Shown in pieces: positions 1 through 64,000 of a stretch of DNA of 64,000 nt. Numbering within the stretch: position 1 is the stretch's first letter; every line of letters starts with the position of its first letter. The stretch comes from Moniliella sp. 'wahieum' (taxonomy: Eukaryota > Basidiomycota > Moniliellomycetes > Moniliellales > Moniliellaceae): the NCBI GenBank assembly GCA_003971905.1, contig RSEE01000002.1, forward strand, positions 558,001 to 622,000, read 5' to 3'. A model generated the notes under the pieces. That model saw only the letters and a program-made list of their open reading frames with translations, had not been told where the DNA came from and did not search any database. The position numbers and the translations under genes were made by a program.

Positions 1-1176
1 TAGCTGCCGCTGGCTAGCATTACCCCACCAATGTGACCTATAGTTCACTCTGAGTCTACTAGTATGCCACCCTTGCTCAAGCCATGCATCATGCACCCCG
101 CCCATTTCTCCTCTACGCTTGCCGCCGAGGTGTTCGACGACTTCGGCACCTCTCGTAACACTAAGAAAATCCAAGACTGTTGGCTCGCGTTTGATTTGAT
201 CTATATGCCCCTCAAAGTCCAAGATCATAGACGCCGCTGACGCACTGCAAGCCCATAATCCTGTCAGCGCCGCCACAAAGTGGCCTTTGTGTGGTGGACC
301 ATGAGTGGCAGGATCGAGTTTGATTTCACCTCCCTATGGCTTCGCTCCCTTGAGATTTGCAGTGGCGGGAACCTTCATATGACTGGCAATGATCCAGTCG
401 CGGCGTACCCAACTGTGTGCACCAATAATATATTATTGCTCAACAATAAGAGCATTGGAGAGCGAGGTACTTTGCTGGGGTAGTAGAGACGGCATACTAG
501 GGAGAAGTAAGCCACACGGACGAGGTTAGGATCAGACTATAACTCCAGCAGAGGCAGCATGACTGGTGTGTGTTGGTCTTTTAAGTCAAAAATAGGAAGA
601 GAAACAGGGTATAAAAGTGATGAGAAACCAAGAGGGGGGCGCGATCCTGGCTGCGTGCAGCCCCATCTCACAACCGGACGAATGCATGTCCGCTATAGGT
701 TTGGTGAAGAGCAGGGGTGTGGGGGAGAGAAAGAGAGGGGGGGGTTGGTAACAAAACACACACTGATTGTGCTTGAGCAATTTTTGCCCTTCCCTCTCTC
801 ATCCAGGAGCATCTAACACATGTCATGGCCTTTTTGTGGCAAAAAAAAGACTCCTTTTAAACCGTCGTTTCAGTCAAATATGATCGTTAGCGAAAGCTTA
901 GTAGTATGTGCGCTGCCATTGTACTGCTGGTCGAAACGATCAAAGTGTTCTCGACTGATCATATGCAGCACAGATAGGGTATTCTATCAATATCTTGTAA
1001 TTAGAGGAAGGGGCAACTAACCTCTCTTTTCTCTTGAGAGTACGGTTAACGGTTACAATATTATTTAGTCTACCAATCCTACTATGTCTACCCATCCTTC
1101 TTATCACCTGCATCAACCTCCCATTCCACTCTCTCAACAGATCTCAACCCCTCTGATTCAACACAATAAAGTAGCA
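1..1176. other. Intergenic, no recognisable gene
   Basis: Only short open frames without any recognised motif occur here on either strand. The stretch lies downstream of the minus-strand F-box gene and may include its 3' untranslated sequence. A purine-rich tract with a run of eight G is present near 720-745. Confidence 0.6.
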
Positions 1177-3834
1177 TCACGAGAGAGTGCTTCGACCGAA
1201 GGTAGGTGGAATGCGGAGAACCTTGCCTCTGGCATCAAGGGATTGAGCCACCGGATCCGGGTCAAGAGAAAGCATGCTCGATAAAGCAAAGTCCCAAATC
1301 CGGAGGACAAAGGAACTTCCAACTGTGGTCGTGAGGGCGCGTGTGGGGTCGCGAGAGGCATCCGCCAGTGCAGCAGCGGCTCGTGGGCTTCCGGGTGTAC
1401 CCAAAGGACTGATGCCGCTCCGACCTGGCAAAAAGTAACTGCCCCCTCGGTCATATAGGGGGGTACTGAACCGACTCCGCGAACTGAAATGGAGAAGCAC
1501 ATAAGCGCAGCTCGGGGTCAGCGCGACTGCCACGGGCAAGGTCAGCCCGTTCCGAAGCAGAATGAGAAGCATGCGCGCGGTATTGGCGCGGTATACTTCC
1601 ACCTTGGTCTGGGGATCATTGGGATCAAAACTACGCTTGATTCCTGAACGAGAGACGCGAGGCGAGCGCGGGGAGGCAGGCATATCCGTGACCTGGGCTG
1701 CTCCCATCATGTCGGTGATGGACTCGATACTGTCTTCGTCCGGCACCTCCGAAAGGGCCCCGAGAGAAGCAGGGCTTGCCCTGCCCTTGCCCTTGTCCTT
1801 GCCTTTGTCTGTTCATCCTCATAAAACATCGCAGTGTCACCATAGACCTTTTCCGGGTGGAGGATGGGGTCAAACTGAGCAACTAACGCAGGTGCTCGGG
1901 CAGCAGCTAGGTCCGTCACGTGAATCAAGTCTAGGCGGTTTTCTCCTTGAGTAGATGCCAGGGCGGCAGCGGTGAAGTTGATGAGAAAAGGGGGGTGAGA
2001 GGAGGCCCAGATGCTGGAAGCAAAGAAGGGGGAGGACTTCGTTGTGGTTGCGGCCCCCTCTGGTTTGGAGAATTGGAACAATGCATGCTCCGGAGCGCTG
2101 TACGAACCAGTTGGACTCGTATCTGGTGGCGGGATGAGAATAGCAAACAGTGCAGGTTGAGACAATGGGAATCCTGGTTGAACCACCTGCCGGGGAACCG
2201 GGGCGTCACCATGGTGAACATGAGGCGGAGAAGGTGAAGAGGCATAGGAACGGATGGATGCAAAGTATGATGTATAATCCGCCATGACCAGCAGTTTGTC
2301 CCCATGAGCAGCAACCAAGGTACCGGGCCCACCAGGAGGAGATGAGCAGCTGAGGACGTCCCAGTTGCCCCAGGCAGGTTTTCTAGGAGTGGAATTTTGA
2401 TGAGCAAAGCCCGGACGTGCGCCAGAAATGCCTCTCAGGATAGGAAACAAATGACCCACTCTGGGTTGGCCGTAGGAGGAGCCGGCAGGCCAGTTAATGG
2501 TCCACTCGCTGGCACGAGGAGGGATGGTTAAGGCATCCTCCATCCCCTCCGCAAAAGGAAGCGCTCCATGATGCAGAGACCAGACGACCGTGTTGGAATC
2601 CATGTGAATGGCCCAGATGTTGGTCAATTTGCTGTCTGGATCGGGAACATCGTTGGTTTGGTTGAACTGGCCCGTGGGTTCGGGGATGTTGCGAGCGTCC
2701 TCGGTGATGAAAAAGTACGTGTCATCAAACGTATAGTGAGCGGACCAAGGCCGGCGTATCAAGGATCGAGGAAAGACGACGAGGTCCAAGGTGCGGTAAT
2801 GGCGCATGGTGGAGACGTCCCAGAAGAGCACATCCCCCACGCCTGTAAGAGCAGCGACGATTGACCCCCGCATTTGCAATCCATACAAGCCTGAAGGAAT
2901 ATCCGAGTAGGGCAGGGTGCCCATACCGACGTACACGCCCTTGCGAGGACATGGATGCCCTAGTATTGCTTCTGACTTCCAGACCCCCAGATTTTGTGAG
3001 CCCAGTTTGCGGACTGAACGAAAGATGGGGTTAGCGGCGAAAAAGGAAGAGAGACGATCAAACAAACATACTGTGTCTGTTGATCACAATGAAGCCATTC
3101 TCAGCCACAACCCCATGTTCTGTTTCGCCCACTTGGCGACGGCCCCAGAGAAAGGCGCCCGACTGCGCATCAAGTGTCCAAATGGCCTTCGGGCTCCATA
3201 CCACGATGGTGCCATCATGCGGGAGAGGAATGGCAACTTCATTACTCGAACTAAACGAGTCCATATTCGAGCCGGAGAAGATGGAGTGATAGAGTGCTAC
3301 GCGCTCCTGCTCATGGGCGGAAGTGTAGGCGTCGTCGTTGTCGTCATTGTCGTCGAACGGACGGCTGTGCTGACCAGGCCTAGAGAGCGGGTTTGGCATG
3401 GTGGCAGGGGATGGCTTGGTGGGCATGACATGCTGAATGAGAGGCAACCTTGGCGCGACGGGATGCCACGGGCCCAAGTAGGAGCCATGAAAAGCGGCGC
3501 GTCGGTCCTGGGTCAGGACCCAGGTCTTCCAACTGGTGGTGCGGTCCAGCACGCCCGACTCGTCGTCGGTGGCGGGTGGCGGGGCAGGAGCTGGGGGGGC
3601 ATCGACGGGCGCAAGGGCGAGGCGGCGGGCGAGTTGGCGCCAGATCCAGGGGTCGCTGATGCGAGCGTTCCAGCCGGCGCTCACTGCCGACAGCGCCGCC
3701 ACCTCGTGCGGGGCCAGCACGCCCGCGACAAAAACCGCATGGCCCACCTCAAGCGGCAAGCTGGTGATTGGGTCCCGGAGCGGAGGTGCAGCGGCGAGAT
3801 CAGCGGGCGCGTCGAGCCCAGGCAAGCGCGGCAT
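1177..3834 (-). CDS. F-box protein with beta-propeller-like C-terminal region
   Basis: The protein probably acts as a substrate receptor of an SCF ubiquitin ligase. The first exon encodes an F-box about 30 residues in, reading SLPLEVGHAVFVAGVL then LSAVSAGWNARI then DPWIWRQL, which has the usual spacing of hydrophobic residues and the Trp pair that contacts Skp1. The rest resembles a WD/PQQ-like propeller, with repeats such as TIVVWSPKAIWTLDAQSG and DVLFWDVSTMRHYRT. A 58-bp intron at 3014-3071 (GTATGT, CTAAC branch site, CAG) joins the two long frames in phase. Near 1812-1822, in an AAGGGC-type repeat, the frame changes once, so the last 190 or so residues lie in another frame. That tail has a hydrophobic stretch (LTLPVAVALTPSCAYVLLHF), which is odd for an F-box protein. 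I chose the ATG at 3834 because two CACGTG boxes lie just upstream; an in-frame ATG at 3978 is possible. F-box family is clear, target unknown. Confidence 0.75.
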
Positions 3835-3929
3835 CGCCAGCAAGAGAGCGGTGGTGGCGGCCCCGCGAGTATGCTGTGTGTGGGGCCCGTGCTTGGGGTG
3901 GAGAGGCGCCTGCGTCGGTCCAACCCCAT

Positions 3930-3944
3930 CACGTGGTCCACGTG
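3930..3944. promoter_or_regulatory. Pair of CACGTG boxes upstream of the F-box gene
   Basis: Two perfect CACGTG palindromes at 3930-3935 and 3939-3944 lie about 100 bp upstream of the ATG at 3834. CACGTG is the classical site for bHLH factors such as Cbf1 and Pho4. Two sites nine bases apart, almost one helical turn, would suit two dimers side by side. Function is inferred from motif and position only. Confidence 0.35.
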
Positions 3945-3978
3945 ACCCAATCGACACAAGCATCATCTGGTGGGGCAC

Positions 3979-5006
3979 TCCTGATCACTACCCCGCGGCC
4001 GCGCCCTCGACGTATGATACCTGTAGTCTTCAACCAGGCCTCTCTCCTTCGGTCCCGTTTGCTTCTTTATCTGGATGGACCCAGTCTTCTCCTCGGACCC
4101 CACGATAACGTGGACTGGCAGCCCTACTTCGGATAAGGAGGCTGTTGTCGACAATAAGGGATCTGAAACTATTGCTCGTTTTGGCCTTGCATGTCTCTTC
4201 CCCATTTTCGGTTTTCAATCAGTATGCAACGATCTGTCTCATTCGTTGTTTATTCGGATATGTGTCCTTTCCTATGTACCGGGATAAGCCCCCTGTCGTA
4301 CCAAGCAATTCAAAGAAACAGGATGCCGTTTATCATAGTATGTTGGGCCAAAACGCAGTCCTCCAGAAGCCAAACAAACAACTTCCTTGTGACCCCTTTC
4401 GCCAGCTCAGACTCTAGACGTCGTTGACATGGAACGAATGCGATTGCTGTCCTTTTGCCTCTTTGCTCTTGCTATTGCTACCGTAGCTTAGTACGTTCAC
4501 CGGCCACTCCCCATGCTCATCAGGAGGAACGAACGTCAACGACCCGCCCGATGCCTCCTGACCCCTTCGTTTGGTTGAACGTTGATCCGCCTCCATTGCA
4601 CCATCCATACTACACGTTACACAATGGGGATGCAAGGCAACAACGCGAATGAGATCGGCAGCGAGATGTCTGGCCCTCGGGAAGTGTGTCGAGACCATCA
4701 GCGCAACCGTGGTACTGGCGGAGAGATTGTGCTCGACGCAAAAACCGATAACAGCAATGGATAAGTTAGAAGCCCAGTTGAACTGATGGTGGCTATCGCC
4801 CGATTCGAGGGGCCTCTACAGGCCTAATTATCCTACCCCGCTTGACACGCAACACCCGCGCGTACCAGCCTACTGTATCTCTTCAGGCCTCGGCCTCGTT
4901 GTTCGCCGCGCCTCAAACAAAAAAATCACGGCGTTGGATAAAAAGCGAGCGCGGGCATACAGAGCACCACGGGTGGCAAAGCTTGCCGCTTTCCGCACCA
5001 CATGCG
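3979..5006. other. Intergenic between F-box and voltage-sensor genes
   Basis: No open frame shows a recognisable motif on either strand. The stretch contains the upstream region of the F-box gene at its left end and the 3' flank of the voltage-sensor gene at its right end. Confidence 0.55.
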
Positions 5007-6053
5007 TCATAGATGTTCCTCCTCCTCCTGCGGTCTACGTTCCTGCAATGGCATCTCGGTCAAAGGCGGTGCGGGCGAGCGTACCCGAGGCGACCCCACT
5101 GGAGAATTGTGAAGCGAGCCCAGTAACGCTTCGCGCGATTGACCGGGAGGGAACGGGGGGTAGGAACCGCCGACGCGCAACGGAGCCGAAGAGGTATGCG
5201 AGGAAAAGTGATGATGACCGCTCCATCCGGACCCGCGCCATGGCTGGGTGGCGGGGGAGCGGGCGGACGGGTCGTGGCCCAAGAGGACAGTGTTGCGCCT
5301 ACGCGCCTGGGCGGAAGCTTGTGACCGGCGTACGACAGCGACCAAACGCAAAGCTTGGACCATGTTGCGAACAATAAGCAACACTGAATCGATCCGTTCC
5401 TCGTTATCCGCCGCATCTCGTGGTGGTGGCGATGGCTGGCTGGTTGGCGGACAAGCGTGGTGCACGCCCAATACGATAAGCGTCACAATACACATCACCA
5501 CCAAAGCCAGATCCACAATGTTGAGACGAGATGCCCAGAAGCCTTTGCCAAATGCAGCCAGACGCAATCCCACCTCAAAAATCAGTAGGACATTGATACT
5601 CCCCTCCAGGACAAAGAAGGCGACCGCCCTACTGTTTCGGTGTGCCTGTCCATCGGGAGAAGGGGTGCAGTCCAAATGTGACGCGCCTCCAAAGGATAAA
5701 AAGGCAGCGACAAGCGAAGCGAGTGCCATGCCCCCATAAAGCCAAAGGTAAGCTTGACTGTGGACAAAGCGGTTGGCCGCGCCCTTGAGGGCCTCTTGGC
5801 GGGTAAGACGGTACGTGTACTGCGTGCTGTGTCCATGCACCGAACATGGTCAGTGCTATTCTTAGAGAAAGGGGGAGCGGGGGTATAACACTTGCCCTCG
5901 TGGGCCAGGGGATGGCGTGGGCATGAGCAGTGCCACGTCGGAGCTGTCGGGAGCGACGGACATAGTGGGTTCGTGGCGATGGGCGCGGCGTGAGCCCCGC
6001 ACAGAGCTGGCGGCGGGATAGGACCCGGTCGATTGGGGCGCGTACGAAGCCAT
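5007..6053 (-). CDS. Voltage-sensor-domain membrane protein
   Basis: The second exon encodes one four-helix voltage-sensor module. S1 is around LWLYGGMALASLVAAFLSF, S2 around VAFFVLEGSINVLLIFEVGL, S3 around NIVDLALVVMCIVTLIVLGV and S4 is IVRNMVQALRLVAVVRRS, with Arg at spaced positions. S2 keeps an acidic residue and S3 keeps the Asp of NIVDL. No pore helices follow; the rest is a Ser/Pro/Arg-rich cytoplasmic tail ending in a Glu cluster. That architecture fits a family of single voltage-sensor proteins conserved in fungi and related in fold to Hv1 proton channels. Proton conduction cannot be claimed from sequence alone. An intron of 63 bp at 5827-5889 (GTTATA...CAG) joins a first exon starting at the ATG at 6053. 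A Ser-rich stretch further upstream (about 6065-6140) could be another exon, so the N terminus is uncertain. Confidence 0.65.
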
Positions 6054-6193
6054 GGGCACTCACGCCAGACAGAGGCGTGAGCGGAGGAGGACAATGTCAA
6101 TGGCGACGGCGATGATGACGACGTCGACGATGCAGATGATGGTCCATGACCTGCAGGGTAGTGGGGCAACCTTACGCAAGCCATCAGTGACGG

Positions 6194-6213
6194 GTGATGT
6201 GTGATGTGTGATG
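6194..6213. repeat. Heptamer repeat GTGATGT, nearly three copies
   Basis: GTGATGT occurs twice head to tail followed by GTGATG. The period of seven matches the heptamer arrays elsewhere in the window, although this unit lacks a palindromic core. Confidence 0.6.
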
Positions 6214-6540
6214 AGCGCTGAGCGTTGGCGACGTGGGACGGAGGCCTGGTCCGTGCACGCACCTATCCAGCTGGACTCATCCACGTTTCCTGTCTACCGC
6301 GAGCAGGCAGAAGGGCGGGGCGACGGGCTTCACCACCAATAATGAGGGCGATGCGATGGACCCAGCTAATGGTTCCAGCTATCGACAATAGAGATGGCAC
6401 TGGGGAAGCTACTACGGTGTTTAGGCCCGCTGGTCTTTTCCGAGAGGCCGGAGAAGAGGATTGGAAGGCGGATGGACGGGCGGATTGGGGGACACCGGCG
6501 CCGCCCACCACACGGCATAGAGGGTTAAGGCTCAGGATCG

Positions 6541-7052
6541 CTAGCGAAGGTCAGCTATCAGATCCAGAACTACTCCTGCAGCAAGTCCAGCGAGCTGCGC
6601 TGTCGTGTTGACGAAGGCGCTCTTGGTTCCTTCCTGCGCAGTGTCCTTCATCCAAGTTATGCCGCAAGAAGAACACAGAGACGTATCCGGTAGGGGAAGT
6701 TGAGGAAAGCTTGTCCCTCCTCAACCACTTTCGTACCGTCAAGCACATGCGTCACGCTGGTAGAGGATGCAAAAACTTCTGGGTAGTCTCTTTTTGTACA
6801 AGCCCACCTAGACAATCCACCGTCCCTCTTGGTGGGCACCACACCCCAGACGTCTGGCAAAGCAGGAAAAGCCAGCGCATCCCCAGATCTATCGGTGCCA
6901 AGTGGCAGCCGGCTTCAAGCTGGGATTCCAAACGGAGGAGACGCGCCCAGGGAATCCCACATCTCTTCTGCAAAGCGAACGCAACGTGTAATAGCTTCTC
7001 CCGATGGTGTTCGCCACTCTTCTGCCACAGGTACAGTCCATGTCGCATCCAT
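6541..7052 (-). CDS. Hypothetical protein, interrupted
   Basis: From the ATG at 7052 one frame runs through a coding-like sequence (EEWRTPSGEAITRCVRFAEE) to a single in-frame TGA at 6915-6917. The same frame stays open after it (ALPDVWGVVPTKRDGG, THVLDGTKVVEEGQAFL). Near 6680 the frame changes and ends as DTAQEGTKSAFVNTTAQLAG followed by a hydrophobic helix, stopping at 6541. I do not recognise the family. The C terminus could be a single membrane or amphipathic helix. The interruptions resemble the indels seen in the neighbouring genes, although the in-frame TGA needs either two compensating indels, a small intron or a real nonsense change. Confidence that this is a gene is moderate at best. 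Confidence 0.35.
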
Positions 7053-7350
7053 TTCTCCCGCCCCTCAGTACTGAGACTCAGTAAACTGAGTACTCAATGG
7101 AGTCCGACTCCTAGTTACCTTCCGGAGTTCAGTTGTCGAGGGTACATCTCGTTGTGGGGGGTGACCCGATGACGAGGGCCGAGGCAGTGAGGACAGCAGG
7201 GCGGGTGAAGGCACAGCGGGTGCGGGGCGACGTTGGTGGAAGCAGAAGAACGAGGCAAGTGTTTGAGAAGGTGGTATGGCGAGGACGCCTGAAGTGGCAG
7301 GAGGCGCTCGGGGCTGGAGGATGGAGACGGCTGGCCCTGTGCCTGTCGGC

Positions 7351-7416
7351 TGTCACATGTCACATGCATCACATGTGATGGCATGTGTCGCATGGATGTC
7401 ACATGTCACATGTCAC
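7351..7416. repeat. ACATGT+C heptamer array
   Basis: TGTCACA units (ACATGT plus C) are repeated at 7351-7364 and again at 7397-7416, separated by the related elements ATGCAT and ACATGT. The core ACATGT is its own reverse complement, so the array reads the same on both strands except for the spacer base. Confidence 0.75.
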
Positions 7417-7834
7417 TCTCAAGCTCCAAGGTACTCACTTTGTATTGAGTACGGAGCGAGTAGCGAGTACGTATAGTAATGAGCTAGTGAGCACGAAGTA
7501 CCGAGCACACTGGGTGGCTAGAGAACTGGCGTGCTAGGCGCTGGGCGCAAGTGAGCTAGTGAAGCTAGTGAGAGTGACTCGTATTTTTAAGCGGTGGCCG
7601 GTGGCAAGGGACATGGTGTGGGATGGCTGCGGAGCACGTGCGCTTTGGTACTGGGACGCAGTACTCAGTGGTAGACGGATGGACAGCAGTCTGGATTTTC
7701 CCAGCTCCATTGCCCATCGGACGGGGCCAGACTGGGCCAGAACCCTAGGACTACTATGATATATGACGCCCGCTCCCATGGGGTCTGGTAGGATCTGCGG
7801 CAAGCGTCAAGCTTCACTACTTTCGCTCTGCTTT

Positions 7835-7855
7835 ACTAGTTACTAGTTACTAGTT
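7835..7855. repeat. ACTAGT+T heptamer, three copies
   Basis: Three perfect head-to-tail copies of ACTAGTT. The core ACTAGT is palindromic. Confidence 0.85.
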
Positions 7856-8756
7856 ACTTCGCTTCGGGTCTGCTTCCGGTCTGGTCCGACCTGGGTCAGT
7901 ACTGAACCTCAGTCTGCTGTGCCCTGCGTTGCGGCATCGATGACTTGGCTAGTTCAGACCGATATGTGCCCTCTGATGCAGAGGTACACCCTTGTATACC
8001 CTTGTCTGCCCCCTTGTACTGCCTGTGCCAAGAGCGAGGTGTGTTGCCAGCAGTGCGCCAGTATGGCCGCTCCAAGCTCCATCCCCCTTTGTCCAGCCCC
8101 AGAAGCCAGAAGAGCCCCGGCGGCGGCGTGGGGAACGGGGGCGGAGGATGCTAGTTGCTAGATATATAGATGCTAGGTATTCTAAGAGTCGCTAGTTGCC
8201 GGCTGCCGGATACCATATGTACTCGCTTCCCCGAGTGCCCAGTCCCAGTGCCGTTGAGTACCTGACGCGTCACGCATCACGGTTCAGGCAGAGTACGTAG
8301 CGTAGGCTCTTCGGTACCTGGCCAGCGAGGCGTCGCTACACCGAGCACTCAGTACTCCGTTGGTACTCATACTCTTCAACGTACTCACCCGCCTCGCGGC
8401 CGCGTAGGCTCCATATAAGCTTCACACGCCCCCAGGCCCCCCCGTCCTGGAGCACTCGCCCGGCGCCATGGAGATAGCTTGCGATAGCTCGCCTACCTCG
8501 TGGGGGCCTGAGTGCAGCAATCGGATCGTGCCCAGTATGTATCAACCAACAGTAATACAGTAGCTGCCCTGACCACCAGGCCTCAGACCGGAGCCTCAGG
8601 CCGCAGGCCCGCCGCTCCATTCAACGTATCGCCGTTGCCGGCATCCGTCCTCTTGTCACGCTCGCCACCACCTTCTTGCCCCCCCCCCAACCTCACCGGT
8701 CATCTGGGCGCTCATCCCCACTTCCGCCTCTCCCCCCAATCCAATCCAAGACTTAC

Positions 8757-11037
8757 ATGTCTTCCCTCGACTCCCCCTCCCACGCCTCGGCCGAGCTTGC
8801 CTCGGCCGACGTGGTGACTGCCGGCTCGTTTCTAGCCCGCGCGCTTGCTCGCCATCTCCCCGCGAGTCTCCGCTCCGACACCGCCCTCAGTCCCACCCCA
8901 GCACCAGCAGCAGCAGCCTTGGCAACTCTTTCCCTCCCGGCCCCATCCCTGGCCCTGTGTCCGGTCCCAATCCCGACCCCAACCCCTTCCGTCAAGCCAA
9001 CTCCACCATCACCGAGCGGCCGTGGAAGAGCAGCGAGATTGACCCCCTGACTCGCTCGTCCGACGAGATGCCTGCTTTGGCCTCTTCCCTCCCTCCGGAG
9101 CATGCCCGTGCCCATTCTGTCTCCGTCGCCGATATTTGGCGGGAACAAGAAACAGCTCATCTTTCTCCCTCTGCGCGGACCAAGTCGGCCAGCAGCAGCA
9201 ACAAGCCAACACGGCCCCAAACGTACGTTCCCCCCACTCAATCCCTGTCCCGCAGCAGCCATACCACCCGTGGGTCCCGCCGCGCATCCCAAGCGAGGGG
9301 TATGCCCATCCCCATCGCCAGCACCACCACCGCAGCACGCCAAGCTGGGTCTCACCCTTCCTCCTCTCCTCTTCGCCATCCTATTCGACTCGGCTTCCCA
9401 GTTCATCCATCCAGGCGCTTGCCACGTTACATCTTAGTGGCTCGGGCGGGCCACCACCAACAACGAGAGCGTCCGTGCCGGCCGTATCTACGCGCACCAG
9501 TGTCAGCACCAACCGCCCCCCTCCCTCGACTCACTTTAGCTCGGCCGATCCTGTCTTGGTTCGACCACTGCGACGACCGGGATCCATCGCTTCGACCGGC
9601 ACGACGACCTCGACCAGCTCCAATTCGAGTGTTGCCAATCCGCTTCTCACCTCGTTGAGCAATACCAGTGCCACACCCTCCCCCAACCCGCCTCGCCGGA
9701 TCTCGGAGACAGCTACGTTGTCCCCTCGGGCAGCGACCGAGTTGGCCATCTGGATGTTGAATGGCTCGCCGAAAATTACAGGCCAACCCCAGTCCCCCCG
9801 TCGGACGTCGACGGGGAAAGATCCGGTTGGCCCGAGTTCCAAGGGGGAGTCGCTCCGTCCCCTTGGTTCTGGTCCTTCCAAATCGGCTGGCAGCCCAAGC
9901 TTCCGTCCTTCTGGGGATCTGGTTACGCCAAGGAGCGTGCCCGGCGGGAGTCTGGAAGGGGACTGGTCCCTTGGTTCGCCGGCGGTGCCTCTTGAACAGG
10001 GCCAGTGGGCGCCCGATGAGGAAGTGGAAGAAGAAGACGATGAAGAGGAGGAGGAGGAGGCGAGATTCTGGTCCGAGCAACGAAACGAAAGTTCCTTGTT
10101 GCCCATTGCAGCGCCTTCAAACGTAACGCGGCAAGATTCGATTTGCACCATCGGTTCGGGTCCGGTCCATGTTGGTTCCTCGTTCCCGCCGCCGCGAACG
10201 TCGAAACGGCATCAATTGTTGCGCAAGCATGGTCCGGCTTGGCCAGCGTATTCGGCCAATAGTCACCAACACTATCATATGGCAGTGGCGGTGCTCAACT
10301 CGGAACTGGCCCGGTCTCCTCTGCCTGCATGGGAGGAGGCAGTGGGTGCGTCGGTGGTCAAGTCGTTGTCAAAGGAAGAGGTTGTGCGACAGAGCACCAT
10401 GTACGAGCTGTTACAGACGCAACACCAACTGGTGGTGGATTTGCGTGTGATTTCGGATGTGGTGATTCCGGCGTTGCTCAATGGCTCGGTTCCCCTGTCA
10501 GAGATGAGCGATCCCACGCGTCGTTTTTCTTCGGTCGGGCACGACATTGGTCTGGGGGATGCATCGGAACGAAGTGCGTTTGTGGAGCGGGTGCTTGGCA
10601 CGGTATTTGAGCTGGACCGTCAATCGCGCCAGCTGTTGGCCTTGTTGAAGAAACGGTTTGTCAAGACGGGACCGCAACGCGTGGTGTCCGGCGTGGGAGA
10701 TATCATGTTGCAAACGTTGTTGAACTACGAGTTTGGACGAGCGTTTGAGCTGTACATGCTTTCCTACAGTGGTGGCAAAGCGCGGATCGATCGTGAACTC
10801 AAGACGAATGCGCGGTTCAAGGCGTTTTGGGACGACTTGTGCGAGTACCCGGCGCTGCGTAAGTTGGGCTGGAACCATTTCCACCAAAAGCCCTCGGTCC
10901 ACTTTCAACGCTACGCGTTACAACTGGAAAAACTAATTGAGCGGACCAAAGATGCTGAGGAACTGGGCAACCTACAAACAGCGCTCACCTTGGCCAGGGA
11001 CATTACATTTCGGATCAACGCCAAGATCGACCCATAA
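8757..11037 (+). CDS. Rho guanine-nucleotide exchange factor (DH domain)
   Basis: The C-terminal third is a Dbl-homology domain. Its first conserved region reads RQSTMYELLQTQHQLVVDL, and the helix that contacts the GTPase lies near KPSVHFQRYALQLEKLI. This resembles Rom1/Rom2-type exchange factors, which activate Rho1 at the plasma membrane for wall integrity and polarity. The N-terminal two thirds are Ser/Pro-rich and probably disordered, with an acidic run (EEVEEEDDEEEEEEARFW). A 113-bp intron at 9223-9335 (GTACGT...CGCAG) joins the two frames in phase. Near 8885 one base appears missing, so the first 40 or so codons lie in another frame. The frame ends about 25 residues after the last DH helix. 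No PH or CNH domain, which Rom2-type proteins carry, is visible in the next 1.3 kb. Either the protein is DH-only or the stop at 11035-11037 is premature. Confidence 0.75.
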
Positions 11038-12177
11038 GCTATCTCGTCGGTCATGGAAGATCCCCTCTAAGATCTGATATCGTTTCATTGGCTCTTTGGA
11101 GAGGCAATATTGGCGGAGGGGCTACTTTGGAATGGGAGGGACCGCACGCGCTGCCTTTTATACACTGTGAATTATGGATCCCTCGACTCTCGCTTTTGCT
11201 CCTAATTAATGGTCGACGCTGCCTCACACGCCGATCACCACGCCCCCTCAAGTATTCACTCGTTCTCTCCTCGAGCGCAACTCGCGCAACACCTCCTTGT
11301 TGTCTCTTTCGTTTCGTTTCCATTAATGCCTTTACATACGGGTCACACGCCTGGCACGGATATGCAGAGTGCCTACGCTCATGCGACCCAACAGTTTGTT
11401 TCTACTGTATATGCCCGGTAATTGGCGCGTGAGCGTGCAAGGGTACTGCGACCAAGAAAGAAGTTTGTGTACGATGTTGTGCATGGAATACCCAACCGCG
11501 CTGAAGCTGAAGCTGGAAACTTTGGACACTTGAGTTCAAGCTTGAGACTTTTTGGTGAGCAGACGTGTGGGCTTGTAAAACATGGGGATTCACCAATTAA
11601 TACTACTACTTGGTAGCCATAGAGGGAGAATTGGATCTACAGCATGCGTATAGGTTACCCCCCATAGGCGCTATAGGCGACGAGAGCGCTTCTTCCGTCC
11701 TCTGCTGGTATGTGGAACTGTTGGCTGGGCATTCTTTCCATCGGGGAGAAGTTGCGATACATGAAAAGGCCGGGTCTTACTGGTTGTTGTGCTCATCTCT
11801 GCCTCTGTCCTCGGAGATATGAAAGCGGGGAGCAAGCCGGGGGTCCGTTAGTACTACGACCGAGTATAGCCAGTGGCTGGAGCTAAAATCGGATCTAACC
11901 GTTGTCAGACGTCAGGGTAACCCCACAGAGAGGGGGCCTGAGGCACGGCATTGGCAGGACTATCTCCCCGGCCTGTCAGGAATCTCAGCACGATGCACCC
12001 ACCAGTGTCAGGAGGACTTGGGGCGATTGCGAGAGCCTGAGCAATCGATAGATCGATAAGCGATACTGGGATTAGCCCCGCAGTCCAAACCACATGCTAC
12101 TCCGTGGCATTCCAATCGCACCACAGACCTCCCCCAAGGCCCAAACGCAATCCGAGGACCGTGTTCAACTTGGGTCA

Positions 12178-12194
12178 TTCAACGTTCAACGTTC
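12178..12194. repeat. AACGTT+C heptamer, two copies
   Basis: TTCAACG occurs twice followed by TTC, giving the palindromic core AACGTT with spacer C. It lies about 200 bp upstream of the M20 peptidase start codon. Confidence 0.7.
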
Positions 12195-12251
12195 CGTCAA
12201 TTTAACGCCGGCTGCGCTTGCTCGGCGCCTCACAGCGCGGATAAATCATCC

Positions 12252-12295
12252 GTCACCGCGTCACTGTCACCGGTCACCAGTCACTCACTAGTCAC
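12252..12295. repeat. Degenerate GTCACYN heptamer array
   Basis: A chain of GTCACCG, GTCACTG, GTCACCG, GTCACCA, GTCACTC units with near-7 spacing. One junction forms ACCGGT, another A-NNNN-T palindrome. It ends about 95 bp before the ATG at 12390 and so lies in the likely promoter of the peptidase gene. Confidence 0.5.
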
Positions 12296-12389
12296 GAGCA
12301 CTTGATATCACGAGCAATCCAATCCCGTCCCAGGGATCCCTATCGTCCTCCTCCTCTCTCTCCACCTCCACCTCCACATCCGCATCACC

Positions 12390-14243
12390 ATGGCCGAGAA
12401 GGACGAGCTGCCTGTTCCTCCTGGTGTGCGCCCCCCCTCCTCAGCCGCACCAAGCGCGTGTGGCCTCTACTGGCGCTGGGGGGCCTGTTGGTGTACTACA
12501 CCAACTCAATTGTGCCTTCCAGCTTGGTGCCCAACGTGCTACTCCCCAACGCGGCCCCGCCCTCTGCCCAAGTGGACTGGGACTCGTATTGTCCCCAAGT
12601 GCCGGCGTATGAGCACAAGCGCCCTCCTCCGGCTGCTGCGAGCTCCGACGCAAGACGAGCTGGCGCACCTGCTCACGGGTGCCTTGAAAGTAGACAATCG
12701 GTGCAAGATGCGATGCCGCATGTGTCGGATGCGCCCGAGGTGTGGGCCAAGATCTTTGATCCGTTCCTTGCGTATGTGCAATCGGCTTGGCCTGTGTTGC
12801 ATGCCCCTACTTCGCCTGTCACGCTCGAGAAGGTGAATGGACACGGTCTGTTGTACGAGTGGAAAGGGACCGATGAGGAGCTCAAGCCGCTGCTTCTCAT
12901 GGCCCACCAAGACGTGGTACCCGTGTTGGAGGAAACACGGGACTTGTGGGTGCACGACCCCTTTGGTGGGTTCTACAACCGTACCAGTGGTCTGATCTGG
13001 GGCCGCGGGGCACAGGATACCAAAGCCTCCTTGACGGCCATCTTGACTGCAGTGCAGTCGCTGCTGGAGGCTGGGTATCGCCCCAAACGCACCCTTCTTC
13101 TCAGTTTTGGATTCGATGAGGAGCGGGGCGGGTTCGAGGGCGCGGGCCACTTTGCGCCGGTGATTGAAAAGCGATATGGAAAGGATGGGGTGGCGATGGT
13201 GGTGGATGAAGGAGGTGCGTTTGCCGTGCCGGACATTGGCAGTGGGGTAGGGTACAGCATTGCTCCCGCCACAGCGGAAAAGGGCAAGTTGAACATCAAG
13301 GCCACGGTGCAGACGCAAGGCGGGCACTCGTCTGTGCCCCCCCCCACACGGGGATCGGATACGTTAGTCAGCTCGTGGTTGCGCTCGAGGCGAGTCCCGA
13401 ATTGCCCGTGCTCGACACTACGGCGCACAACCCGTCGTGGGGCCGGCTGCTGTGCGACGTGGCGCGGGGCGAAGTACAAGGTGCGCTGCGCGAGGCGCTA
13501 ACCGAGGTTGTCACGTTGGAGCAGGTGACCACTAGTTGTCCCATGCACGCCCGGCATGTTGAAAAAGCCAAGGCGAAAGCGCTGGGGCTCATGTCGGTAG
13601 TGCAGCGTGCAGCGTTCCAAACGACGCAGGCCACCGATCTGATCCATGGAGGGGTCAAGGTCAATGCGCTGCCCGAGGAAGTGGAGGTGATTGTGAATTA
13701 CCGAATTGGGACTTCCTCCTCTGCCAAGGCGCTGCGCGAGCATGTGGCCAACGTTGTTCTTTCTGTGGCCAAGGAGAACGGTCTGAAGCTGGATGCATGG
13801 TCGGAGGCTGGGCTAAGCTACACCCCCCCCGCTCCGGCAACGGGCACCATTGTGCTCCGCGATGCGTTTGAGAGTGCGCTCGAGCCAGCGCCGGTGACGC
13901 CTCTGACGGGACCAAAGTCCAAGCCTTGGCAACTTCTCAGCGGGGTGATCCGTTCGGTGTGGGAGCCATCCCACTCGCCCAATGCCGGAGACAAGGACGC
14001 CAAGCTGTACGTGTCGGGCGGCACGAGTTTGGGCAACACCGACACGCGCTATGTGCATGGAAGTTCCTCGGCCGTCTTCCGCTTAGTCCCCGCTCCCTCC
14101 ACGCCCCGACGGAGGAGGAGCTGGCGATTGAGGGCCGCTGGGGTGCGCATACGGTCAACGAGCACATCCATGCCAGCACCCTGACTGATGCCTGGGCCTT
14201 TTACACACAGCTTATCCGAGCCAGTGATGAGACGGACCTGTAA
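12390..14243 (+). CDS. M20 metallopeptidase, carboxypeptidase S-like
   Basis: The enzyme is a di-zinc peptidase of the yeast Cps1 type, which cleaves Gly-Xaa and other peptides in the vacuole. The N terminus has a signal anchor (VWPLLALGGLLVYYTNS), as expected for a type II vacuolar membrane precursor. Metal and catalytic motifs are all present: LLLMAHQDVVPV, GRGAQDTKASL, FDEERGGFEGA, QGGHSSVPP and IGTSSSA-to-LGNTDTRYVHG. Length would be about 615 residues, normal for the family. The frame is broken by missing bases in C runs: C7 at 12431-12437, C9 at 13337-13345 and C4 at 14088-14091. Adding one C to each restores the family consensus. A short out-of-frame stretch also lies at about 12640-12705. 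No intron is needed. The conserved motifs argue for an active gene with sequence errors, not a pseudogene. Confidence 0.9.
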
Positions 14244-14764
14244 GAGTCATTCTGGGCTGCCCAACATGCGTGCTTGGATCGGAAAATGGATTGCGAGACG
14301 TTTTGCCGCTGCTGCTGCTTCTACAGAGGCGCCTTGGCTGCGCTGAGCAGGATACTCTGGAAAGGAGTCACGCGGCTATATGGGAGTCTTAGGGGCGGGA
14401 GGACTGGACAGGGCTAGGCTGGAGATCGGATGGACACGGAAGGAGGGGTAGATAAGGGAGTAAGAGTGGTTGTGCTGGGTCCTAAGCTCAGGCGCCAATG
14501 TGCCTGGGATGGAGTCGATACGAGGGGAACAGGGAACTACGCATATATAAGAGGGTTGTTATATACCGAAAGCAAGGAGCGAAGGCGCAGCACAACGCCC
14601 ACAGACTGCCCCTGTGCCCGGCGGGCAGGGGCTGTGGACCCGAGGACCAGTGCACCACAAAAGTCGAGTGCCGGCTGATGGGTGGGGGCGGCACAGACCA
14701 GAGCTGTTTGCCACCTGAAAGGGGGCTAGTATACCACCTCCATCTCCACCTCATCTCCACCTCC
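14244..14764. other. Intergenic upstream of IQGAP
   Basis: No gene is recognised. The stretch lies between two plus-strand genes, so it should contain the terminator of the first and the promoter of the second. CT-rich sequence lies just before the ATG at 14765. Confidence 0.5.
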
Positions 14765-17700
14765 ATGTCCTCAACCCCGCCCCCCCCGACCCCCACCCAC
14801 ACCCCGCCCTTATTGGGGTACCAGGCACGCATCCTTCATCGCACCACCGCCCCAGGCACCCCCAACAGCACCCCCGACCATTTACGTCCCACCAGCTCCC
14901 TGCGACGCATCCACCTCCCCCGCCCTCGTGCGCCCTCTGCTGCCTCTTCTTCCCTTGCGCCCGATACGTCCACACCAAATGACAGCTTAGCCAGCCTGGT
15001 CCGCCATCGCCGGCACGTGAGCCCCCGCCCGTTGACATTGGCACCCCCCAAGGCAGCTACAGTTCCTCTCCCAGCAGCCACAGTCCCGCTCCCTTTACCA
15101 GCACGGCACATCTCCCTTCCATGGCCGACTTTGTTCCTCGCATGCCAGCGACGGGCGCAAAAACTGATCTGATGTTGCATCCCTCTCCCAACATCAGTCC
15201 TAGTAGTTCGCGCCACCATACCACACTATCGCTCGACGGAGTAGGGGATCTATCGCGGTCGTCGGTTTCAGGGCTCAAGTCACTAGGTTCGTACGCGGCT
15301 TTGGAAGACCAAGCACCGTCGGTTGCCCAACTTTCGCTTCCGGGCATCACGGACGACTTGGCGCAAGATGTGACTGGACTTGCAGGGCGGGTACGTCTGG
15401 CCAAGTTGGACGAGACATCAGGGGGCGCGCCGAATCCAAGAATGTCCTATACAGCCTCGCTGCAGTGGATGGACACTCAGCGGCACCTGCTGCAAGCGTA
15501 CGAGTATCTGTGTCACTGTGGTGAGGCGCGCGATTGGATGAGTTCCGTTCTTTCCCACGGCAGTACGTCGGAAGAGGTTGTGCTGCCAGCGATTGTGGAG
15601 ATGGAGGAGCGAATGCGAGATGGGGTGTTGGTAGCCCGTGTGGCGCAAACGTTTGCCCCGCAATGTGTTCCGCGCATCTTTACCCATCCTCGTCTCCAGT
15701 TCAAACATACCGACAATATCAACTACTTTTTGCTGCTGTCCGCAGCGTTGCCTTACCGGACGTGTTCCTGTTTGAACTGACGGATTTGTACGAAAAGAAA
15801 AACTTCCCCAAGGTGATATACTGTCTGCATGCCTTGAGGTACGTCTCGCTAGTCTCCTTTCCCTTTTTCTTTTGCCACATCTCCTCTGTGCGAAAGGCCT
15901 GAAGACTGACCACACAGTACGTCCTACCTCTACCCGCCCACTCACACAGCCACGTTCTCGCGCGCGATGGCACATTCGCCTTCCGTGTGGGCAACCTCTA
16001 TGGTCAACTGGAGTTCACCCAAGCCGAGCTTGAGCAAACCAACAAGAACCTTGAGGGCAAACCCATGCCGAAATTTGGGCGATTGGACCAACAACTCTTG
16101 GCCATGCAACCGGCCCCTCCTCTGTCTCCCCAAGCCAAACAGGATCGAGAACGAGAGGAGGAAGAAGAACAAAGACGAGAACGTGAACGTGAACGAGAAC
16201 GGATCAAAGAAGAACTTCGCCTCGCTGCTCCCGAATACATTATCACCTCGATTGTCCAGTGCCAAAGTATCGCTCGGACGTACTTGGTCCAACGTGACCT
16301 CTTACCGCACCTGCACCACCTGCACACCTGCAGCAAGCCCAACTTGACGCCCGCCTCATACGTACCTGGGCACCCAACGTGCAACGTCAGATCCGGGGCA
16401 GCCTAACCCGTCGTGCGCTCGACCAACAGCGTGACCTCCTGATCAAGGCAACGGGGGAGGTGACTCAAGTGCAAGCGTTGGCACGGGGTGTGCTCGCGCG
16501 GCGAGCGACAGCGGCCTGGCTGCAAGTGCTCGACGCAAGTGCGCGAGAGGGCGGGCTGGTATGGCAGGTACAAGCGGCGGTACGGGGTGGGCGGTGCGTT
16601 CCCATCTCCACGAACTCAAGAAACAGTTGCAAGTGCAAGCCCAAGCCCAAGATGGGGGAGGTAGTACCCCGCTCTTGCAATCTGTGTGCCGGGGTGTGCT
16701 CGTCCGTCGAGCGCAGCGTGGGACATTGGTTCGTCTCCAGCAGAACGAGGATGAAGTGAGGGCGTTGCAAGCACGTCTTCGAGGTGTCTTGGTGCGTCGC
16801 GAAACCCGTGCTAAGCAAGCGGCGCTCCACCAGGTAGAGGTACAAGAGGCGGTAGTGTCGCTGCAGTCGTACGTGCGGGCAGCGCGGGAAACGAAAGGCG
16901 AGGGAGGAACAGTCGGCGGAAATTGCGTTGGTTGATCCCAAGAATGTGAAAGGCATCCAAGCCCAAGTCCGCGGCGTCCTCGTCCGCGCGTCGTACCGGT
17001 GGTGGCAACGGCATCTGCGTGTATCTGAACTGGTTGCTGTCTTTCTCCAAGCCCTGGTGCGCGGGGCGATGGTACGCAAAAAGTGGCGTGAACGACAGCG
17101 ATGTGGTGGAAAGAACATGAACGACGAATTTGTCTTGTTCAAGCACGGTGGCGGGGAAAACATCAAGCACAACTCTATCGAGCGCTCATGCAAGGGACCG
17201 GAGTGACCGTCGAAGTAGTGCAAGCCTTTGCTCATCTCCTTTCCGATTCCAACGGCGATTGGGCCAAGGAAATTGAGGTGGGCCGATTGCGTCGGTTGGT
17301 CATCCGTTCCTCCACTGAACTCACCTCGATGCAACGCGACTTGTCCGATTTGGACCGCAAGATTGCGCTGTTGGTCAAGAATGCGATGGGGCTGGAAGAG
17401 GTGGAGAGACTGAAACATGAACGCGGGCTGTTGGGCATGGTTCCGTCTCTTCTGGCTCGCTCACCCGACGGCACACGCGTACCTCTTCTTCCTTGCGCCT
17501 GGCTGCCTCGGGGGATCCATTTGCCGAACAACAGTATGGCTTGCCCCTGGGTCGTCGTGCGCAAAGCCAACTCGAGTTGTACCAAACCCTCTTTTACCTA
17601 TTGCAGTCCAATCCGGTGTACCTGGCGCGCTTGCATGTCACTCTGTGCCACCGCCCATCCCAACACGGTACGGGCCAAGGCGGGGCCGAGTTGGTGGAAC

Positions 17701-19772
17701 GGATGATCCTTATGCTTTGGGTACGGACAAGACGAGAGAGACGAGGTGCTGCTACTTCGTCTGATGGAGGAGTGTGCGCGGCAAGAGGGTCTGCGCACCT
17801 CGACCAGCGTCCCCGAGTTGATGGGACGAATGGGGACGGCAACCAAGGTCGTGGGAAGCAAGTATCTGGTCACCTCGGTTACCCAGCTCTTGGCACCTGC
17901 CTTTCAATGGGTGCTGGACCATCCTGACGAGGACCTAGATACGGACCCACGACGGATTTGGACGGTAGGTAATTCGCCTGCCTTGCCTCCCCCGCCTCCT
18001 CCTCCTCCGGAGGAGACGATGTGCGGGAACTGCTTCAAGACCGTACGACGCGTACGACGTACATTGAGCATCTGCAGGCGCTGCGTGCGCTTACCGACGA
18101 CTTTGTGCAGGCCATCACGTCGTCGGCTGCCCGTCTGCCCTACGGATTGCGCTACCTTGGTCGCACGTTGCTGCGTACCGCCCAAAGCCAGTTTCCACAA
18201 ACAGAGGAAGCCGACTTGCTGCCTCCCCTGGCCCACGCCCTCTTCCGTCTCATCTTCCACCCCGCCTTGCTCTTTCCGTTTGAACATGGTCTGCTCCCTC
18301 TGGGGCAGAACTTGACCCCAAGCCAAAAATCGGTCGTGGGGAGGTAGTGTAGTGTGCTCCTATCCGACGCGGCGCGGGGCAAAGTGTACGATGGTGCAAA
18401 CGCACGGCACGAGCGGGTGCATGAACCGTTGAATGCGTTCTTGCAGGATGCGAAGGATCGTCTGTCCCGCTGGGCGGGGGAGGTGGTGGCGGTAGCCGAG
18501 CTGGATGCGCGCTTTGCCCTGGTGGATGGGGTCGGGGCAACGGAGCAGCTGACCCGAGCGATCGATGTGGCTCCATCGGACGTGTATGGATTGCACGCCT
18601 TGTTAGCCCGCAACCTCCCGTCGGTCGTGAGTGGGGAACAGGATGCACTGCAAGGGGTGATGGACAAGTTGGGTGCTGCGCCTCCAGTGGTGGGACGGAG
18701 CAAGACTGGTCTGGTCACGTCGGGCAACGAGGAATGACGTTGGAACTGGCTCCCCACGACCTTCCCGACCCGGGGGCGGAAGAACGAGCTTGTGGGTCGA
18801 GACAAAGCGGTTGGTACTGAATGTGGTGCGGGTCCAGTCGGCCGGTCCCACCTTATTTTCCGTCCTGCTGAAAGATGGACGGAGGAAGACGAGGTGCGAT
18901 GGCGCGAGCTCGCCTCAGAGGAGCGCGAGCAAGAAGAAAAGAATGCGATGGCCAGCCGGATTGGACGACGTCCGGTACCTGCCGAACTGCGCGCGCAGCA
19001 ACAGCCCCATGAACTGCCGCTCGAAGACCTGCGCCAAATGAGTTTTGCCGACCTCAAGCTCCACACGCTGCAGCATGTGCAACAGCTCGAGGCGGCCGGC
19101 CGGATCACGCGGGACCATGGGTTCCAAGACTGCTGGACGCGTTGGCGCATGACATTCGGCTCAAACGAGTGCTGCGCACGCAGCGGGCCGCGCAGCTAGG
19201 CACTCTTTCGGCCTCGCTGGTCGACCTAGCTGGGCGGAAAGATCGGGTGGGGCGAGCAGCTGGTTAGCTATACCTCGGTCCTAAACCAGTCTCTCACCGA
19301 GACCCAGCGGCGAGGAGGCAGCCACAAGCGACGCACGGGCCGGAGCCTGCTGGGCGCCTCAAACCCATGGTCGGTACAAGCGAAACATGTACGGAACCTA
19401 GCCAAAGCAGCTGCCGCGCTACGGATCGTTTTTGTACCCGGTCTCGAAGCTGGTCCAGCGCGGCATCCTCGTCTCGTACCAAGGCCACACCGACCCGCAG
19501 GACGCAGTGTTGCGGGGCTGGAGGTGAGCATGTCGTCGGACGGGCAGGGGAGTTTAAGGTGGAGCTGTCGCGCGCGGGGGGGGGCGGCGGCGGTGGGGAG
19601 GATGCGGTGGCGCTGGAGCAGCTGCTGGAGATGCAGCTGAATGGGGAGGAGAGGGGTGGTGGTGGCGGGGACGCTGGAGGCGAATGTGGGTGCGCTGGTG
19701 GATCTGCTCAACCAGAAGTTCCTGCGTGAGTGTGTCTGTCATTTACCGCGTGGCGTAACGAGCAACGATTGA
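14765..19772 (+). CDS. IQGAP-family cytokinesis scaffold (Rng2/Iqg1 type)
   Basis: IQGAPs organise the actomyosin ring and bind calmodulin, myosin light chain and Rho-family GTPases. Domain order is complete. A Ser/Pro-rich N terminus is followed by a calponin-homology domain (LPAIVEMEERMRDGVLVARV, HTDNINYF, LYEKKNFPKVIYCLHAL). The conserved NLYGQLEFT segment follows, then a charged coiled coil and about nine IQ-like repeats (for example LQSVCRGVLVRRAQRG and ALQARLRGVLVRRETRAK). A GAP-related domain (LFYLLQSNPVYLARL, MILML) and a RasGAP C-terminal domain (LLDALAHDIRLKRVLRTQ, YGSFLYPVSKLVQRGILVSY, VDLLNQKFL) complete it. One intron lies at 15839-15949 (GTACGT...CAG). At least a dozen single-base frame changes occur, among them C6 at 15044-15049, T5 at 15727-15731 and the G run at 16589-16591. 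Motifs continue perfectly across them. The exact C terminus past 19735 is uncertain. Confidence 0.88.
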
Positions 19773-20191
19773 AGATTGATTGAATACGAATTGGACGGCG
19801 AATGATAATGACGCTGGCATTGAAATTGAAACGAGTGGTGGTGGTAGTCGGTAGTGGGTAGTCGGAATCGGCAGCGGTCGTGCTGGATCAGCCGTCGGAA
19901 TCGATGGGCGCCCAGCACCGCCATGCTGAGATCTGCGAGGCTGCGAGGCGCGGGCAGTGGCGCCGTGCCGCTGCGCACCGGCTGCCCGGCCACGCGGCCT
20001 GGCTGCAAGGGGGCTGGCCCGCTGCCAGCCACGCACGGACCAGAACACCCCGCTACTGGCGCCATGCCGCCACGCAACCCTACCGCTGCTGCCCAACGCA
20101 CCAACCGCATGTATCCATGGTTGCTGATAATCCACCAGCCCAGCTGCAACCGGGCCCCCCTCCCCCACCGCTCCCCCCCACCCCAGTCCCC

Positions 20192-22105
20192 ATGCGCAAC
20201 TCCCACCTCGCCAGCCTCGTGGCCTGCGCGCCACCCTCGCCTCGGCCTCCCCGTGCGCACCGACGACGAGCTCAGCTTCGATGCGCTGGGCAAATGGTGT
20301 GGCAGCACGCCGGCGCTGTCGCCGACGCTGCCCGCCACGCCTGGCCCCAGCCCCCAGCCTCGGCCGCCCCGATTTTGCTGCCGCCCAGGCCGGCGCCGCC
20401 AGGCCACGGAAGAGATGGCCGACTGCTCGCCCGCATCGGTGCCCAGATGCAGGCACAGCACAAGAAGCTCACCAGCACCACCCGCAAGAACCTGGCCCAG
20501 ATGGCCTCCCAACCTGACCAGGCCCACAAGGTGGCCTCGGGCTTCCTCGTCGAGGGTAAGACCCAGATTGGCAATGTCGTCTACGACAAGCTGTCCACCC
20601 GCTCTTCGGAGTATGCGCTGCGCATCACTCGGACCAGGCGGGCATCGAGAACTGCCCGCCGAGACCATGGAGGCCGTGACTAAGGCCAAGGGCAGCGGCG
20701 CGTTCTGCGACCCCGACGTCAAGTCTGTCTCGGGGTACCTCGACGTGTCGGAGAGCCGCCACCTCTGGTTCATCTTCTTCGAGTCACGCAACAAGCCCGG
20801 GTCCGACCCGCTCGTGGTACGTCTCTCCTCCTACCTCTTTCCTCCTTCCTCCCTGCTCTCACGAACGCTGGCTAACGCATACGACAGCTCTGGCTCAACG
20901 GTGGTCCTGGCTGCTCGAGCTCGACCGGGTTGCTCTTTGAGCTTGGTCCCTGCCGGATCGCCAACGAGACTGGTGTCGAGCCCAACCCGCACTCGTGGAC
21001 CAATGTGGCCAACATGATCTTCCTCGACCAGCCCGCCACGGGCGTCGGGTACTCGTACAGTGACGAACCAGGTGTGATCAACAACACGCCCGAGGCTGCT
21101 GAGGACGTCTACGCGTTCCTCCAGCTCTTCTTTGCCAAGTTCCCGCACTATGCCACGCTGGACTTTAGCATTGCGGCCGAGTCGTACGGCGGGATTTATG
21201 CGCCGCACTTTAGCAACTACATTTGGAAGAAGAACCAGGAGCTGGAATCGGCCAGCAGCACGTCGGCGCCGCAGCCGTTGCTGATCAACCTGGAGAGTGT
21301 AGTGATTGGCAATGGGCTGACTGCGCCCGCGGTGCAATTCCCTGCGGTGGTTGACTTTGCCTGTGGAGCGGAGAACAAGTACCACGTCTTTGACCCTGAC
21401 AGCCAGACGTGCGTTGACCTGGCCAAGAAGGCGGAACGGTGTGAGTCGCTGATTCAACAGTGCTACAAGTACGATTCGCCATTTTTGTGCACGCCCGCTG
21501 CGCTCGTGTGCTGGTCGGGGCTTTACTCGCCGCTGCAGCAGACGGGATTGAACTTGTACGACGTGCGGCAATCGTGCGACCGGTCGCCCGAGAAGGATGG
21601 GCCGTTGTGCTACAAGCAGATGGAGCACATTGAGACGTTCCTGAACCAGGAGGATGTCAAGGCTTCGCTCGGTGTGCCAAGCTCGGTGGACTTCCAGAGC
21701 TGCAACACGAAGGTCAACGGTGCCTTCCTCTTGCACGGGGACAGCATGCACGATGCGTCGGAGCTGTTGTTGTTGCCGTTGGTGGAGGATGGGATCCGGG
21801 TGCTGATCTATGCCGGTGTGACGGATGCGATGTGTTCGGCGATTGGCAATGAGCGGTGGATGGACGGGTTCCCGTCGGTGCTGCAGCCGCAGTATGCGAG
21901 CAACCCGAAGCAAGATTGGCTCGTGGGCAAGAAGACGGTGGGCACGGTCCGCACCGCCAGCCACTCGCCGTCGAACAGCACGTTTGGCGACCTGGCCTAT
22001 GTCAATGTATTTGACGCTGGCCACATGGTGCCGTTTGATGCGCCCGAGGCGTCGCTGGACCTGTTCAGCAAGTGGCTCAGCAACAAGGCGCTCAAGACAG
22101 CGTAA
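20192..22105 (+). CDS. Serine carboxypeptidase, vacuolar CPY type (family S10)
   Basis: The enzyme removes C-terminal residues from peptides at acid pH, probably in the vacuole. Exon 2 is one clean frame carrying the whole catalytic core: LWLNGGPGCSS, the nucleophile Ser in AAESYGGIYAP (codon 21182-21184), the Asp in YAGVTDAMCS (21824-21826) and the His in VFDAGHMVPFDAP (22022-22024). The oxyanion and substrate segments look normal. The intron is 71 bp at 20817-20887 (GTACGT, CTAACG branch site, CAG) in phase 0. Exon 1 starts at the ATG at 20192 with a short signal-like peptide and continues through a propeptide to GYLDVSESRHLWFIFFESR. That first exon changes frame several times (about 20230, 20300-20440 and 20630-20660), so propeptide details are unreliable. 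GVTD replaces the usual GDAD around the catalytic Asp. Confidence 0.92.
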
Positions 22106-22455
22106 GCGTGTCCCTCATTGTGCCTGCTCTGTTTCTGTATTGTCCCGAAAGGGAATGCCAGTGTTTGTCTAGTGTTTGCTGTTGGCGGAGAGCCTTACAA
22201 TCAATCCAATCTATGCCATTCGCCCATTTAGAAGGAAGACAAGCGGCGCTCTGCAAGTCCAACTGGGCCAACCCAGCCTCTGCCTTCAGTATTCAGTAGC
22301 TTCAATGTGCAACGTTCCATGTGCAATTTCAACTTTTACAGGGCATGCGCCGATCCGATGGCTGAGTCAGCCGGCGCTGGAAATGTTCACATTGGGCGGG
22401 GCGCGCACAGGCGCCTCCTCCGCCAGAAGAACAGCCTGCCAAGCCCCTCCACACC
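22106..22455. other. Short intergenic spacer
   Basis: About 350 bp separates two plus-strand genes. Nothing beyond a likely terminator and promoter is expected, and I see no distinct motif other than isolated AACGTT near 22310. Confidence 0.5.
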
Positions 22456-24614
22456 ATGCCTCCTGCCCCGGTTGTCGTCTCAGCGCCCGGCAAGGTTCTT
22501 CTGGCCGGCGGCTACCTCGTCCTCGACCCTGCCTACCCCGGCGTGGTCGTCGCCACCCAGGCCCGCTTCCACACTGTTGTCCGCCCTGCGCCCGCCGATC
22601 AATCTGTCCCGCTCCGCGTCCGCTCGCCGCAGTTTGTCAATGCCAATGGGAGTACACCATTCGCCTCGTCGCCCCTACCGACGCGCAGCCCGCCAAGGTC
22701 GATCTTTTCCAGACCGACCATTCCTTCCACCAGGCAGGCCCCAACCCTTTCGTCGCACTGGCTTTGCTTACCGTCCACCGTCTGGCCCTGGACACCCTGG
22801 GTTCTCTACCTACCAAGCCCGCATCCAGTCCGCCGTCGAGCTCACAATTGTAGGCGACAATGACTTTTACAGTCACCGGGAACCTACTGATGAAGCTACT
22901 GGCTCGTCTGTGCCTGCACCTGCGCCGTCAGCTGCCGATCTGGCCCAGTTACCTCCTTTTGCCCCGCTGGGCGTACCCATCGCGGCTGTGCACAAAACGG
23001 GCTTGGGTTCGTCGGCAGCGATGACCACGTCGGTAGTGGGTGCGCTGCTGGTTCATCTTGGTCTGGTAGGTGACTCGGGCACGTTGACGACATGGGACCG
23101 GGCGTTAGTGCACAACACGGCGCAATTGGCGCATTGCTCGGCCCAAGGTAAGATTGGATCTGGGTTTGACGTGTCGTCAGCTACGTGGGGCAGTCAACTC
23201 TTCCGCCGCTTTAGCCCTTCTGTGTTGGCTCCAGTGTTGTTGGAGAAGAGCGAGGTGCAGCGGGAAGGAATGGCAGATCCTGAACACAGCGCCGAGGGGA
23301 ACAAGTGTCTCCCTGTGGCGCGTTGCGGGATGCCTTGTCGCCTAGCAACCCTGCTTGGATCCCGCCCTCACGAGCGGCGGATAGCGGTAACTCGACTGCC
23401 GTTGAAGGTCTGGCCGAGCTGGGTGTCACTTTACACCAGAGCGTCAGCGTCGCGTCTCCGTCCCCGACCCAGACCCCGACCCAGACCCAGACCCAAGACG
23501 AGTCCAAGACGGAGCAAGTGGCGCACCAACCTGCCTTGCTTCAACTCCCCCCCCGCCTCCGGCTCGTGTTGGCCGATGTAGATGCTGGGTCCAACACGCC
23601 GTCACTTGTATCGCGAGTGCTTGCGTGGCGTGCGGCGCAGCCGGAATGGGCAGATCAAATGTACAAGGTCCTGAATGCGAGCAACCAAGGTTTGGCCGAC
23701 ACGCTCTTGGCGTTGACGTTGGAAGCGCTGAAAGACCAAGGGCAGTACAACCGTGCTCTGGACTTGGTTGCCGCCCAGAAGAGTTCCGAGGTACGTTACG
23801 TTTCGACCTGACGATTCTCTGGCCTGGATTCGTGGGCGGGGCGGATACCTTATATGTGTCCCGCCGCGTCCTGGGCCAAGCCAAACGAAGGAACCAGGAA
23901 CCTGGAACCTGGAACGACCACAATCAACTGAAGTTGAGTACTGACCCTACTTGTGCTACCTTCTCATGGGACGCACTTCTTCGCTCTCTGTCCAACGCAG
24001 ACCACCCCTCGCACCACCTAAGCGGGACGATCGAGCTACTGATCAGTCTGCGCAACGCGCTACGGAGCGTGCGGGCCGGGATGCGCGAGCTGGGCAAGTT
24101 GACTCAAACGCCCATTGAGCCAGACGAGATGGGCAACCTGATCCGGCACACCGTCGAAGCAGCACCTGGCGTGGTGAGGGGCAGTCCCAGGTGCCGGGGG
24201 GTACGATGCATTGTACCTGCTGTACGTTGCGCCGTCGGGATCGTCCGATTCGAACGATGGGACCGATGGAATGGGAACGATGGGAACGATGCGACGGATG
24301 CGACGCGGGATGCGATCCATGCGTTCTGGGCGGGGTGGAAGCAAGCGGATGGGTTGAGTGTGGGGCCATTGTTGACTGACGCTGAGAGTGCCGAGGTGGA
24401 AGACACCGTATTGGCCGAAGCGGATGCCAAGGCGCAAACCAAAGCTCGCACGCCGCTTCATCCCGACTTGCCCAACGCAGCCTTATTCCTCCAATCGGCC
24501 TTGGCCGCAGGCGCGAGTGGCTCAGGGTCAGGTTGGCTCAAGTTGAGCAGGTGCCTGGGCTGGCGAATGTGCTGGCGTGAGCAATGTGCAATGAGCAATG
24601 AGCATGAGCAATAG
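22456..24614 (+). CDS. ERG8: Phosphomevalonate kinase
   Basis: The enzyme phosphorylates mevalonate 5-phosphate in the mevalonate (ergosterol) pathway and is a GHMP kinase. The N terminus VVVSAPGKVLLAGGYLVLDP is the family signature. The glycine-rich ATP loop is KTGLGSSAAMTTSVVGALL, followed by AHCSAQGKIGSGFDVSSA and FRRFSP. The C-terminal half has LADVDAGSNTPSLVSRVLAW, TQTPIEPDEMGNLI, a PGxGGYDALYLL motif and the terminal WAGWKQADGLSVGPLL. An intron lies at about 23791-24000; its donor is either GTACGT at 23791 or GTTACG four bases later, the latter keeping the frame. Frame changes at 22643, about 22805, about 23290 and 24185-24200 interrupt the gene, mostly at C or G runs. The stop is at 24612-24614, or at 24578-24580 if the last segment is read one frame over. 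Neighbouring genes are not sterol genes. Confidence 0.88.
23892..23915. repeat. GGAACCT heptamer array inside the kinase intron
   Basis: AACCAGGAACCTGGAACCTGGAAC repeats with a period of seven; CCAGGAACCTGG-like dyads are embedded. It lies within the intron of the phosphomevalonate kinase gene, showing that heptamer arrays are tolerated in introns. Confidence 0.6.
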
Positions 24615-26069
24615 CTACAGCGCTCAAGGATAACTAGCACATAGTCATTGACACAGGCTAGTGCGCCAGAGAGCCTGCTGCACTCAAGGATGAATCATCG
24701 ATGACAGTCGCATTCTCCTCGATGCGGACTATTTCAGGGTGTGGGCAGGCGCTGGGGGGTATTAGCCTCCTCACAGGCTAATTGGGTAGAGGCGAGCCAG
24801 GTGGCCTATTACATTGGGCCTATTACATTCAATGTCGTGAGGTGCCTGCAGTGCCTGTGGATTCATGAAAAAGGGTGTACAAAATCCCTGGCGGAGAACT
24901 GTTCGGCCTGCTACACTGGTTTTTTATCATTGGACGGGGGGGGTGGATGGGAACGGGACTAGTAGTAGTACGGTCACGGTGTGGTTCAACTCGGATCCCC
25001 GTTCAGGCGTCTGCCTGCGTTGGAGCCAGGCTACATAGGCCTACTAGGCTTACTGGGCAGCAGTTCCGTGTGGTTGGTCGTTTGTATCCGCCTTAGGGGG
25101 GGATGAGGAGATGTTGTGGGTAGTATAGTGGAGGAGCCTGCGTAGACTTGGAATGAGACTGATGAGACTCTCTTGTGGGATCGGGGAAGAAAATTACCAG
25201 TGGGCGCGCAACTGGAACTGTGAGAATTCTCTAAATACGCATGAGTACCCAAGCGAGAAGTGGGAGAGTGACTAGTATAGAAGACGGGATGCTGGAAGGT
25301 AGTGAGGCCTGAGGAGAGAAGAGAGCAACTACTAAGGAGACAGAAGTGGCCTGAATCCCGATTGATTGAGGGGAAAAATAACTCGAACCGTGGAAAGGGT
25401 GGAAGGGAACACAGCGGTCTCTACTATAACACCCATACTGGCACTGTCTCCAGACCTGCACCAGATACTCTGGAAGATTAATCGGAAAGAATGCCCTGAC
25501 GGGACTGCCGAATCCAAGTTGCGATATCCCGAATTAACGGTGGAAGTTTCTGCCCATCCGTCGAGAACTGAAGGAAGCCGGCGCACTACCGACCCCTTTT
25601 TGATAGTGTACACGTCATCAATATCTATCGTGGCCTTGATGTCGCTGATGTCAGAAACCTTATTTATTCTGACATCCAGGATGTCAGCGCCATCTCTGCT
25701 CTCCCTAGCTATCCTCGTGTCAAGGACGCGAGTGAGGTCAAATCTGTTGTCGGTGATCACAACGACATCAGTGCCATCAGTCTTCAAGCTTCAACGTTCA
25801 AAAGCAAAGGCAATGGTCCCTGGATCTGCTTATGCAACGTCGATGGTGGCGGTCAGAGGGGCAGGCACCCTCGCATCGTATCTTTGTGCGGGGCGATGGT
25901 CCCGTGTTCCACCGCTGTTCCGCCCTTGGGTGTGTTTGCCGCGTATTCGCTGCTTCGCCACAGTTGACCAGCGATAGGCCAGGCATTCATCAATCACACC
26001 ACTACTTTTCTTTGCATCTCGTCCAACTAAGCGATCTGTGGGCAACCGCTATGCGCCTCATAGGAAACC

Positions 26070-26247
26070 ACCGGGCCCACGGCCCGGTCTGCTGAGGCTT
26101 CACCCCAGCCTGTTGGGCTGGGTTACCGTTGCCACCGTAGCCGCCGTTCCACTGCTCCCCGGTCCACCATTCCACGCTGGAACCCTTCCACGCTGGAGAG
26201 ACAAAATAATATCACCAACGAGGAGACCACCGGGCCTACGGCCCGGT
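26070..26247. repeat. Diverged tandem duplication with conserved hairpin
   Basis: ACCGGGCC-CAC-GGCCCGGT (26070-26088) and ACCGGGCC-TAC-GGCCCGGT (26229-26247) are perfect 8-bp stems with three-base loops, 159 bp apart. Flanking sequence (CCCAG, GTYACCGTT) is also similar between the copies but diverged, while the stem is identical. Between them lies a further hairpin, CCCAGCC-TGTTG-GGCTGGG, at 26104-26122. Confidence 0.7.
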
Positions 26248-26455
26248 CAGCTCTTCGCCCCAGCTCGGTGCTTGGCCGCCACCTTAGTCACCGTTCCCCC
26301 TAGAGATACGCGCTGGCTGGGTGGACTGGAACGTGGCACACGTTAGCTGATGTAAAAGTGTACAGGGGTGTTTCCCATTTCCCATTTTTTCACCCGGCCT
26401 CATGTAGTACGAAGTGTACTAGAGTACTGGTGGAGCTAGTGCCTAGCGGCTAGTG

Positions 26456-26492
26456 AAGCTTGAAGCTTGAAGAGCTAGTGAAGCGAAGCTTG
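26456..26492. repeat. AAGCTT+G heptamer repeats
   Basis: AAGCTTG occurs twice in tandem at 26456-26469 and once more at 26486-26492, interleaved with AGCTAGTGAAG. Same unit as the arrays at 35614, 52739 and 53513. Confidence 0.75.
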
Positions 26493-27056
26493 AAGAGATT
26501 ATCGATTGGCATGGGATCTGAGAATCGCAGTAGGCGATCAGTCGACGGCGCCGCAGGCAGCAGGGCTGTACTGGTGCTCCCATGCGGCCCCGTGCGCCGC
26601 CAGCACAGGGGCTGTGTAGTGTAAGGTGCATCCCAAAGCATCTAAATACGATGGGCGTGAGAAAAATGGTCTCGTCGGCCTGAGCAAACGAGCAACTCAT
26701 GTAACGCCGCAGCGTACCGGAAGGCGGTACATGAGAGCACCGCGACGCCTTTAAAGCTCTGTCAATGATAGGGATGCAGTATAGAGAATACTAGTAACTC
26801 CACTCCTCTGAGTGGTATGGTTCGGTGTAATCGTCATCTAATGTCCTTTTGACCCAAGTTGCAGCACGGTGTTGAGCAACCGGATACCTCCTTTGTTTTG
26901 GCCAACGTCTCCAATCGCCAAGTGGCGCCCCAGTATAGGGTAAAGGCGTAGTGTAAAAGCGCGGAACCTTCCTGGTCATTCCTTCCAATACTCGTTTTCC
27001 TGGAAGGCACAGGAGTATTCTCTATAGTCTCTGTATTTTCTTGACTCTTGTTACGA

Positions 27057-27279
27057 GGCGCTCCGGTGTCTCCCGACGCAGAGCCCCGTATGTCATAGGC
27101 ATCTCTTACTAGCACGTCAGTCTCTACATAGGCTAGCAAGAGAGAGTTATCTATCGACTATCCATGCAGCTGGCATCCTTCGCAGCCCGCTCAATATGGG
27201 CGCATGGGTACTGTTATGCATTATGGGGCGCTCCGGTCATCGATCATCTCTCTCCGGACACCGAGCCCCACATGTCGTA
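27057..27279. repeat. Diverged direct repeat, about 170-bp period
   Basis: G-GCGCTCCGGT followed by GAGCCCC..ATGTC.TA occurs at 27057-27097 and again at 27227-27279. Identity is confined to these blocks. The period is close to that of the hairpin pair at 26.1-26.2 kb. Confidence 0.5.
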
Positions 27280-27537
27280 TAGAACCCTCATCGACGCACA
27301 CGCCATTCCCACGACTGTGAGTAAGAGCCAGCACGGACGACTTGCCACGGATGTTTTCCGCGGAGTGCCAGGAGAGGACCGGACTTAACGGTACGAAGCT
27401 TCGTATCCGCGGGGCATCCGGTCTTGATAGAACTCCACATCGACTGCGGCACACCGGCTCGCAGTCTGGACAGAACATGCCGCCCTTTGCCGTTTACTAC
27501 TGTAGATTCCCCTTCCTTCTGTTGACGCCTGTTGTGA

Positions 27538-27776
27538 TGTTACGATATATAAGCAGTCCGGTCTGAGGCTTGCTGGCGGTGATCCTCACCGCCCAACCCC
27601 GTCAACCCCCGTCTCTATACTCCCGACTTCCCTCTTCACTCTTCACCCTTATACGCTTACGAATTTACGCCTTACGTCGAGCACTCTGCAAGTCGCGGTT
27701 ACTATCAGTAGCGCTTGCTCTTCTTTAGGACTCTATCTGTCCCCGCCAACTATAGCGTACCAACAAGTGTGGTAAC
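27538..27776 (+). mobile_element. Possible solo LTR
   Basis: The segment starts near TGTTACGATATATAAGC, which has a TATA-like core as in a U3 region, and ends near CCAACA. It is followed by TGGTAACGCCGCG, where a retrotransposon primer-binding site beginning TGG would lie. No coding region for gag or pol is found nearby. The call rests on layout only and no target-site duplication was established. Confidence 0.2.
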
Positions 27777-28974
27777 GCCGCGAGGAACGGAGTAATTCCC
27801 GAGATCCTGGACCCTGCAATTGGTCTTACGACTTGCGAACACGGCTCCTACCTCGGAGGGTCTGAGCTGCGGCCTTTGCACGCAGGCAGCCACCCAAACT
27901 AGAGGGTCTCTCCCTTGCCTCTACACCCGCTCGGTTCAACCAGGATCTGAAGCAGGACCTAACGTACGTAACTCTAATGCCATGTCCAAGGGCTTTCACC
28001 CCTAAATGCCTGGGTCGAGCTCCGTCTCGGGGCTCGCCCCATGTGCATGACATTTGTAGGGTAAAAATCTTCCTCGTAATAGTGTGGGAGTTTTTGTAGG
28101 TGCGCGAATACCCTGCACTTAAGGGATCCCGCACTAGGACAGTCGGGGTGACACCGTAGGAGGAAAGCTTCCTGGTCACAGCCCCCTGCGAACCCTCTGC
28201 CGTACGGGTGTGGGGCGCAGCTGGAAACGCTCCTGTATTCGCTCTTCCTCGACTCGGTTCTCGCTTGCAGCCGTCGGCTGGGCCATTACACACAGGATTC
28301 ATCGATTCATCCTCCGCTCGCAGGTCACTAGGGTCACTGTCGCACTCTGGTCCGCATATATCCTCCCAACCCTGATTGCAGCCCGCGCGGCACAGTTCCA
28401 TACTACATAACCGCGCGCAGACATGAAGGCCATGTGCTCACTGCTCATTTCTGTGCCACTGGTTGTTCAGTGTTCAACCTTCAGTCCTCTTCGCCACCAC
28501 CTCTCCTCCCTCCTCCCCCCTTCTTCCCCTTCTTCTCGCTCACCTCGTTACTTGATTATTACTCGTTGATCGTCTGTGGTTTTGAGAATAAGTATCTCCA
28601 GGTCAGAACCTTCAAGCTTCACGCGTCGCGACACGGTATTCACTTTGAGGAAGGGTTCAAATCCACGTTGGTCGGAACCGATGCAACTGGGGAGTTATAT
28701 AGTCGATCAGGCTAACCCGTAGGTGGGGAGGCGTGAATTAATCGATAATAGTACTAGGTGAAGAGGGAACGACCGTACGTATGCTTGGGGTTTTCGCGCT
28801 CCTGCGGCTAGGCGTTGCATTCCCTTGGCGCAGCTGGGATGCGTTGCTGTCATTCGCCTCTATGCGCGAGCTCACACAAGAGCATGATATGAGCGGGACA
28901 GCGAAGAAAGGAGCACTTGATAACCTGCGAGTCGGAACGGTGTTGGGACAACGACCTCTGATAGTATAAATGCA

Positions 28975-28980
28975 AGCTCA
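28975..28980 (+). promoter_or_regulatory. TATA box of the first OPT gene
   Basis: TATAAA lies 116 bp upstream of the ATG at 29096. Start of transcription about 30 bp downstream would give a leader containing the CAC/AAC microsatellite. Confidence 0.45.
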
Positions 28981-28998
28981 ACTCACAATCACTGTGAT

Positions 28999-29043
28999 TC
29001 ACCACCACCACCACCAACACCAACAACAACAACAACAACAAGA
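28999..29043 (+). repeat. CAC/AAC trinucleotide microsatellite in the leader
   Basis: A run of CAC units passes into a run of AAC units between the TATA box and the ATG of the OPT gene. Such CAA-rich leaders are unstructured and common in well-translated fungal mRNAs; length variation here could alter expression. Confidence 0.7.
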
Positions 29044-29095
29044 ACACCGAGAGCACTAACACCAACACAACAAGCAAAACAAAAGGCTAGACATC

Positions 29096-31834
29096 ATGTC
29101 GACTCCTCGTTCGAACGGGCTCAACGAAGCAGATGGGGAACGGACCGACCCACTGTCCAAAGACTCAGGCCTTCCGTCCACGCCGGATGCCATCGACTCT
29201 CTTCAGCCCTCACAAGTGATAGCATAGCCTCAACAAATCACGCGACGTACAAGAACACTACCCCGTTTTCGTTCAAAAACACAGTCGAGCACGACAACGA
29301 GAATGGGATGGAAACAGAGTCACTCTTGGAAAACACGCTCTATCACAACGACCGACTGCTGAATCCACATGATGAACCCTCTGCGACACGACCCGCGACA
29401 AACGAAACCGAGGATCGGGCCAGTGGGGTGAAGGCGCCAACAATGGATATGAAAACGACACAGACGAAGAGAAGGTTCTGGACTTGGCTGATGCGCGGGT
29501 GCGCGCAATTGTGCCTAACGAAGACGACCCAGATATGCCATGCAACACGATCCGCACCTGGCTGCTTTCCATGATCCTGGCCCTCGGCCTCACCACCGCC
29601 CTCATGGCTATGGAGATCCGAGGAGACTCGACCGAACCACAGACCTTTGTGTCTACAAGTGCGGTGTTGGTACAGCCATTCACCTACTGTTTGGGTTTCG
29701 CGCTATCGAAAATACCGTACCCATCGCATTGGCCCCTGGCTTGGTTCCTCAACCCGGGCCCATTTAACCTCAAGGAACATGCGTGCGTTCCAACTTCCGG
29801 GAAGTTGCGGTTGCTGTGAAAGAGATATCTGGCTGACACGTGTGATTCTTTCGCGCAAGATCTGCACCATCGTCGCTGCGATTGCCATGGGCCCCAACCT
29901 AACCTTGCAATCCTTGGCCGGAATGTCTCAATTGACGAATGGTCAATGGACGACGGATGGCACACAAAAAGAGACCAGATTCCCACCCGGCTTCCTCTTT
30001 CTCATTTACCTCTCGACCCCATTCTTGGATTTGCCTTGGCCGGTCTTGCCACGTCTTCTCATTTGGCCTGGTGAGTTGATTTATCCTCAGCAGCTTCAGA
30101 CCAGTGCAATGTTGACGGCCTTACACGGGGTTCGGCGTGGCAACTGGAACCGTCGTCTCGTCTTCTGGATTGTGGCGACGGTCATGTTCTTCTGGCACTG
30201 GATCCCGCTATTTTTCTATCAACCTATGGCAAGGTTCGAGTGGCCGACGTGGATGGCTCCGTCCAACTTTGTGGTCAATCTATTGTTTGATTCAAAGGGT
30301 GGCATGGGCTGGTCTTTTGGTCCCTGGACTGGACTACAGTGATCACAGCGTTGAATTCACCCTTGATCGTACCGTGGGGCGCGCTGGTCAACGTATTTTG
30401 TGGCTTCGCTGTTGCCATGTGGGTCATTGCCCTCCCGATCTTTTCACTAACAAGAACCTAGCGGCCTGCATTCCCTACGCGGTTATGAACGTGATTTGGT
30501 ACCCACGGCTGCATGCCACCGACATGCATATCAACCCCTTGCCCCAAGACATGAATCTAGATCTCTCCCAATTTGATTCGCCCGACCCACCCCAGGGCTA
30601 CTTTTCTGCCACACGTCATGTCCTGGGCGTTTTCCTATGCTGCCTGCACCGCCTTGCTCGTGCACACCGCTTTTCCTGGCGGCGACCTACGCCGCTGGTG
30701 GAAAGTGTCCAAGGTAGCTGATTCTCCTGATCCCCACGCCCGCCAACTCGCCCGCTACCCGGCTGTTCCCACCTGGTGGTACCTGTGTTTATTTCTGGTT
30801 GCCTTTCTTTGCCATCCCCATGGTGCACGTGTACCACACCTCGGTACCGGTTTGGGCGATTGTGCTTGCCCTCGCGCTGGCTGCAATCTTCATTGTTCCA
30901 GTGGGCATTGCATTGGTCGGACGTCGGTGGAGCTGAAGTGTGGAGCCCTTGGCGACGTTGATTGCTAGTGCTTCTCTGCCTGGGCACACGACCATCCCCG
31001 CTCTTTCAGATATGCTGCGGGGGAAGCATCACACAAGCGATGCTCTACTGTGGCTGCTCCAAACTGGCAGTCTACTTAAGATCCCACCACGAACCACCTT
31101 CTTTGTAATCGTGGGAACCCAATTGGCCTGCTCAGTGTTGCAAAGTGGAATCTGGGTGGGGTGGAGTGATGCGCTGCAAATCAGCATCATTACCAAAGCG
31201 CGGGTTGTAGGTTTGTACGATCCCATATATTGGACTGGCGTCGGGCTTCACAAGAACGGCTTCCTGCATCAATACCAGTGGACTTTGTACTTTTTCCTTA
31301 TTGGCGCAGTCGCGCCACTGCTCTTGTACCTTGTCGGACGCATGTCCCCTCGCTTGAATCACTTTGCTCACCTCCGCTCGCTCCATTGGCCGCTCTTCTT
31401 TGGTGGTGTATCGCAAGTCTCACTTTATTCACGATTTGCTGGACCGCTGGTTTTTGGGGGGCTGTCACTCACCTACTGTTCTCCCGTCGTCGGCAGTGAA
31501 TTATGGATTGCAGTACGTCCACTACTCTATCTTTCCTTTGTATTGTTCACGGGATGAATGTGGCTAACTCTCTTCTCTAACAAAATCTCTGGATCGGCTA
31601 TCGCCAGGATGAATTACGTTCTCTCTGCCGCCGCTTCTGTGGGAAGTTCGCTTGTTCAACCATCATCGCGGCCATGGAGTATAGTACGGATGACACTGAC
31701 ACCCGCTTTTCCCGCTTCGTCAACCACCTGAACAACCTTGGGCCCCAGAACGACTACGGCGATACCCTGGAAAAACTCTGGTCTGGAACGACACGCTTTT
31801 TCCCAACAGGAACGCGCCTCCCAACGCGGTCTAG
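29096..31834 (+). CDS. OPT-family oligopeptide transporter, first copy
   Basis: This is a proton-coupled plasma-membrane transporter of tetra- and pentapeptides or related small substrates, with about 12-14 membrane helices. Family landmarks occur in order: VRAIVPNEDDPDMPCNTIRT, FLNPGPFNLKEH, LLIWPGELIYP, PTWMAPSNFVVNLLF, LNSPLIVPWGALVNV, DPHARQLARYPAVPTWWYLC, VWAIVLALALAAIFIVPVGI, LKIPPRTTFF, WTLYFFLIGAVAPLL, LHWPLFFGG and MNYVLSAAASVGSSL. Introns are at 29787-29859 (GTTCCA...CAAG) and 31513-31607 (GTACGT, CTAAC, CAG). The ATG at 29096 opens a hydrophilic acidic N terminus. About ten single-base frame changes occur, for example at C3 30322-30324 and T4 30441-30444, each leaving the motifs colinear. 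The stop is at 31832-31834. It is clearly diverged from the second copy at 48.5-51.1 kb. Confidence 0.88.
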
Positions 31835-32405
31835 TTGACCCCTTGCCAATCCAGCCGGAGACCGTCGGCAGATGTCAGCGTCAACGACGGAATCCCTTTT
31901 CCCTGCCTTTCCTTTTCCATATGCTCATCCATTGCAATCGCGATATGGCATCTGTCGGGATCAGACTCACTTGATCACGTTCTTTGTCACCAAGTTGTCT
32001 GGCCCCCTTGATTTATTCTAGGCCCTGTTTTCCCCCTTTGGATTGTGCGCCCTTTGCCCTCCACGGCTGCGGGGTTGGTATGGGATAAAGTATGATCGAT
32101 AAACCCAGGTTTCCGGAAGAAGTTCACATCCCTCTCGTTACATAGGAAAAAGCCGTGCCAGAAAGTTCCCGGAACAACTGGCTTAAAAGCACGGCCATAA
32201 ACTTAATTGCGCTTGGCCATTATCCATATCTCGCTATAATAGAAGTACTTAGCTTAACCTCGTGTTTGCGCCAGGGGTATAAATCCGAGAAATTTGCACC
32301 TGTTTAATCCTATGTTCGATCAAATGCATTTTTGGATGGGTTAGGGTGTCCATTCTGGCCTGCGGTCACATCAACTTTCGTTGTCGTGGCCTTAAACGTT
32401 GCGCT
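31835..32405. other. Intergenic between convergent genes
   Basis: This is the shared 3' flank of the OPT gene and the small minus-strand gene. I see no coding sequence. Confidence 0.55.
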
Positions 32406-32788
32406 TCAAACTTGATGCCCCTTCCGCACCCAGGGCCACACATCCACCATCTCTCCTGTGGCCACCTTCTCCTCCAAAGCAATGGGTTAGGTTAGGGGGT
32501 GCAAGGTCTGATGACCAGTGTAAGCATAAAAACGTACCGCCAAATCGAAAATGCGACGCCGCACATGCTCGACCAAGTCGGCTTCAGGAACACCGTCAAC
32601 AGAACTTGGATAAACTTTTTGACACACGACCGCTATGGGCCAGAAGTTGTCCCGGGTCAAAAGTGAACTCTTCCAGACCTTGAGGGGAACAAGCCGCTTG
32701 CGGACGGAAAACCAAGCTTAAATCCTTATTGTTGCCGATCCTGCTCTCGGGATGCAGACAAACCCATACTGCGAACCATTTGTACCAT
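32406..32788 (-). CDS. Small conserved-looking protein, 87 residues, three exons
   Basis: A start at 32788 gives a 19-nt first exon (MVQMVR), an intron of 53 bp at 32717-32769 (GTATGG...TTTAAG), exon 2 at 32538-32716, an intron of 66 bp at 32472-32537 (GTACGT, CTAACCTAAC, GGAG) and exon 3 at 32406-32471. Both junctions keep one frame without any indel. The protein is basic at its start (TWFSVRKRLVPLKVWKSS) and then has DNFWPIAVVCQKVYPSS, DLVEHVRRRIFDLAEKV and ends EMVDVWPWVRKGHQV. The basic, Arg/Lys-rich start followed by a compact Trp-containing domain suggests a mitochondrial protein, perhaps ribosomal, but I do not recognise the family. It is one of the few genes here with no frame error, and splice signals support it strongly. 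Confidence 0.6.
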
Positions 32789-33156
32789 TTCTGTCAGTGG
32801 TGATAGCGAGTGACGACGGAGAAAGACTGACGGTAAATATTATAGCCGTGTGAAGTCGGGATAATACCAGCAGATTTGGCTGATGCAGAACAAGGGAAAC
32901 AGACAGAGAAGCGAGAAAACGTTGGCTCTAGTGCGTCTGAAGAGTAGCCAGCGAAAAACGGACGTGGGCCAAATGTGCAATAAAGTAGATGCACTGTATA
33001 TCAAGGAGAAGATCGATGTGCTCTCTGGACTACACTCGCTTCGTTGCACCAATTATATAAGAGCGTGCATGGGCGACGACTAAGCCCCTTGTCCGGTGCT
33101 ATTACCCCGAGTTGGATTCGCTTGTGTTGGAGCACGTTGTCATCGCTGCTGAACTA

Positions 33157-33207
33157 GTGGCATTAGTAGTAATAGAAGTAGTAATAGTAGTATAGTAGTA
33201 ATGATAG
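33157..33207. repeat. TAG/TAA trinucleotide microsatellite
   Basis: A degenerate run of TAG, TAA and GAA triplets. No gene spans it. Confidence 0.7.
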
Positions 33208-35613
33208 TCGAGCAGGACTCCCTCTCTACTGATGAACGTGATGCCTTTTTATCGATTATCGCAGGAGCGCGATTTCTTCCCCGCTAAGGCGGACAAACTA
33301 GCCAACTAGAATGCAGAGAACCCAAACCGACTTCATCGGGCTGTAAGCTGTACCATTCTACACACAATCTCCTACCCCCATGGTTTCATAAGAACCAATA
33401 ATAGCGAGACGTTTCTCATCGCTTTGGCGCGGCATGATGCATGAAGTCGTTTCCCAGCGATAAGAAAGACCATGACCGAGCATGACGACGTGCGCACAAA
33501 ACATAATACATGTGTCTCTTACATACGGCAATGGTCTGTCCATGTTACATGTTATGAGAAACGCCAGCACAACTCACAACTCATCGATGCTCAACAAGTA
33601 CTTAGGAACTCACACTGGTTCGAAATGATTGCGCTTGCCGATGAGCGGGGCAACTTCACTGTCGGATCAACGTTCAACCGAGAGCATCGCTAACCAGAGG
33701 GTCTCACGAGCGAGAAAACGTGTCGGGTTGTTTGATCGAGGAGCGCCACATCCTTGCTGAACGTTGAACACTGGGATGCCCTCGTCCTAGACCGCGGCAG
33801 AAACATCTCATCGAAAAAACCACGCTGTCGCTGCGGCATTTGTTGGCCCGCGTATTCTCCACGGTGCCGAAGGAAGACAACTGGCGAGCATATATATGCC
33901 TTGGGTCTGCAACATCAGTGCCAGGTACACTCAAGTCGTACTCAGTACAGTACTGCCGCCCTCAAAACCCTCCTGTTTGAGCGCAACGTGTGCTGGGTCT
34001 GTTTCACTGCGACCATTTAGCGCTTAGCTACGCTCTCAAAACGTCTCAAAAGATTCAAGGTGCGAGTCAACGGGTGACTCGTGTGCGGACTCGGTACTGA
34101 ACTCAGTACACTCACTGTCCTATCCCTCACGCGTCATATATTGGCACGTCTTGAATTCAGTTGTCGGCTTCAACACATCGATCGATCATTGGTATCAGAT
34201 AATCCCCCCGTCCAATTGCGCGGGTGCGGTATCTTCCCGCCTTCTTCCCCGCAGTACAACCGGATGGCCGCCTTTCGTTTTAGTGGAGACGTCCAAGCCG
34301 GCCTCGTTCGACCTCCGAGCCGACTCTTCCGACCCCCGACTCGGAGGACGAGCACGGTAACCGAGGTAAGGCCCACCGACCGGGCCTCACCACCGTCTTG
34401 ACTACTTGTGCGGACACCAGCAGTGGTTTCCCTGCGGGTTTTCCCTGCTGCCGGCGTAGGTACCGCCCGCGTCACGCGGGGCTGCACAGGGTGGCGGTTG
34501 TCGGCCCCGCGCTTACGGTTTCGCGATGCCTGTGATCATCGATCATCATCTTTCCACGAAAAGCACTGACGCTCTAACTCCAGTATGGTGGGATTCCCAG
34601 AGCCGCACGCGCTCTTCTTAGTTCCCTCGTTCCCTCATTTACCGCCGGCAGTCCACGCACATCACTCGTTTTGTTTCCAGAATTAGGCGTGCAATACGCG
34701 TGCATGCGTGCGTCGTTGGGTTTAGTGCGTGCCCTCTCCTTTCCGGAATAGCAGACGTTAGTAGTAGGCGTTAGAAAAGTTTTGAATCTCTCCTCGCTTG
34801 TTGCTTAGTATGCTCCGACCCCACCCTTTTCGTTTCGGCAGCTTTACGCGACCGAGTTCCATCCAGATAAGAGCCGGGGCCGAAAAAGCAGCGCACGGAT
34901 CACCTCGGTCGGATTACGGAGGAGGCTTTCGAAGCGACCATCGCTGCACACTGAGGTTGCAAAGATAAGGCCTAAGATGGAAGAGAACGTGTTTCGCTTC
35001 CACAAACGGCGTACATATGTGGATTTAGTTTGTTCAACGTTCCGATCGTTCGGCTCGATGAGCCACAGCCAGTGGAGCCAGCCTGACATGGTTGTCTAAT
35101 CAGGGAGACAGAGGGGAAGTGGGTGGGGGCGGCTTTGGGGGTTGCCCGCCCGCCTTTGGCCTGTCGGAGCTGGGCGGCCCTGGTCCGATACGCCCACGGC
35201 TCTTCCCACGAGGTTGGTGGGGCCGCTGACGAGCTGGCACGGCACACTAGTTCCGTGCCAAGCATAGTGTCACCCTTTCTTCCGCCTCGTCCGAATGCGG
35301 TGGCGGAGGGGGGGCTGGTCAAGCTCAACTCATGGTGGGGCCAGCGGCATCACGCACCGAAGTGCTCGTGTACGTGTATCCGCCGGACGTGGCCTCGGCT
35401 AGGAGGCGCCTTGGCCAGGGCTCTGAACTCTGAACGCATACATGTCGGTCGTTCTCTTGGGATAGCTGATAGCCTTGCGGGCGGGGAAGCCGGCAGTGGC
35501 GGAGCGCTGACGTGGCGCTGCGGGCTGTCACATCATGGACGTGTCCTGTCATGTGATGCCTGTCACATGTGCGTCACAGGGGACGCCCCCTGTCACACTT
35601 CAGTATGAAGCGG

Positions 35614-35634
35614 AAGCTTGAAGCTTGAAGCTTG
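35614..35634. repeat. AAGCTT+G heptamer, three perfect copies
   Basis: Three head-to-tail AAGCTTG units. An ACATGT-rich segment (ACATCATG, CATGTGATG, CACATGTGCG) lies within the preceding 90 bp, so two heptamer families sit side by side upstream of the EOS1-like gene. Confidence 0.85.
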
Positions 35635-35981
35635 ATAGCCACCCGCTCAGCCCGGCGTCGCACCGGGGCGCATCCCGCGCACCAGGCACCCCCTGGCAGC
35701 ATCCCCCACCCCCTGGCAGCGCAGCAAAAATGATCGATGGGAGAGGGACCGATTAGGGAACTGGCGACTGCTTGGGCGTAACGCGTAATTAGGCCTTACC
35801 CGCAGCTCGCCGCTGTCTCGCATCTGCTCTGAAATTTCAACCGGACGCCGTGCTGGGCCTCCGCCACACCCGCCTGTCTGCCTTTTTCGGTCTGCCTGCG
35901 CGTCTGCTTCCCTGCCTTGGCTCGCCGCCCCGCCTCCTCCCGTCTCCCACAGCCGCCCCTCTGCGGCTGCCCACCACCGCC

Positions 35982-37953
35982 ATGGCCAGCCTCGTGTCGC
36001 ACCTGCACGAGCCACCGCCATCCTACTTTGCCGCCCTCCGCCCCCCTCGCCCTCTGTCTCCGCCTCCCCGTCCGCCTCTCCTTCCGCGTCCGACTCCGAG
36101 TCCGATGCCCCCTCCTCCCCGTTCCCCGCCTCCTCCGACCCACGCCCCAGCACCGCCCCAGCGCCAGCGCCTGCGACACCCGCTCCTTCTCCACCCACCC
36201 GACTCCCACCGTCCTCGTCCCCTCCTCTTCCCAGTTCCAGCCAGCAGCGCTCCTCTGACCGCCACGTTCGTCGTGCCTCCCACCACCGTCTTGCCAACAC
36301 CGACGACTCTGCCGCATCTGAGCACAGGCCGTCTCGTTCGTCTGTTGCCTCCCTGCCATCGGCCCGCACGCAGCCCCCACGAGCCTCCATCAACAGGCTG
36401 CCCCCGCTCCCCTGGATGCCGGTCAGGAGATCAGGGACGAAGGGGTGCAGGATCGTTTCCTGTCGCGGAACCGCCTAGCGATTCAGCCTTTGGATTCACC
36501 AGTGGCGATGGCGAAACTGATCCGGAGCATGAGTGGGACGGGGATGCTGTTGCTCCCTTTTCGCGCAGCAAGCAAAGAGAGAAAGATGCGAAACGAAAAG
36601 AAGAAGACAAAGAAGCACTGTTGTTCTTATTTTTGCTCTACCCGCTTCGGTTGTTGGCGATTGTACCTGAAGTTCTTGCGGCCCACACATTGTTGCGCAA
36701 GAGCATCATCCTCGCCTTGTCCCAACAGGACTTGCGGCGTGTTGGTTTACGCCGAGATCCCGGTCCGCTGGAACTGTTCATGGCGATTTTCTGGGTACGT
36801 TTTTGAGTCGGGGGTCTGGGGTGCCTAGGTGCCTACTCCTTTTTTGTACTTGTGTGTATGCGATGAGCGACGAGCGACTGACCGACCGAGGCGGGATGTT
36901 GGTGGGGTGCTTGTGTATTCGGTACAGATCATGAGTTCTGCCTTCCATGCACTGTCGTTTACGACACTTTTACTGCGACGCTGGCTGTTGTACTATGCCA
37001 TCTTCCCTTCGCTCGTGAGGCTGGTACTGCTACAAGCGCTCTGCTGGACCTTGGTGCATACCACGCTCTGGTGGTTTGGTCCCAACCAAGATTTGCCCGC
37101 TTGGATCGTGATTAGCGTCACGACGGCGTTTAGCGACATTGTGACGCGTTGGATGACGAGCAACATTGCCGATATGCCGCCTCCTTCCTCGCGTGCGCTC
37201 ACGGCTAGTTCGCAAGGCGTCGGGTTTTGGGACCGGAGAGGACGGACGTGGAAGAAGGGTATGCGCTGGTGATCAAGCTCATCATGGGCGACCCGATACA
37301 GCATGGGGAAGACGGGTGGGACGAGGAGCAAATGGAAGAGATGGATGGGTGGGCCGAGACAGGTGCAGGCACTGGTACTGGTGCCTCCCCTTCCGGTTCC
37401 CCATCTTCATCCTTATCCCCTTCCCCCTCCCCACCCCCAACCTCATCCCTCCGCACCCAACAAGCGCGACAACAACAACACCTCTTATCTGCATTGACGC
37501 GCGAACTGTTCCAAGCCGAAACGGAGCTGCATAATTTGCAGCACGCCAGTCCCGGTGCGTGGGACCGGTCCGAACCCAGCGCTCGACAGAGCCGGGTCAG
37601 TGCCGCGCGCGCTCAAGCCCAAGCCGAGTTGACCACTACCATCCAAGCGATCCAAGCGGCCATCCGACAAACCACGTCACCCTCGGCTCGAGGCTTGGGA
37701 TGGGACCGAGCAAGCGAACCTACTCGACTTCCTCAGGGGGAATGCGAATGGTCCCGGGCTGAAGAAGCGGACGGTTGTTCCTTCTGGGCGGGGTAAGACG
37801 GCCCAAGTCCGTTCGGACCGGCCGAGGGGATTGAAGCGGCGTATGATGGGCCGGAGGGTGTTCCATTGGCACGTTGCGCTGTTGCGCAACGGATTGCCCG
37901 TTGCCCTCTTGAGTTTTGTCACACTTTGGGTACTGCTGATTGATGGCATGTAA
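35982..37953 (+). CDS. EOS1: EOS1-like ER membrane protein (N-glycosylation)
   Basis: Eos1 is a fungal ER membrane protein needed for N-glycosylation and oxidative-stress tolerance. The membrane core is recognisable: LFLLYPLRLLAIVPEVLAA, then ELFMAIFW, then RRWLLYYAIFPSLVRLVLLQ, then LPAWIVISVTTAFSDIVTRW, matching the family order of hydrophobic segments and the conserved LPAWI. A 133-bp intron at 36795-36927 (GTACGT...ACAG) falls between FW and IMSS in phase 0. The N terminus from the ATG at 35982 is long and Pro/Ser-rich, followed by an acidic segment. After about 37230 the frame changes, and a Ser/Pro and Gln-rich region with a possible coiled coil follows. The end is a basic stretch and a last helix (LPVALLSFVTLWVLLID) in a third frame, stopping at 37951-37953. 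Assignment is from pattern memory rather than an alignment. Confidence 0.6.
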
Positions 37954-38473
37954 CATGCAACATATGCACTAAGGTTTCCGCAGTTCCTCTTCCGAGTTTC
38001 TAGGCGTTTCTAGGATCTTCCTACGTCCCAGGTTTAGGTTTGGGCTTGGGTTTGGGCTTCTGCTGCATCAGGTTCGTAGGAGGAACAATGGCAGTTCTGG
38101 ATTGCCCCATCCTTTCTCTCTCAGCGGGGCACAAGGGGTATACAGTAGTAGTAGAGTGGCGGGGCTTGAGGGGTAGAGGAGCGAGAGATGGGATGGGTGT
38201 TGATTGGCCTGGGACAGTCTACAGAAGCTAGGAGGGAAAGAGCAACTGACGCAATGGGAGACGAAGCGCTACGACTCGTCTGTTCCGCTTCCTGTTGTCC
38301 AACTCCTGTCCAGCCACTGTGGTGAAAGGCGACGCCACCTCGCCCAAGCGGTGACCGTCACCCGTCACGTGCCCGCACGGAAGCTTTTAATTTAGTTTTC
38401 GTTCTGACGGCGGGGGGCTTGTTCGTGTTCTTTTCTCTTAGCTGGCCAACCGCTTCGCCCACCACCACCCCCC
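37954..38473. other. Intergenic upstream of topoisomerase II
   Basis: The stretch holds a TTTGGGC-type degenerate repeat at 38031-38060 and otherwise no distinct feature. It must contain the topoisomerase promoter. Confidence 0.5.
38031..38060 (+). repeat. Degenerate GGTTTGGGCTT repeat
   Basis: GGTTTA, GGTTTGGGCTTGG and GTTTGGGCTTC follow one another with a 12-bp period. It superficially resembles telomere-like sequence but is short and interstitial. Confidence 0.55.
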
Positions 38474-41400
38474 ATGCTTCTTCTGTCGCACCGGTTGGCG
38501 CGCTTGCGCCCGGCGAGGCCATTGTGGAAGCATGCTTCGCCTGTGCTTTCTCGACCCTGTCCTTCCCCAGCTCGTGTCCTTCGTTCCCCCCCCTCCCCCC
38601 CGCCTGGGCACGCACGCGCCACTCACCACCTCCTGCTCGGCCAGCGTGGCAGCGGCCCAGGTCCGCTCACCCCCCAGTCAAATACCGCCGGCTCAGCCAG
38701 CACCAACATATTCTCCAACGCCCTGATATTACATTGGGTCGACGCAGTTGCAGCCGATGCAGCAGTGGGTCGTCTCGTCCCGCGGGGACCTGGAAGTTCG
38801 GGAGATCCGTGCCGCGCCTGGGTTCCAGAAGATTGTGGATGAGATCCTGGTGAATGCGGCGGACAATAAGGCGCGAGACGGGACGATGAGTTACTTGTCT
38901 GTCGACCTCGATGCAGCAAAGGGCACGATCACCATTGAGAATGACGGGGCAGGGATTCCGATTGAGCAGCACCATGGTGAGGGGGTGTGGATTCCCGAGC
39001 TGATTTTTGGCAACTTTATGACATCGAGCAACTACGATGACTTGGAAGCCAAAGTGACCGGTGGACGCAATGGGTTTGGTGCCAAACTGACCAACGTCTA
39101 CTCGACGCAATTTGACTGCACATCGTCTCGAACGGAAAGCCTACACCCAAACTTTTAGCAACAACATGCAGACCACTTTGCCGCCGAAGATCAGCCCGAG
39201 CCGAGCCAAGCCCTTTACCCGCATCACCTTTCACCCTGATTATGCGCGGTTTGGCATGACGGGCTTGGATGAGGATGCGTTGGCGTTGCTCCGGAGGAGG
39301 GTGTACGATTTGGCGGGTAGTGTGGGGTGGAGGTACGGTTGAATGGGAAAGCGTTGGACGTACGTGGATTCCGTTCCTATGTGACCAAGTACCTTACTTC
39401 GCCCGATGCGGCTGGCAGTGGTACGTGCGCCAGTGGCATTCGAGTCGGTGAGGTGGATGGGAAACGATGGGAGGTGGCGGTGGCGCCATCGCCGCAAGGG
39501 CAGTTTGACCAAGTTTCCTTCGTCAACAACATTGCCACCACCTCGGGCGGTCGACATGTGGAGTACGTAGAGCGCAAGGGGTAGAAGCCGTGGTGGAGAC
39601 GGCAGCGCGGAAGAGCGAGGGACACCTCAAGACGGCTCTCAAGGCCAACATGTGGCTCTTTCTCAATTGCCAAATTGTCAATCCTGCATTTGAGTCCCAG
39701 ACCAAAGAGAGCTTGACCACGCCTGCCTCCAAGTTTGGCAGCCATGGGCTCCCTCTGCCTCCTTTGTCCGATCGCTCGTCAAGTCGGACATTCTTTCTCG
39801 CGCCCAGGCCCAAGAGGCCGAACGGCTGCGCAAGCAGGAACAGCGCAAACTCCGCAAGACCGATGGGAGCAAGACGCAAAGGTACGGTTTTGTTTGTGTT
39901 TCCCTTGTGAGGCTGATGAAGCCGGTAGCCGCCGGAACGAACCTGACCCTTGTCCTTTATCTTTACTCTTTGCTTTGAACCAACAGGATCATTGGCATCC
40001 CCAAGCTCGAGGATGCCAACAATGCCGGCGGGCCCAAGAGCAGTGAATGCACCCTGATCCTAACCGAGGGTGACTCGGCCAAAGCGTTGGCTGTGGCGGG
40101 TCTGACGGTGGTGGGGCGGGACAACTATGGTGTTTCCCCTTACGAGGCAAGGTGCTCAACGTGCGTTCGGAAGCGGCCGAAAAAGTCGCCAAGAACCCAG
40201 AAATTACGGCAATCAAGGAAATTTTGGGTCTCAAGCACGGGGTGACATACAAGTCTACCGATTCGTTGCGGTACGGACGGGTGATGCTGATGACGGACCA
40301 AGATCACGATGGGGCTCACATCAAAGGTCTATTGCTCAACTACTTTGCGCTACTTTTTACCCTTCGCTCCTGGCGCTGCCCAACTTCCTTGTCCAATTCA
40401 TCACACCCATCATCCGGGCCTCGCAGGGCAACAAAAAGTCGACTTTTTCTCCATGGATCAATATGCCTCTTGGGCCGCAAGAACGAACGACGCGCGGATG
40501 GAAGATCAAGTACTACAAGGTACGTCGTGCTTGGCCCCTTCTGATAGCGTGAGGCAGGAAACGAATTGACAGGGGCATGTTTGTGTTTGTGTATTGTTTT
40601 GTGTTTGCGTTGCACATGTGTAGGGTCTCGGTACCAGCAACTCGGCCGACATTAAGGAGTACTTTCGTCGGATGGATACGCATGTCAAGCCTTTTGTTGC
40701 GACCAGTAAAAGGGAGCAACTCGCTGGACCTTGCCTTTAATCGGGATCGTGCTGAGGACCGCAAGAGCTGGTTGGACCAGTACGATGGAAAGGGGTGGAC
40801 CTGACCCTGCCGACGGTGAAAGTGGAAGATTTTGTCAACAAGGAGCTGATTCAATTTTCTCTTGCCCACCTCAAGCGGTCCATCCCTAGTTTGGTCGATG
40901 GTCTGAAACCGGGACAACGCAAGATCCTCTTTGCGTGTTTCCGTCGTGGTCTGTCGCCCAAGGACGAAGTCAAGGTGGCCCAGCTGGGCGGGTACGTTTC
41001 GGAGCACACGGCCTACCATCACGGCGAGGCGAATCTGAACGATACAATCGTTGGGTTGGCCAGCACTTTGTTGGTGCGAACAATATGAACCTGTTGATGC
41101 CCATTGGTCAATTTGGTTCGCGCGCAACGGGCGGGCAAGACGCAGCGGCGGTACGGTACATTTTTACCACTCTTAGTCCTATTGCGCGGACTGTGTTTCC
41201 CGAAGCGGACGATGCATTGTTGAACTACCTTGATGAAGAGGGACAAAGTGTGGAACCCGAGTGGTACATGCCCATCTTGCCAATGGTGCTCATCAATGGT
41301 GCCGAGGGAATCGGAACAGGGTGGTCCACCTTTATTCCCAACTACAACCCGATTGATGTGATGGACAACCTAAGCCGCTTGCTCAACAAGGAAAAGATGC

Positions 41401-42238
41401 GGCCGATGGTACCCTGGTTCCGGGGTTCCGCGGTCCCGTACGTGTTGTGGACGAGAGCAAGTTCCAGACAGTGGGGTTGGCGAGCCGGGTGCGCGGGAGC
41501 AAAACCAGTTGGGAAATCACCGAGTTGCCCGTCCACAAGTGGACAGCGACTTACAAGGCGTGGCTGGATGGCCAATTGGTCTTGGCGGATCCGTGGTTGA
41601 AAGATTACCAAGAGTACCACACCGAGTCGCACGTCAAGTTTGTCCTCCACCTCACGCCGAGCGGGGTGAAGGCCTTGGCCCGATCAACCTCGCCCGAAAC
41701 GTTTTTCAAGTTGGTTTCGAACCATTCGACCAACAATATGGTCCTGTTCAGTCCTTCGGGGCGAATTGCTCGGTACCAGTCGCCACTGGACATTCTGCAC
41801 GATTTCTTTGGAGTGCGACTGACGTTTTACCAGCGACGCAAGACGTACCTTGTGCAGCGGCTCGGAGCTGAGGTGGCACGACTGGAAATGCAAGCGCGCT
41901 TTGTTCAGCAGGTGGCCGACGGGCAACTGCAAGTTTCCGGACGGAAACACGAGGCCGTGGTAGCCGACTTGAGCCAGCGTGGGTTCTCTCCCGAAGCACC
42001 CAGCTACCCGGAAGGGGAGAGCAAGCGTACGCGCGCAGCAGCCAAGCGTTTGACTATCTGTTGAACATGCCGCTGCGCTCGCTGACGCAGGAAAGGTGGC
42101 GCGGCTGCAGGAGCAGTGGCGGAGAAGCAGGCGTTGGCTGCGCAACTGGAGGCGACCTCGCCCGAGGATATGGCGGACCGACCTGGGCGAGCTGCGCACT
42201 GGTGCGCACTGCTGCGACAGGACTTGGAGCAAAACTAG
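38474..42238 (+). CDS. TOP2: DNA topoisomerase II
   Basis: The type IIA enzyme passes one duplex through another and is essential for chromosome segregation. The order is complete: KYRRLSQHQHILQRPD, the ATPase motifs EILVNAADNKARD and IENDGAGIPIEQH, GGRNGFGAKLTNVYSTQF, TOPRIM (TEGDSAKALAVAG at about 40060, DQDHDGAHIKG at about 40300), KELIQFSLAHLKRSIPSLVDG, GEANLNDTIVGLA and the catalytic Tyr in AAVRYIFTTLSP (codon 41157-41159). EPEWYMPILPMVLINGAEGI, the ITELP segment and FDYLLNMPLRSLT follow. Introns are at 39882-39986 (GTACGG...ACAG) and 40520-40623 (GTACGT...GTAG). Several indels interrupt the frame, for example at G4 39324-39327. The start is unresolved within 38430-38540; the frame of the first conserved segment has no clear ATG. 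The protein stops at 42236-42238, about 60 residues after the LNMPL motif, so the long acidic tail of yeast Top2 is missing. Confidence 0.92.
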
Positions 42239-42824
42239 CACAATGGATGCAAGCAGAATGGTGCTGGCTATGAGCGTGTGCCTTGATAGGAGATGGAGAT
42301 GGAGATGAGATGGAGATGGAGATGGATGGAGATGGAGATGGAGATGGAGATGGAGATGGAGATGGAGATGGAGATGGGGAGGATAACAAGGGGCGATGGT
42401 TGGGTAGGCCAGGAGAGAAAGGAGAATATACTCGCTGGCTGGCGTGTGGAGACGCATGCATGCATGCGTGTGGGCAGGGTCTGGCCGGAGCTTAAGCAGG
42501 CTTAGACAGGCGCAGTGCCCATCGCGTGGGCCCTCTCTTCCCTCGGCCCAGACACTGCCCCAGCGCCCCCGCCGCTGCCCGCATGTAGTAATGCCTGGCC
42601 TCGCTACCGTCGTCTGCGAACGGTGCCTCCCATCTCGCCAGTCTTGCTCCGGCCGTGTACGGTTCTGCTCGCTACTACAGCCTCTCTCGCACCCACCCCC
42701 GTCTCTCTGCCCCTCCTTCCATCCTCCAAGCGTCTTTGCGCAGTCGCAACGCCTCCCTTCTGCACTCCCCACGGCGCCGCGGTTCCTCTTCTCTGCCCCA
42801 CCCCCACACACCACACCACCGGCC
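42239..42824. other. Spacer with GGAGAT repeat
   Basis: The left part is a GGAGAT microsatellite (42288-42378) and the rest is CT-rich sequence leading to the next start. No gene is recognised. Confidence 0.5.
42288..42378. repeat. GGAGAT hexamer microsatellite
   Basis: About fourteen GGAGAT units with two interruptions lie 50 bp past the topoisomerase II stop, in its probable 3' untranslated region. Confidence 0.9.
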
Positions 42825-44690
42825 ATGCTCAGCTCCAACGGCGCCAGCCCCGCCCCCTTGCTCGCTCGCCCCTCCCTCCCCGGCGTCAGCGCCCTAATGC
42901 TGCTGCGCCTCCGCCTGACAGTTTGGATCCCACCCGGTTCTGCCACCTCTCCAAAACACGCATTCCCCACCGCCATACGCTGCTACAACCTACCCTCACG
43001 TCCAGCCTTCTTCCACCGGAGCCTTCAACTGCAACGCTATGAGGACCTTTCAGCCACTCCTTGGGCTGGCTTCTCCAATGAAGCCAGCACGCCGGGATCT
43101 TTCGTCACTCCCTTTGGCCCAGAGAACGCTCTCCTTCCCTTTACACCTGGAACGACGGAAGAGCAGGGCAGAGCTTGACAGTAGCTGCAGCAGCTACATT
43201 AATAGCGGCAGAGGGAGCAGATCATGCCAGAGCCACAACTGGCAGAGACATGGGGGGCTTCTATTTCCGAGCCCCACTTGGCCCTCCCCCACTCCCACCC
43301 CGACCCGACGGGTCCAGCTTACCCTACCCCCCGTCTTTTCTTCCGTGAGTAAACTATACGGTAGTCTTCGCCCGGCCCTCTTTTACCGCGGACGGATTTT
43401 AGCCTCCCCTGGTTCGCACTCGGTGCTTTGGACCACGGTAGCATCTGTTCTCCTCGCGATCCATGGGGGAGGACTCGATCGAAGAAGAGTGATGTGGACG
43501 CCCCCTTCATCAATGTACTGATGGCTATTCAACCTCCGCCTACCCCAGTTTTGTCCCTAATCTGCCAGGACGCCTCCATAACCCTCACATCTCTGCTATT
43601 ACGCCAATATCCTTCACTCGACACCACAGGTACGGTCACAACAGACAGAGCAGGCTTCCGATACGGCGGCATCCCCTACTGCAGCATCGGTGCCCACAAC
43701 AGTGTTCCCTGCAGCAACGGGCCCCACAACAGAGTCCCCTGCAGCCCCACACCCAGCCTCTGCAGTCGATTCACTCTCTGCTTCCGTGTCAGGAGATGGA
43801 AGCGCTGTGGACAAACCGGCTGCTGGTCGCGTTCCTGGGATGAGGACGATACGGCAGAAAAAGTTCACGCGCAGCCGCACCGGCTGTCTGACATGCCGCA
43901 ATCGCAAGATCAAGTGTCCACAAGATGGAACACCGTGCACGAAATGTGTTCAGGGCCGCCGTTCTTGTTTTACGGACCGAACCCTCCCCCGGGGCGACGG
44001 ACCAAAAGCGGATGAACCGAGAACTCAAGGCTCTGATGGCTTCGGCCCAAGGACAAATCGCTCAAAGCAGGCAATCAGCAAAGTAGCCAAATCCGCCAAA
44101 ACAGGAAAAGCAGGCAAAGCAAACAAAGCGGTCAAAGGAGACAAAGAAGCCAAGGATATCGGGCATCACACTCTTCCCTTATCCTCCATGGACACAGGTC
44201 ATGGCTATGCTACGAAGATGTACTACGCTGTTCTGCCTTGGGGAAAGTCTCTTCCTGGTTTGACCAACAGTAAGGGTCTGTCTCCCCTCTCGGGTACCAC
44301 ATGGACGGACCCCCAGGCCGACATATCTCCAACGCGGCACCAATCAGGAAAGGAATCTGACTTGGATTGTAACACCCTCAACACTCTATCCCTTTCCACC
44401 CTCCTCCCGCTACGGTGACCAGTGCATTTGGCAACAGATATTTTCAACACGGCCCCCGCCTTCCCTTTTTCATCAGAACCGATTACAGTAACACGTCTTC
44501 CATTTTCCGGCGAAAAGGGGTGGGGTACGCAGGTGCTGGCTGTTATCTAGCATCCAGTCCGACCACAGGAACCAGAGCCTCAGGAGATGAGAATCACCTC
44601 CAAAGGATGAACGAGAAGGCACCCCTAATCCTACCTCTCCTGCACATGAGGAAAGTGACGATTCGTCTACCCTGAGACTTGACTGAGGTA
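42825..44690 (+). CDS. Zn(II)2Cys6 zinc-cluster protein, probable transcription factor
   Basis: The one certain domain is a fungal zinc cluster at about 43870-43970: GCLTCRNRKIKC followed by PCTKC and RRSC, with the exact spacing C-x2-C-x6-C-x6-C-x2-C-x6-C. It is preceded by a basic KKFTRSR and followed by a Lys/Ala-rich linker (SKVAKSAKTGKAGKANKA) and a Ser/Thr-rich region. Such proteins bind CGG triplets in promoters. The 5' part from the ATG at 42825 is Ser/Pro/Ala-rich (FSNEASTPGSFVTPFGPENA, DMGGFYFRAPLGPPPLPP) and passes through frame changes and a possible intron opening GTGAGT at about 43345. The 3' part ends near an acidic run (PKDEREGTPNP, HEESDDSS). Whether the 42.8-43.4 kb part belongs to the same gene is not certain. 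No target is suggested. Confidence 0.55.
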
Positions 44691-45939
44691 CGCTGGCCCT
44701 TTGCGATTGCCACTTTTCCCCGGCTTTTGTCTTCATTCTTTCTTCGCCCATTGCTCTTCCACGAGCAGTACCTTACAAAAGAGTGTCTCCTTTTTACATT
44801 GCTGTCGGCACTGTGCGCTACATTCATATTATCCTGTCGTCCTATCGTACCATGACTCTGTCGGCTTCGTCCAGCACGTACTACTACGCACTGTATGTTG
44901 TGACCAAATCGAAGACTGACTCCCCGCCGCCTGCTTATCTGCATGCGGTTTCTTTCTTTCGGGTGCACGCATAACTGCATACCGGTAGCTTAACTGGCGC
45001 GGTAACAATTTCCCCGTGCTTGACCGTTTTGACCACATCGCCTTCATCGTTTTGTTCTTTCACTTGTCCCTTGTCTTTTGCCTTTTGCTGTGTTACTGTG
45101 TACTTTCTGTCGAAAAACTAAAAAAAAAACTTGTGACTATATCCATAATTCTCTCGCGCCCTTACTCTTCCTCCCTTCGGGTCCTTACGCTCCATGCGAT
45201 ATACTTTTCAATTGTATCGCCCTAATATGGGCCTATTATGTTGTCTCATGGCCTCCTCACACCTCGTATTTGGGCCTGCTCGACACGTCGAGAGCAATGA
45301 AGGTACTGTAGAACTGGGTGCAGACTAACTTAGTACAGCGCACATTCTCCACTCACCATACTCTCAACAGTTAACCGCGGTTTGGCCTGTGGAACCCAAA
45401 GACCACACCTTGTCTTCTCCCCTCTCTGGGGCCACACAAGTATCCACAACACATATTCATAGTAAGTTGTCTAGATACCAATTTTTGGTACAAACCCCGA
45501 AGTGAGGTTACTGTTTTGGGGGCACTTTTTGAACGTCCAAGGTGAAAAGTAGAGGGCGACATGAGGATCCTAAGCTGCCAAGCGTGTGCTGGCTCTCTTG
45601 CTAGAACCAGTGGTGGGTTCGGTCGTACCTCTCCAAAGGCCCAAACGTGGCCTTAAGGCCTCATGGCCGTCATTGCCCTCATGGCCTCAATGGCACTTTC
45701 GGAACTCGGGAAGATCGATGATCGATGATCGATAATCGATAATCGATGATCATACAAGCTGGATTAGGTATTTGGTCGACCAGTCGCGGATCACGTGATC
45801 TGACGATGACCTGGAGGAGCGGAGTTTGCCCTTCTCTTTTCCGCCTGATTGTTGAGGCTGGTTTTTGGGCGATTGGAGAGCGCGTTCGGCTAGGTCAAGC
45901 AAGTGGTGCGACGCCACCATCGATTTGTGGATTGGAGTG
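44691..45939. other. Intergenic upstream of SF3A2
   Basis: No recognisable gene. GTACGC at 44692 could be a last donor site of the zinc-cluster gene, in which case a further exon would lie here, but none is evident. The ATCGAT heptamer array lies at 45714-45751, about 190 bp before the SF3A2 start. Confidence 0.45.
45714..45751. repeat. ATCGAT+G/A heptamer, five copies
   Basis: ATCGATG, ATCGATG, ATCGATA, ATCGATA, ATCGATG and a partial sixth unit. The palindromic core never varies; only the spacer base does. Confidence 0.9.
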
Positions 45940-47088
45940 ATGGGTACGTCTGGTTCTTGTTCTTTCTTGCTCTTGTTCCCCTCTCCCGCTGCCTCCCAAT
46001 CCTGTTCCCTCTGCTTATTCTGTCCTACTGACACATTCTCTCGTTGCGCTTGCGTTTGTTTGGTTTGCTGGAACCAGACTACCAAAACCGTGCGGGGTAA
46101 AAGGGAGCCGGCGTGGCCGGCGACTCGGAGGCGAATGTGCATCGCCGTGACCGGCTGCGCAAGTTAGCGTTGGAGTCGATTGATTTGAGCAAGGTACGTT
46201 TGGGTTTCAGTGGGGGTTCCTTTCCTGTTCTGGGCCCTACTGGCCCTCTTTGCTGGCACATCCGAATTCTTTGATTCTGACCCATGGTTCTGACTTGTCG
46301 TTTGGCTGTCGTTTGGCTTGTGTGCGACCCAGGATCCGTACATTCTGCGCAACCATCTAGGCGGGATCGATTGTAGGTTATGTTTGACGCAGCACCCCAA
46401 CGAAAACTCCTACCTCGCCATACGCAGGGGAAAAAACACCAGACCAACCTGGCCATGCGCGCTGCCAAAGATCAAAAAAGCCAAGCCCGGTTCACGCCGC
46501 AACTGCTGTTGACAGACCGAGACCGACGGCAAGACAAGCCCAAGAAAGTGTTTGTCAAGATTGGCAAGCCGGGATTCAGCATCACCAAAATCCGGGAACT
46601 TACACCTTTGCCTCCGGTAGGCGTGACCGAATCGGAATCGGAACGCGCTGTGCGTCTGCAACAAGGGGGTCGGTTGGGCTTGTTGTTCAAGATCCCCTTA
46701 CCACAAATCAAACCGGGTGTTCGCCCGTTGTACCGCATCCTCTCCTCATTTGAGCAGCACATTGAGCCGCAAGATCGCGCATGGCAGTACCTCGTCGTGG
46801 CGGCTGAGCCGTACGAGAGTATTGCATTTAAGTTGGAATCGCGTGAGGCGGATCGGACGCCGTTGGTGTTAACCTCCTCGGCTGCTTTGGCACGAGCAAA
46901 GCACGAGACGGGTACATGGTCGTATTGGGATCCGGACACTAAAACTTACAGTACGTTTTCTCCCTCTTGATCATCCTTTTTGTTCTTTCTTGCCGTGTCC
47001 TTTGACTGGCTGCAACATGGTTAGGACGCGAGTGCTGACATTGGTTGTTGGGTGCTGCAGCTATCCAGGTGTGTTCAAGCGTTCGTGA
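45940..47088 (+). CDS. SF3A2: Splicing factor 3a subunit 2 (U2 snRNP, Prp11)
   Basis: SF3A2 is part of the SF3a complex of the 17S U2 snRNP and helps position U2 on the branch site. The first exon is only four coding nucleotides (ATG G, 45940-45943). An intron at 45944-46077 (GTACGT...CCAG) then restores the family N terminus MDYQNRAG. Exon 2 ends LRKLALESIDLSK at 46193. An intron follows at 46194-46332, then exon 3 (DPYILRNHLGG, CRLCLTQHPNENSYLA, GKKHQTNLAMRAAKDQK, KIGKPGFSITKI, LLFKIPLPQIKPGVRPLYRI, YLVVAAEPYESIAFKLESRE, WSYWDPDTKTY). The last intron is 46951-47060, with a short final exon to a stop at about 47088. The zinc finger is C-x2-C...H-x5-H; a missing C at 46418-46419 shifts the frame just before the first His. 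An in-frame TAA near 46100 also reflects missing G bases. Confidence 0.93.
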
Positions 47089-48483
47089 AGGATGGATGGA
47101 GGCCGTTGGTACCGTATTTACCTTTGTGCATATTCGTTTAGTTGTGCGGGTGGGTATGTGCGGCCGTGGTCGTAGGATGCGGTTTTGCAAGCGAGACAGG
47201 CAAGGGGGAAGTTCAAGTTGAACTTCAATGCTGCCAGTTGAACTCAACGTTTAGGCTTACACATACTTGCGTGTGTTCATATTTCGGGCTATTATGATCG
47301 ACCGGCGCACATCACCCTTTCTGTCGTCGACCCTCGAGCACCACATGCTTGCTCCATCACTATATCTCCATCACTACCCCACTCCCGATTGCCCTGACGA
47401 GGTAGGCATTGACAGTGTGACAAAAATAGAGGCCGCATGAACTACACCAGCATATTTGGCGGAAAAATCGACCCTGAGAGACACAAGACACATGTACCCA
47501 AAGACCGGAGACGAAACGCAGCACGCACAACCCAAGTCTTGACGTATTTATATACACAAAGAGCCACGGGGTCAAACACTTCGTCGTCAGAGTCCATCTT
47601 TGAATCCCATATTTTTTCTCTCGTGTTGAGCTCTACTATCGTTCTCTCCCCTCTCCTCCTGGTTGGGCTCATTCAAAAGGACGCACTGGATCTAAAGTTG
47701 GACGATATGGGGGTAACGTGGACCTGGGGGACTTAGACACCACTGAGACGCATGGAATAATTGGGAGTATAGGAGGCACAGGAGCGGAAGGGTATCGCAC
47801 CCTACCCATTCTAGCCATCTCTTCATCCACAAGACGACATTCACACCGAATAGCATCACATTTTGCCAAGGAAGAAAACGACTCCCGAAGTGGGAATGGA
47901 TTGGTTCCCCTATGCTATACTACTTCACTGTTGTGAACTGGCACAAAATTGTGCATGCCTATGCAACTCTGCTCTAATAATACCGGAACAAACATGGCGT
48001 CTTGCTGTGTCCCAACTTGAGTCTACATTCCCCATGGAACCCACTCTAATGACAGTATTCTGTCCGTATGCACCGTGCACCGTGACTACAACTCAAAGCA
48101 GACTGAGTGGCCGCAATCCAAGCAATAGCACCAAGCCCCACTTAACTAACCCGCATTAACGACGCGTCACGTGGGGACCTAAACCCCAGTCGGGTCCGTA
48201 CGACAAACGCTACTAGCATTCTTGTGCAATATATGCATGTACCACCAGTCATCAATCTATCGCATTGGAACAGACTATGGCACCGTTCGGCTGTAGTGGG
48301 AAAAACAAGTTGACGTTAACATTGATAACGTGCCTAATCTGCTCGTGAGTCATTTGCCGAGAGCGGAGGATATGGACAACTCAAACGTGGGAGAGCTCGG
48401 CACAGAGAGCAGGAACCCGTCACTGAAAACAAGGATTGACAAAACAAAAGCCCATACAGTGACAGTGTGGTAGCAGGAGAGCA
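47089..48483. other. Intergenic between convergent genes
   Basis: This is the 3' flank of SF3A2 and of the second OPT gene. Short open frames occur, none with a recognised motif. Confidence 0.55.
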
Positions 48484-51127
48484 TCAGCTCGATCCCGACG
48501 AAGCAATTGGGTTGGGCAGCCACAGGCCATTGGGCGCCGGCGCAAAGCCATTGGGAGGAATATCCTTCATGGTGAGGATTCCGGAGCCCTGCAGGTTGTT
48601 GGTTCCACCTTGTTGCCCCACCACAAGTTTTCACCGTTGAAGGGATTGTCAACAGCGAGGAGGCGCGTGTTGGGTACCTCAAGAATAAGTGAGATGAGGA
48701 ACGACATGATCGCTGCACCGCAGTCAAAGCCGGCAGAGATAATATAGTTGTAGTCGGTCCAGAACTCGAAGTAGTGGTGACGGAGGAAGTACTGGAAGAA
48801 CCAGCCGACAAGGAACCAGGAAGTAAAGTTGATTCCAGTCGCAGGAGGCATCATACCCGTCGCAGAGAAGAAGACGGGCCAATTGATGAGACGGACCCAC
48901 GAGTTGGGGTACTTCTTGGCCAAGTACCACGTCGGCACAGGAATTACAGCGCCAACGATGAACATGATGTCAGAGCACCGTACGTCTGCCCTACAGCAAA
49001 CGTCCGGGCGGGTCCGATAAGGCCCCAAATAATACTCGCTTTAAACGAAATAGAGTCAGCATCAGAGTCTAGTCAGGTAAACAAGAAGAGGAGAAACGTA
49101 CCCGAGTAGAAAGTGTGTTGGTACTGGCACGTAAAATGCGCGGGGCTGATCTTTTCGTTGGGGTTGGCACCGCAGAGGTTGTGAGTGGAGCCAAAGAGGA
49201 AAGCAGTGACAGCAACTTGCACCAGGCAGGCCCAGATGGTGGAAATCATCTGGCCCCAGAACATGTCGCGAGGTGGGACCTTCATGTAATGACCCAACTT
49301 CAGATCCTGAACAAACGTAACAGCTTGGGCCATGGAAATGTAGCCAAATGTCTTGAAAATCATCATGGCCACCGGCTTGCCGGGATGGCGTACCCGACAA
49401 TCATTTCACTAATGACGTTGAGACCTGGTTCGTTGGCCGTCACAGCGACAATGATACCGATAGGAATCGTGTAGAGGGCACTCATAAGGATGGCAATGAT
49501 GAACATCCAAATAGGCAGCTGGGTCTTGTAAACGTAAATGGCAGGGATGGCCATCGCAAACGAGGCCAAGAAGGTAGCCAAGTACCACAGGTATGGCACC
49601 TCCTTGTAGCGCGACATGAGACGAGCGTGAATGTCAGGCTCTTCGTGCAGAGAGCGCTTAACTTGCTGGACAATCTGAGGGCCATAGTACAAGGCGACGT
49701 GACTCAGAGTCGATGTGATGGCCCCAAAACCAACACAGTAGCTAATGATGAACGTCTGGTGTTACACCTTGTCAGTGATAATTCGCTACGGAGGGAAAAA
49801 TTACATACGGCACTGAGGTACTCCTTCGAGTAACTGTCGTAGGCGGTTTGATCCAACACATAGTCGGGAGTAACCACATGGCTGACGGAGTAAGGCTGAC
49901 CGAAACGGTCGAAAATGCCGGAGTCAGAGAAGGTGAGGTAGCCCGTGTACTTGGTGTTCGTTGCCCACATGATGGGTGCCACGAAAGCAATGATGATTAG
50001 GTAGCCCACCATGGTGTTAGCAATAGCAAACCATGGCACAAAGATGGGGGATCCAAGGCCACTGATAACCTGCAGCCAATCGAGAGAGATCACGTTGAAG
50101 CCAATGCCACCAGAACCACCAAAGACGAGGTTGACGCCCTTGTTCTTGGGTGCAGCCCAAGCCGGCCATGAGAAGACCGATAGTCCAGTAAAGAGGTACG
50201 AGGGAACAATCTCCCACACAAACATGAACAATGCCGTGACGGAGAACATCTTGAAACGAGACCAACCACGGAAACTCCCGATCTTCTTGTTCTCATGCAT
50301 CGACGTAAGGAACGCCGTGTTGGTCAAGTTGGCAGGCCAAATCATGGACGCAGGCCACACCAAAACCTGACGGCAGAAGCCTGCATAGGAGAAGCCAATG
50401 AGTTGGGTCGAAAGCGTGAGGAGAATCATGTACCCAGCGGTAATGTGTTGACCGTAGTAAGCGTGCTGGGTAATGAAAATGTCGGTGGAGTATGCCGACC
50501 CCACTCCGACGGTGGCCATGACAGTAATCATGGTGTGCTCTTTAATTTGAACGGGCCAGGGTTGAACCAGTCAGCGAGTGGCCAGTTGCGCGGGTAAGGG
50601 ATCTTGGCCATGGCGACACCAATGGGATAAGCAAACAGTTGCACTGCAATGGACGGGAATGTAACCATAGGCCACTGTGGGAACGAGAGGTACAACCATT
50701 AGCAGTGCCCAGTGAGCAAATGCATGACACAATGAAGACGTACCTGGGCAGAGAAGTACATGTTGATACCACTAAGCACCGTGCAGGCAATCATGCCCAT
50801 GGACCATGAGCGGAACGTGTTGGCCTTCATGGTGGGGTCATCGATATTGCTGACGGCGGCACGAACTTCAGGGTAGATGGAATCGTCGCCGATTACATCC
50901 TCAAGACGCAGTTCGGCCTTCTGGTCCCCCTTGTGCAGCGCCTGGTCAGCCTCGTGCAGCAGGGCTGGGTCCAGGTTGGGATCGTTGATGCGGCCGCTGG
51001 TGATCTCATGACGGATGTCGTTCTCAATAGCACCAAAAGCAGCTTCGTGGTCTAGGACATAGGCGGGCTCTTGGACGTCAGGCGCAAGGTCCTTCGTCAC
51101 GTCCTCCTTCTCCAAAGGGCTAGCCAT
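48484..51127 (-). CDS. OPT-family oligopeptide transporter, second copy
   Basis: A proton-coupled oligopeptide transporter with a hydrophilic N terminus from the ATG at 51127. Exons are 51127-50744, 50674-49809, 49755-49102 and 49038-48484; introns of 69, 53 and 63 bp open with GTACGT or GTATGT and all junctions are phase-consistent. Landmarks: DDPTMKANTFRSW, KIPYPRNWPLADWFNPGPF, EHTMITVMATVGVGSAYSTD, LTLSTQLIGFSYAGFCRQ, VLVWPASMIWPANLTNTAF, SWPAWAAPKNKGVNLVFGGS, GLGSPIFVPWFAIANTMVGY, DIHARLMSRYKEVPYLWYL, GLNVISEMIVGYAIP, FGYISMAQAVTFVQDLKLGH, GLIGPARTFAVGQTYG, INWPVFFSATGMMPPATGIN and NLWWGN. Only four indels are needed: A run about 50547, about 49384, about 48973 and about 48603. The tail after NLWWGN ends NGLWLPNPIASSGSS at 48484. 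Substrate is not predictable. Confidence 0.93.
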
Positions 51128-51276
51128 GGTGGTGGCGGGGGGTAGGATGTGGGAAAGACAAGACAGGGAGAGAACGGTTTGTTAAAAGGAACGCAGGTTG
51201 GGGGCTCTACGTAAAAGCGCGCTGGGCTTTGTACCGGCCAGAACTAGTGCCTAGTGGCTCGTCACGCGTTAGTAAC

Positions 51277-51304
51277 TCGATAATCGATCATTGATAATCG
51301 ATAA
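51277..51304. repeat. ATCGAT-based heptamers, degenerate
   Basis: TCGATAATCGATCATTGATAATCGAT-type sequence, a degenerate version of the array at 45714, 150 bp upstream of the OPT start codon. Confidence 0.6.
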
Positions 51305-51333
51305 CGGCGGTGGCGTGGAGGATAATCGAGAGA

Positions 51334-51348
51334 TACTCAGTACTCAGT
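51334..51348. repeat. AGTACT+C heptamer, two copies
   Basis: TACTCAG twice followed by T, giving palindromic AGTACT with spacer C. Confidence 0.65.
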
Positions 51349-51422
51349 GCCAGACAGGCCCCATCCCTCGGGCCCAGCACGCACTGCGCCACTGTGTGTG
51401 CATCCAGCGTACGATGGCGGGG

Positions 51423-51446
51423 GCGTCACACGTCACATGTCACACC
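51423..51446. repeat. ACATGT+C heptamer, degenerate
   Basis: CGTCACA, CGTCACA and TGTCACA units in tandem. Confidence 0.6.
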
Positions 51447-51845
51447 AGGAACAACACCAGGGTGGGGTGCCCGGGTGCCCGAGTGGCTGCTTGATGCATG
51501 ATTGTCGAGTACTTCGAGGAGCTCAAGTGACTCCATACCGGTGCTGCCGAGCCGCCGCCTGCCGCCGAGCCGCCGAACCGAGCACACTCAGATTCACGTC
51601 GAACGTACTTGATTGAGGCGTTGAAGGATCATCGGTCAGCGCTCAGCTCTCCGTTTCTCTCGGCTCGGCAAACCCCAGGCGGATCTGCCGGTGCTTCTCA
51701 AGCAGTGCTGCCACTAACGCGCTAACATGTAACACAAGAGGACGGCCAGATGATAGTTGGACCCTGCCAATGTGAAGACCACGTGGATTTGTACTTGGGG
51801 CCATCTCTCCTGGTCTTTGTCCCTCGACGGGCCTGGACCTGATCG

Positions 51846-51876
51846 AGCTTGAAGCTTGAAGCTTGATCGATGATCT
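51846..51876. repeat. AAGCTT+G array joined to ATCGAT+G
   Basis: Three AAGCTTG units, the first missing one base, run directly into ATCGATGATC. Two families therefore share the same phase of seven across their junction. Confidence 0.75.
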
Positions 51877-52080
51877 CCCCAGCAGCCACTGGCCCTGCCT
51901 TTTGGCCTGTTTGGTCCGCTCCAAACTTCAAAAGCTCCAGCTTCACATGTTGCACCACGGGCCTTCCCCAGTGTTGAGTGAATTGAGTGTACTATCTTGT
52001 ACCTCCTTCCACAAACGTACTGAGTATTATCGGTATTCAACGTACTCAACGTTCAACACACCACATTAAGTACGTTCGGT

Positions 52081-52100
52081 ACGTTGAACGTTGAACGTAC
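52081..52100. repeat. AACGTT+G heptamer array
   Basis: ACGTTGAACGTTGAACGTAC: AACGTTG repeated, then changing to a GTAC core. Related TTCAACG units lie at 52037-52055 in the opposite orientation. Confidence 0.75.
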
Positions 52101-52372
52101 TTGTCAGCCGGTGTACCTGGATATCGCTAGCTCCTGGCTTGTGTGTCGATACGTTACGCGTATTAGCCAGCCATTCTTATCGACAAGTGATATTCCGATT
52201 ACCGATTATCTCGGTTTGATAGGAAAGAAAGAAAACGTTTAGACAAAAAGTACGTATACGCGACAATGGCGGCTGGCGCTATGCGAAGAGATGCGCTGAC
52301 TGATGCCAAGAACCATCACATGCATCACCATCAATTCGAACAGCTTTCGAAGTGCTATGGGTCAATGACCAC

Positions 52373-52400
52373 GCATCATGCATCATGCATCATGCATCAT
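52373..52400. repeat. ATGCAT+C heptamer, four perfect copies
   Basis: GCATCAT repeated four times exactly. The core ATGCAT is palindromic. Confidence 0.9.
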
Positions 52401-52623
52401 GGGGCTTTTCCCAGGCTTCCCCACAGGCTCCCCCACAGATATTGACACGAGCATCCCGGGCACCCCATAGTATCCAGAACAAAAAAGGAAGAAAATGGGT
52501 ATGCTATGTGCCGATACCCCGAGAACCGTTTTTTTGCCGTGGGGTAGTTCGATGGCATACGTCCTCACATGCCTCACAGTCATGAAGCTGTGCGGTATAA
52601 TTGAACAGGGAGAAGTCACCCAG

Positions 52624-52642
52624 CCTTAGGCCTTAGGCCTTA
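52624..52642. repeat. AGGCCT+T heptamer, nearly three copies
   Basis: CCTTAGG twice followed by CCTTA; core AGGCCT with spacer T. A second array of the same unit, slightly degenerate, lies at 52708-52735. Confidence 0.8.
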
Positions 52643-52738
52643 CTGCTTGCATCTTAGAGCAGTGACTAGTGACTGGTGATGCATGATGGTTAGACGCTAG
52701 ACCTTCGACCTTAGGCCTTAGGGCCTTAGGCCTTAATG

Positions 52739-52784
52739 AAGCTTGAAGCTTGAAGCTTGAAGCTTGAAGCGCTTGAAGCTTGAA
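52739..52784. repeat. AAGCTT+G heptamer, six copies with one interruption
   Basis: Four perfect AAGCTTG units, an AAGCG interruption, then further units. It follows the AGGCCT array directly. Confidence 0.88.
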
Positions 52785-52863
52785 GAGAGCACGCACAGCA
52801 GCATAATCATTAATCACCAATCATTGATCATGATGCATGATGAATGAACGCGTGAACCGGCCC

Positions 52864-52922
52864 GAGGCTGAGCTCCTGAGGGCCTGAGGGCCTGAGCCCT
52901 GAGCCCTGAGCGCCTGAGCCCT
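52864..52922. repeat. CCTGAG-based degenerate repeat
   Basis: A chain of CTGAGGGC and CTGAGCCC units with seven- and eight-base spacing. It is related to AGGCCT and TGAGCTC palindromes but less regular. Confidence 0.6.
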
Positions 52923-53410
52923 CGCCGTTCCCGCACACCGTCAGGCCTCCAGCCCCTCACCCTCACCCGACCGCTGACCCACTGAGCTTATCGCTTATCT
53001 GCCGCATGCCAAGAGCTCAAGAACGTGCTCGCACTCTCAGTCTTTCAGACCTCAGCACTGGCACACTGACGACGCGCGCGCGGAGAGCCTCTAGAGGCTC
53101 AGGCTGAGCAGTACGACTAGTAGGACTAGTAGTAGGTCGATCGCAGGGTTATTCGGTTCTATCAACGCGCGCTCAGCCACTCCGCGCTGTTTGTCGCGCT
53201 CATGGAAATCGTTCAATTTGCAGCGCAAATATAGACAGAGATATAGACAGAGATAGCATCGATTACTTTCGTTACTCCAAGAGACTCCGACATCCTCGCT
53301 GCTACTCCCTACTGCTCGCTGCTACCACTCTGACTGACGGCAAGGATGCATGATGTGTGATGAGCATGTGAGACGAAGTCATCGATGCCTTTTCCCGTTC
53401 CCCGCTCTGT

Positions 53411-53438
53411 CATGCACATGCATGTCACATGTCACATG
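53411..53438. repeat. ATGCAT and ACATGT+C heptamers in one array
   Basis: CATGCACATGCATG is followed by TCACATG units. Two palindromic families again share one array. Confidence 0.7.
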
Positions 53439-53512
53439 GCTGTAGGTGGCAGTCATCGAAGTCACTAGTCATCGATCACCACGTCGTAACAGGATCATCG
53501 ATCAGGCCTCTG

Positions 53513-53538
53513 AAGCTTGAAGCTTGAAGCTTGAAGCT
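53513..53538. repeat. AAGCTT+G heptamer, three perfect copies plus a partial
   Basis: It is preceded within 25 bp by ATCGATCAGGCCTC, that is by ATCGAT and AGGCCT cores. Confidence 0.88.
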
Positions 53539-53771
53539 CGATCTGAAGGGCCTACGCGCTTACGCGCCTACGGTCGATCTGTGGCAATGACAACATGTGA
53601 CCATGTGGCCCCTGAAACCCTGTCTCAGACCCTGAGGCGACACTATGCGGGGGAGACGAGGGACAGGCATATTGCACCCAGCCGAAAGAGCAGCAGCTTT
53701 TGTCCAAGTGTTGGGGCACCGTTGGGACCTGTTTATGGTTTTGCCCGACGGACTCGCATGCCAACTAACGC

Positions 53772-53827
53772 GGCCTCAGGCCTCAGGCCTGATTATTTCC
53801 CTGGGTTCCCCTAAGGCCTAAGGCCCA
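53772..53827. repeat. AGGCCT+C and AGGCCT+A arrays
   Basis: GGCCTCA repeats at 53772-53790; CTAAGGC repeats at 53811-53827. The same palindromic core is used with two different spacer bases 20 bp apart. Confidence 0.8.
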
Positions 53828-53980
53828 AGTGCCGGAGCCTCAAGCCTAAAAGAGGTCCTGAGGAATCATCGAATCACTAATATACTCGCAAGCCTCGTCA
53901 CGCGTCAGGGCAGCCTAATTACTCTATGGCTTTTTCCTGATTCCACACGTCCTCGCGTTCTCCCCATCACCTTATCGAGC

Positions 53981-54048
53981 GCTTGAAAAGCTCTTGAAGC
54001 TTAGCTTGAAGCTTGAGCTTGAGGAGATTGAAGCTTCAAGCTTCAAGC
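53981..54048. repeat. AAGCTT array that switches orientation
   Basis: Degenerate AAGCTTG units up to about 54028 change to AAGCTTC units (TTGAAGC then CTTCAAG), making a large imperfect inverted repeat centred near 54028. Confidence 0.75.
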
Positions 54049-54636
54049 ACACCCCTGAGCCTGAGGCCTGACGAAGGCGTAGGCACCGTGACGCGTGATG
54101 CGAGCATTATGGTGCATGAGATCGTGAGAGAGAAAACCAAATTAATCTCTCCTCCCCCTCTCTCTCTTTCCTCCGAAGACCGGTTCCATCCGTCATTTTA
54201 CCAAATCTCTGTCGAGACTGAGGACTGAGTTCATCAGTGTTCGGTACTGAGGGGCGCGAGGCTCAGCTCAGGCCTGAGGTACCGAACGGTCCTGAAGCAC
54301 CGGGACATCAGGATTCAATTGAATATTCATGTGAGCCGCTGAGGAAGGACAGTTGCATGATGCATTATGACGCGTGATGCGGAACCATATGCACAGATGA
54401 CCTGGGCGCGCGTTACACGCTTGGCAGGCACGCTGTTGAGAATTGATATGTATAGTCTTCCCCCAATCAGCCTGTTTACGTGTTACAAGAAAGCGTGGTA
54501 GCTCCAAACTTTTCCATCCGTTCTTAAAGAGAGAAAGTTTGGACTACGAGAGGCAAACACGCGTGGTGCAACTTTTTTGCGAACGAATACCCCACAATAT
54601 GCCTCCTTTTTGTAAAAAAGAGAAACAAGGCCTACA

Positions 54637-54661
54637 GAGAGAGAGAGAGAGAGAGGAGGAG
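54637..54661. repeat. GA dinucleotide microsatellite
   Basis: A run of AGAGAG passing into GGAGGAGG. No gene spans it. Confidence 0.85.
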
Positions 54662-56634
54662 GGGGTGATGGATCTAGATTGATCTATTCACAGAGAGGAG
54701 CCCGTTAGGGACAGAACATAGAGGAGAGTCGGATACATAGAGAACAGTGCCATGTGTGATGTGTGATCGGCTGCGTGTTGCATGCCTTCGTTCCCGAGTC
54801 GCTACTGGAGTGTATGGTCCCCCTCCACTCCGCCGCTACAGGAGTAATAGCCCCTCCCTCGCACATTTGCACCCTGCCCGCCGTGTGCTCCATTACATAT
54901 TCCCCCGTGGTACTCTTGATTAATGATTCGTACGCATCCGATGTTCACGTTCATGGCTGTGTTCACGGACTGTAAGAGAGGACTGGGGTGGGAGACGACA
55001 CGACCACGCCTTTTCTCGTTCTGTGACGGGAGTTGTGATATTTAGTCTGACCTTGGCGCCTTCGTCTATACTGTACCTTTTTGGCTTCCACTAATATTTG
55101 GCCGCTTCCGAGGCGGAGAAGTGACTGTCGTTAGGGAGAAGGTGCCTGATTCGCCTACTTCTTGTTGGTTGAGCTGTGTGGGTGCCATCTTGTCGTTACT
55201 CCCCCGAAACACCCTTGATTTCTGTACGACTCGGCTGTGTGACCTTATATCTCTACTCGCATTCTCGTACTATTCTTCAAGTCAAGCTATATTGGCCGTC
55301 ACCGTCATATGAACAACCTCATATCGCATCGCGAGAGGTCCAAGGCCTTGGGATTGAGAAGCCGACTTTGGTGCACACCATCACTACTAAAGTATCGATT
55401 ATCGGCTATCGGAATGTGCCTCGTGGAGTGTCCTGAGAAGGCTGGACTTTGATTGGACACTTTTAGGGGAGAGGCTAGTACGTGGCCCACAACGGTGGTA
55501 TTTGTCCCTCGCCAAACAGTTGCACTGGTAACGCGGTAACGAGAGAGGAGGGAACTGCTCGCGGAGTTGCAGAGTTCAATCTGAATTTACCTTTGTAAGT
55601 ATATATGTCAGTGAGCTCAAAGTTAGCGATAGAGATGGCAGATAATCACGATAAGCATATGTACCTCACTGAACGCAGCCGTGCTCAAAGTGTTTTTGTG
55701 TTCGTTGCACTTCTTGACTTGAGTTCAAGTTTTGGAGGATAGTTCAAAGTTCGTACCAGCACTCTCTCCATGTTCATTTACCTCTTCAACGTACTGGTTT
55801 ACACTTCCAACCTCACAAGCGCTGTGGATAGGGACCCTGGGGATCCACACGAAAGTGGGTAGGATGATATATACCCCTTATTCGTTTCAACATAGGAGAG
55901 GCCGTGGAGGGAACTTGACGTGCCTTAGTACTTGTGGGAGTGTAAGTGGACAGTTACATCCTCCTAGGAGAAAGAGGGATTGATCAACAACGCTTGTTAA
56001 CCGAATCGCTCACTTTCCACGAGTCTCCGCTTCACGGCGCGGATTCAGTAGCAGAACCTCTCAAACAGAGAGGAAGGCGCACAGCATTTCCGATTACACC
56101 GTATATGTCTCCCCTTCAAACGGAATGGAACGTAGCAGAGGGGAGAGTATCTATGACGGTGCTGCACACAAAAGGAGATTCACACACCTCTTATTGTCTT
56201 ATCACAACTTTCCTGTTTATCGTCCAATTTCTGTTTATCGTCCAATTGCTATATTTGCTCGGCTTCAACTACTATGCGTTCATCGCACAATCTCTCTTCT
56301 CAGATCTCAACGTCCATCTCGCTTATCTTCCCCGACCTTATTTTCGCTCTATTCACTCTTTCGCCTCAGTCCTCCGGCTTCAAGCTTCATCTCTATACTG
56401 CATCCATATCATTGACAGAGCGTAAGGCTGCTGGGACAGGGAAACGCTACGCCTAAACCGAACCGTTCATCTTGCGTGAGTTATTTGGTAGCGCCACCAG
56501 TGTTAAGGAACCGGGGGATTACCAGGACATCAGGAACCCCTGGTGCTCGCTATTCGGTGCCGTACCCTATAGGTAGCGCGTGTGGACACGGATGAACGTG
56601 GTAGACATCTGAGCAAGGAACCATTTCCGTTGAG

Positions 56635-57463
56635 AGTCAGTAGAGCCGCATCTTGCCCGCTGTCTTGGTGCCGTAGTATTCTCGCGTAGTCAAACCAGGG
56701 GGGAAAACGGCTCTTGAGTGCGTCCCTGGTACTTGGCGTTCTTGTCGCATTCTGCTTGTTCCAGCAGCTGAAGGAGCTCCTTCTCCCGGCGTTCCAGGGG
56801 GTCGCGGTGCTCTCATGCACCACCCTCCGGTACGCACTCTGCATCTCCTGCGATCTCATGTCGCGCAACGCATGGTTCACCTCCATTCCTGATCCTCCGA
56901 TTGATCCAGGCTCCATCGCGTGGTAGTTAGTACGCATTGCCTTCCTCCCGCACCTCATCCCATCATCGTTCTCCACAGTGAGCTCGTTGTGGATGTGTGT
57001 GTCGGGATTGACCGCACGAGCAGGAGAATGGGCTCCCGTACTGCCTCATTCTATGCACCAAACTTGGACTGGGTGCAGGTGCAGGCCATGATGCACTTAA
57101 GCGAGGGCATGACGCCACACTTGCACATACTGTGCACATGGCGCAGCACAGCGTGCGGAGTTGGAGACCAATCTGAACCCGCATGTCAGAGAGTCGGAGG
57201 CACGGGCGGATGGAATGGAGGAGAGCCACAATTGTGGCTCAGCGAGTTGCTACGCTCGACCACACGTTGCGACTATCGGCATCGTCAGGCTTCTGAAGCA
57301 GTTCTTGTCGGCTCTTCTCCCACATCTTCCTATACTCTGAATAACAGTGCCTGTTTGTCGATCTCGAATATGTTGCCCGCAAGACGCCAACCATTCCTAT
57401 TATACGACTCGCTCTCTGGAGCAGACCCTTAACCTGCCGATATATACTAGACTCTGATGCCAC
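56635..57463 (-). pseudogene. Possible coiled-coil gene relic or heavily frameshifted gene
   Basis: Minus-strand segments look coding in alternating frames: YRKMWEKSRQELLQKPDDAD at about 57350-57290, MEVNHALRDMRSQEMQSAYR at about 56890-56830 and then PLERREKELLQLLEQAECDK at about 56805-56745 in a neighbouring frame. The composition is that of a coiled coil. Between about 57240 and 56980 I see no convincing coding sequence. It could be a decayed gene, a retroelement gag relic or a real gene with errors and introns. Confidence 0.25.
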
Positions 57464-58715
57464 ACACCCTTCCTATCGGGCGAACTATATACTTTCTCTC
57501 CGCAGCCTCCACTTATGTTCAATGACCTTTCTCCATCACTCTTTTTCCTCTTGGTCAATAGAGGGGTTACTCGTTACATATTTAGTAGCCATTTTGATAC
57601 GACGCCGTGACTTTATGGACAACTTTTGATGTTCGCCCCCCAAAGACACATCTCTCCTCGCCCACTCACAAAATCCGTGGCTTGACTTCAGGCACAACAA
57701 CTTCTTGGATCCAAAGTCTCTACTATGAGGCTTGGAGTTGCTCCTGCTGGTGGTGACCCATCCTGATTGTCAAAAAGGAGCACCAGGCGGAACTCCCAGA
57801 CACAGAGCAGTAGCCAAGAGACTGGGGCTTGCCATCCATCCTCAACCCAGGCCTCTCTCTGCATTGCCAAGCACGAAATGCGCTCTGAAGCTGTACAGCC
57901 CTTCAGCCACCTCATCCTCTGGGTGTGACATGTGACACACCAGCAATGATTTACTTTCCTGATACTGACTCCGCAACGGCGTAGGACGACACCACACTGA
58001 TTTTGAATATGAGGACGGAATATGTTGTATGCTAGGACTGTGGATAGTAGCGTGTGTGGACGAGGAACGGTAGACATGGAACGGTGGACGAGGGAGGAAA
58101 GATGGCTATCAGCGGGATGACAGGAAGTGGGACGACTCAAGCCCAAACAGATCGGATCATGACTGAGTGGTCTCCTCAGTCGTTATATACGAGGAAGTAG
58201 TGAGTAGTAGTGAGCAGTGGTCAGTGGAGCAAAGCGCGAGGGTGGTTAGCTGTGGTCGCGACACCGGAGGAAGAAAAGGACAAGGGGAGGCCGCGCGTGT
58301 GAGCAGGCTGCCCGCAGTACGCCTCAGCCGCTGTGCCGGTCCGAGCAATCTCGACTAGTACTGTCCCAGATCCGTGGACGGCGCGACGGCAACGGATCCT
58401 CGCGGGATATGCCGTGTTTTAAATTATAAAAAAATTCCTGCCGGCCCAGATCCTACACTCGCTCCTACGAGTTGCGGCAGCGGTGTTTCTCGGCCACAGC
58501 TGCCGGCGCCTCCGGGAGCACATCATGTCACACATACGAACTGCGCCAAAAGGATTGCGCCTGACATGTGACAAGCTATCGGGGTCCGCTATACGTTTCC
58601 CCGCATACTAAACGAATTGGTTGGACCAATCATAGTCTCATTATTTGATGTTGGGTGGGGCGAAGAAGCACAGTCGTGAGGCAGATAATACGAATAAGAA
58701 CGCATTACAGCACAC

Positions 58716-59094
58716 TTAGTTGTAGCCGTACTGGTTGAAAGCCTCCTGCTCGGCGTGGCGCTTGGCGCGCTCACGGTCAATGAAGTCAAGACCCTTGGTC
58801 TCCACCAGACGGTCCACTCCGGCGCCGATAAAGCCAGCGAGGATCTCCTTTGCCTTGGCGTGGTCGTCGGGCTCGCCGTTGCGAGCCTTGTGCTCCTCGT
58901 AGGCTGTGCGTGTCACTGTTAGGTTTTCCATGGGATGTAATGAAAAAAATGAAAGAGAATGACTGAGGCGTACCCTTAGTAGCCTCGTAGGCCACACCGC
59001 CGCCGAGCAGCTCGTGGGAAAGCTTGGCCCTGTGCTCGTCCGAGCCGTCGTAGGCGTTGATCTGGTTGTAGCTGTCCTCGCCGAAGAAGCCCAT
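58716..59094 (-). CDS. CipC-like protein (DUF3759)
   Basis: A small cytosolic protein of the family found as CipC, the concanamycin-induced protein of Aspergillus nidulans; its biochemical role is unknown and it is often stress-induced. Exon 1 (59094-58974) encodes MGFFGEDSYNQINAYDGSDE and KLSHELLGGGVAYEATK. A 70-bp intron (58904-58973, GTACGC...CACAG) follows in phase 1. Exon 2 (58903-58716) encodes AYEEHKARNGEPDDHAKAKE, ILAGFIGAGVDRLVETKG and ends in a charged helix (DRERAKRHAEQEAFNQ). Total length is 102 residues, typical for the family. The gene has no indel and stands alone in a gene-poor region, which suits an accessory stress gene. Confidence 0.85.
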
Positions 59095-60613
59095 TGTTGT
59101 GAAGAGTTGGTGGAGAGGTGAAGGGAAAGGGAGGACCGGTGGGTGGAGTGTAGGTGGGACGGAAAATAGGATGCGAGGTACAACAGAGCCCTTTTGTACC
59201 TCTGGCCATCCACGGGAAACAAGCCGGTGGGGGAGGGACGGGCGAGGGGGGCGCAATGGGACGCGCACGGACCCTCCACGGATCCAGCATATTGCCTGTG
59301 GGGAGGGTGGTCGACATGCCAGGTTCCAGCCCTATCGACTGTCTGCCCATCTGGGTGGAGCAAGGCACCAGTGAGACCCACAATCCCTGTGCATAGGTGT
59401 TGCAGGACTGTACACATGTAGGGTCGTGTATTAGTTGCCTGCGGTTTCCTGCGGCTGTGATCCGCAGCGACCACACCCGGCACGCCGCGCAGCAACGTGG
59501 CACGTGTCACAGAAGGCTCTGCCTTAATTTTCCTCTCGCAGGCGCCACCGCAAAGGCCTTCCATGGCGTTCGTTCCTTAATTCTTCCGGTGTCCAGCGCC
59601 TCCCAACACCCATCCATCGATCACGCGCAGGGGGGTGTCGCGCTTCAAGCTTCAGGCACATATGCAATCGTCATTAACATTGGTTCCATACGTTTCAGGC
59701 TCTCACCAAGCGTGCCTTCTCCGCTCTCACACGCGCACATCAGCCCACACACACCCGCGCAACAACCAACACATCAGTGCATCAGAAGGGTATGATCCCT
59801 GTTTCATGAAGCTTGTAAAACCCTCTGCCCAGTCCACCGTTTTCCACTTTGGTTCACCACCCCTTTGAGACGCAACCGTGTGTGGCACAATGCACGTGGC
59901 TTACACTGGCCGACGGAAAGGGGCATCCTATACCCGTTACAACCCACAGCGCACTGGGACTGTATCGAGTCTCCGCGCATTTTAATATGCACGAAGAGAG
60001 ACGTGTGGGAGCGCGCCCCCCACCGTGTTACTGAGTGTTACTCTAGTTACCTAGTTACCGGTTACCATTGACTAGTGACTATTGGCTTGAATTATAAGGT
60101 GTAACCGGTGGCTGGTGGCCGGTGGCCACAGAGGGAGATGCCGGGGACGCTGGTGGCGGCCACCACTTTCCATCCCGAACCCACCCTGAGATGCCTCTCC
60201 GGATGTGGCTCCGTGGGGAAAAGGCGCGGAGTGTGGCGCCGAAGCTTCCAGTGGGGAGTTTGGAGTGTTGGACGCGTTGCTCTACAATCTTTCAATTTGT
60301 GTATTGCACCGGTCAAGGCTCAGGGTGTTGAAGCCGACCGACGTTGCAGAAGACACAGCTGGTCACCACAGAGATCTTGCTATAATAATGGCTAGTTGAT
60401 TGAGCCACCGGCTGGCTCGTGCTTTGGCCAACGTCCCTCCAGTTCCTCCTCAGGCCTAGGAGCTCCGTTGTTTTCTCTCTGCTCCTCTTTTCCTTGTTCC
60501 ACAATTTAGCCCCTGGTGACGATTCGCTGCTTGATGTTCCACTGTAGGCGATTGCTGTTTGGCTTGGAGACTACCACGAACCACCGGTGCGATTGCATCA
60601 CCCTCAAGGGCCA

Positions 60614-60632
60614 TCAGGCCTCAGGCCTCAGG
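60614..60632. repeat. AGGCCT+C heptamer array
   Basis: TCAGGCC repeated; same unit as at 53772. Confidence 0.75.
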
Positions 60633-60689
60633 ACTTCAGGTCTCATCATCGTTCTACTGAGGATACACTGTGGTACCGACGAACAATTC

Positions 60690-60739
60690 TTTCCGGTGGG
60701 CAAAATGCTTTCCGGTGGGCAATGCTTTCCGGTGGGGGC
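60690..60739 (+). repeat. CTTTCCGGTGGGCA, three direct copies
   Basis: TTTCCGGTGGGCA occurs three times with spacers of 4-8 bases containing AATG. Unit length is about 17-21 bp, unlike the heptamers. Confidence 0.75.
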
Positions 60740-63410
60740 AATGAAGTGTAGCGCGGGCGGGTTGGGTGGATGCTCGCAACAAGAATACAATTCTAAGGGG
60801 GTCCCCTGCAAATTGAAGGGGCGTCAATGAGAAGTTGTAATACTGTGCTTGCGACGTGTGAGATGCATTGTTTTGTTGGTTGCATCATGATGTGCATCAT
60901 CGACATCATCTACACCATGCATCTCATCGGCAGATGATATCATCTTCATGTATCAACCGGCGGATGGACTGGACAATTAAAAGGGGTATCGATAGCACGA
61001 ACTATCATGTACCACTCACACCTTAAGATGCGTGTCGTAAGGCGAGAGCCAACAGAGGATATTGATGTCTGCGACCCTGGGATAGTCGATATTTTAGAGG
61101 CGCTTTCCCAAGGAGGAGAGGACGGACCACACTCTCACGGCTGATCGATCCTATTGAGACTTTTATCGGGGGGGGGTACGACGACGTGGCAAGGTGTAGT
61201 GTGAATTCACCGAGACTAAGGCAAAAGACAAAAGCGTGTCCGGAGTCCGTCCTGGAGAATTGCCTGGGAAGGCCGCGGTGCAGGTCTCGGTATGTAGGTT
61301 TGAGCAAGCCCGCGGCCATTGGACCAACTCAATCATTGTAAGATCGCAACCTGATCCATACACGGTGGTGAGAAGCATATGGAGAGACGCATATATACTT
61401 TTCGCGCTGGACTACGGCGGCAACGGCTGTGATCGAGAGGAAACTGGACATGAACGGTAATATATGTATATAGGAGGGTCCGCAGGGAGGGCAAGCGAGC
61501 TGATCGGAACCGTGTTTCTTCTAGACTGATGGAGTTTGCCTAGAAGAAAGATGAAGGGGAAAGAGAGATGACACGGAGTCAGAAAGGTGGGCGGCTTCAA
61601 TGGGCCATCACAATTATATCTAAGAACAGCAAGTTTTATATAGAAGAGAAAGGGAACAAAGGGAAGGCCCACAGGTCTACCACAAAAAGGGGAAACGAGT
61701 CAAAGGGAAAACGTGAGGACCAAGCGCGAGAGGCACGAGGTGAGAGACGAGGCGAGAGAGCGAATCAACCTTGTGTAGTGTTTTGTATTTTAGACGAGTA
61801 TGAGCGGAGAAGAGACGATTTGTTATGAGTTTGTAGATGGGTCGAGAATCCGAGTCTCACGAGAGCGAAAGACACAGAAACCTTGAGTGGCAATAGGGAG
61901 AGAAGCCGAGAAGCGAGCGCGACGATGAGGAAGTGGAGGTAGCGCGATTTAATCGTCGCCCCGTGGTAGTATGGATACCCGCCGTCGAGAGAAATCGATT
62001 AGAATACCGAAAGTGATGGTCACTGTAAGTTCGACTGGGATACTATATGGTAGTGTTGAGAGCTGTGTTATGGGGAGAGGGACGTACTGGCACATCCGAA
62101 CGGAGCTAGAGACGCGGTGGGGGGCCTCCCAATCTTGAGATGTCGGATCGCATGGCAATGTTGTGTGTGTGCCGGAATGGGCAGGATAGTAGCACGCCTA
62201 TCGTGGTCCGTGGTCCTGAAGGGTTGTGGCCTGACGGTTGACGCAGGCAAAGGTAGGGTAGGACAGGTCCTATCACACTAATACAACCCGTCTCTTGTAG
62301 AATCACCGCAGGATCCGGACAGAGGGAACTAAAAGGAAGGTGGATATCGACGGCACGTGATGCCCGCGGTCGAAGGGATACTGGAAGACCGAGATGTGGG
62401 GTCACTGGAAGCAGGTCCGTAGGACTGCTGTGGTGAACTAGGAGGAAGGCAGGAGTTGCCTGCAGTGGTGGGTCAAGTATGGAATTGCAAAGGATGACAG
62501 GTATTACATATGATGAAGGATGAAAGGAAGAGACAAAATGTAGACGAGGAAGAAGACGAAATGACCCGTTAGAGAGAAAAAACATGGATCAAAGGTCATA
62601 TATCCGACGTACCGGCAGGTTCTATAAGGAATAGACAACACAACGAAGAAAGTGGAAAGGAATGGAGATCAGTGGGCCTCAGAAAGGCAGTAAGGAAAAC
62701 GTCCCCACTCAGCCAGAAACGGGAACACAGCCAAAACCAGAAAGTCCCAAAGTATATATGTAAAGGCCAGGTTCTCCACCCTCAGCGTGCCTCAGCCAGA
62801 AACGGAAAAGGTAGCGGGAGAGGGGGAAAATCTCACATCTCATAACGAGAACGAGGCGCACACAGATCAGGAAACTGATGTCCAGATCCTGAGGCTCAAC
62901 TTGGAGCTCACTTGCGTCCAAGACCAACGACCAAATAATGATTGATGTATTAGGGTGAAGTCACAGGGGGATTCAGAAGCTCACGCACGGACCACCTCAG
63001 CCGCAACAAAAAATGACTTGCCGCTGGATCCTAGTATAGTAGTTCATAAATCGATGGGAACATGCTCCGTTTGGACACAACAAGGAGCACACGGGTTGCT
63101 CAAGGTTCAGGCAAGCCAACCTAGCCTTGACGTAGGCCTAACCTAGGCAAGGGAGACAGGGGGAGAGGATTGGCTCGGCTGGGCCCGGCCACCCCGCCGT
63201 CGCCCGTAAGAGGAACCACAGCCTCGGGAGAGGGTTATACTGTCGATAAAGTCTTTTTCCCAAACGCCATCCGAGTCTCAAAACCCACATCTCTCGTCCA
63301 TTACTTACATCCGGTGCACTCATCTATTGAACCCCAGATCTTCGTGGACTTCCGGTGCACTGGAAGGATGGTTTGGGCCCTCCTGTCGACGGGTGTGTGG
63401 AGGTCGTCGG

Positions 63411-63425
63411 TGACATGTGACATGT
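63411..63425. repeat. ACATGT+G heptamer, two copies
   Basis: TGACATG twice followed by T. Here the spacer is G, whereas the other ACATGT arrays use C. Confidence 0.65.
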
Positions 63426-63501
63426 TGGCGGACTACCAACAAAACAGGTATCCGCAAAAGTCCCCATATCATCCCAAGCTGTCTTGAACGTCCTGAGCGA
63501 A

Positions 63502-63519
63502 TTGAACGTTGAACGTAAG
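63502..63519. repeat. AACGTT+G heptamer
   Basis: TTGAACG twice followed by TAAG. Confidence 0.7.
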
Positions 63520-63698
63520 AGGCCCTGCAACTTTCATGGGGAGCGATGCGTAACTTGGTTGGCGTAATTGACACGCTGGATGGGGAGGGAAATGGAGGGG
63601 TGCAACCCAATCAACGTAATCAACACATTGAAGGAGGATCGGGGGGTGCTTTTCACACTGCCCGCTTCTTGTTGTCACGTATCACGTCACACGACACG

Positions 63699-63717
63699 CA
63701 TCATGCATCATGCATGT
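63699..63717. repeat. ATGCAT+C heptamer
   Basis: GCATCAT twice followed by GCATG; same unit as at 52373. Confidence 0.8.
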
Positions 63718-64000
63718 CATGCGTCACGGTGTTCTTTCAAATTTCAGTTGACTCTTCCCCCCGCTCTTTCCCCCTCTCTTCCCCTCTTTTTTCCTTCTTT
63801 CTTGCAGCGCATCTTGGAAACAGAAGCCCAGAAGCAACTGTCGGGGAATTGCAAGAACGAGACGATAGGGCCTGATCTGATGCCTGCATATAGGGAGCGG
63901 CCAACACATGAAGGCGAAGCAGCTGGCTCCAAAAGGCAATACAAATCGAGTTTGAAATTGAAAAGGGGGCGGCCCAATGCGCCAACGCGGGGAATTATAG

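Follow-up and report, generated by a model that had tools for sequence, protein, structure and literature searches.

We have analyzed a window of 64,000 nucleotides (C2:558001-622000) of the Moniliella sp. 'wahieum' assembly (69.5 Mb, 223 contigs), and found that its tandem heptamers are built on a 7-bp duplication centred on TNA, with bases of the flank mirrored at a flush join. Our reading, to which we give a probability of about 75%, is that the heptamer units are scars of 7-bp staggered breaks at NNTNANN, whose ends were sealed as hairpins and then rejoined by end joining. What appears to be a repeat rule looks like a record of DNA repair, the heptamers resembling break scars that have piled up.

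Extent of the heptamer pattern

The window has 40 exact runs of period 7 measuring at least 15 bp; 24 contain an A-NNNN-T palindromic core, one contains another 6-bp palindrome and 15 contain none. Cores of this type are present in 64 of the 2344 possible heptamer necklaces, and 20 dinucleotide shuffles of the window gave 0.55 period-7 runs per window, never with A-NNNN-T. Over 264 kb (the window plus 20 stretches of contig C1, L009-L028) we found 129 period-7 runs, 78 with a 6-bp palindrome, which was A-NNNN-T in 75. The first-pass annotation had claimed that the arrays share an A-NNNN-T palindrome plus one free base, and had suggested counting period-7 runs against shuffles; the count confirms it in both samples, palindromic cores being far commoner than in shuffled DNA (24 vs 0 in 20 shuffles). 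In the same 264 kb, palindromic units at periods 5, 6 and 9-13 were not above the frequency for random units, and at periods 8 and 14 a 6-bp palindrome was found in 4/23 and 2/3 runs, both small numbers. Genome-wide, (GAAGCTT)3 has 510 forward and 449 reverse matches (overlapping matches included), while its reversal, an array of a T-NNNN-A palindrome, has none in the 69.5 Mb.

The multiplicity of cores, of which at least eight had been listed, is real and the pattern is wider than that: 12 of the 16 possible A-NNNN-T cores form arrays in the 264 kb, where the four A+T-only cores appear as non-tandem copies without arrays, and all 16 four-base palindromes are present among the non-tandem copies. 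AGATCT had been reported from no array, which holds for the window, but it is found in arrays at L012:8198 and C1:329607 and is merely uncommon. None of the 24 window arrays starts inside the union of ORFs of at least 150 aa (a mechanical list covering 31.7 of the 64 kb), in agreement with the earlier placement of the arrays outside exons. The window also holds 61 non-tandem scars, eight of them inside the ORF union, and none was found in the 6 kb of its five Pfam-supported ORFs; the protein-family checks gave matches to Zn2Cys6, OPT, S10 peptidase and DUF3759, which we read as pointing to a fungus. The stretch at 51-54 kb, singled out before as the densest, is indeed the densest of the window, but similar arrays occur across the C1 stretches too. 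The features of the window used in this work are the following.

51277..54048, no strand assigned: densest window stretch of heptamer arrays and scars, non-coding
51848..51875, forward strand: mixed array CT-TGA-AGCT-TGA-AGCT-TGA-TCGA-TGA-TC (chain at 51850)
52373..52401, forward strand: ATGCAT+C array, exact period-7 run
52563..52578, forward strand: long-form scar CCTCACA-TG-CCTCACA, full 7-bp duplication plus 2 mirrored bases (k=6)
52623..52642, forward strand: AGGCCT+T array, exact period-7 run
52737..52785, forward strand: AAGCTT+G array, two exact period-7 runs with one interruption
53421..53438, forward strand: ACATGT+C array, exact period-7 run
53511..53538, forward strand: AAGCTT+G array, exact period-7 run
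53772..53790, forward strand: AGGCCT+C array, exact period-7 run
54031..54048, forward strand: AAGCTT+C array, exact period-7 run
28610..28621, forward strand: single scar CTTCA-AG-CTTCA in a copy of the LTR-end family, from aligned copies
28323..28338, forward strand: long-form scar GGTCACT-AG-GGTCACT, 7-bp duplication continued at the junction
60895..60910, forward strand: long-form scar CATCATC-GA-CATCATC, 7-bp duplication continued at the junction
63609..63624, forward strand: long-form scar AATCAAC-GT-AATCAAC, 7-bp duplication continued at the junction
60614..60632, forward strand: AGGCCT+C array within a solo-LTR-like repeat copy, a 14-bp insert by comparison with 22 aligned copies
45713..45747, forward strand: ATCGAT array with the free base switching from G to A

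Two other repeats were seen in the window. At 52859-52922 there is an 8-bp repeat (TGA-GGGCC and TGA-GCGCC mixed with TGA-GCCC) that resembles a one-base-longer junction class of the TNA scars, and at 42289-42377 an ordinary-looking GGAGAT hexamer array (15 copies, 93% matches), unlike the heptamers. Rfam and tRNA searches of the window gave no match.

The phase of the units extends beyond identical copies. Four TSA at 7-bp spacing with free N4 between them gave 7494 matches vs 1548 for the reversed pattern, and several of the 100 matches listed, all on C1, carried different palindromes in one 7-bp phase, as at C1:61651 (TGATGCATGACTAGTGACATGTGA). In the 264 kb, 22 pairs of differing A-NNNN-T cores have a spacing of 7 bp; pairs at other spacings up to 30 number mostly 2-12, with 15 at spacing 14. 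The pattern is not a rule about arrays: many instances are single 7-bp insertions at TNA; these and the differing palindromes side by side at 7-bp-phased TNA had escaped the first-pass annotation. A family of protein-binding sites, offered then as one explanation, with the 7-bp phasing kept by selection, would accommodate different cores in one phase and the location of most scars outside long ORFs. We regard it as highly improbable, because all 16 palindromes are used, the core letters are free and follow the flank, and TNA is repeated as a direct copy, direct copies predominating over inverted ones.

Form of the elementary scar

We examined solo TNA-N4-TNA pairs, that is, pairs with no identical N4 adjoining. 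With identical TNA on both sides, N4 was palindromic in 153 of 366 pairs, as against 340 of 6391 when the other 60 trinucleotides are pooled; with complementary N the figure was 32/119 and with any other N 21/155. In 145 isolated palindromic cases, the unit is continued only by the two left-hand flanking bases in 39 and only by the two right-hand ones in 56, while both flanks continue it in 26 and neither in 24; the match stops there, bases 3 and 4 matching in 22-31%. One-sided cases of XYTNA-Y'X'-XYTNA or its reverse complement numbered 109 at TNA (TGA 49, TCA 44, TAA 12, TTA 4) vs 88 at the other 60 centres together. The end of the flank match at two bases and the one-sided cases together give XYTNA-Y'X'-XYTNA, or its reverse complement, as the basic form, in which 2 bp of flank supply the palindrome formed at the join. 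The target itself is longer, as the extra bases in junctions longer by one or two match a 7-bp duplication in 23/30 (k=5, about 1/4 expected) and 21/46 (k=6, about 1/16 expected). Two direct copies of a target with a fixed length of 7 bp lie at the join, as in the footprint of transposon excision.

The junctions were typed by the bases trimmed and the mirrored bases added, with palindromic targets left out. Those with trimming equal to mirrored addition were 159 at TNA vs 5, 6 and 9 at ANT, GNC and CNG, so that P nucleotides or small deletions are present at the join. The junctions with two bases trimmed and two added were 67 and 55 at TNA (vs 0/0/0 and 0/1/3 at ANT/GNC/CNG), and those with one trimmed and one added 22 and 15 (vs 3/3/4 and 2/2/2). 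Plain 7-bp duplications showed no clear excess (28 at TNA vs 20/39/27 at ANT/GNC/CNG). Flush palindromic forms reached 88+68 at TNA vs 1+1 at ANT, whereas odd-centred forms, in which the palindrome is centred on a complement, were 1+1 vs 2+4; two odd-centred one-base forms were somewhat more frequent at TNA (15 and 9, vs 5/5/9 and 5/3/5 at ANT/GNC/CNG). Among 156 events the flanks CT, GA, GT and TG were over-represented 1.5-2.2 times, and TT, TA, AT and GC fell below 0.4 of expectation, indicating a target preference beyond TNA that agrees with AAGCTT, ATCGAT and AACGTT heading the list of cores.

A holdout of three 10-kb stretches, taken from other contigs once the hypothesis had been fixed, gave 25 TNA 12-mers (both forms) and 0/0/0 at ANT/GNC/CNG, unevenly spread (L111 21, L110 4, L112 0) and with arrays counted more than once. 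The same 12-mer count in the 264 kb was 310 at TNA vs 2/3/10. Non-tandem scars with junctions of 4-6 numbered 197 in the 264 kb vs 6, 21 and 26 at ANT, GNC and CNG; extrapolated by length, the genome would contain some 50,000.

Replication template switching at TNA could also give mirrored micro-duplications, with neither a break nor a transposase: the nascent strand would jump, copy two opposite-strand bases and return a few bases back, T and A pairing on either strand. Mirrored short inserts are typical of strand switching, and our search for an element turned up none. Such switching does not predict, however, a duplication of exactly 7 bp whose left and right copies are both complete, nor the balance of trimming and addition, nor the near-absence of other centres, and we hold it to be unlikely.

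Staggered breakage followed by hairpin sealing would give these junctions in the following manner. A cut-and-paste transposase, either of a mobile element or an element-derived enzyme, would cut with a 7-bp stagger and leave two 7-bp copies. The chromosomal ends would be sealed as hairpins flush with the duplication, and the hairpins opened, at 2 nt from the tip in most cases and at 1 nt in fewer. If both ends were opened 2 nt from the tip, 4-nt overhangs ZWW'Z' and Y'X'XY would face each other, and their alignment and repair from either strand would yield the two most frequent forms, the net gain being 7 bp in either case; from opening at 1 nt would come the next two in frequency. The bases at the join would be P nucleotides that mirror the left or the right flank, and the usual net result would be 7 bp more and an A-NNNN-T palindrome between two TNA copies. 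Later hits at the same TNA, plus slippage of the resulting tandem heptamers, would build the arrays. The solo palindromes with complementary N would be expected from longer P nucleotides reaching through TNA. An earlier suggestion, a replication or repair process that copies a 6-bp hairpin with a one-base step, pointed the right way in involving repair and a hairpin; its unit has to be replaced by the 7-bp duplication NNTNANN, in which the N of TNA accounts for the free seventh base.

Sites with and without the insert, and the growth of arrays

Three dispersed repeat families served as natural alignments to compare sites before and after. In the LTR-end family the window copy alone has the 7-bp insert AGCTTCA at CTTCA, the other 21 copies being without it, and L088 has a mutated +7 at another TGA. 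The LINE-like family 1 (23 copies) has ten insertions of at least 7 bp. They include +7 scars in L048 and L043 (the latter with one changed base), a +9 common to the near-duplicates L035 and L040 (GATGAAC-TC-GATGAAC in L040) and a +27 in L016 carrying two palindromes built from its two flanks. Those in L045 and at L048@137 fit the scar form only in part, and those in L015, L034 and L047 (3/10) are unlike scars. In the solo-LTR family 2 (22 copies) the window copy has a +14 and L067 has GCTTAG-GC-GCTTAG, while L062 has a 9-bp ACC repeat instead of a scar. A +7 and a +13 scar distinguish L035 from L040, two copies with 91% identity over 1.7 kb. In the seven copy pairs compared there were 13 gaps of at least 5 bp, of which 2 were scars; of the two gaps of 7 bp, one is not a scar.

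We considered the three families as possible sources of the scars and rejected them. Family 1 looks like the 5'-truncated 3' end of a LINE-type element, family 2 like a solo LTR (TG..CA and, judged by eye, 5-bp duplications) and family 3 like the 3' end of an LTR. One solo-LTR-like copy (L060) has AACGTT heptamers on both sides, an arrangement that insertion into a heptamer array would give.

A scar makes a second TNA in phase, so that a second hit could add the palindrome of the other flank. In the mixed array at 51848..51875 the left palindromes come from the left flank CT and the right palindrome from the right flank TC, and among six mixed chains, agreement of the left palindrome with the left flank is seen in all six and of the right palindrome with the right flank in three. 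Single chains are 189 of 222, and 28 of the 189 fit neither flank; the other 33 chains have at least two units. With 9893 TNA in the 264 kb, random re-hits would by a rough estimate produce about five multi-unit chains; as 33 are found, slippage or re-targeting of palindromic sites is likely to contribute too.

The opposite weighting, in which hairpin-stabilised slippage is the main process and heptamers that are self-complementary but for one base fold and expand as CNG triplets do, draws on these multi-unit chains, on identical-unit arrays of up to 35 bp and on the ends of runs of at least 15 bp, which show little phase preference. It leaves unexplained the restriction to A..T, as T-NNNN-A, G..C and C..G cores would fold too, the fixed start and end phases of the 12-13-bp runs and the single inserts at non-palindromic sites. 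A slippage microsatellite grows from a pre-existing unit and has no fixed ends, but here the 12-13-bp phases are fixed and the palindrome is absent from the empty sites; the single scars refute slippage as the main cause. We consider this weighting improbable, even more so than template switching. In the break-and-join reading slippage is likely a secondary process only, and may act later, given the weak phase preference of the longer runs.

Known systems and the responsible enzyme

CNG triplet repeats, hairpin-forming arrays of a palindrome plus one free base, are a close repeat analogue; in contrast to them, every insertion here creates a palindrome of its own, and single copies are more numerous than chains. 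The passages of PMC5873905 that deal with excision by Ac/Ds, a hAT system, describe a target duplication that is kept, short deletions and P-nucleotide palindromes, attributed to hairpins and end joining, the palindromes being centred on the complement of the bordering base. The kept duplication and the mirrored join bases are shared with our scars. The duplication of Ac/Ds is 8 bp, however, whereas here it is 7 bp and TNA-centred, and complement-centred palindromes are not in excess here, the flush forms taking their place. Another likeness is found in V(D)J joints, in which, according to the part of PMC3528771 on this step, RAG cuts at the precise border and the hairpin is opened 1-3 nt from the tip, with 2 dominant. 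The flush join and the P nucleotides, mostly 2, are as in joints made by RAG cutting and Artemis opening, and the pattern is what a RAG/Transib-type break would leave, with a hairpin presumed in our case; the difference is that our scars are genome-wide in a fungus and at a 7-bp duplication. RAG/Transib elements make 5-bp target duplications, not the 7 bp found here.

Duplications of 7 bp are made by fungal DNA transposons. The sections of PMC12730594 on these groups report them for hAT7 in rusts and for Kyakuja (KDZ) of Agaricomycotina, the latter without inverted repeats. The length is that found here, but neither a KDZ nor a convincing hAT transposase match was obtained in the assembly, with family controls that gave no signal. 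Specifically, the hAT profile PF05699 gave two below-cut-off matches (E 0.04 and 0.05) that look spurious, its family controls also being silent, and PF14372 (hAT) and PF18758 (KDZ) gave 0 genome matches, which does not prove absence as their family controls gave no signal either. The TET/JBP profile PF12851 had 0 matches in the genome, and the same profile search applied to OPT had 105. The stretches with the hAT matches, L108 (C69) and L109 (C13), were rejected as elements. They share 95% identity over 3.1 kb, differ by numerous single-base indels and lack element structure; they are duplicated DNA, allelic DNA or assembly errors.

We also searched directly for elements. None with a TNA-centred 7-bp duplication exceeded the controls in 294 kb. 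Among 7-bp repeats, neither those bounded by terminal inverted repeats, of which 264 kb yielded none, nor those with CA..TG or six further pairs of ends provided a convincing candidate beyond the control level. A transposon candidate in L016 turned out to be a 1.16-kb unit in tandem (L016:3503-6071, 98-99% identity), which begins near a LINE-like repeat copy. We likewise rejected the arrays as parts of a larger dispersed element, as the 3.6-kb core region was matched elsewhere almost only at arrays (among the 74 matches listed, one is itself and two are at its coding end). An element that is rare, has been lost or belongs to another family may be responsible, or else a domesticated enzyme.

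Several viral contigs (L089-L107, IMG/VR; mostly 34-41% G+C) have period-7 repeats on GCTTG/CAAGC, and viral heptamers such as GCTTGTA, GCTTGCC and CAAGCGG adjoin an AAGCTT heptamer array. The viral contigs with the AAGCTT+S pattern had no excess of TNA scars (15 TNA vs 20 ANT in 19 records), and the GCTTG-based heptamers are for this reason a different repeat system. We found no published description of scars like ours in the open-licence literature, a scope that does not prove their absence.

From sequence alone the scars allow the stagger length, the target rule, the position of hairpin opening and the mode of joining to be read, and they show one route by which tandem repeats are born. A same-TNA duplication with a mirrored join is a signature that can be scanned for in any genome. 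In Moniliella the scars point to a mobile or domesticated enzyme missed by family searches. We tentatively propose, as a possibility that we rate below even odds, a new or domesticated transposase lineage with V(D)J-like flush hairpins and a 7-bp TNA stagger, with no recognisable element left. If this is true, such a lineage would have made tens of thousands of scars, by our extrapolation, and would be a main source of 7-bp tandem repeats.
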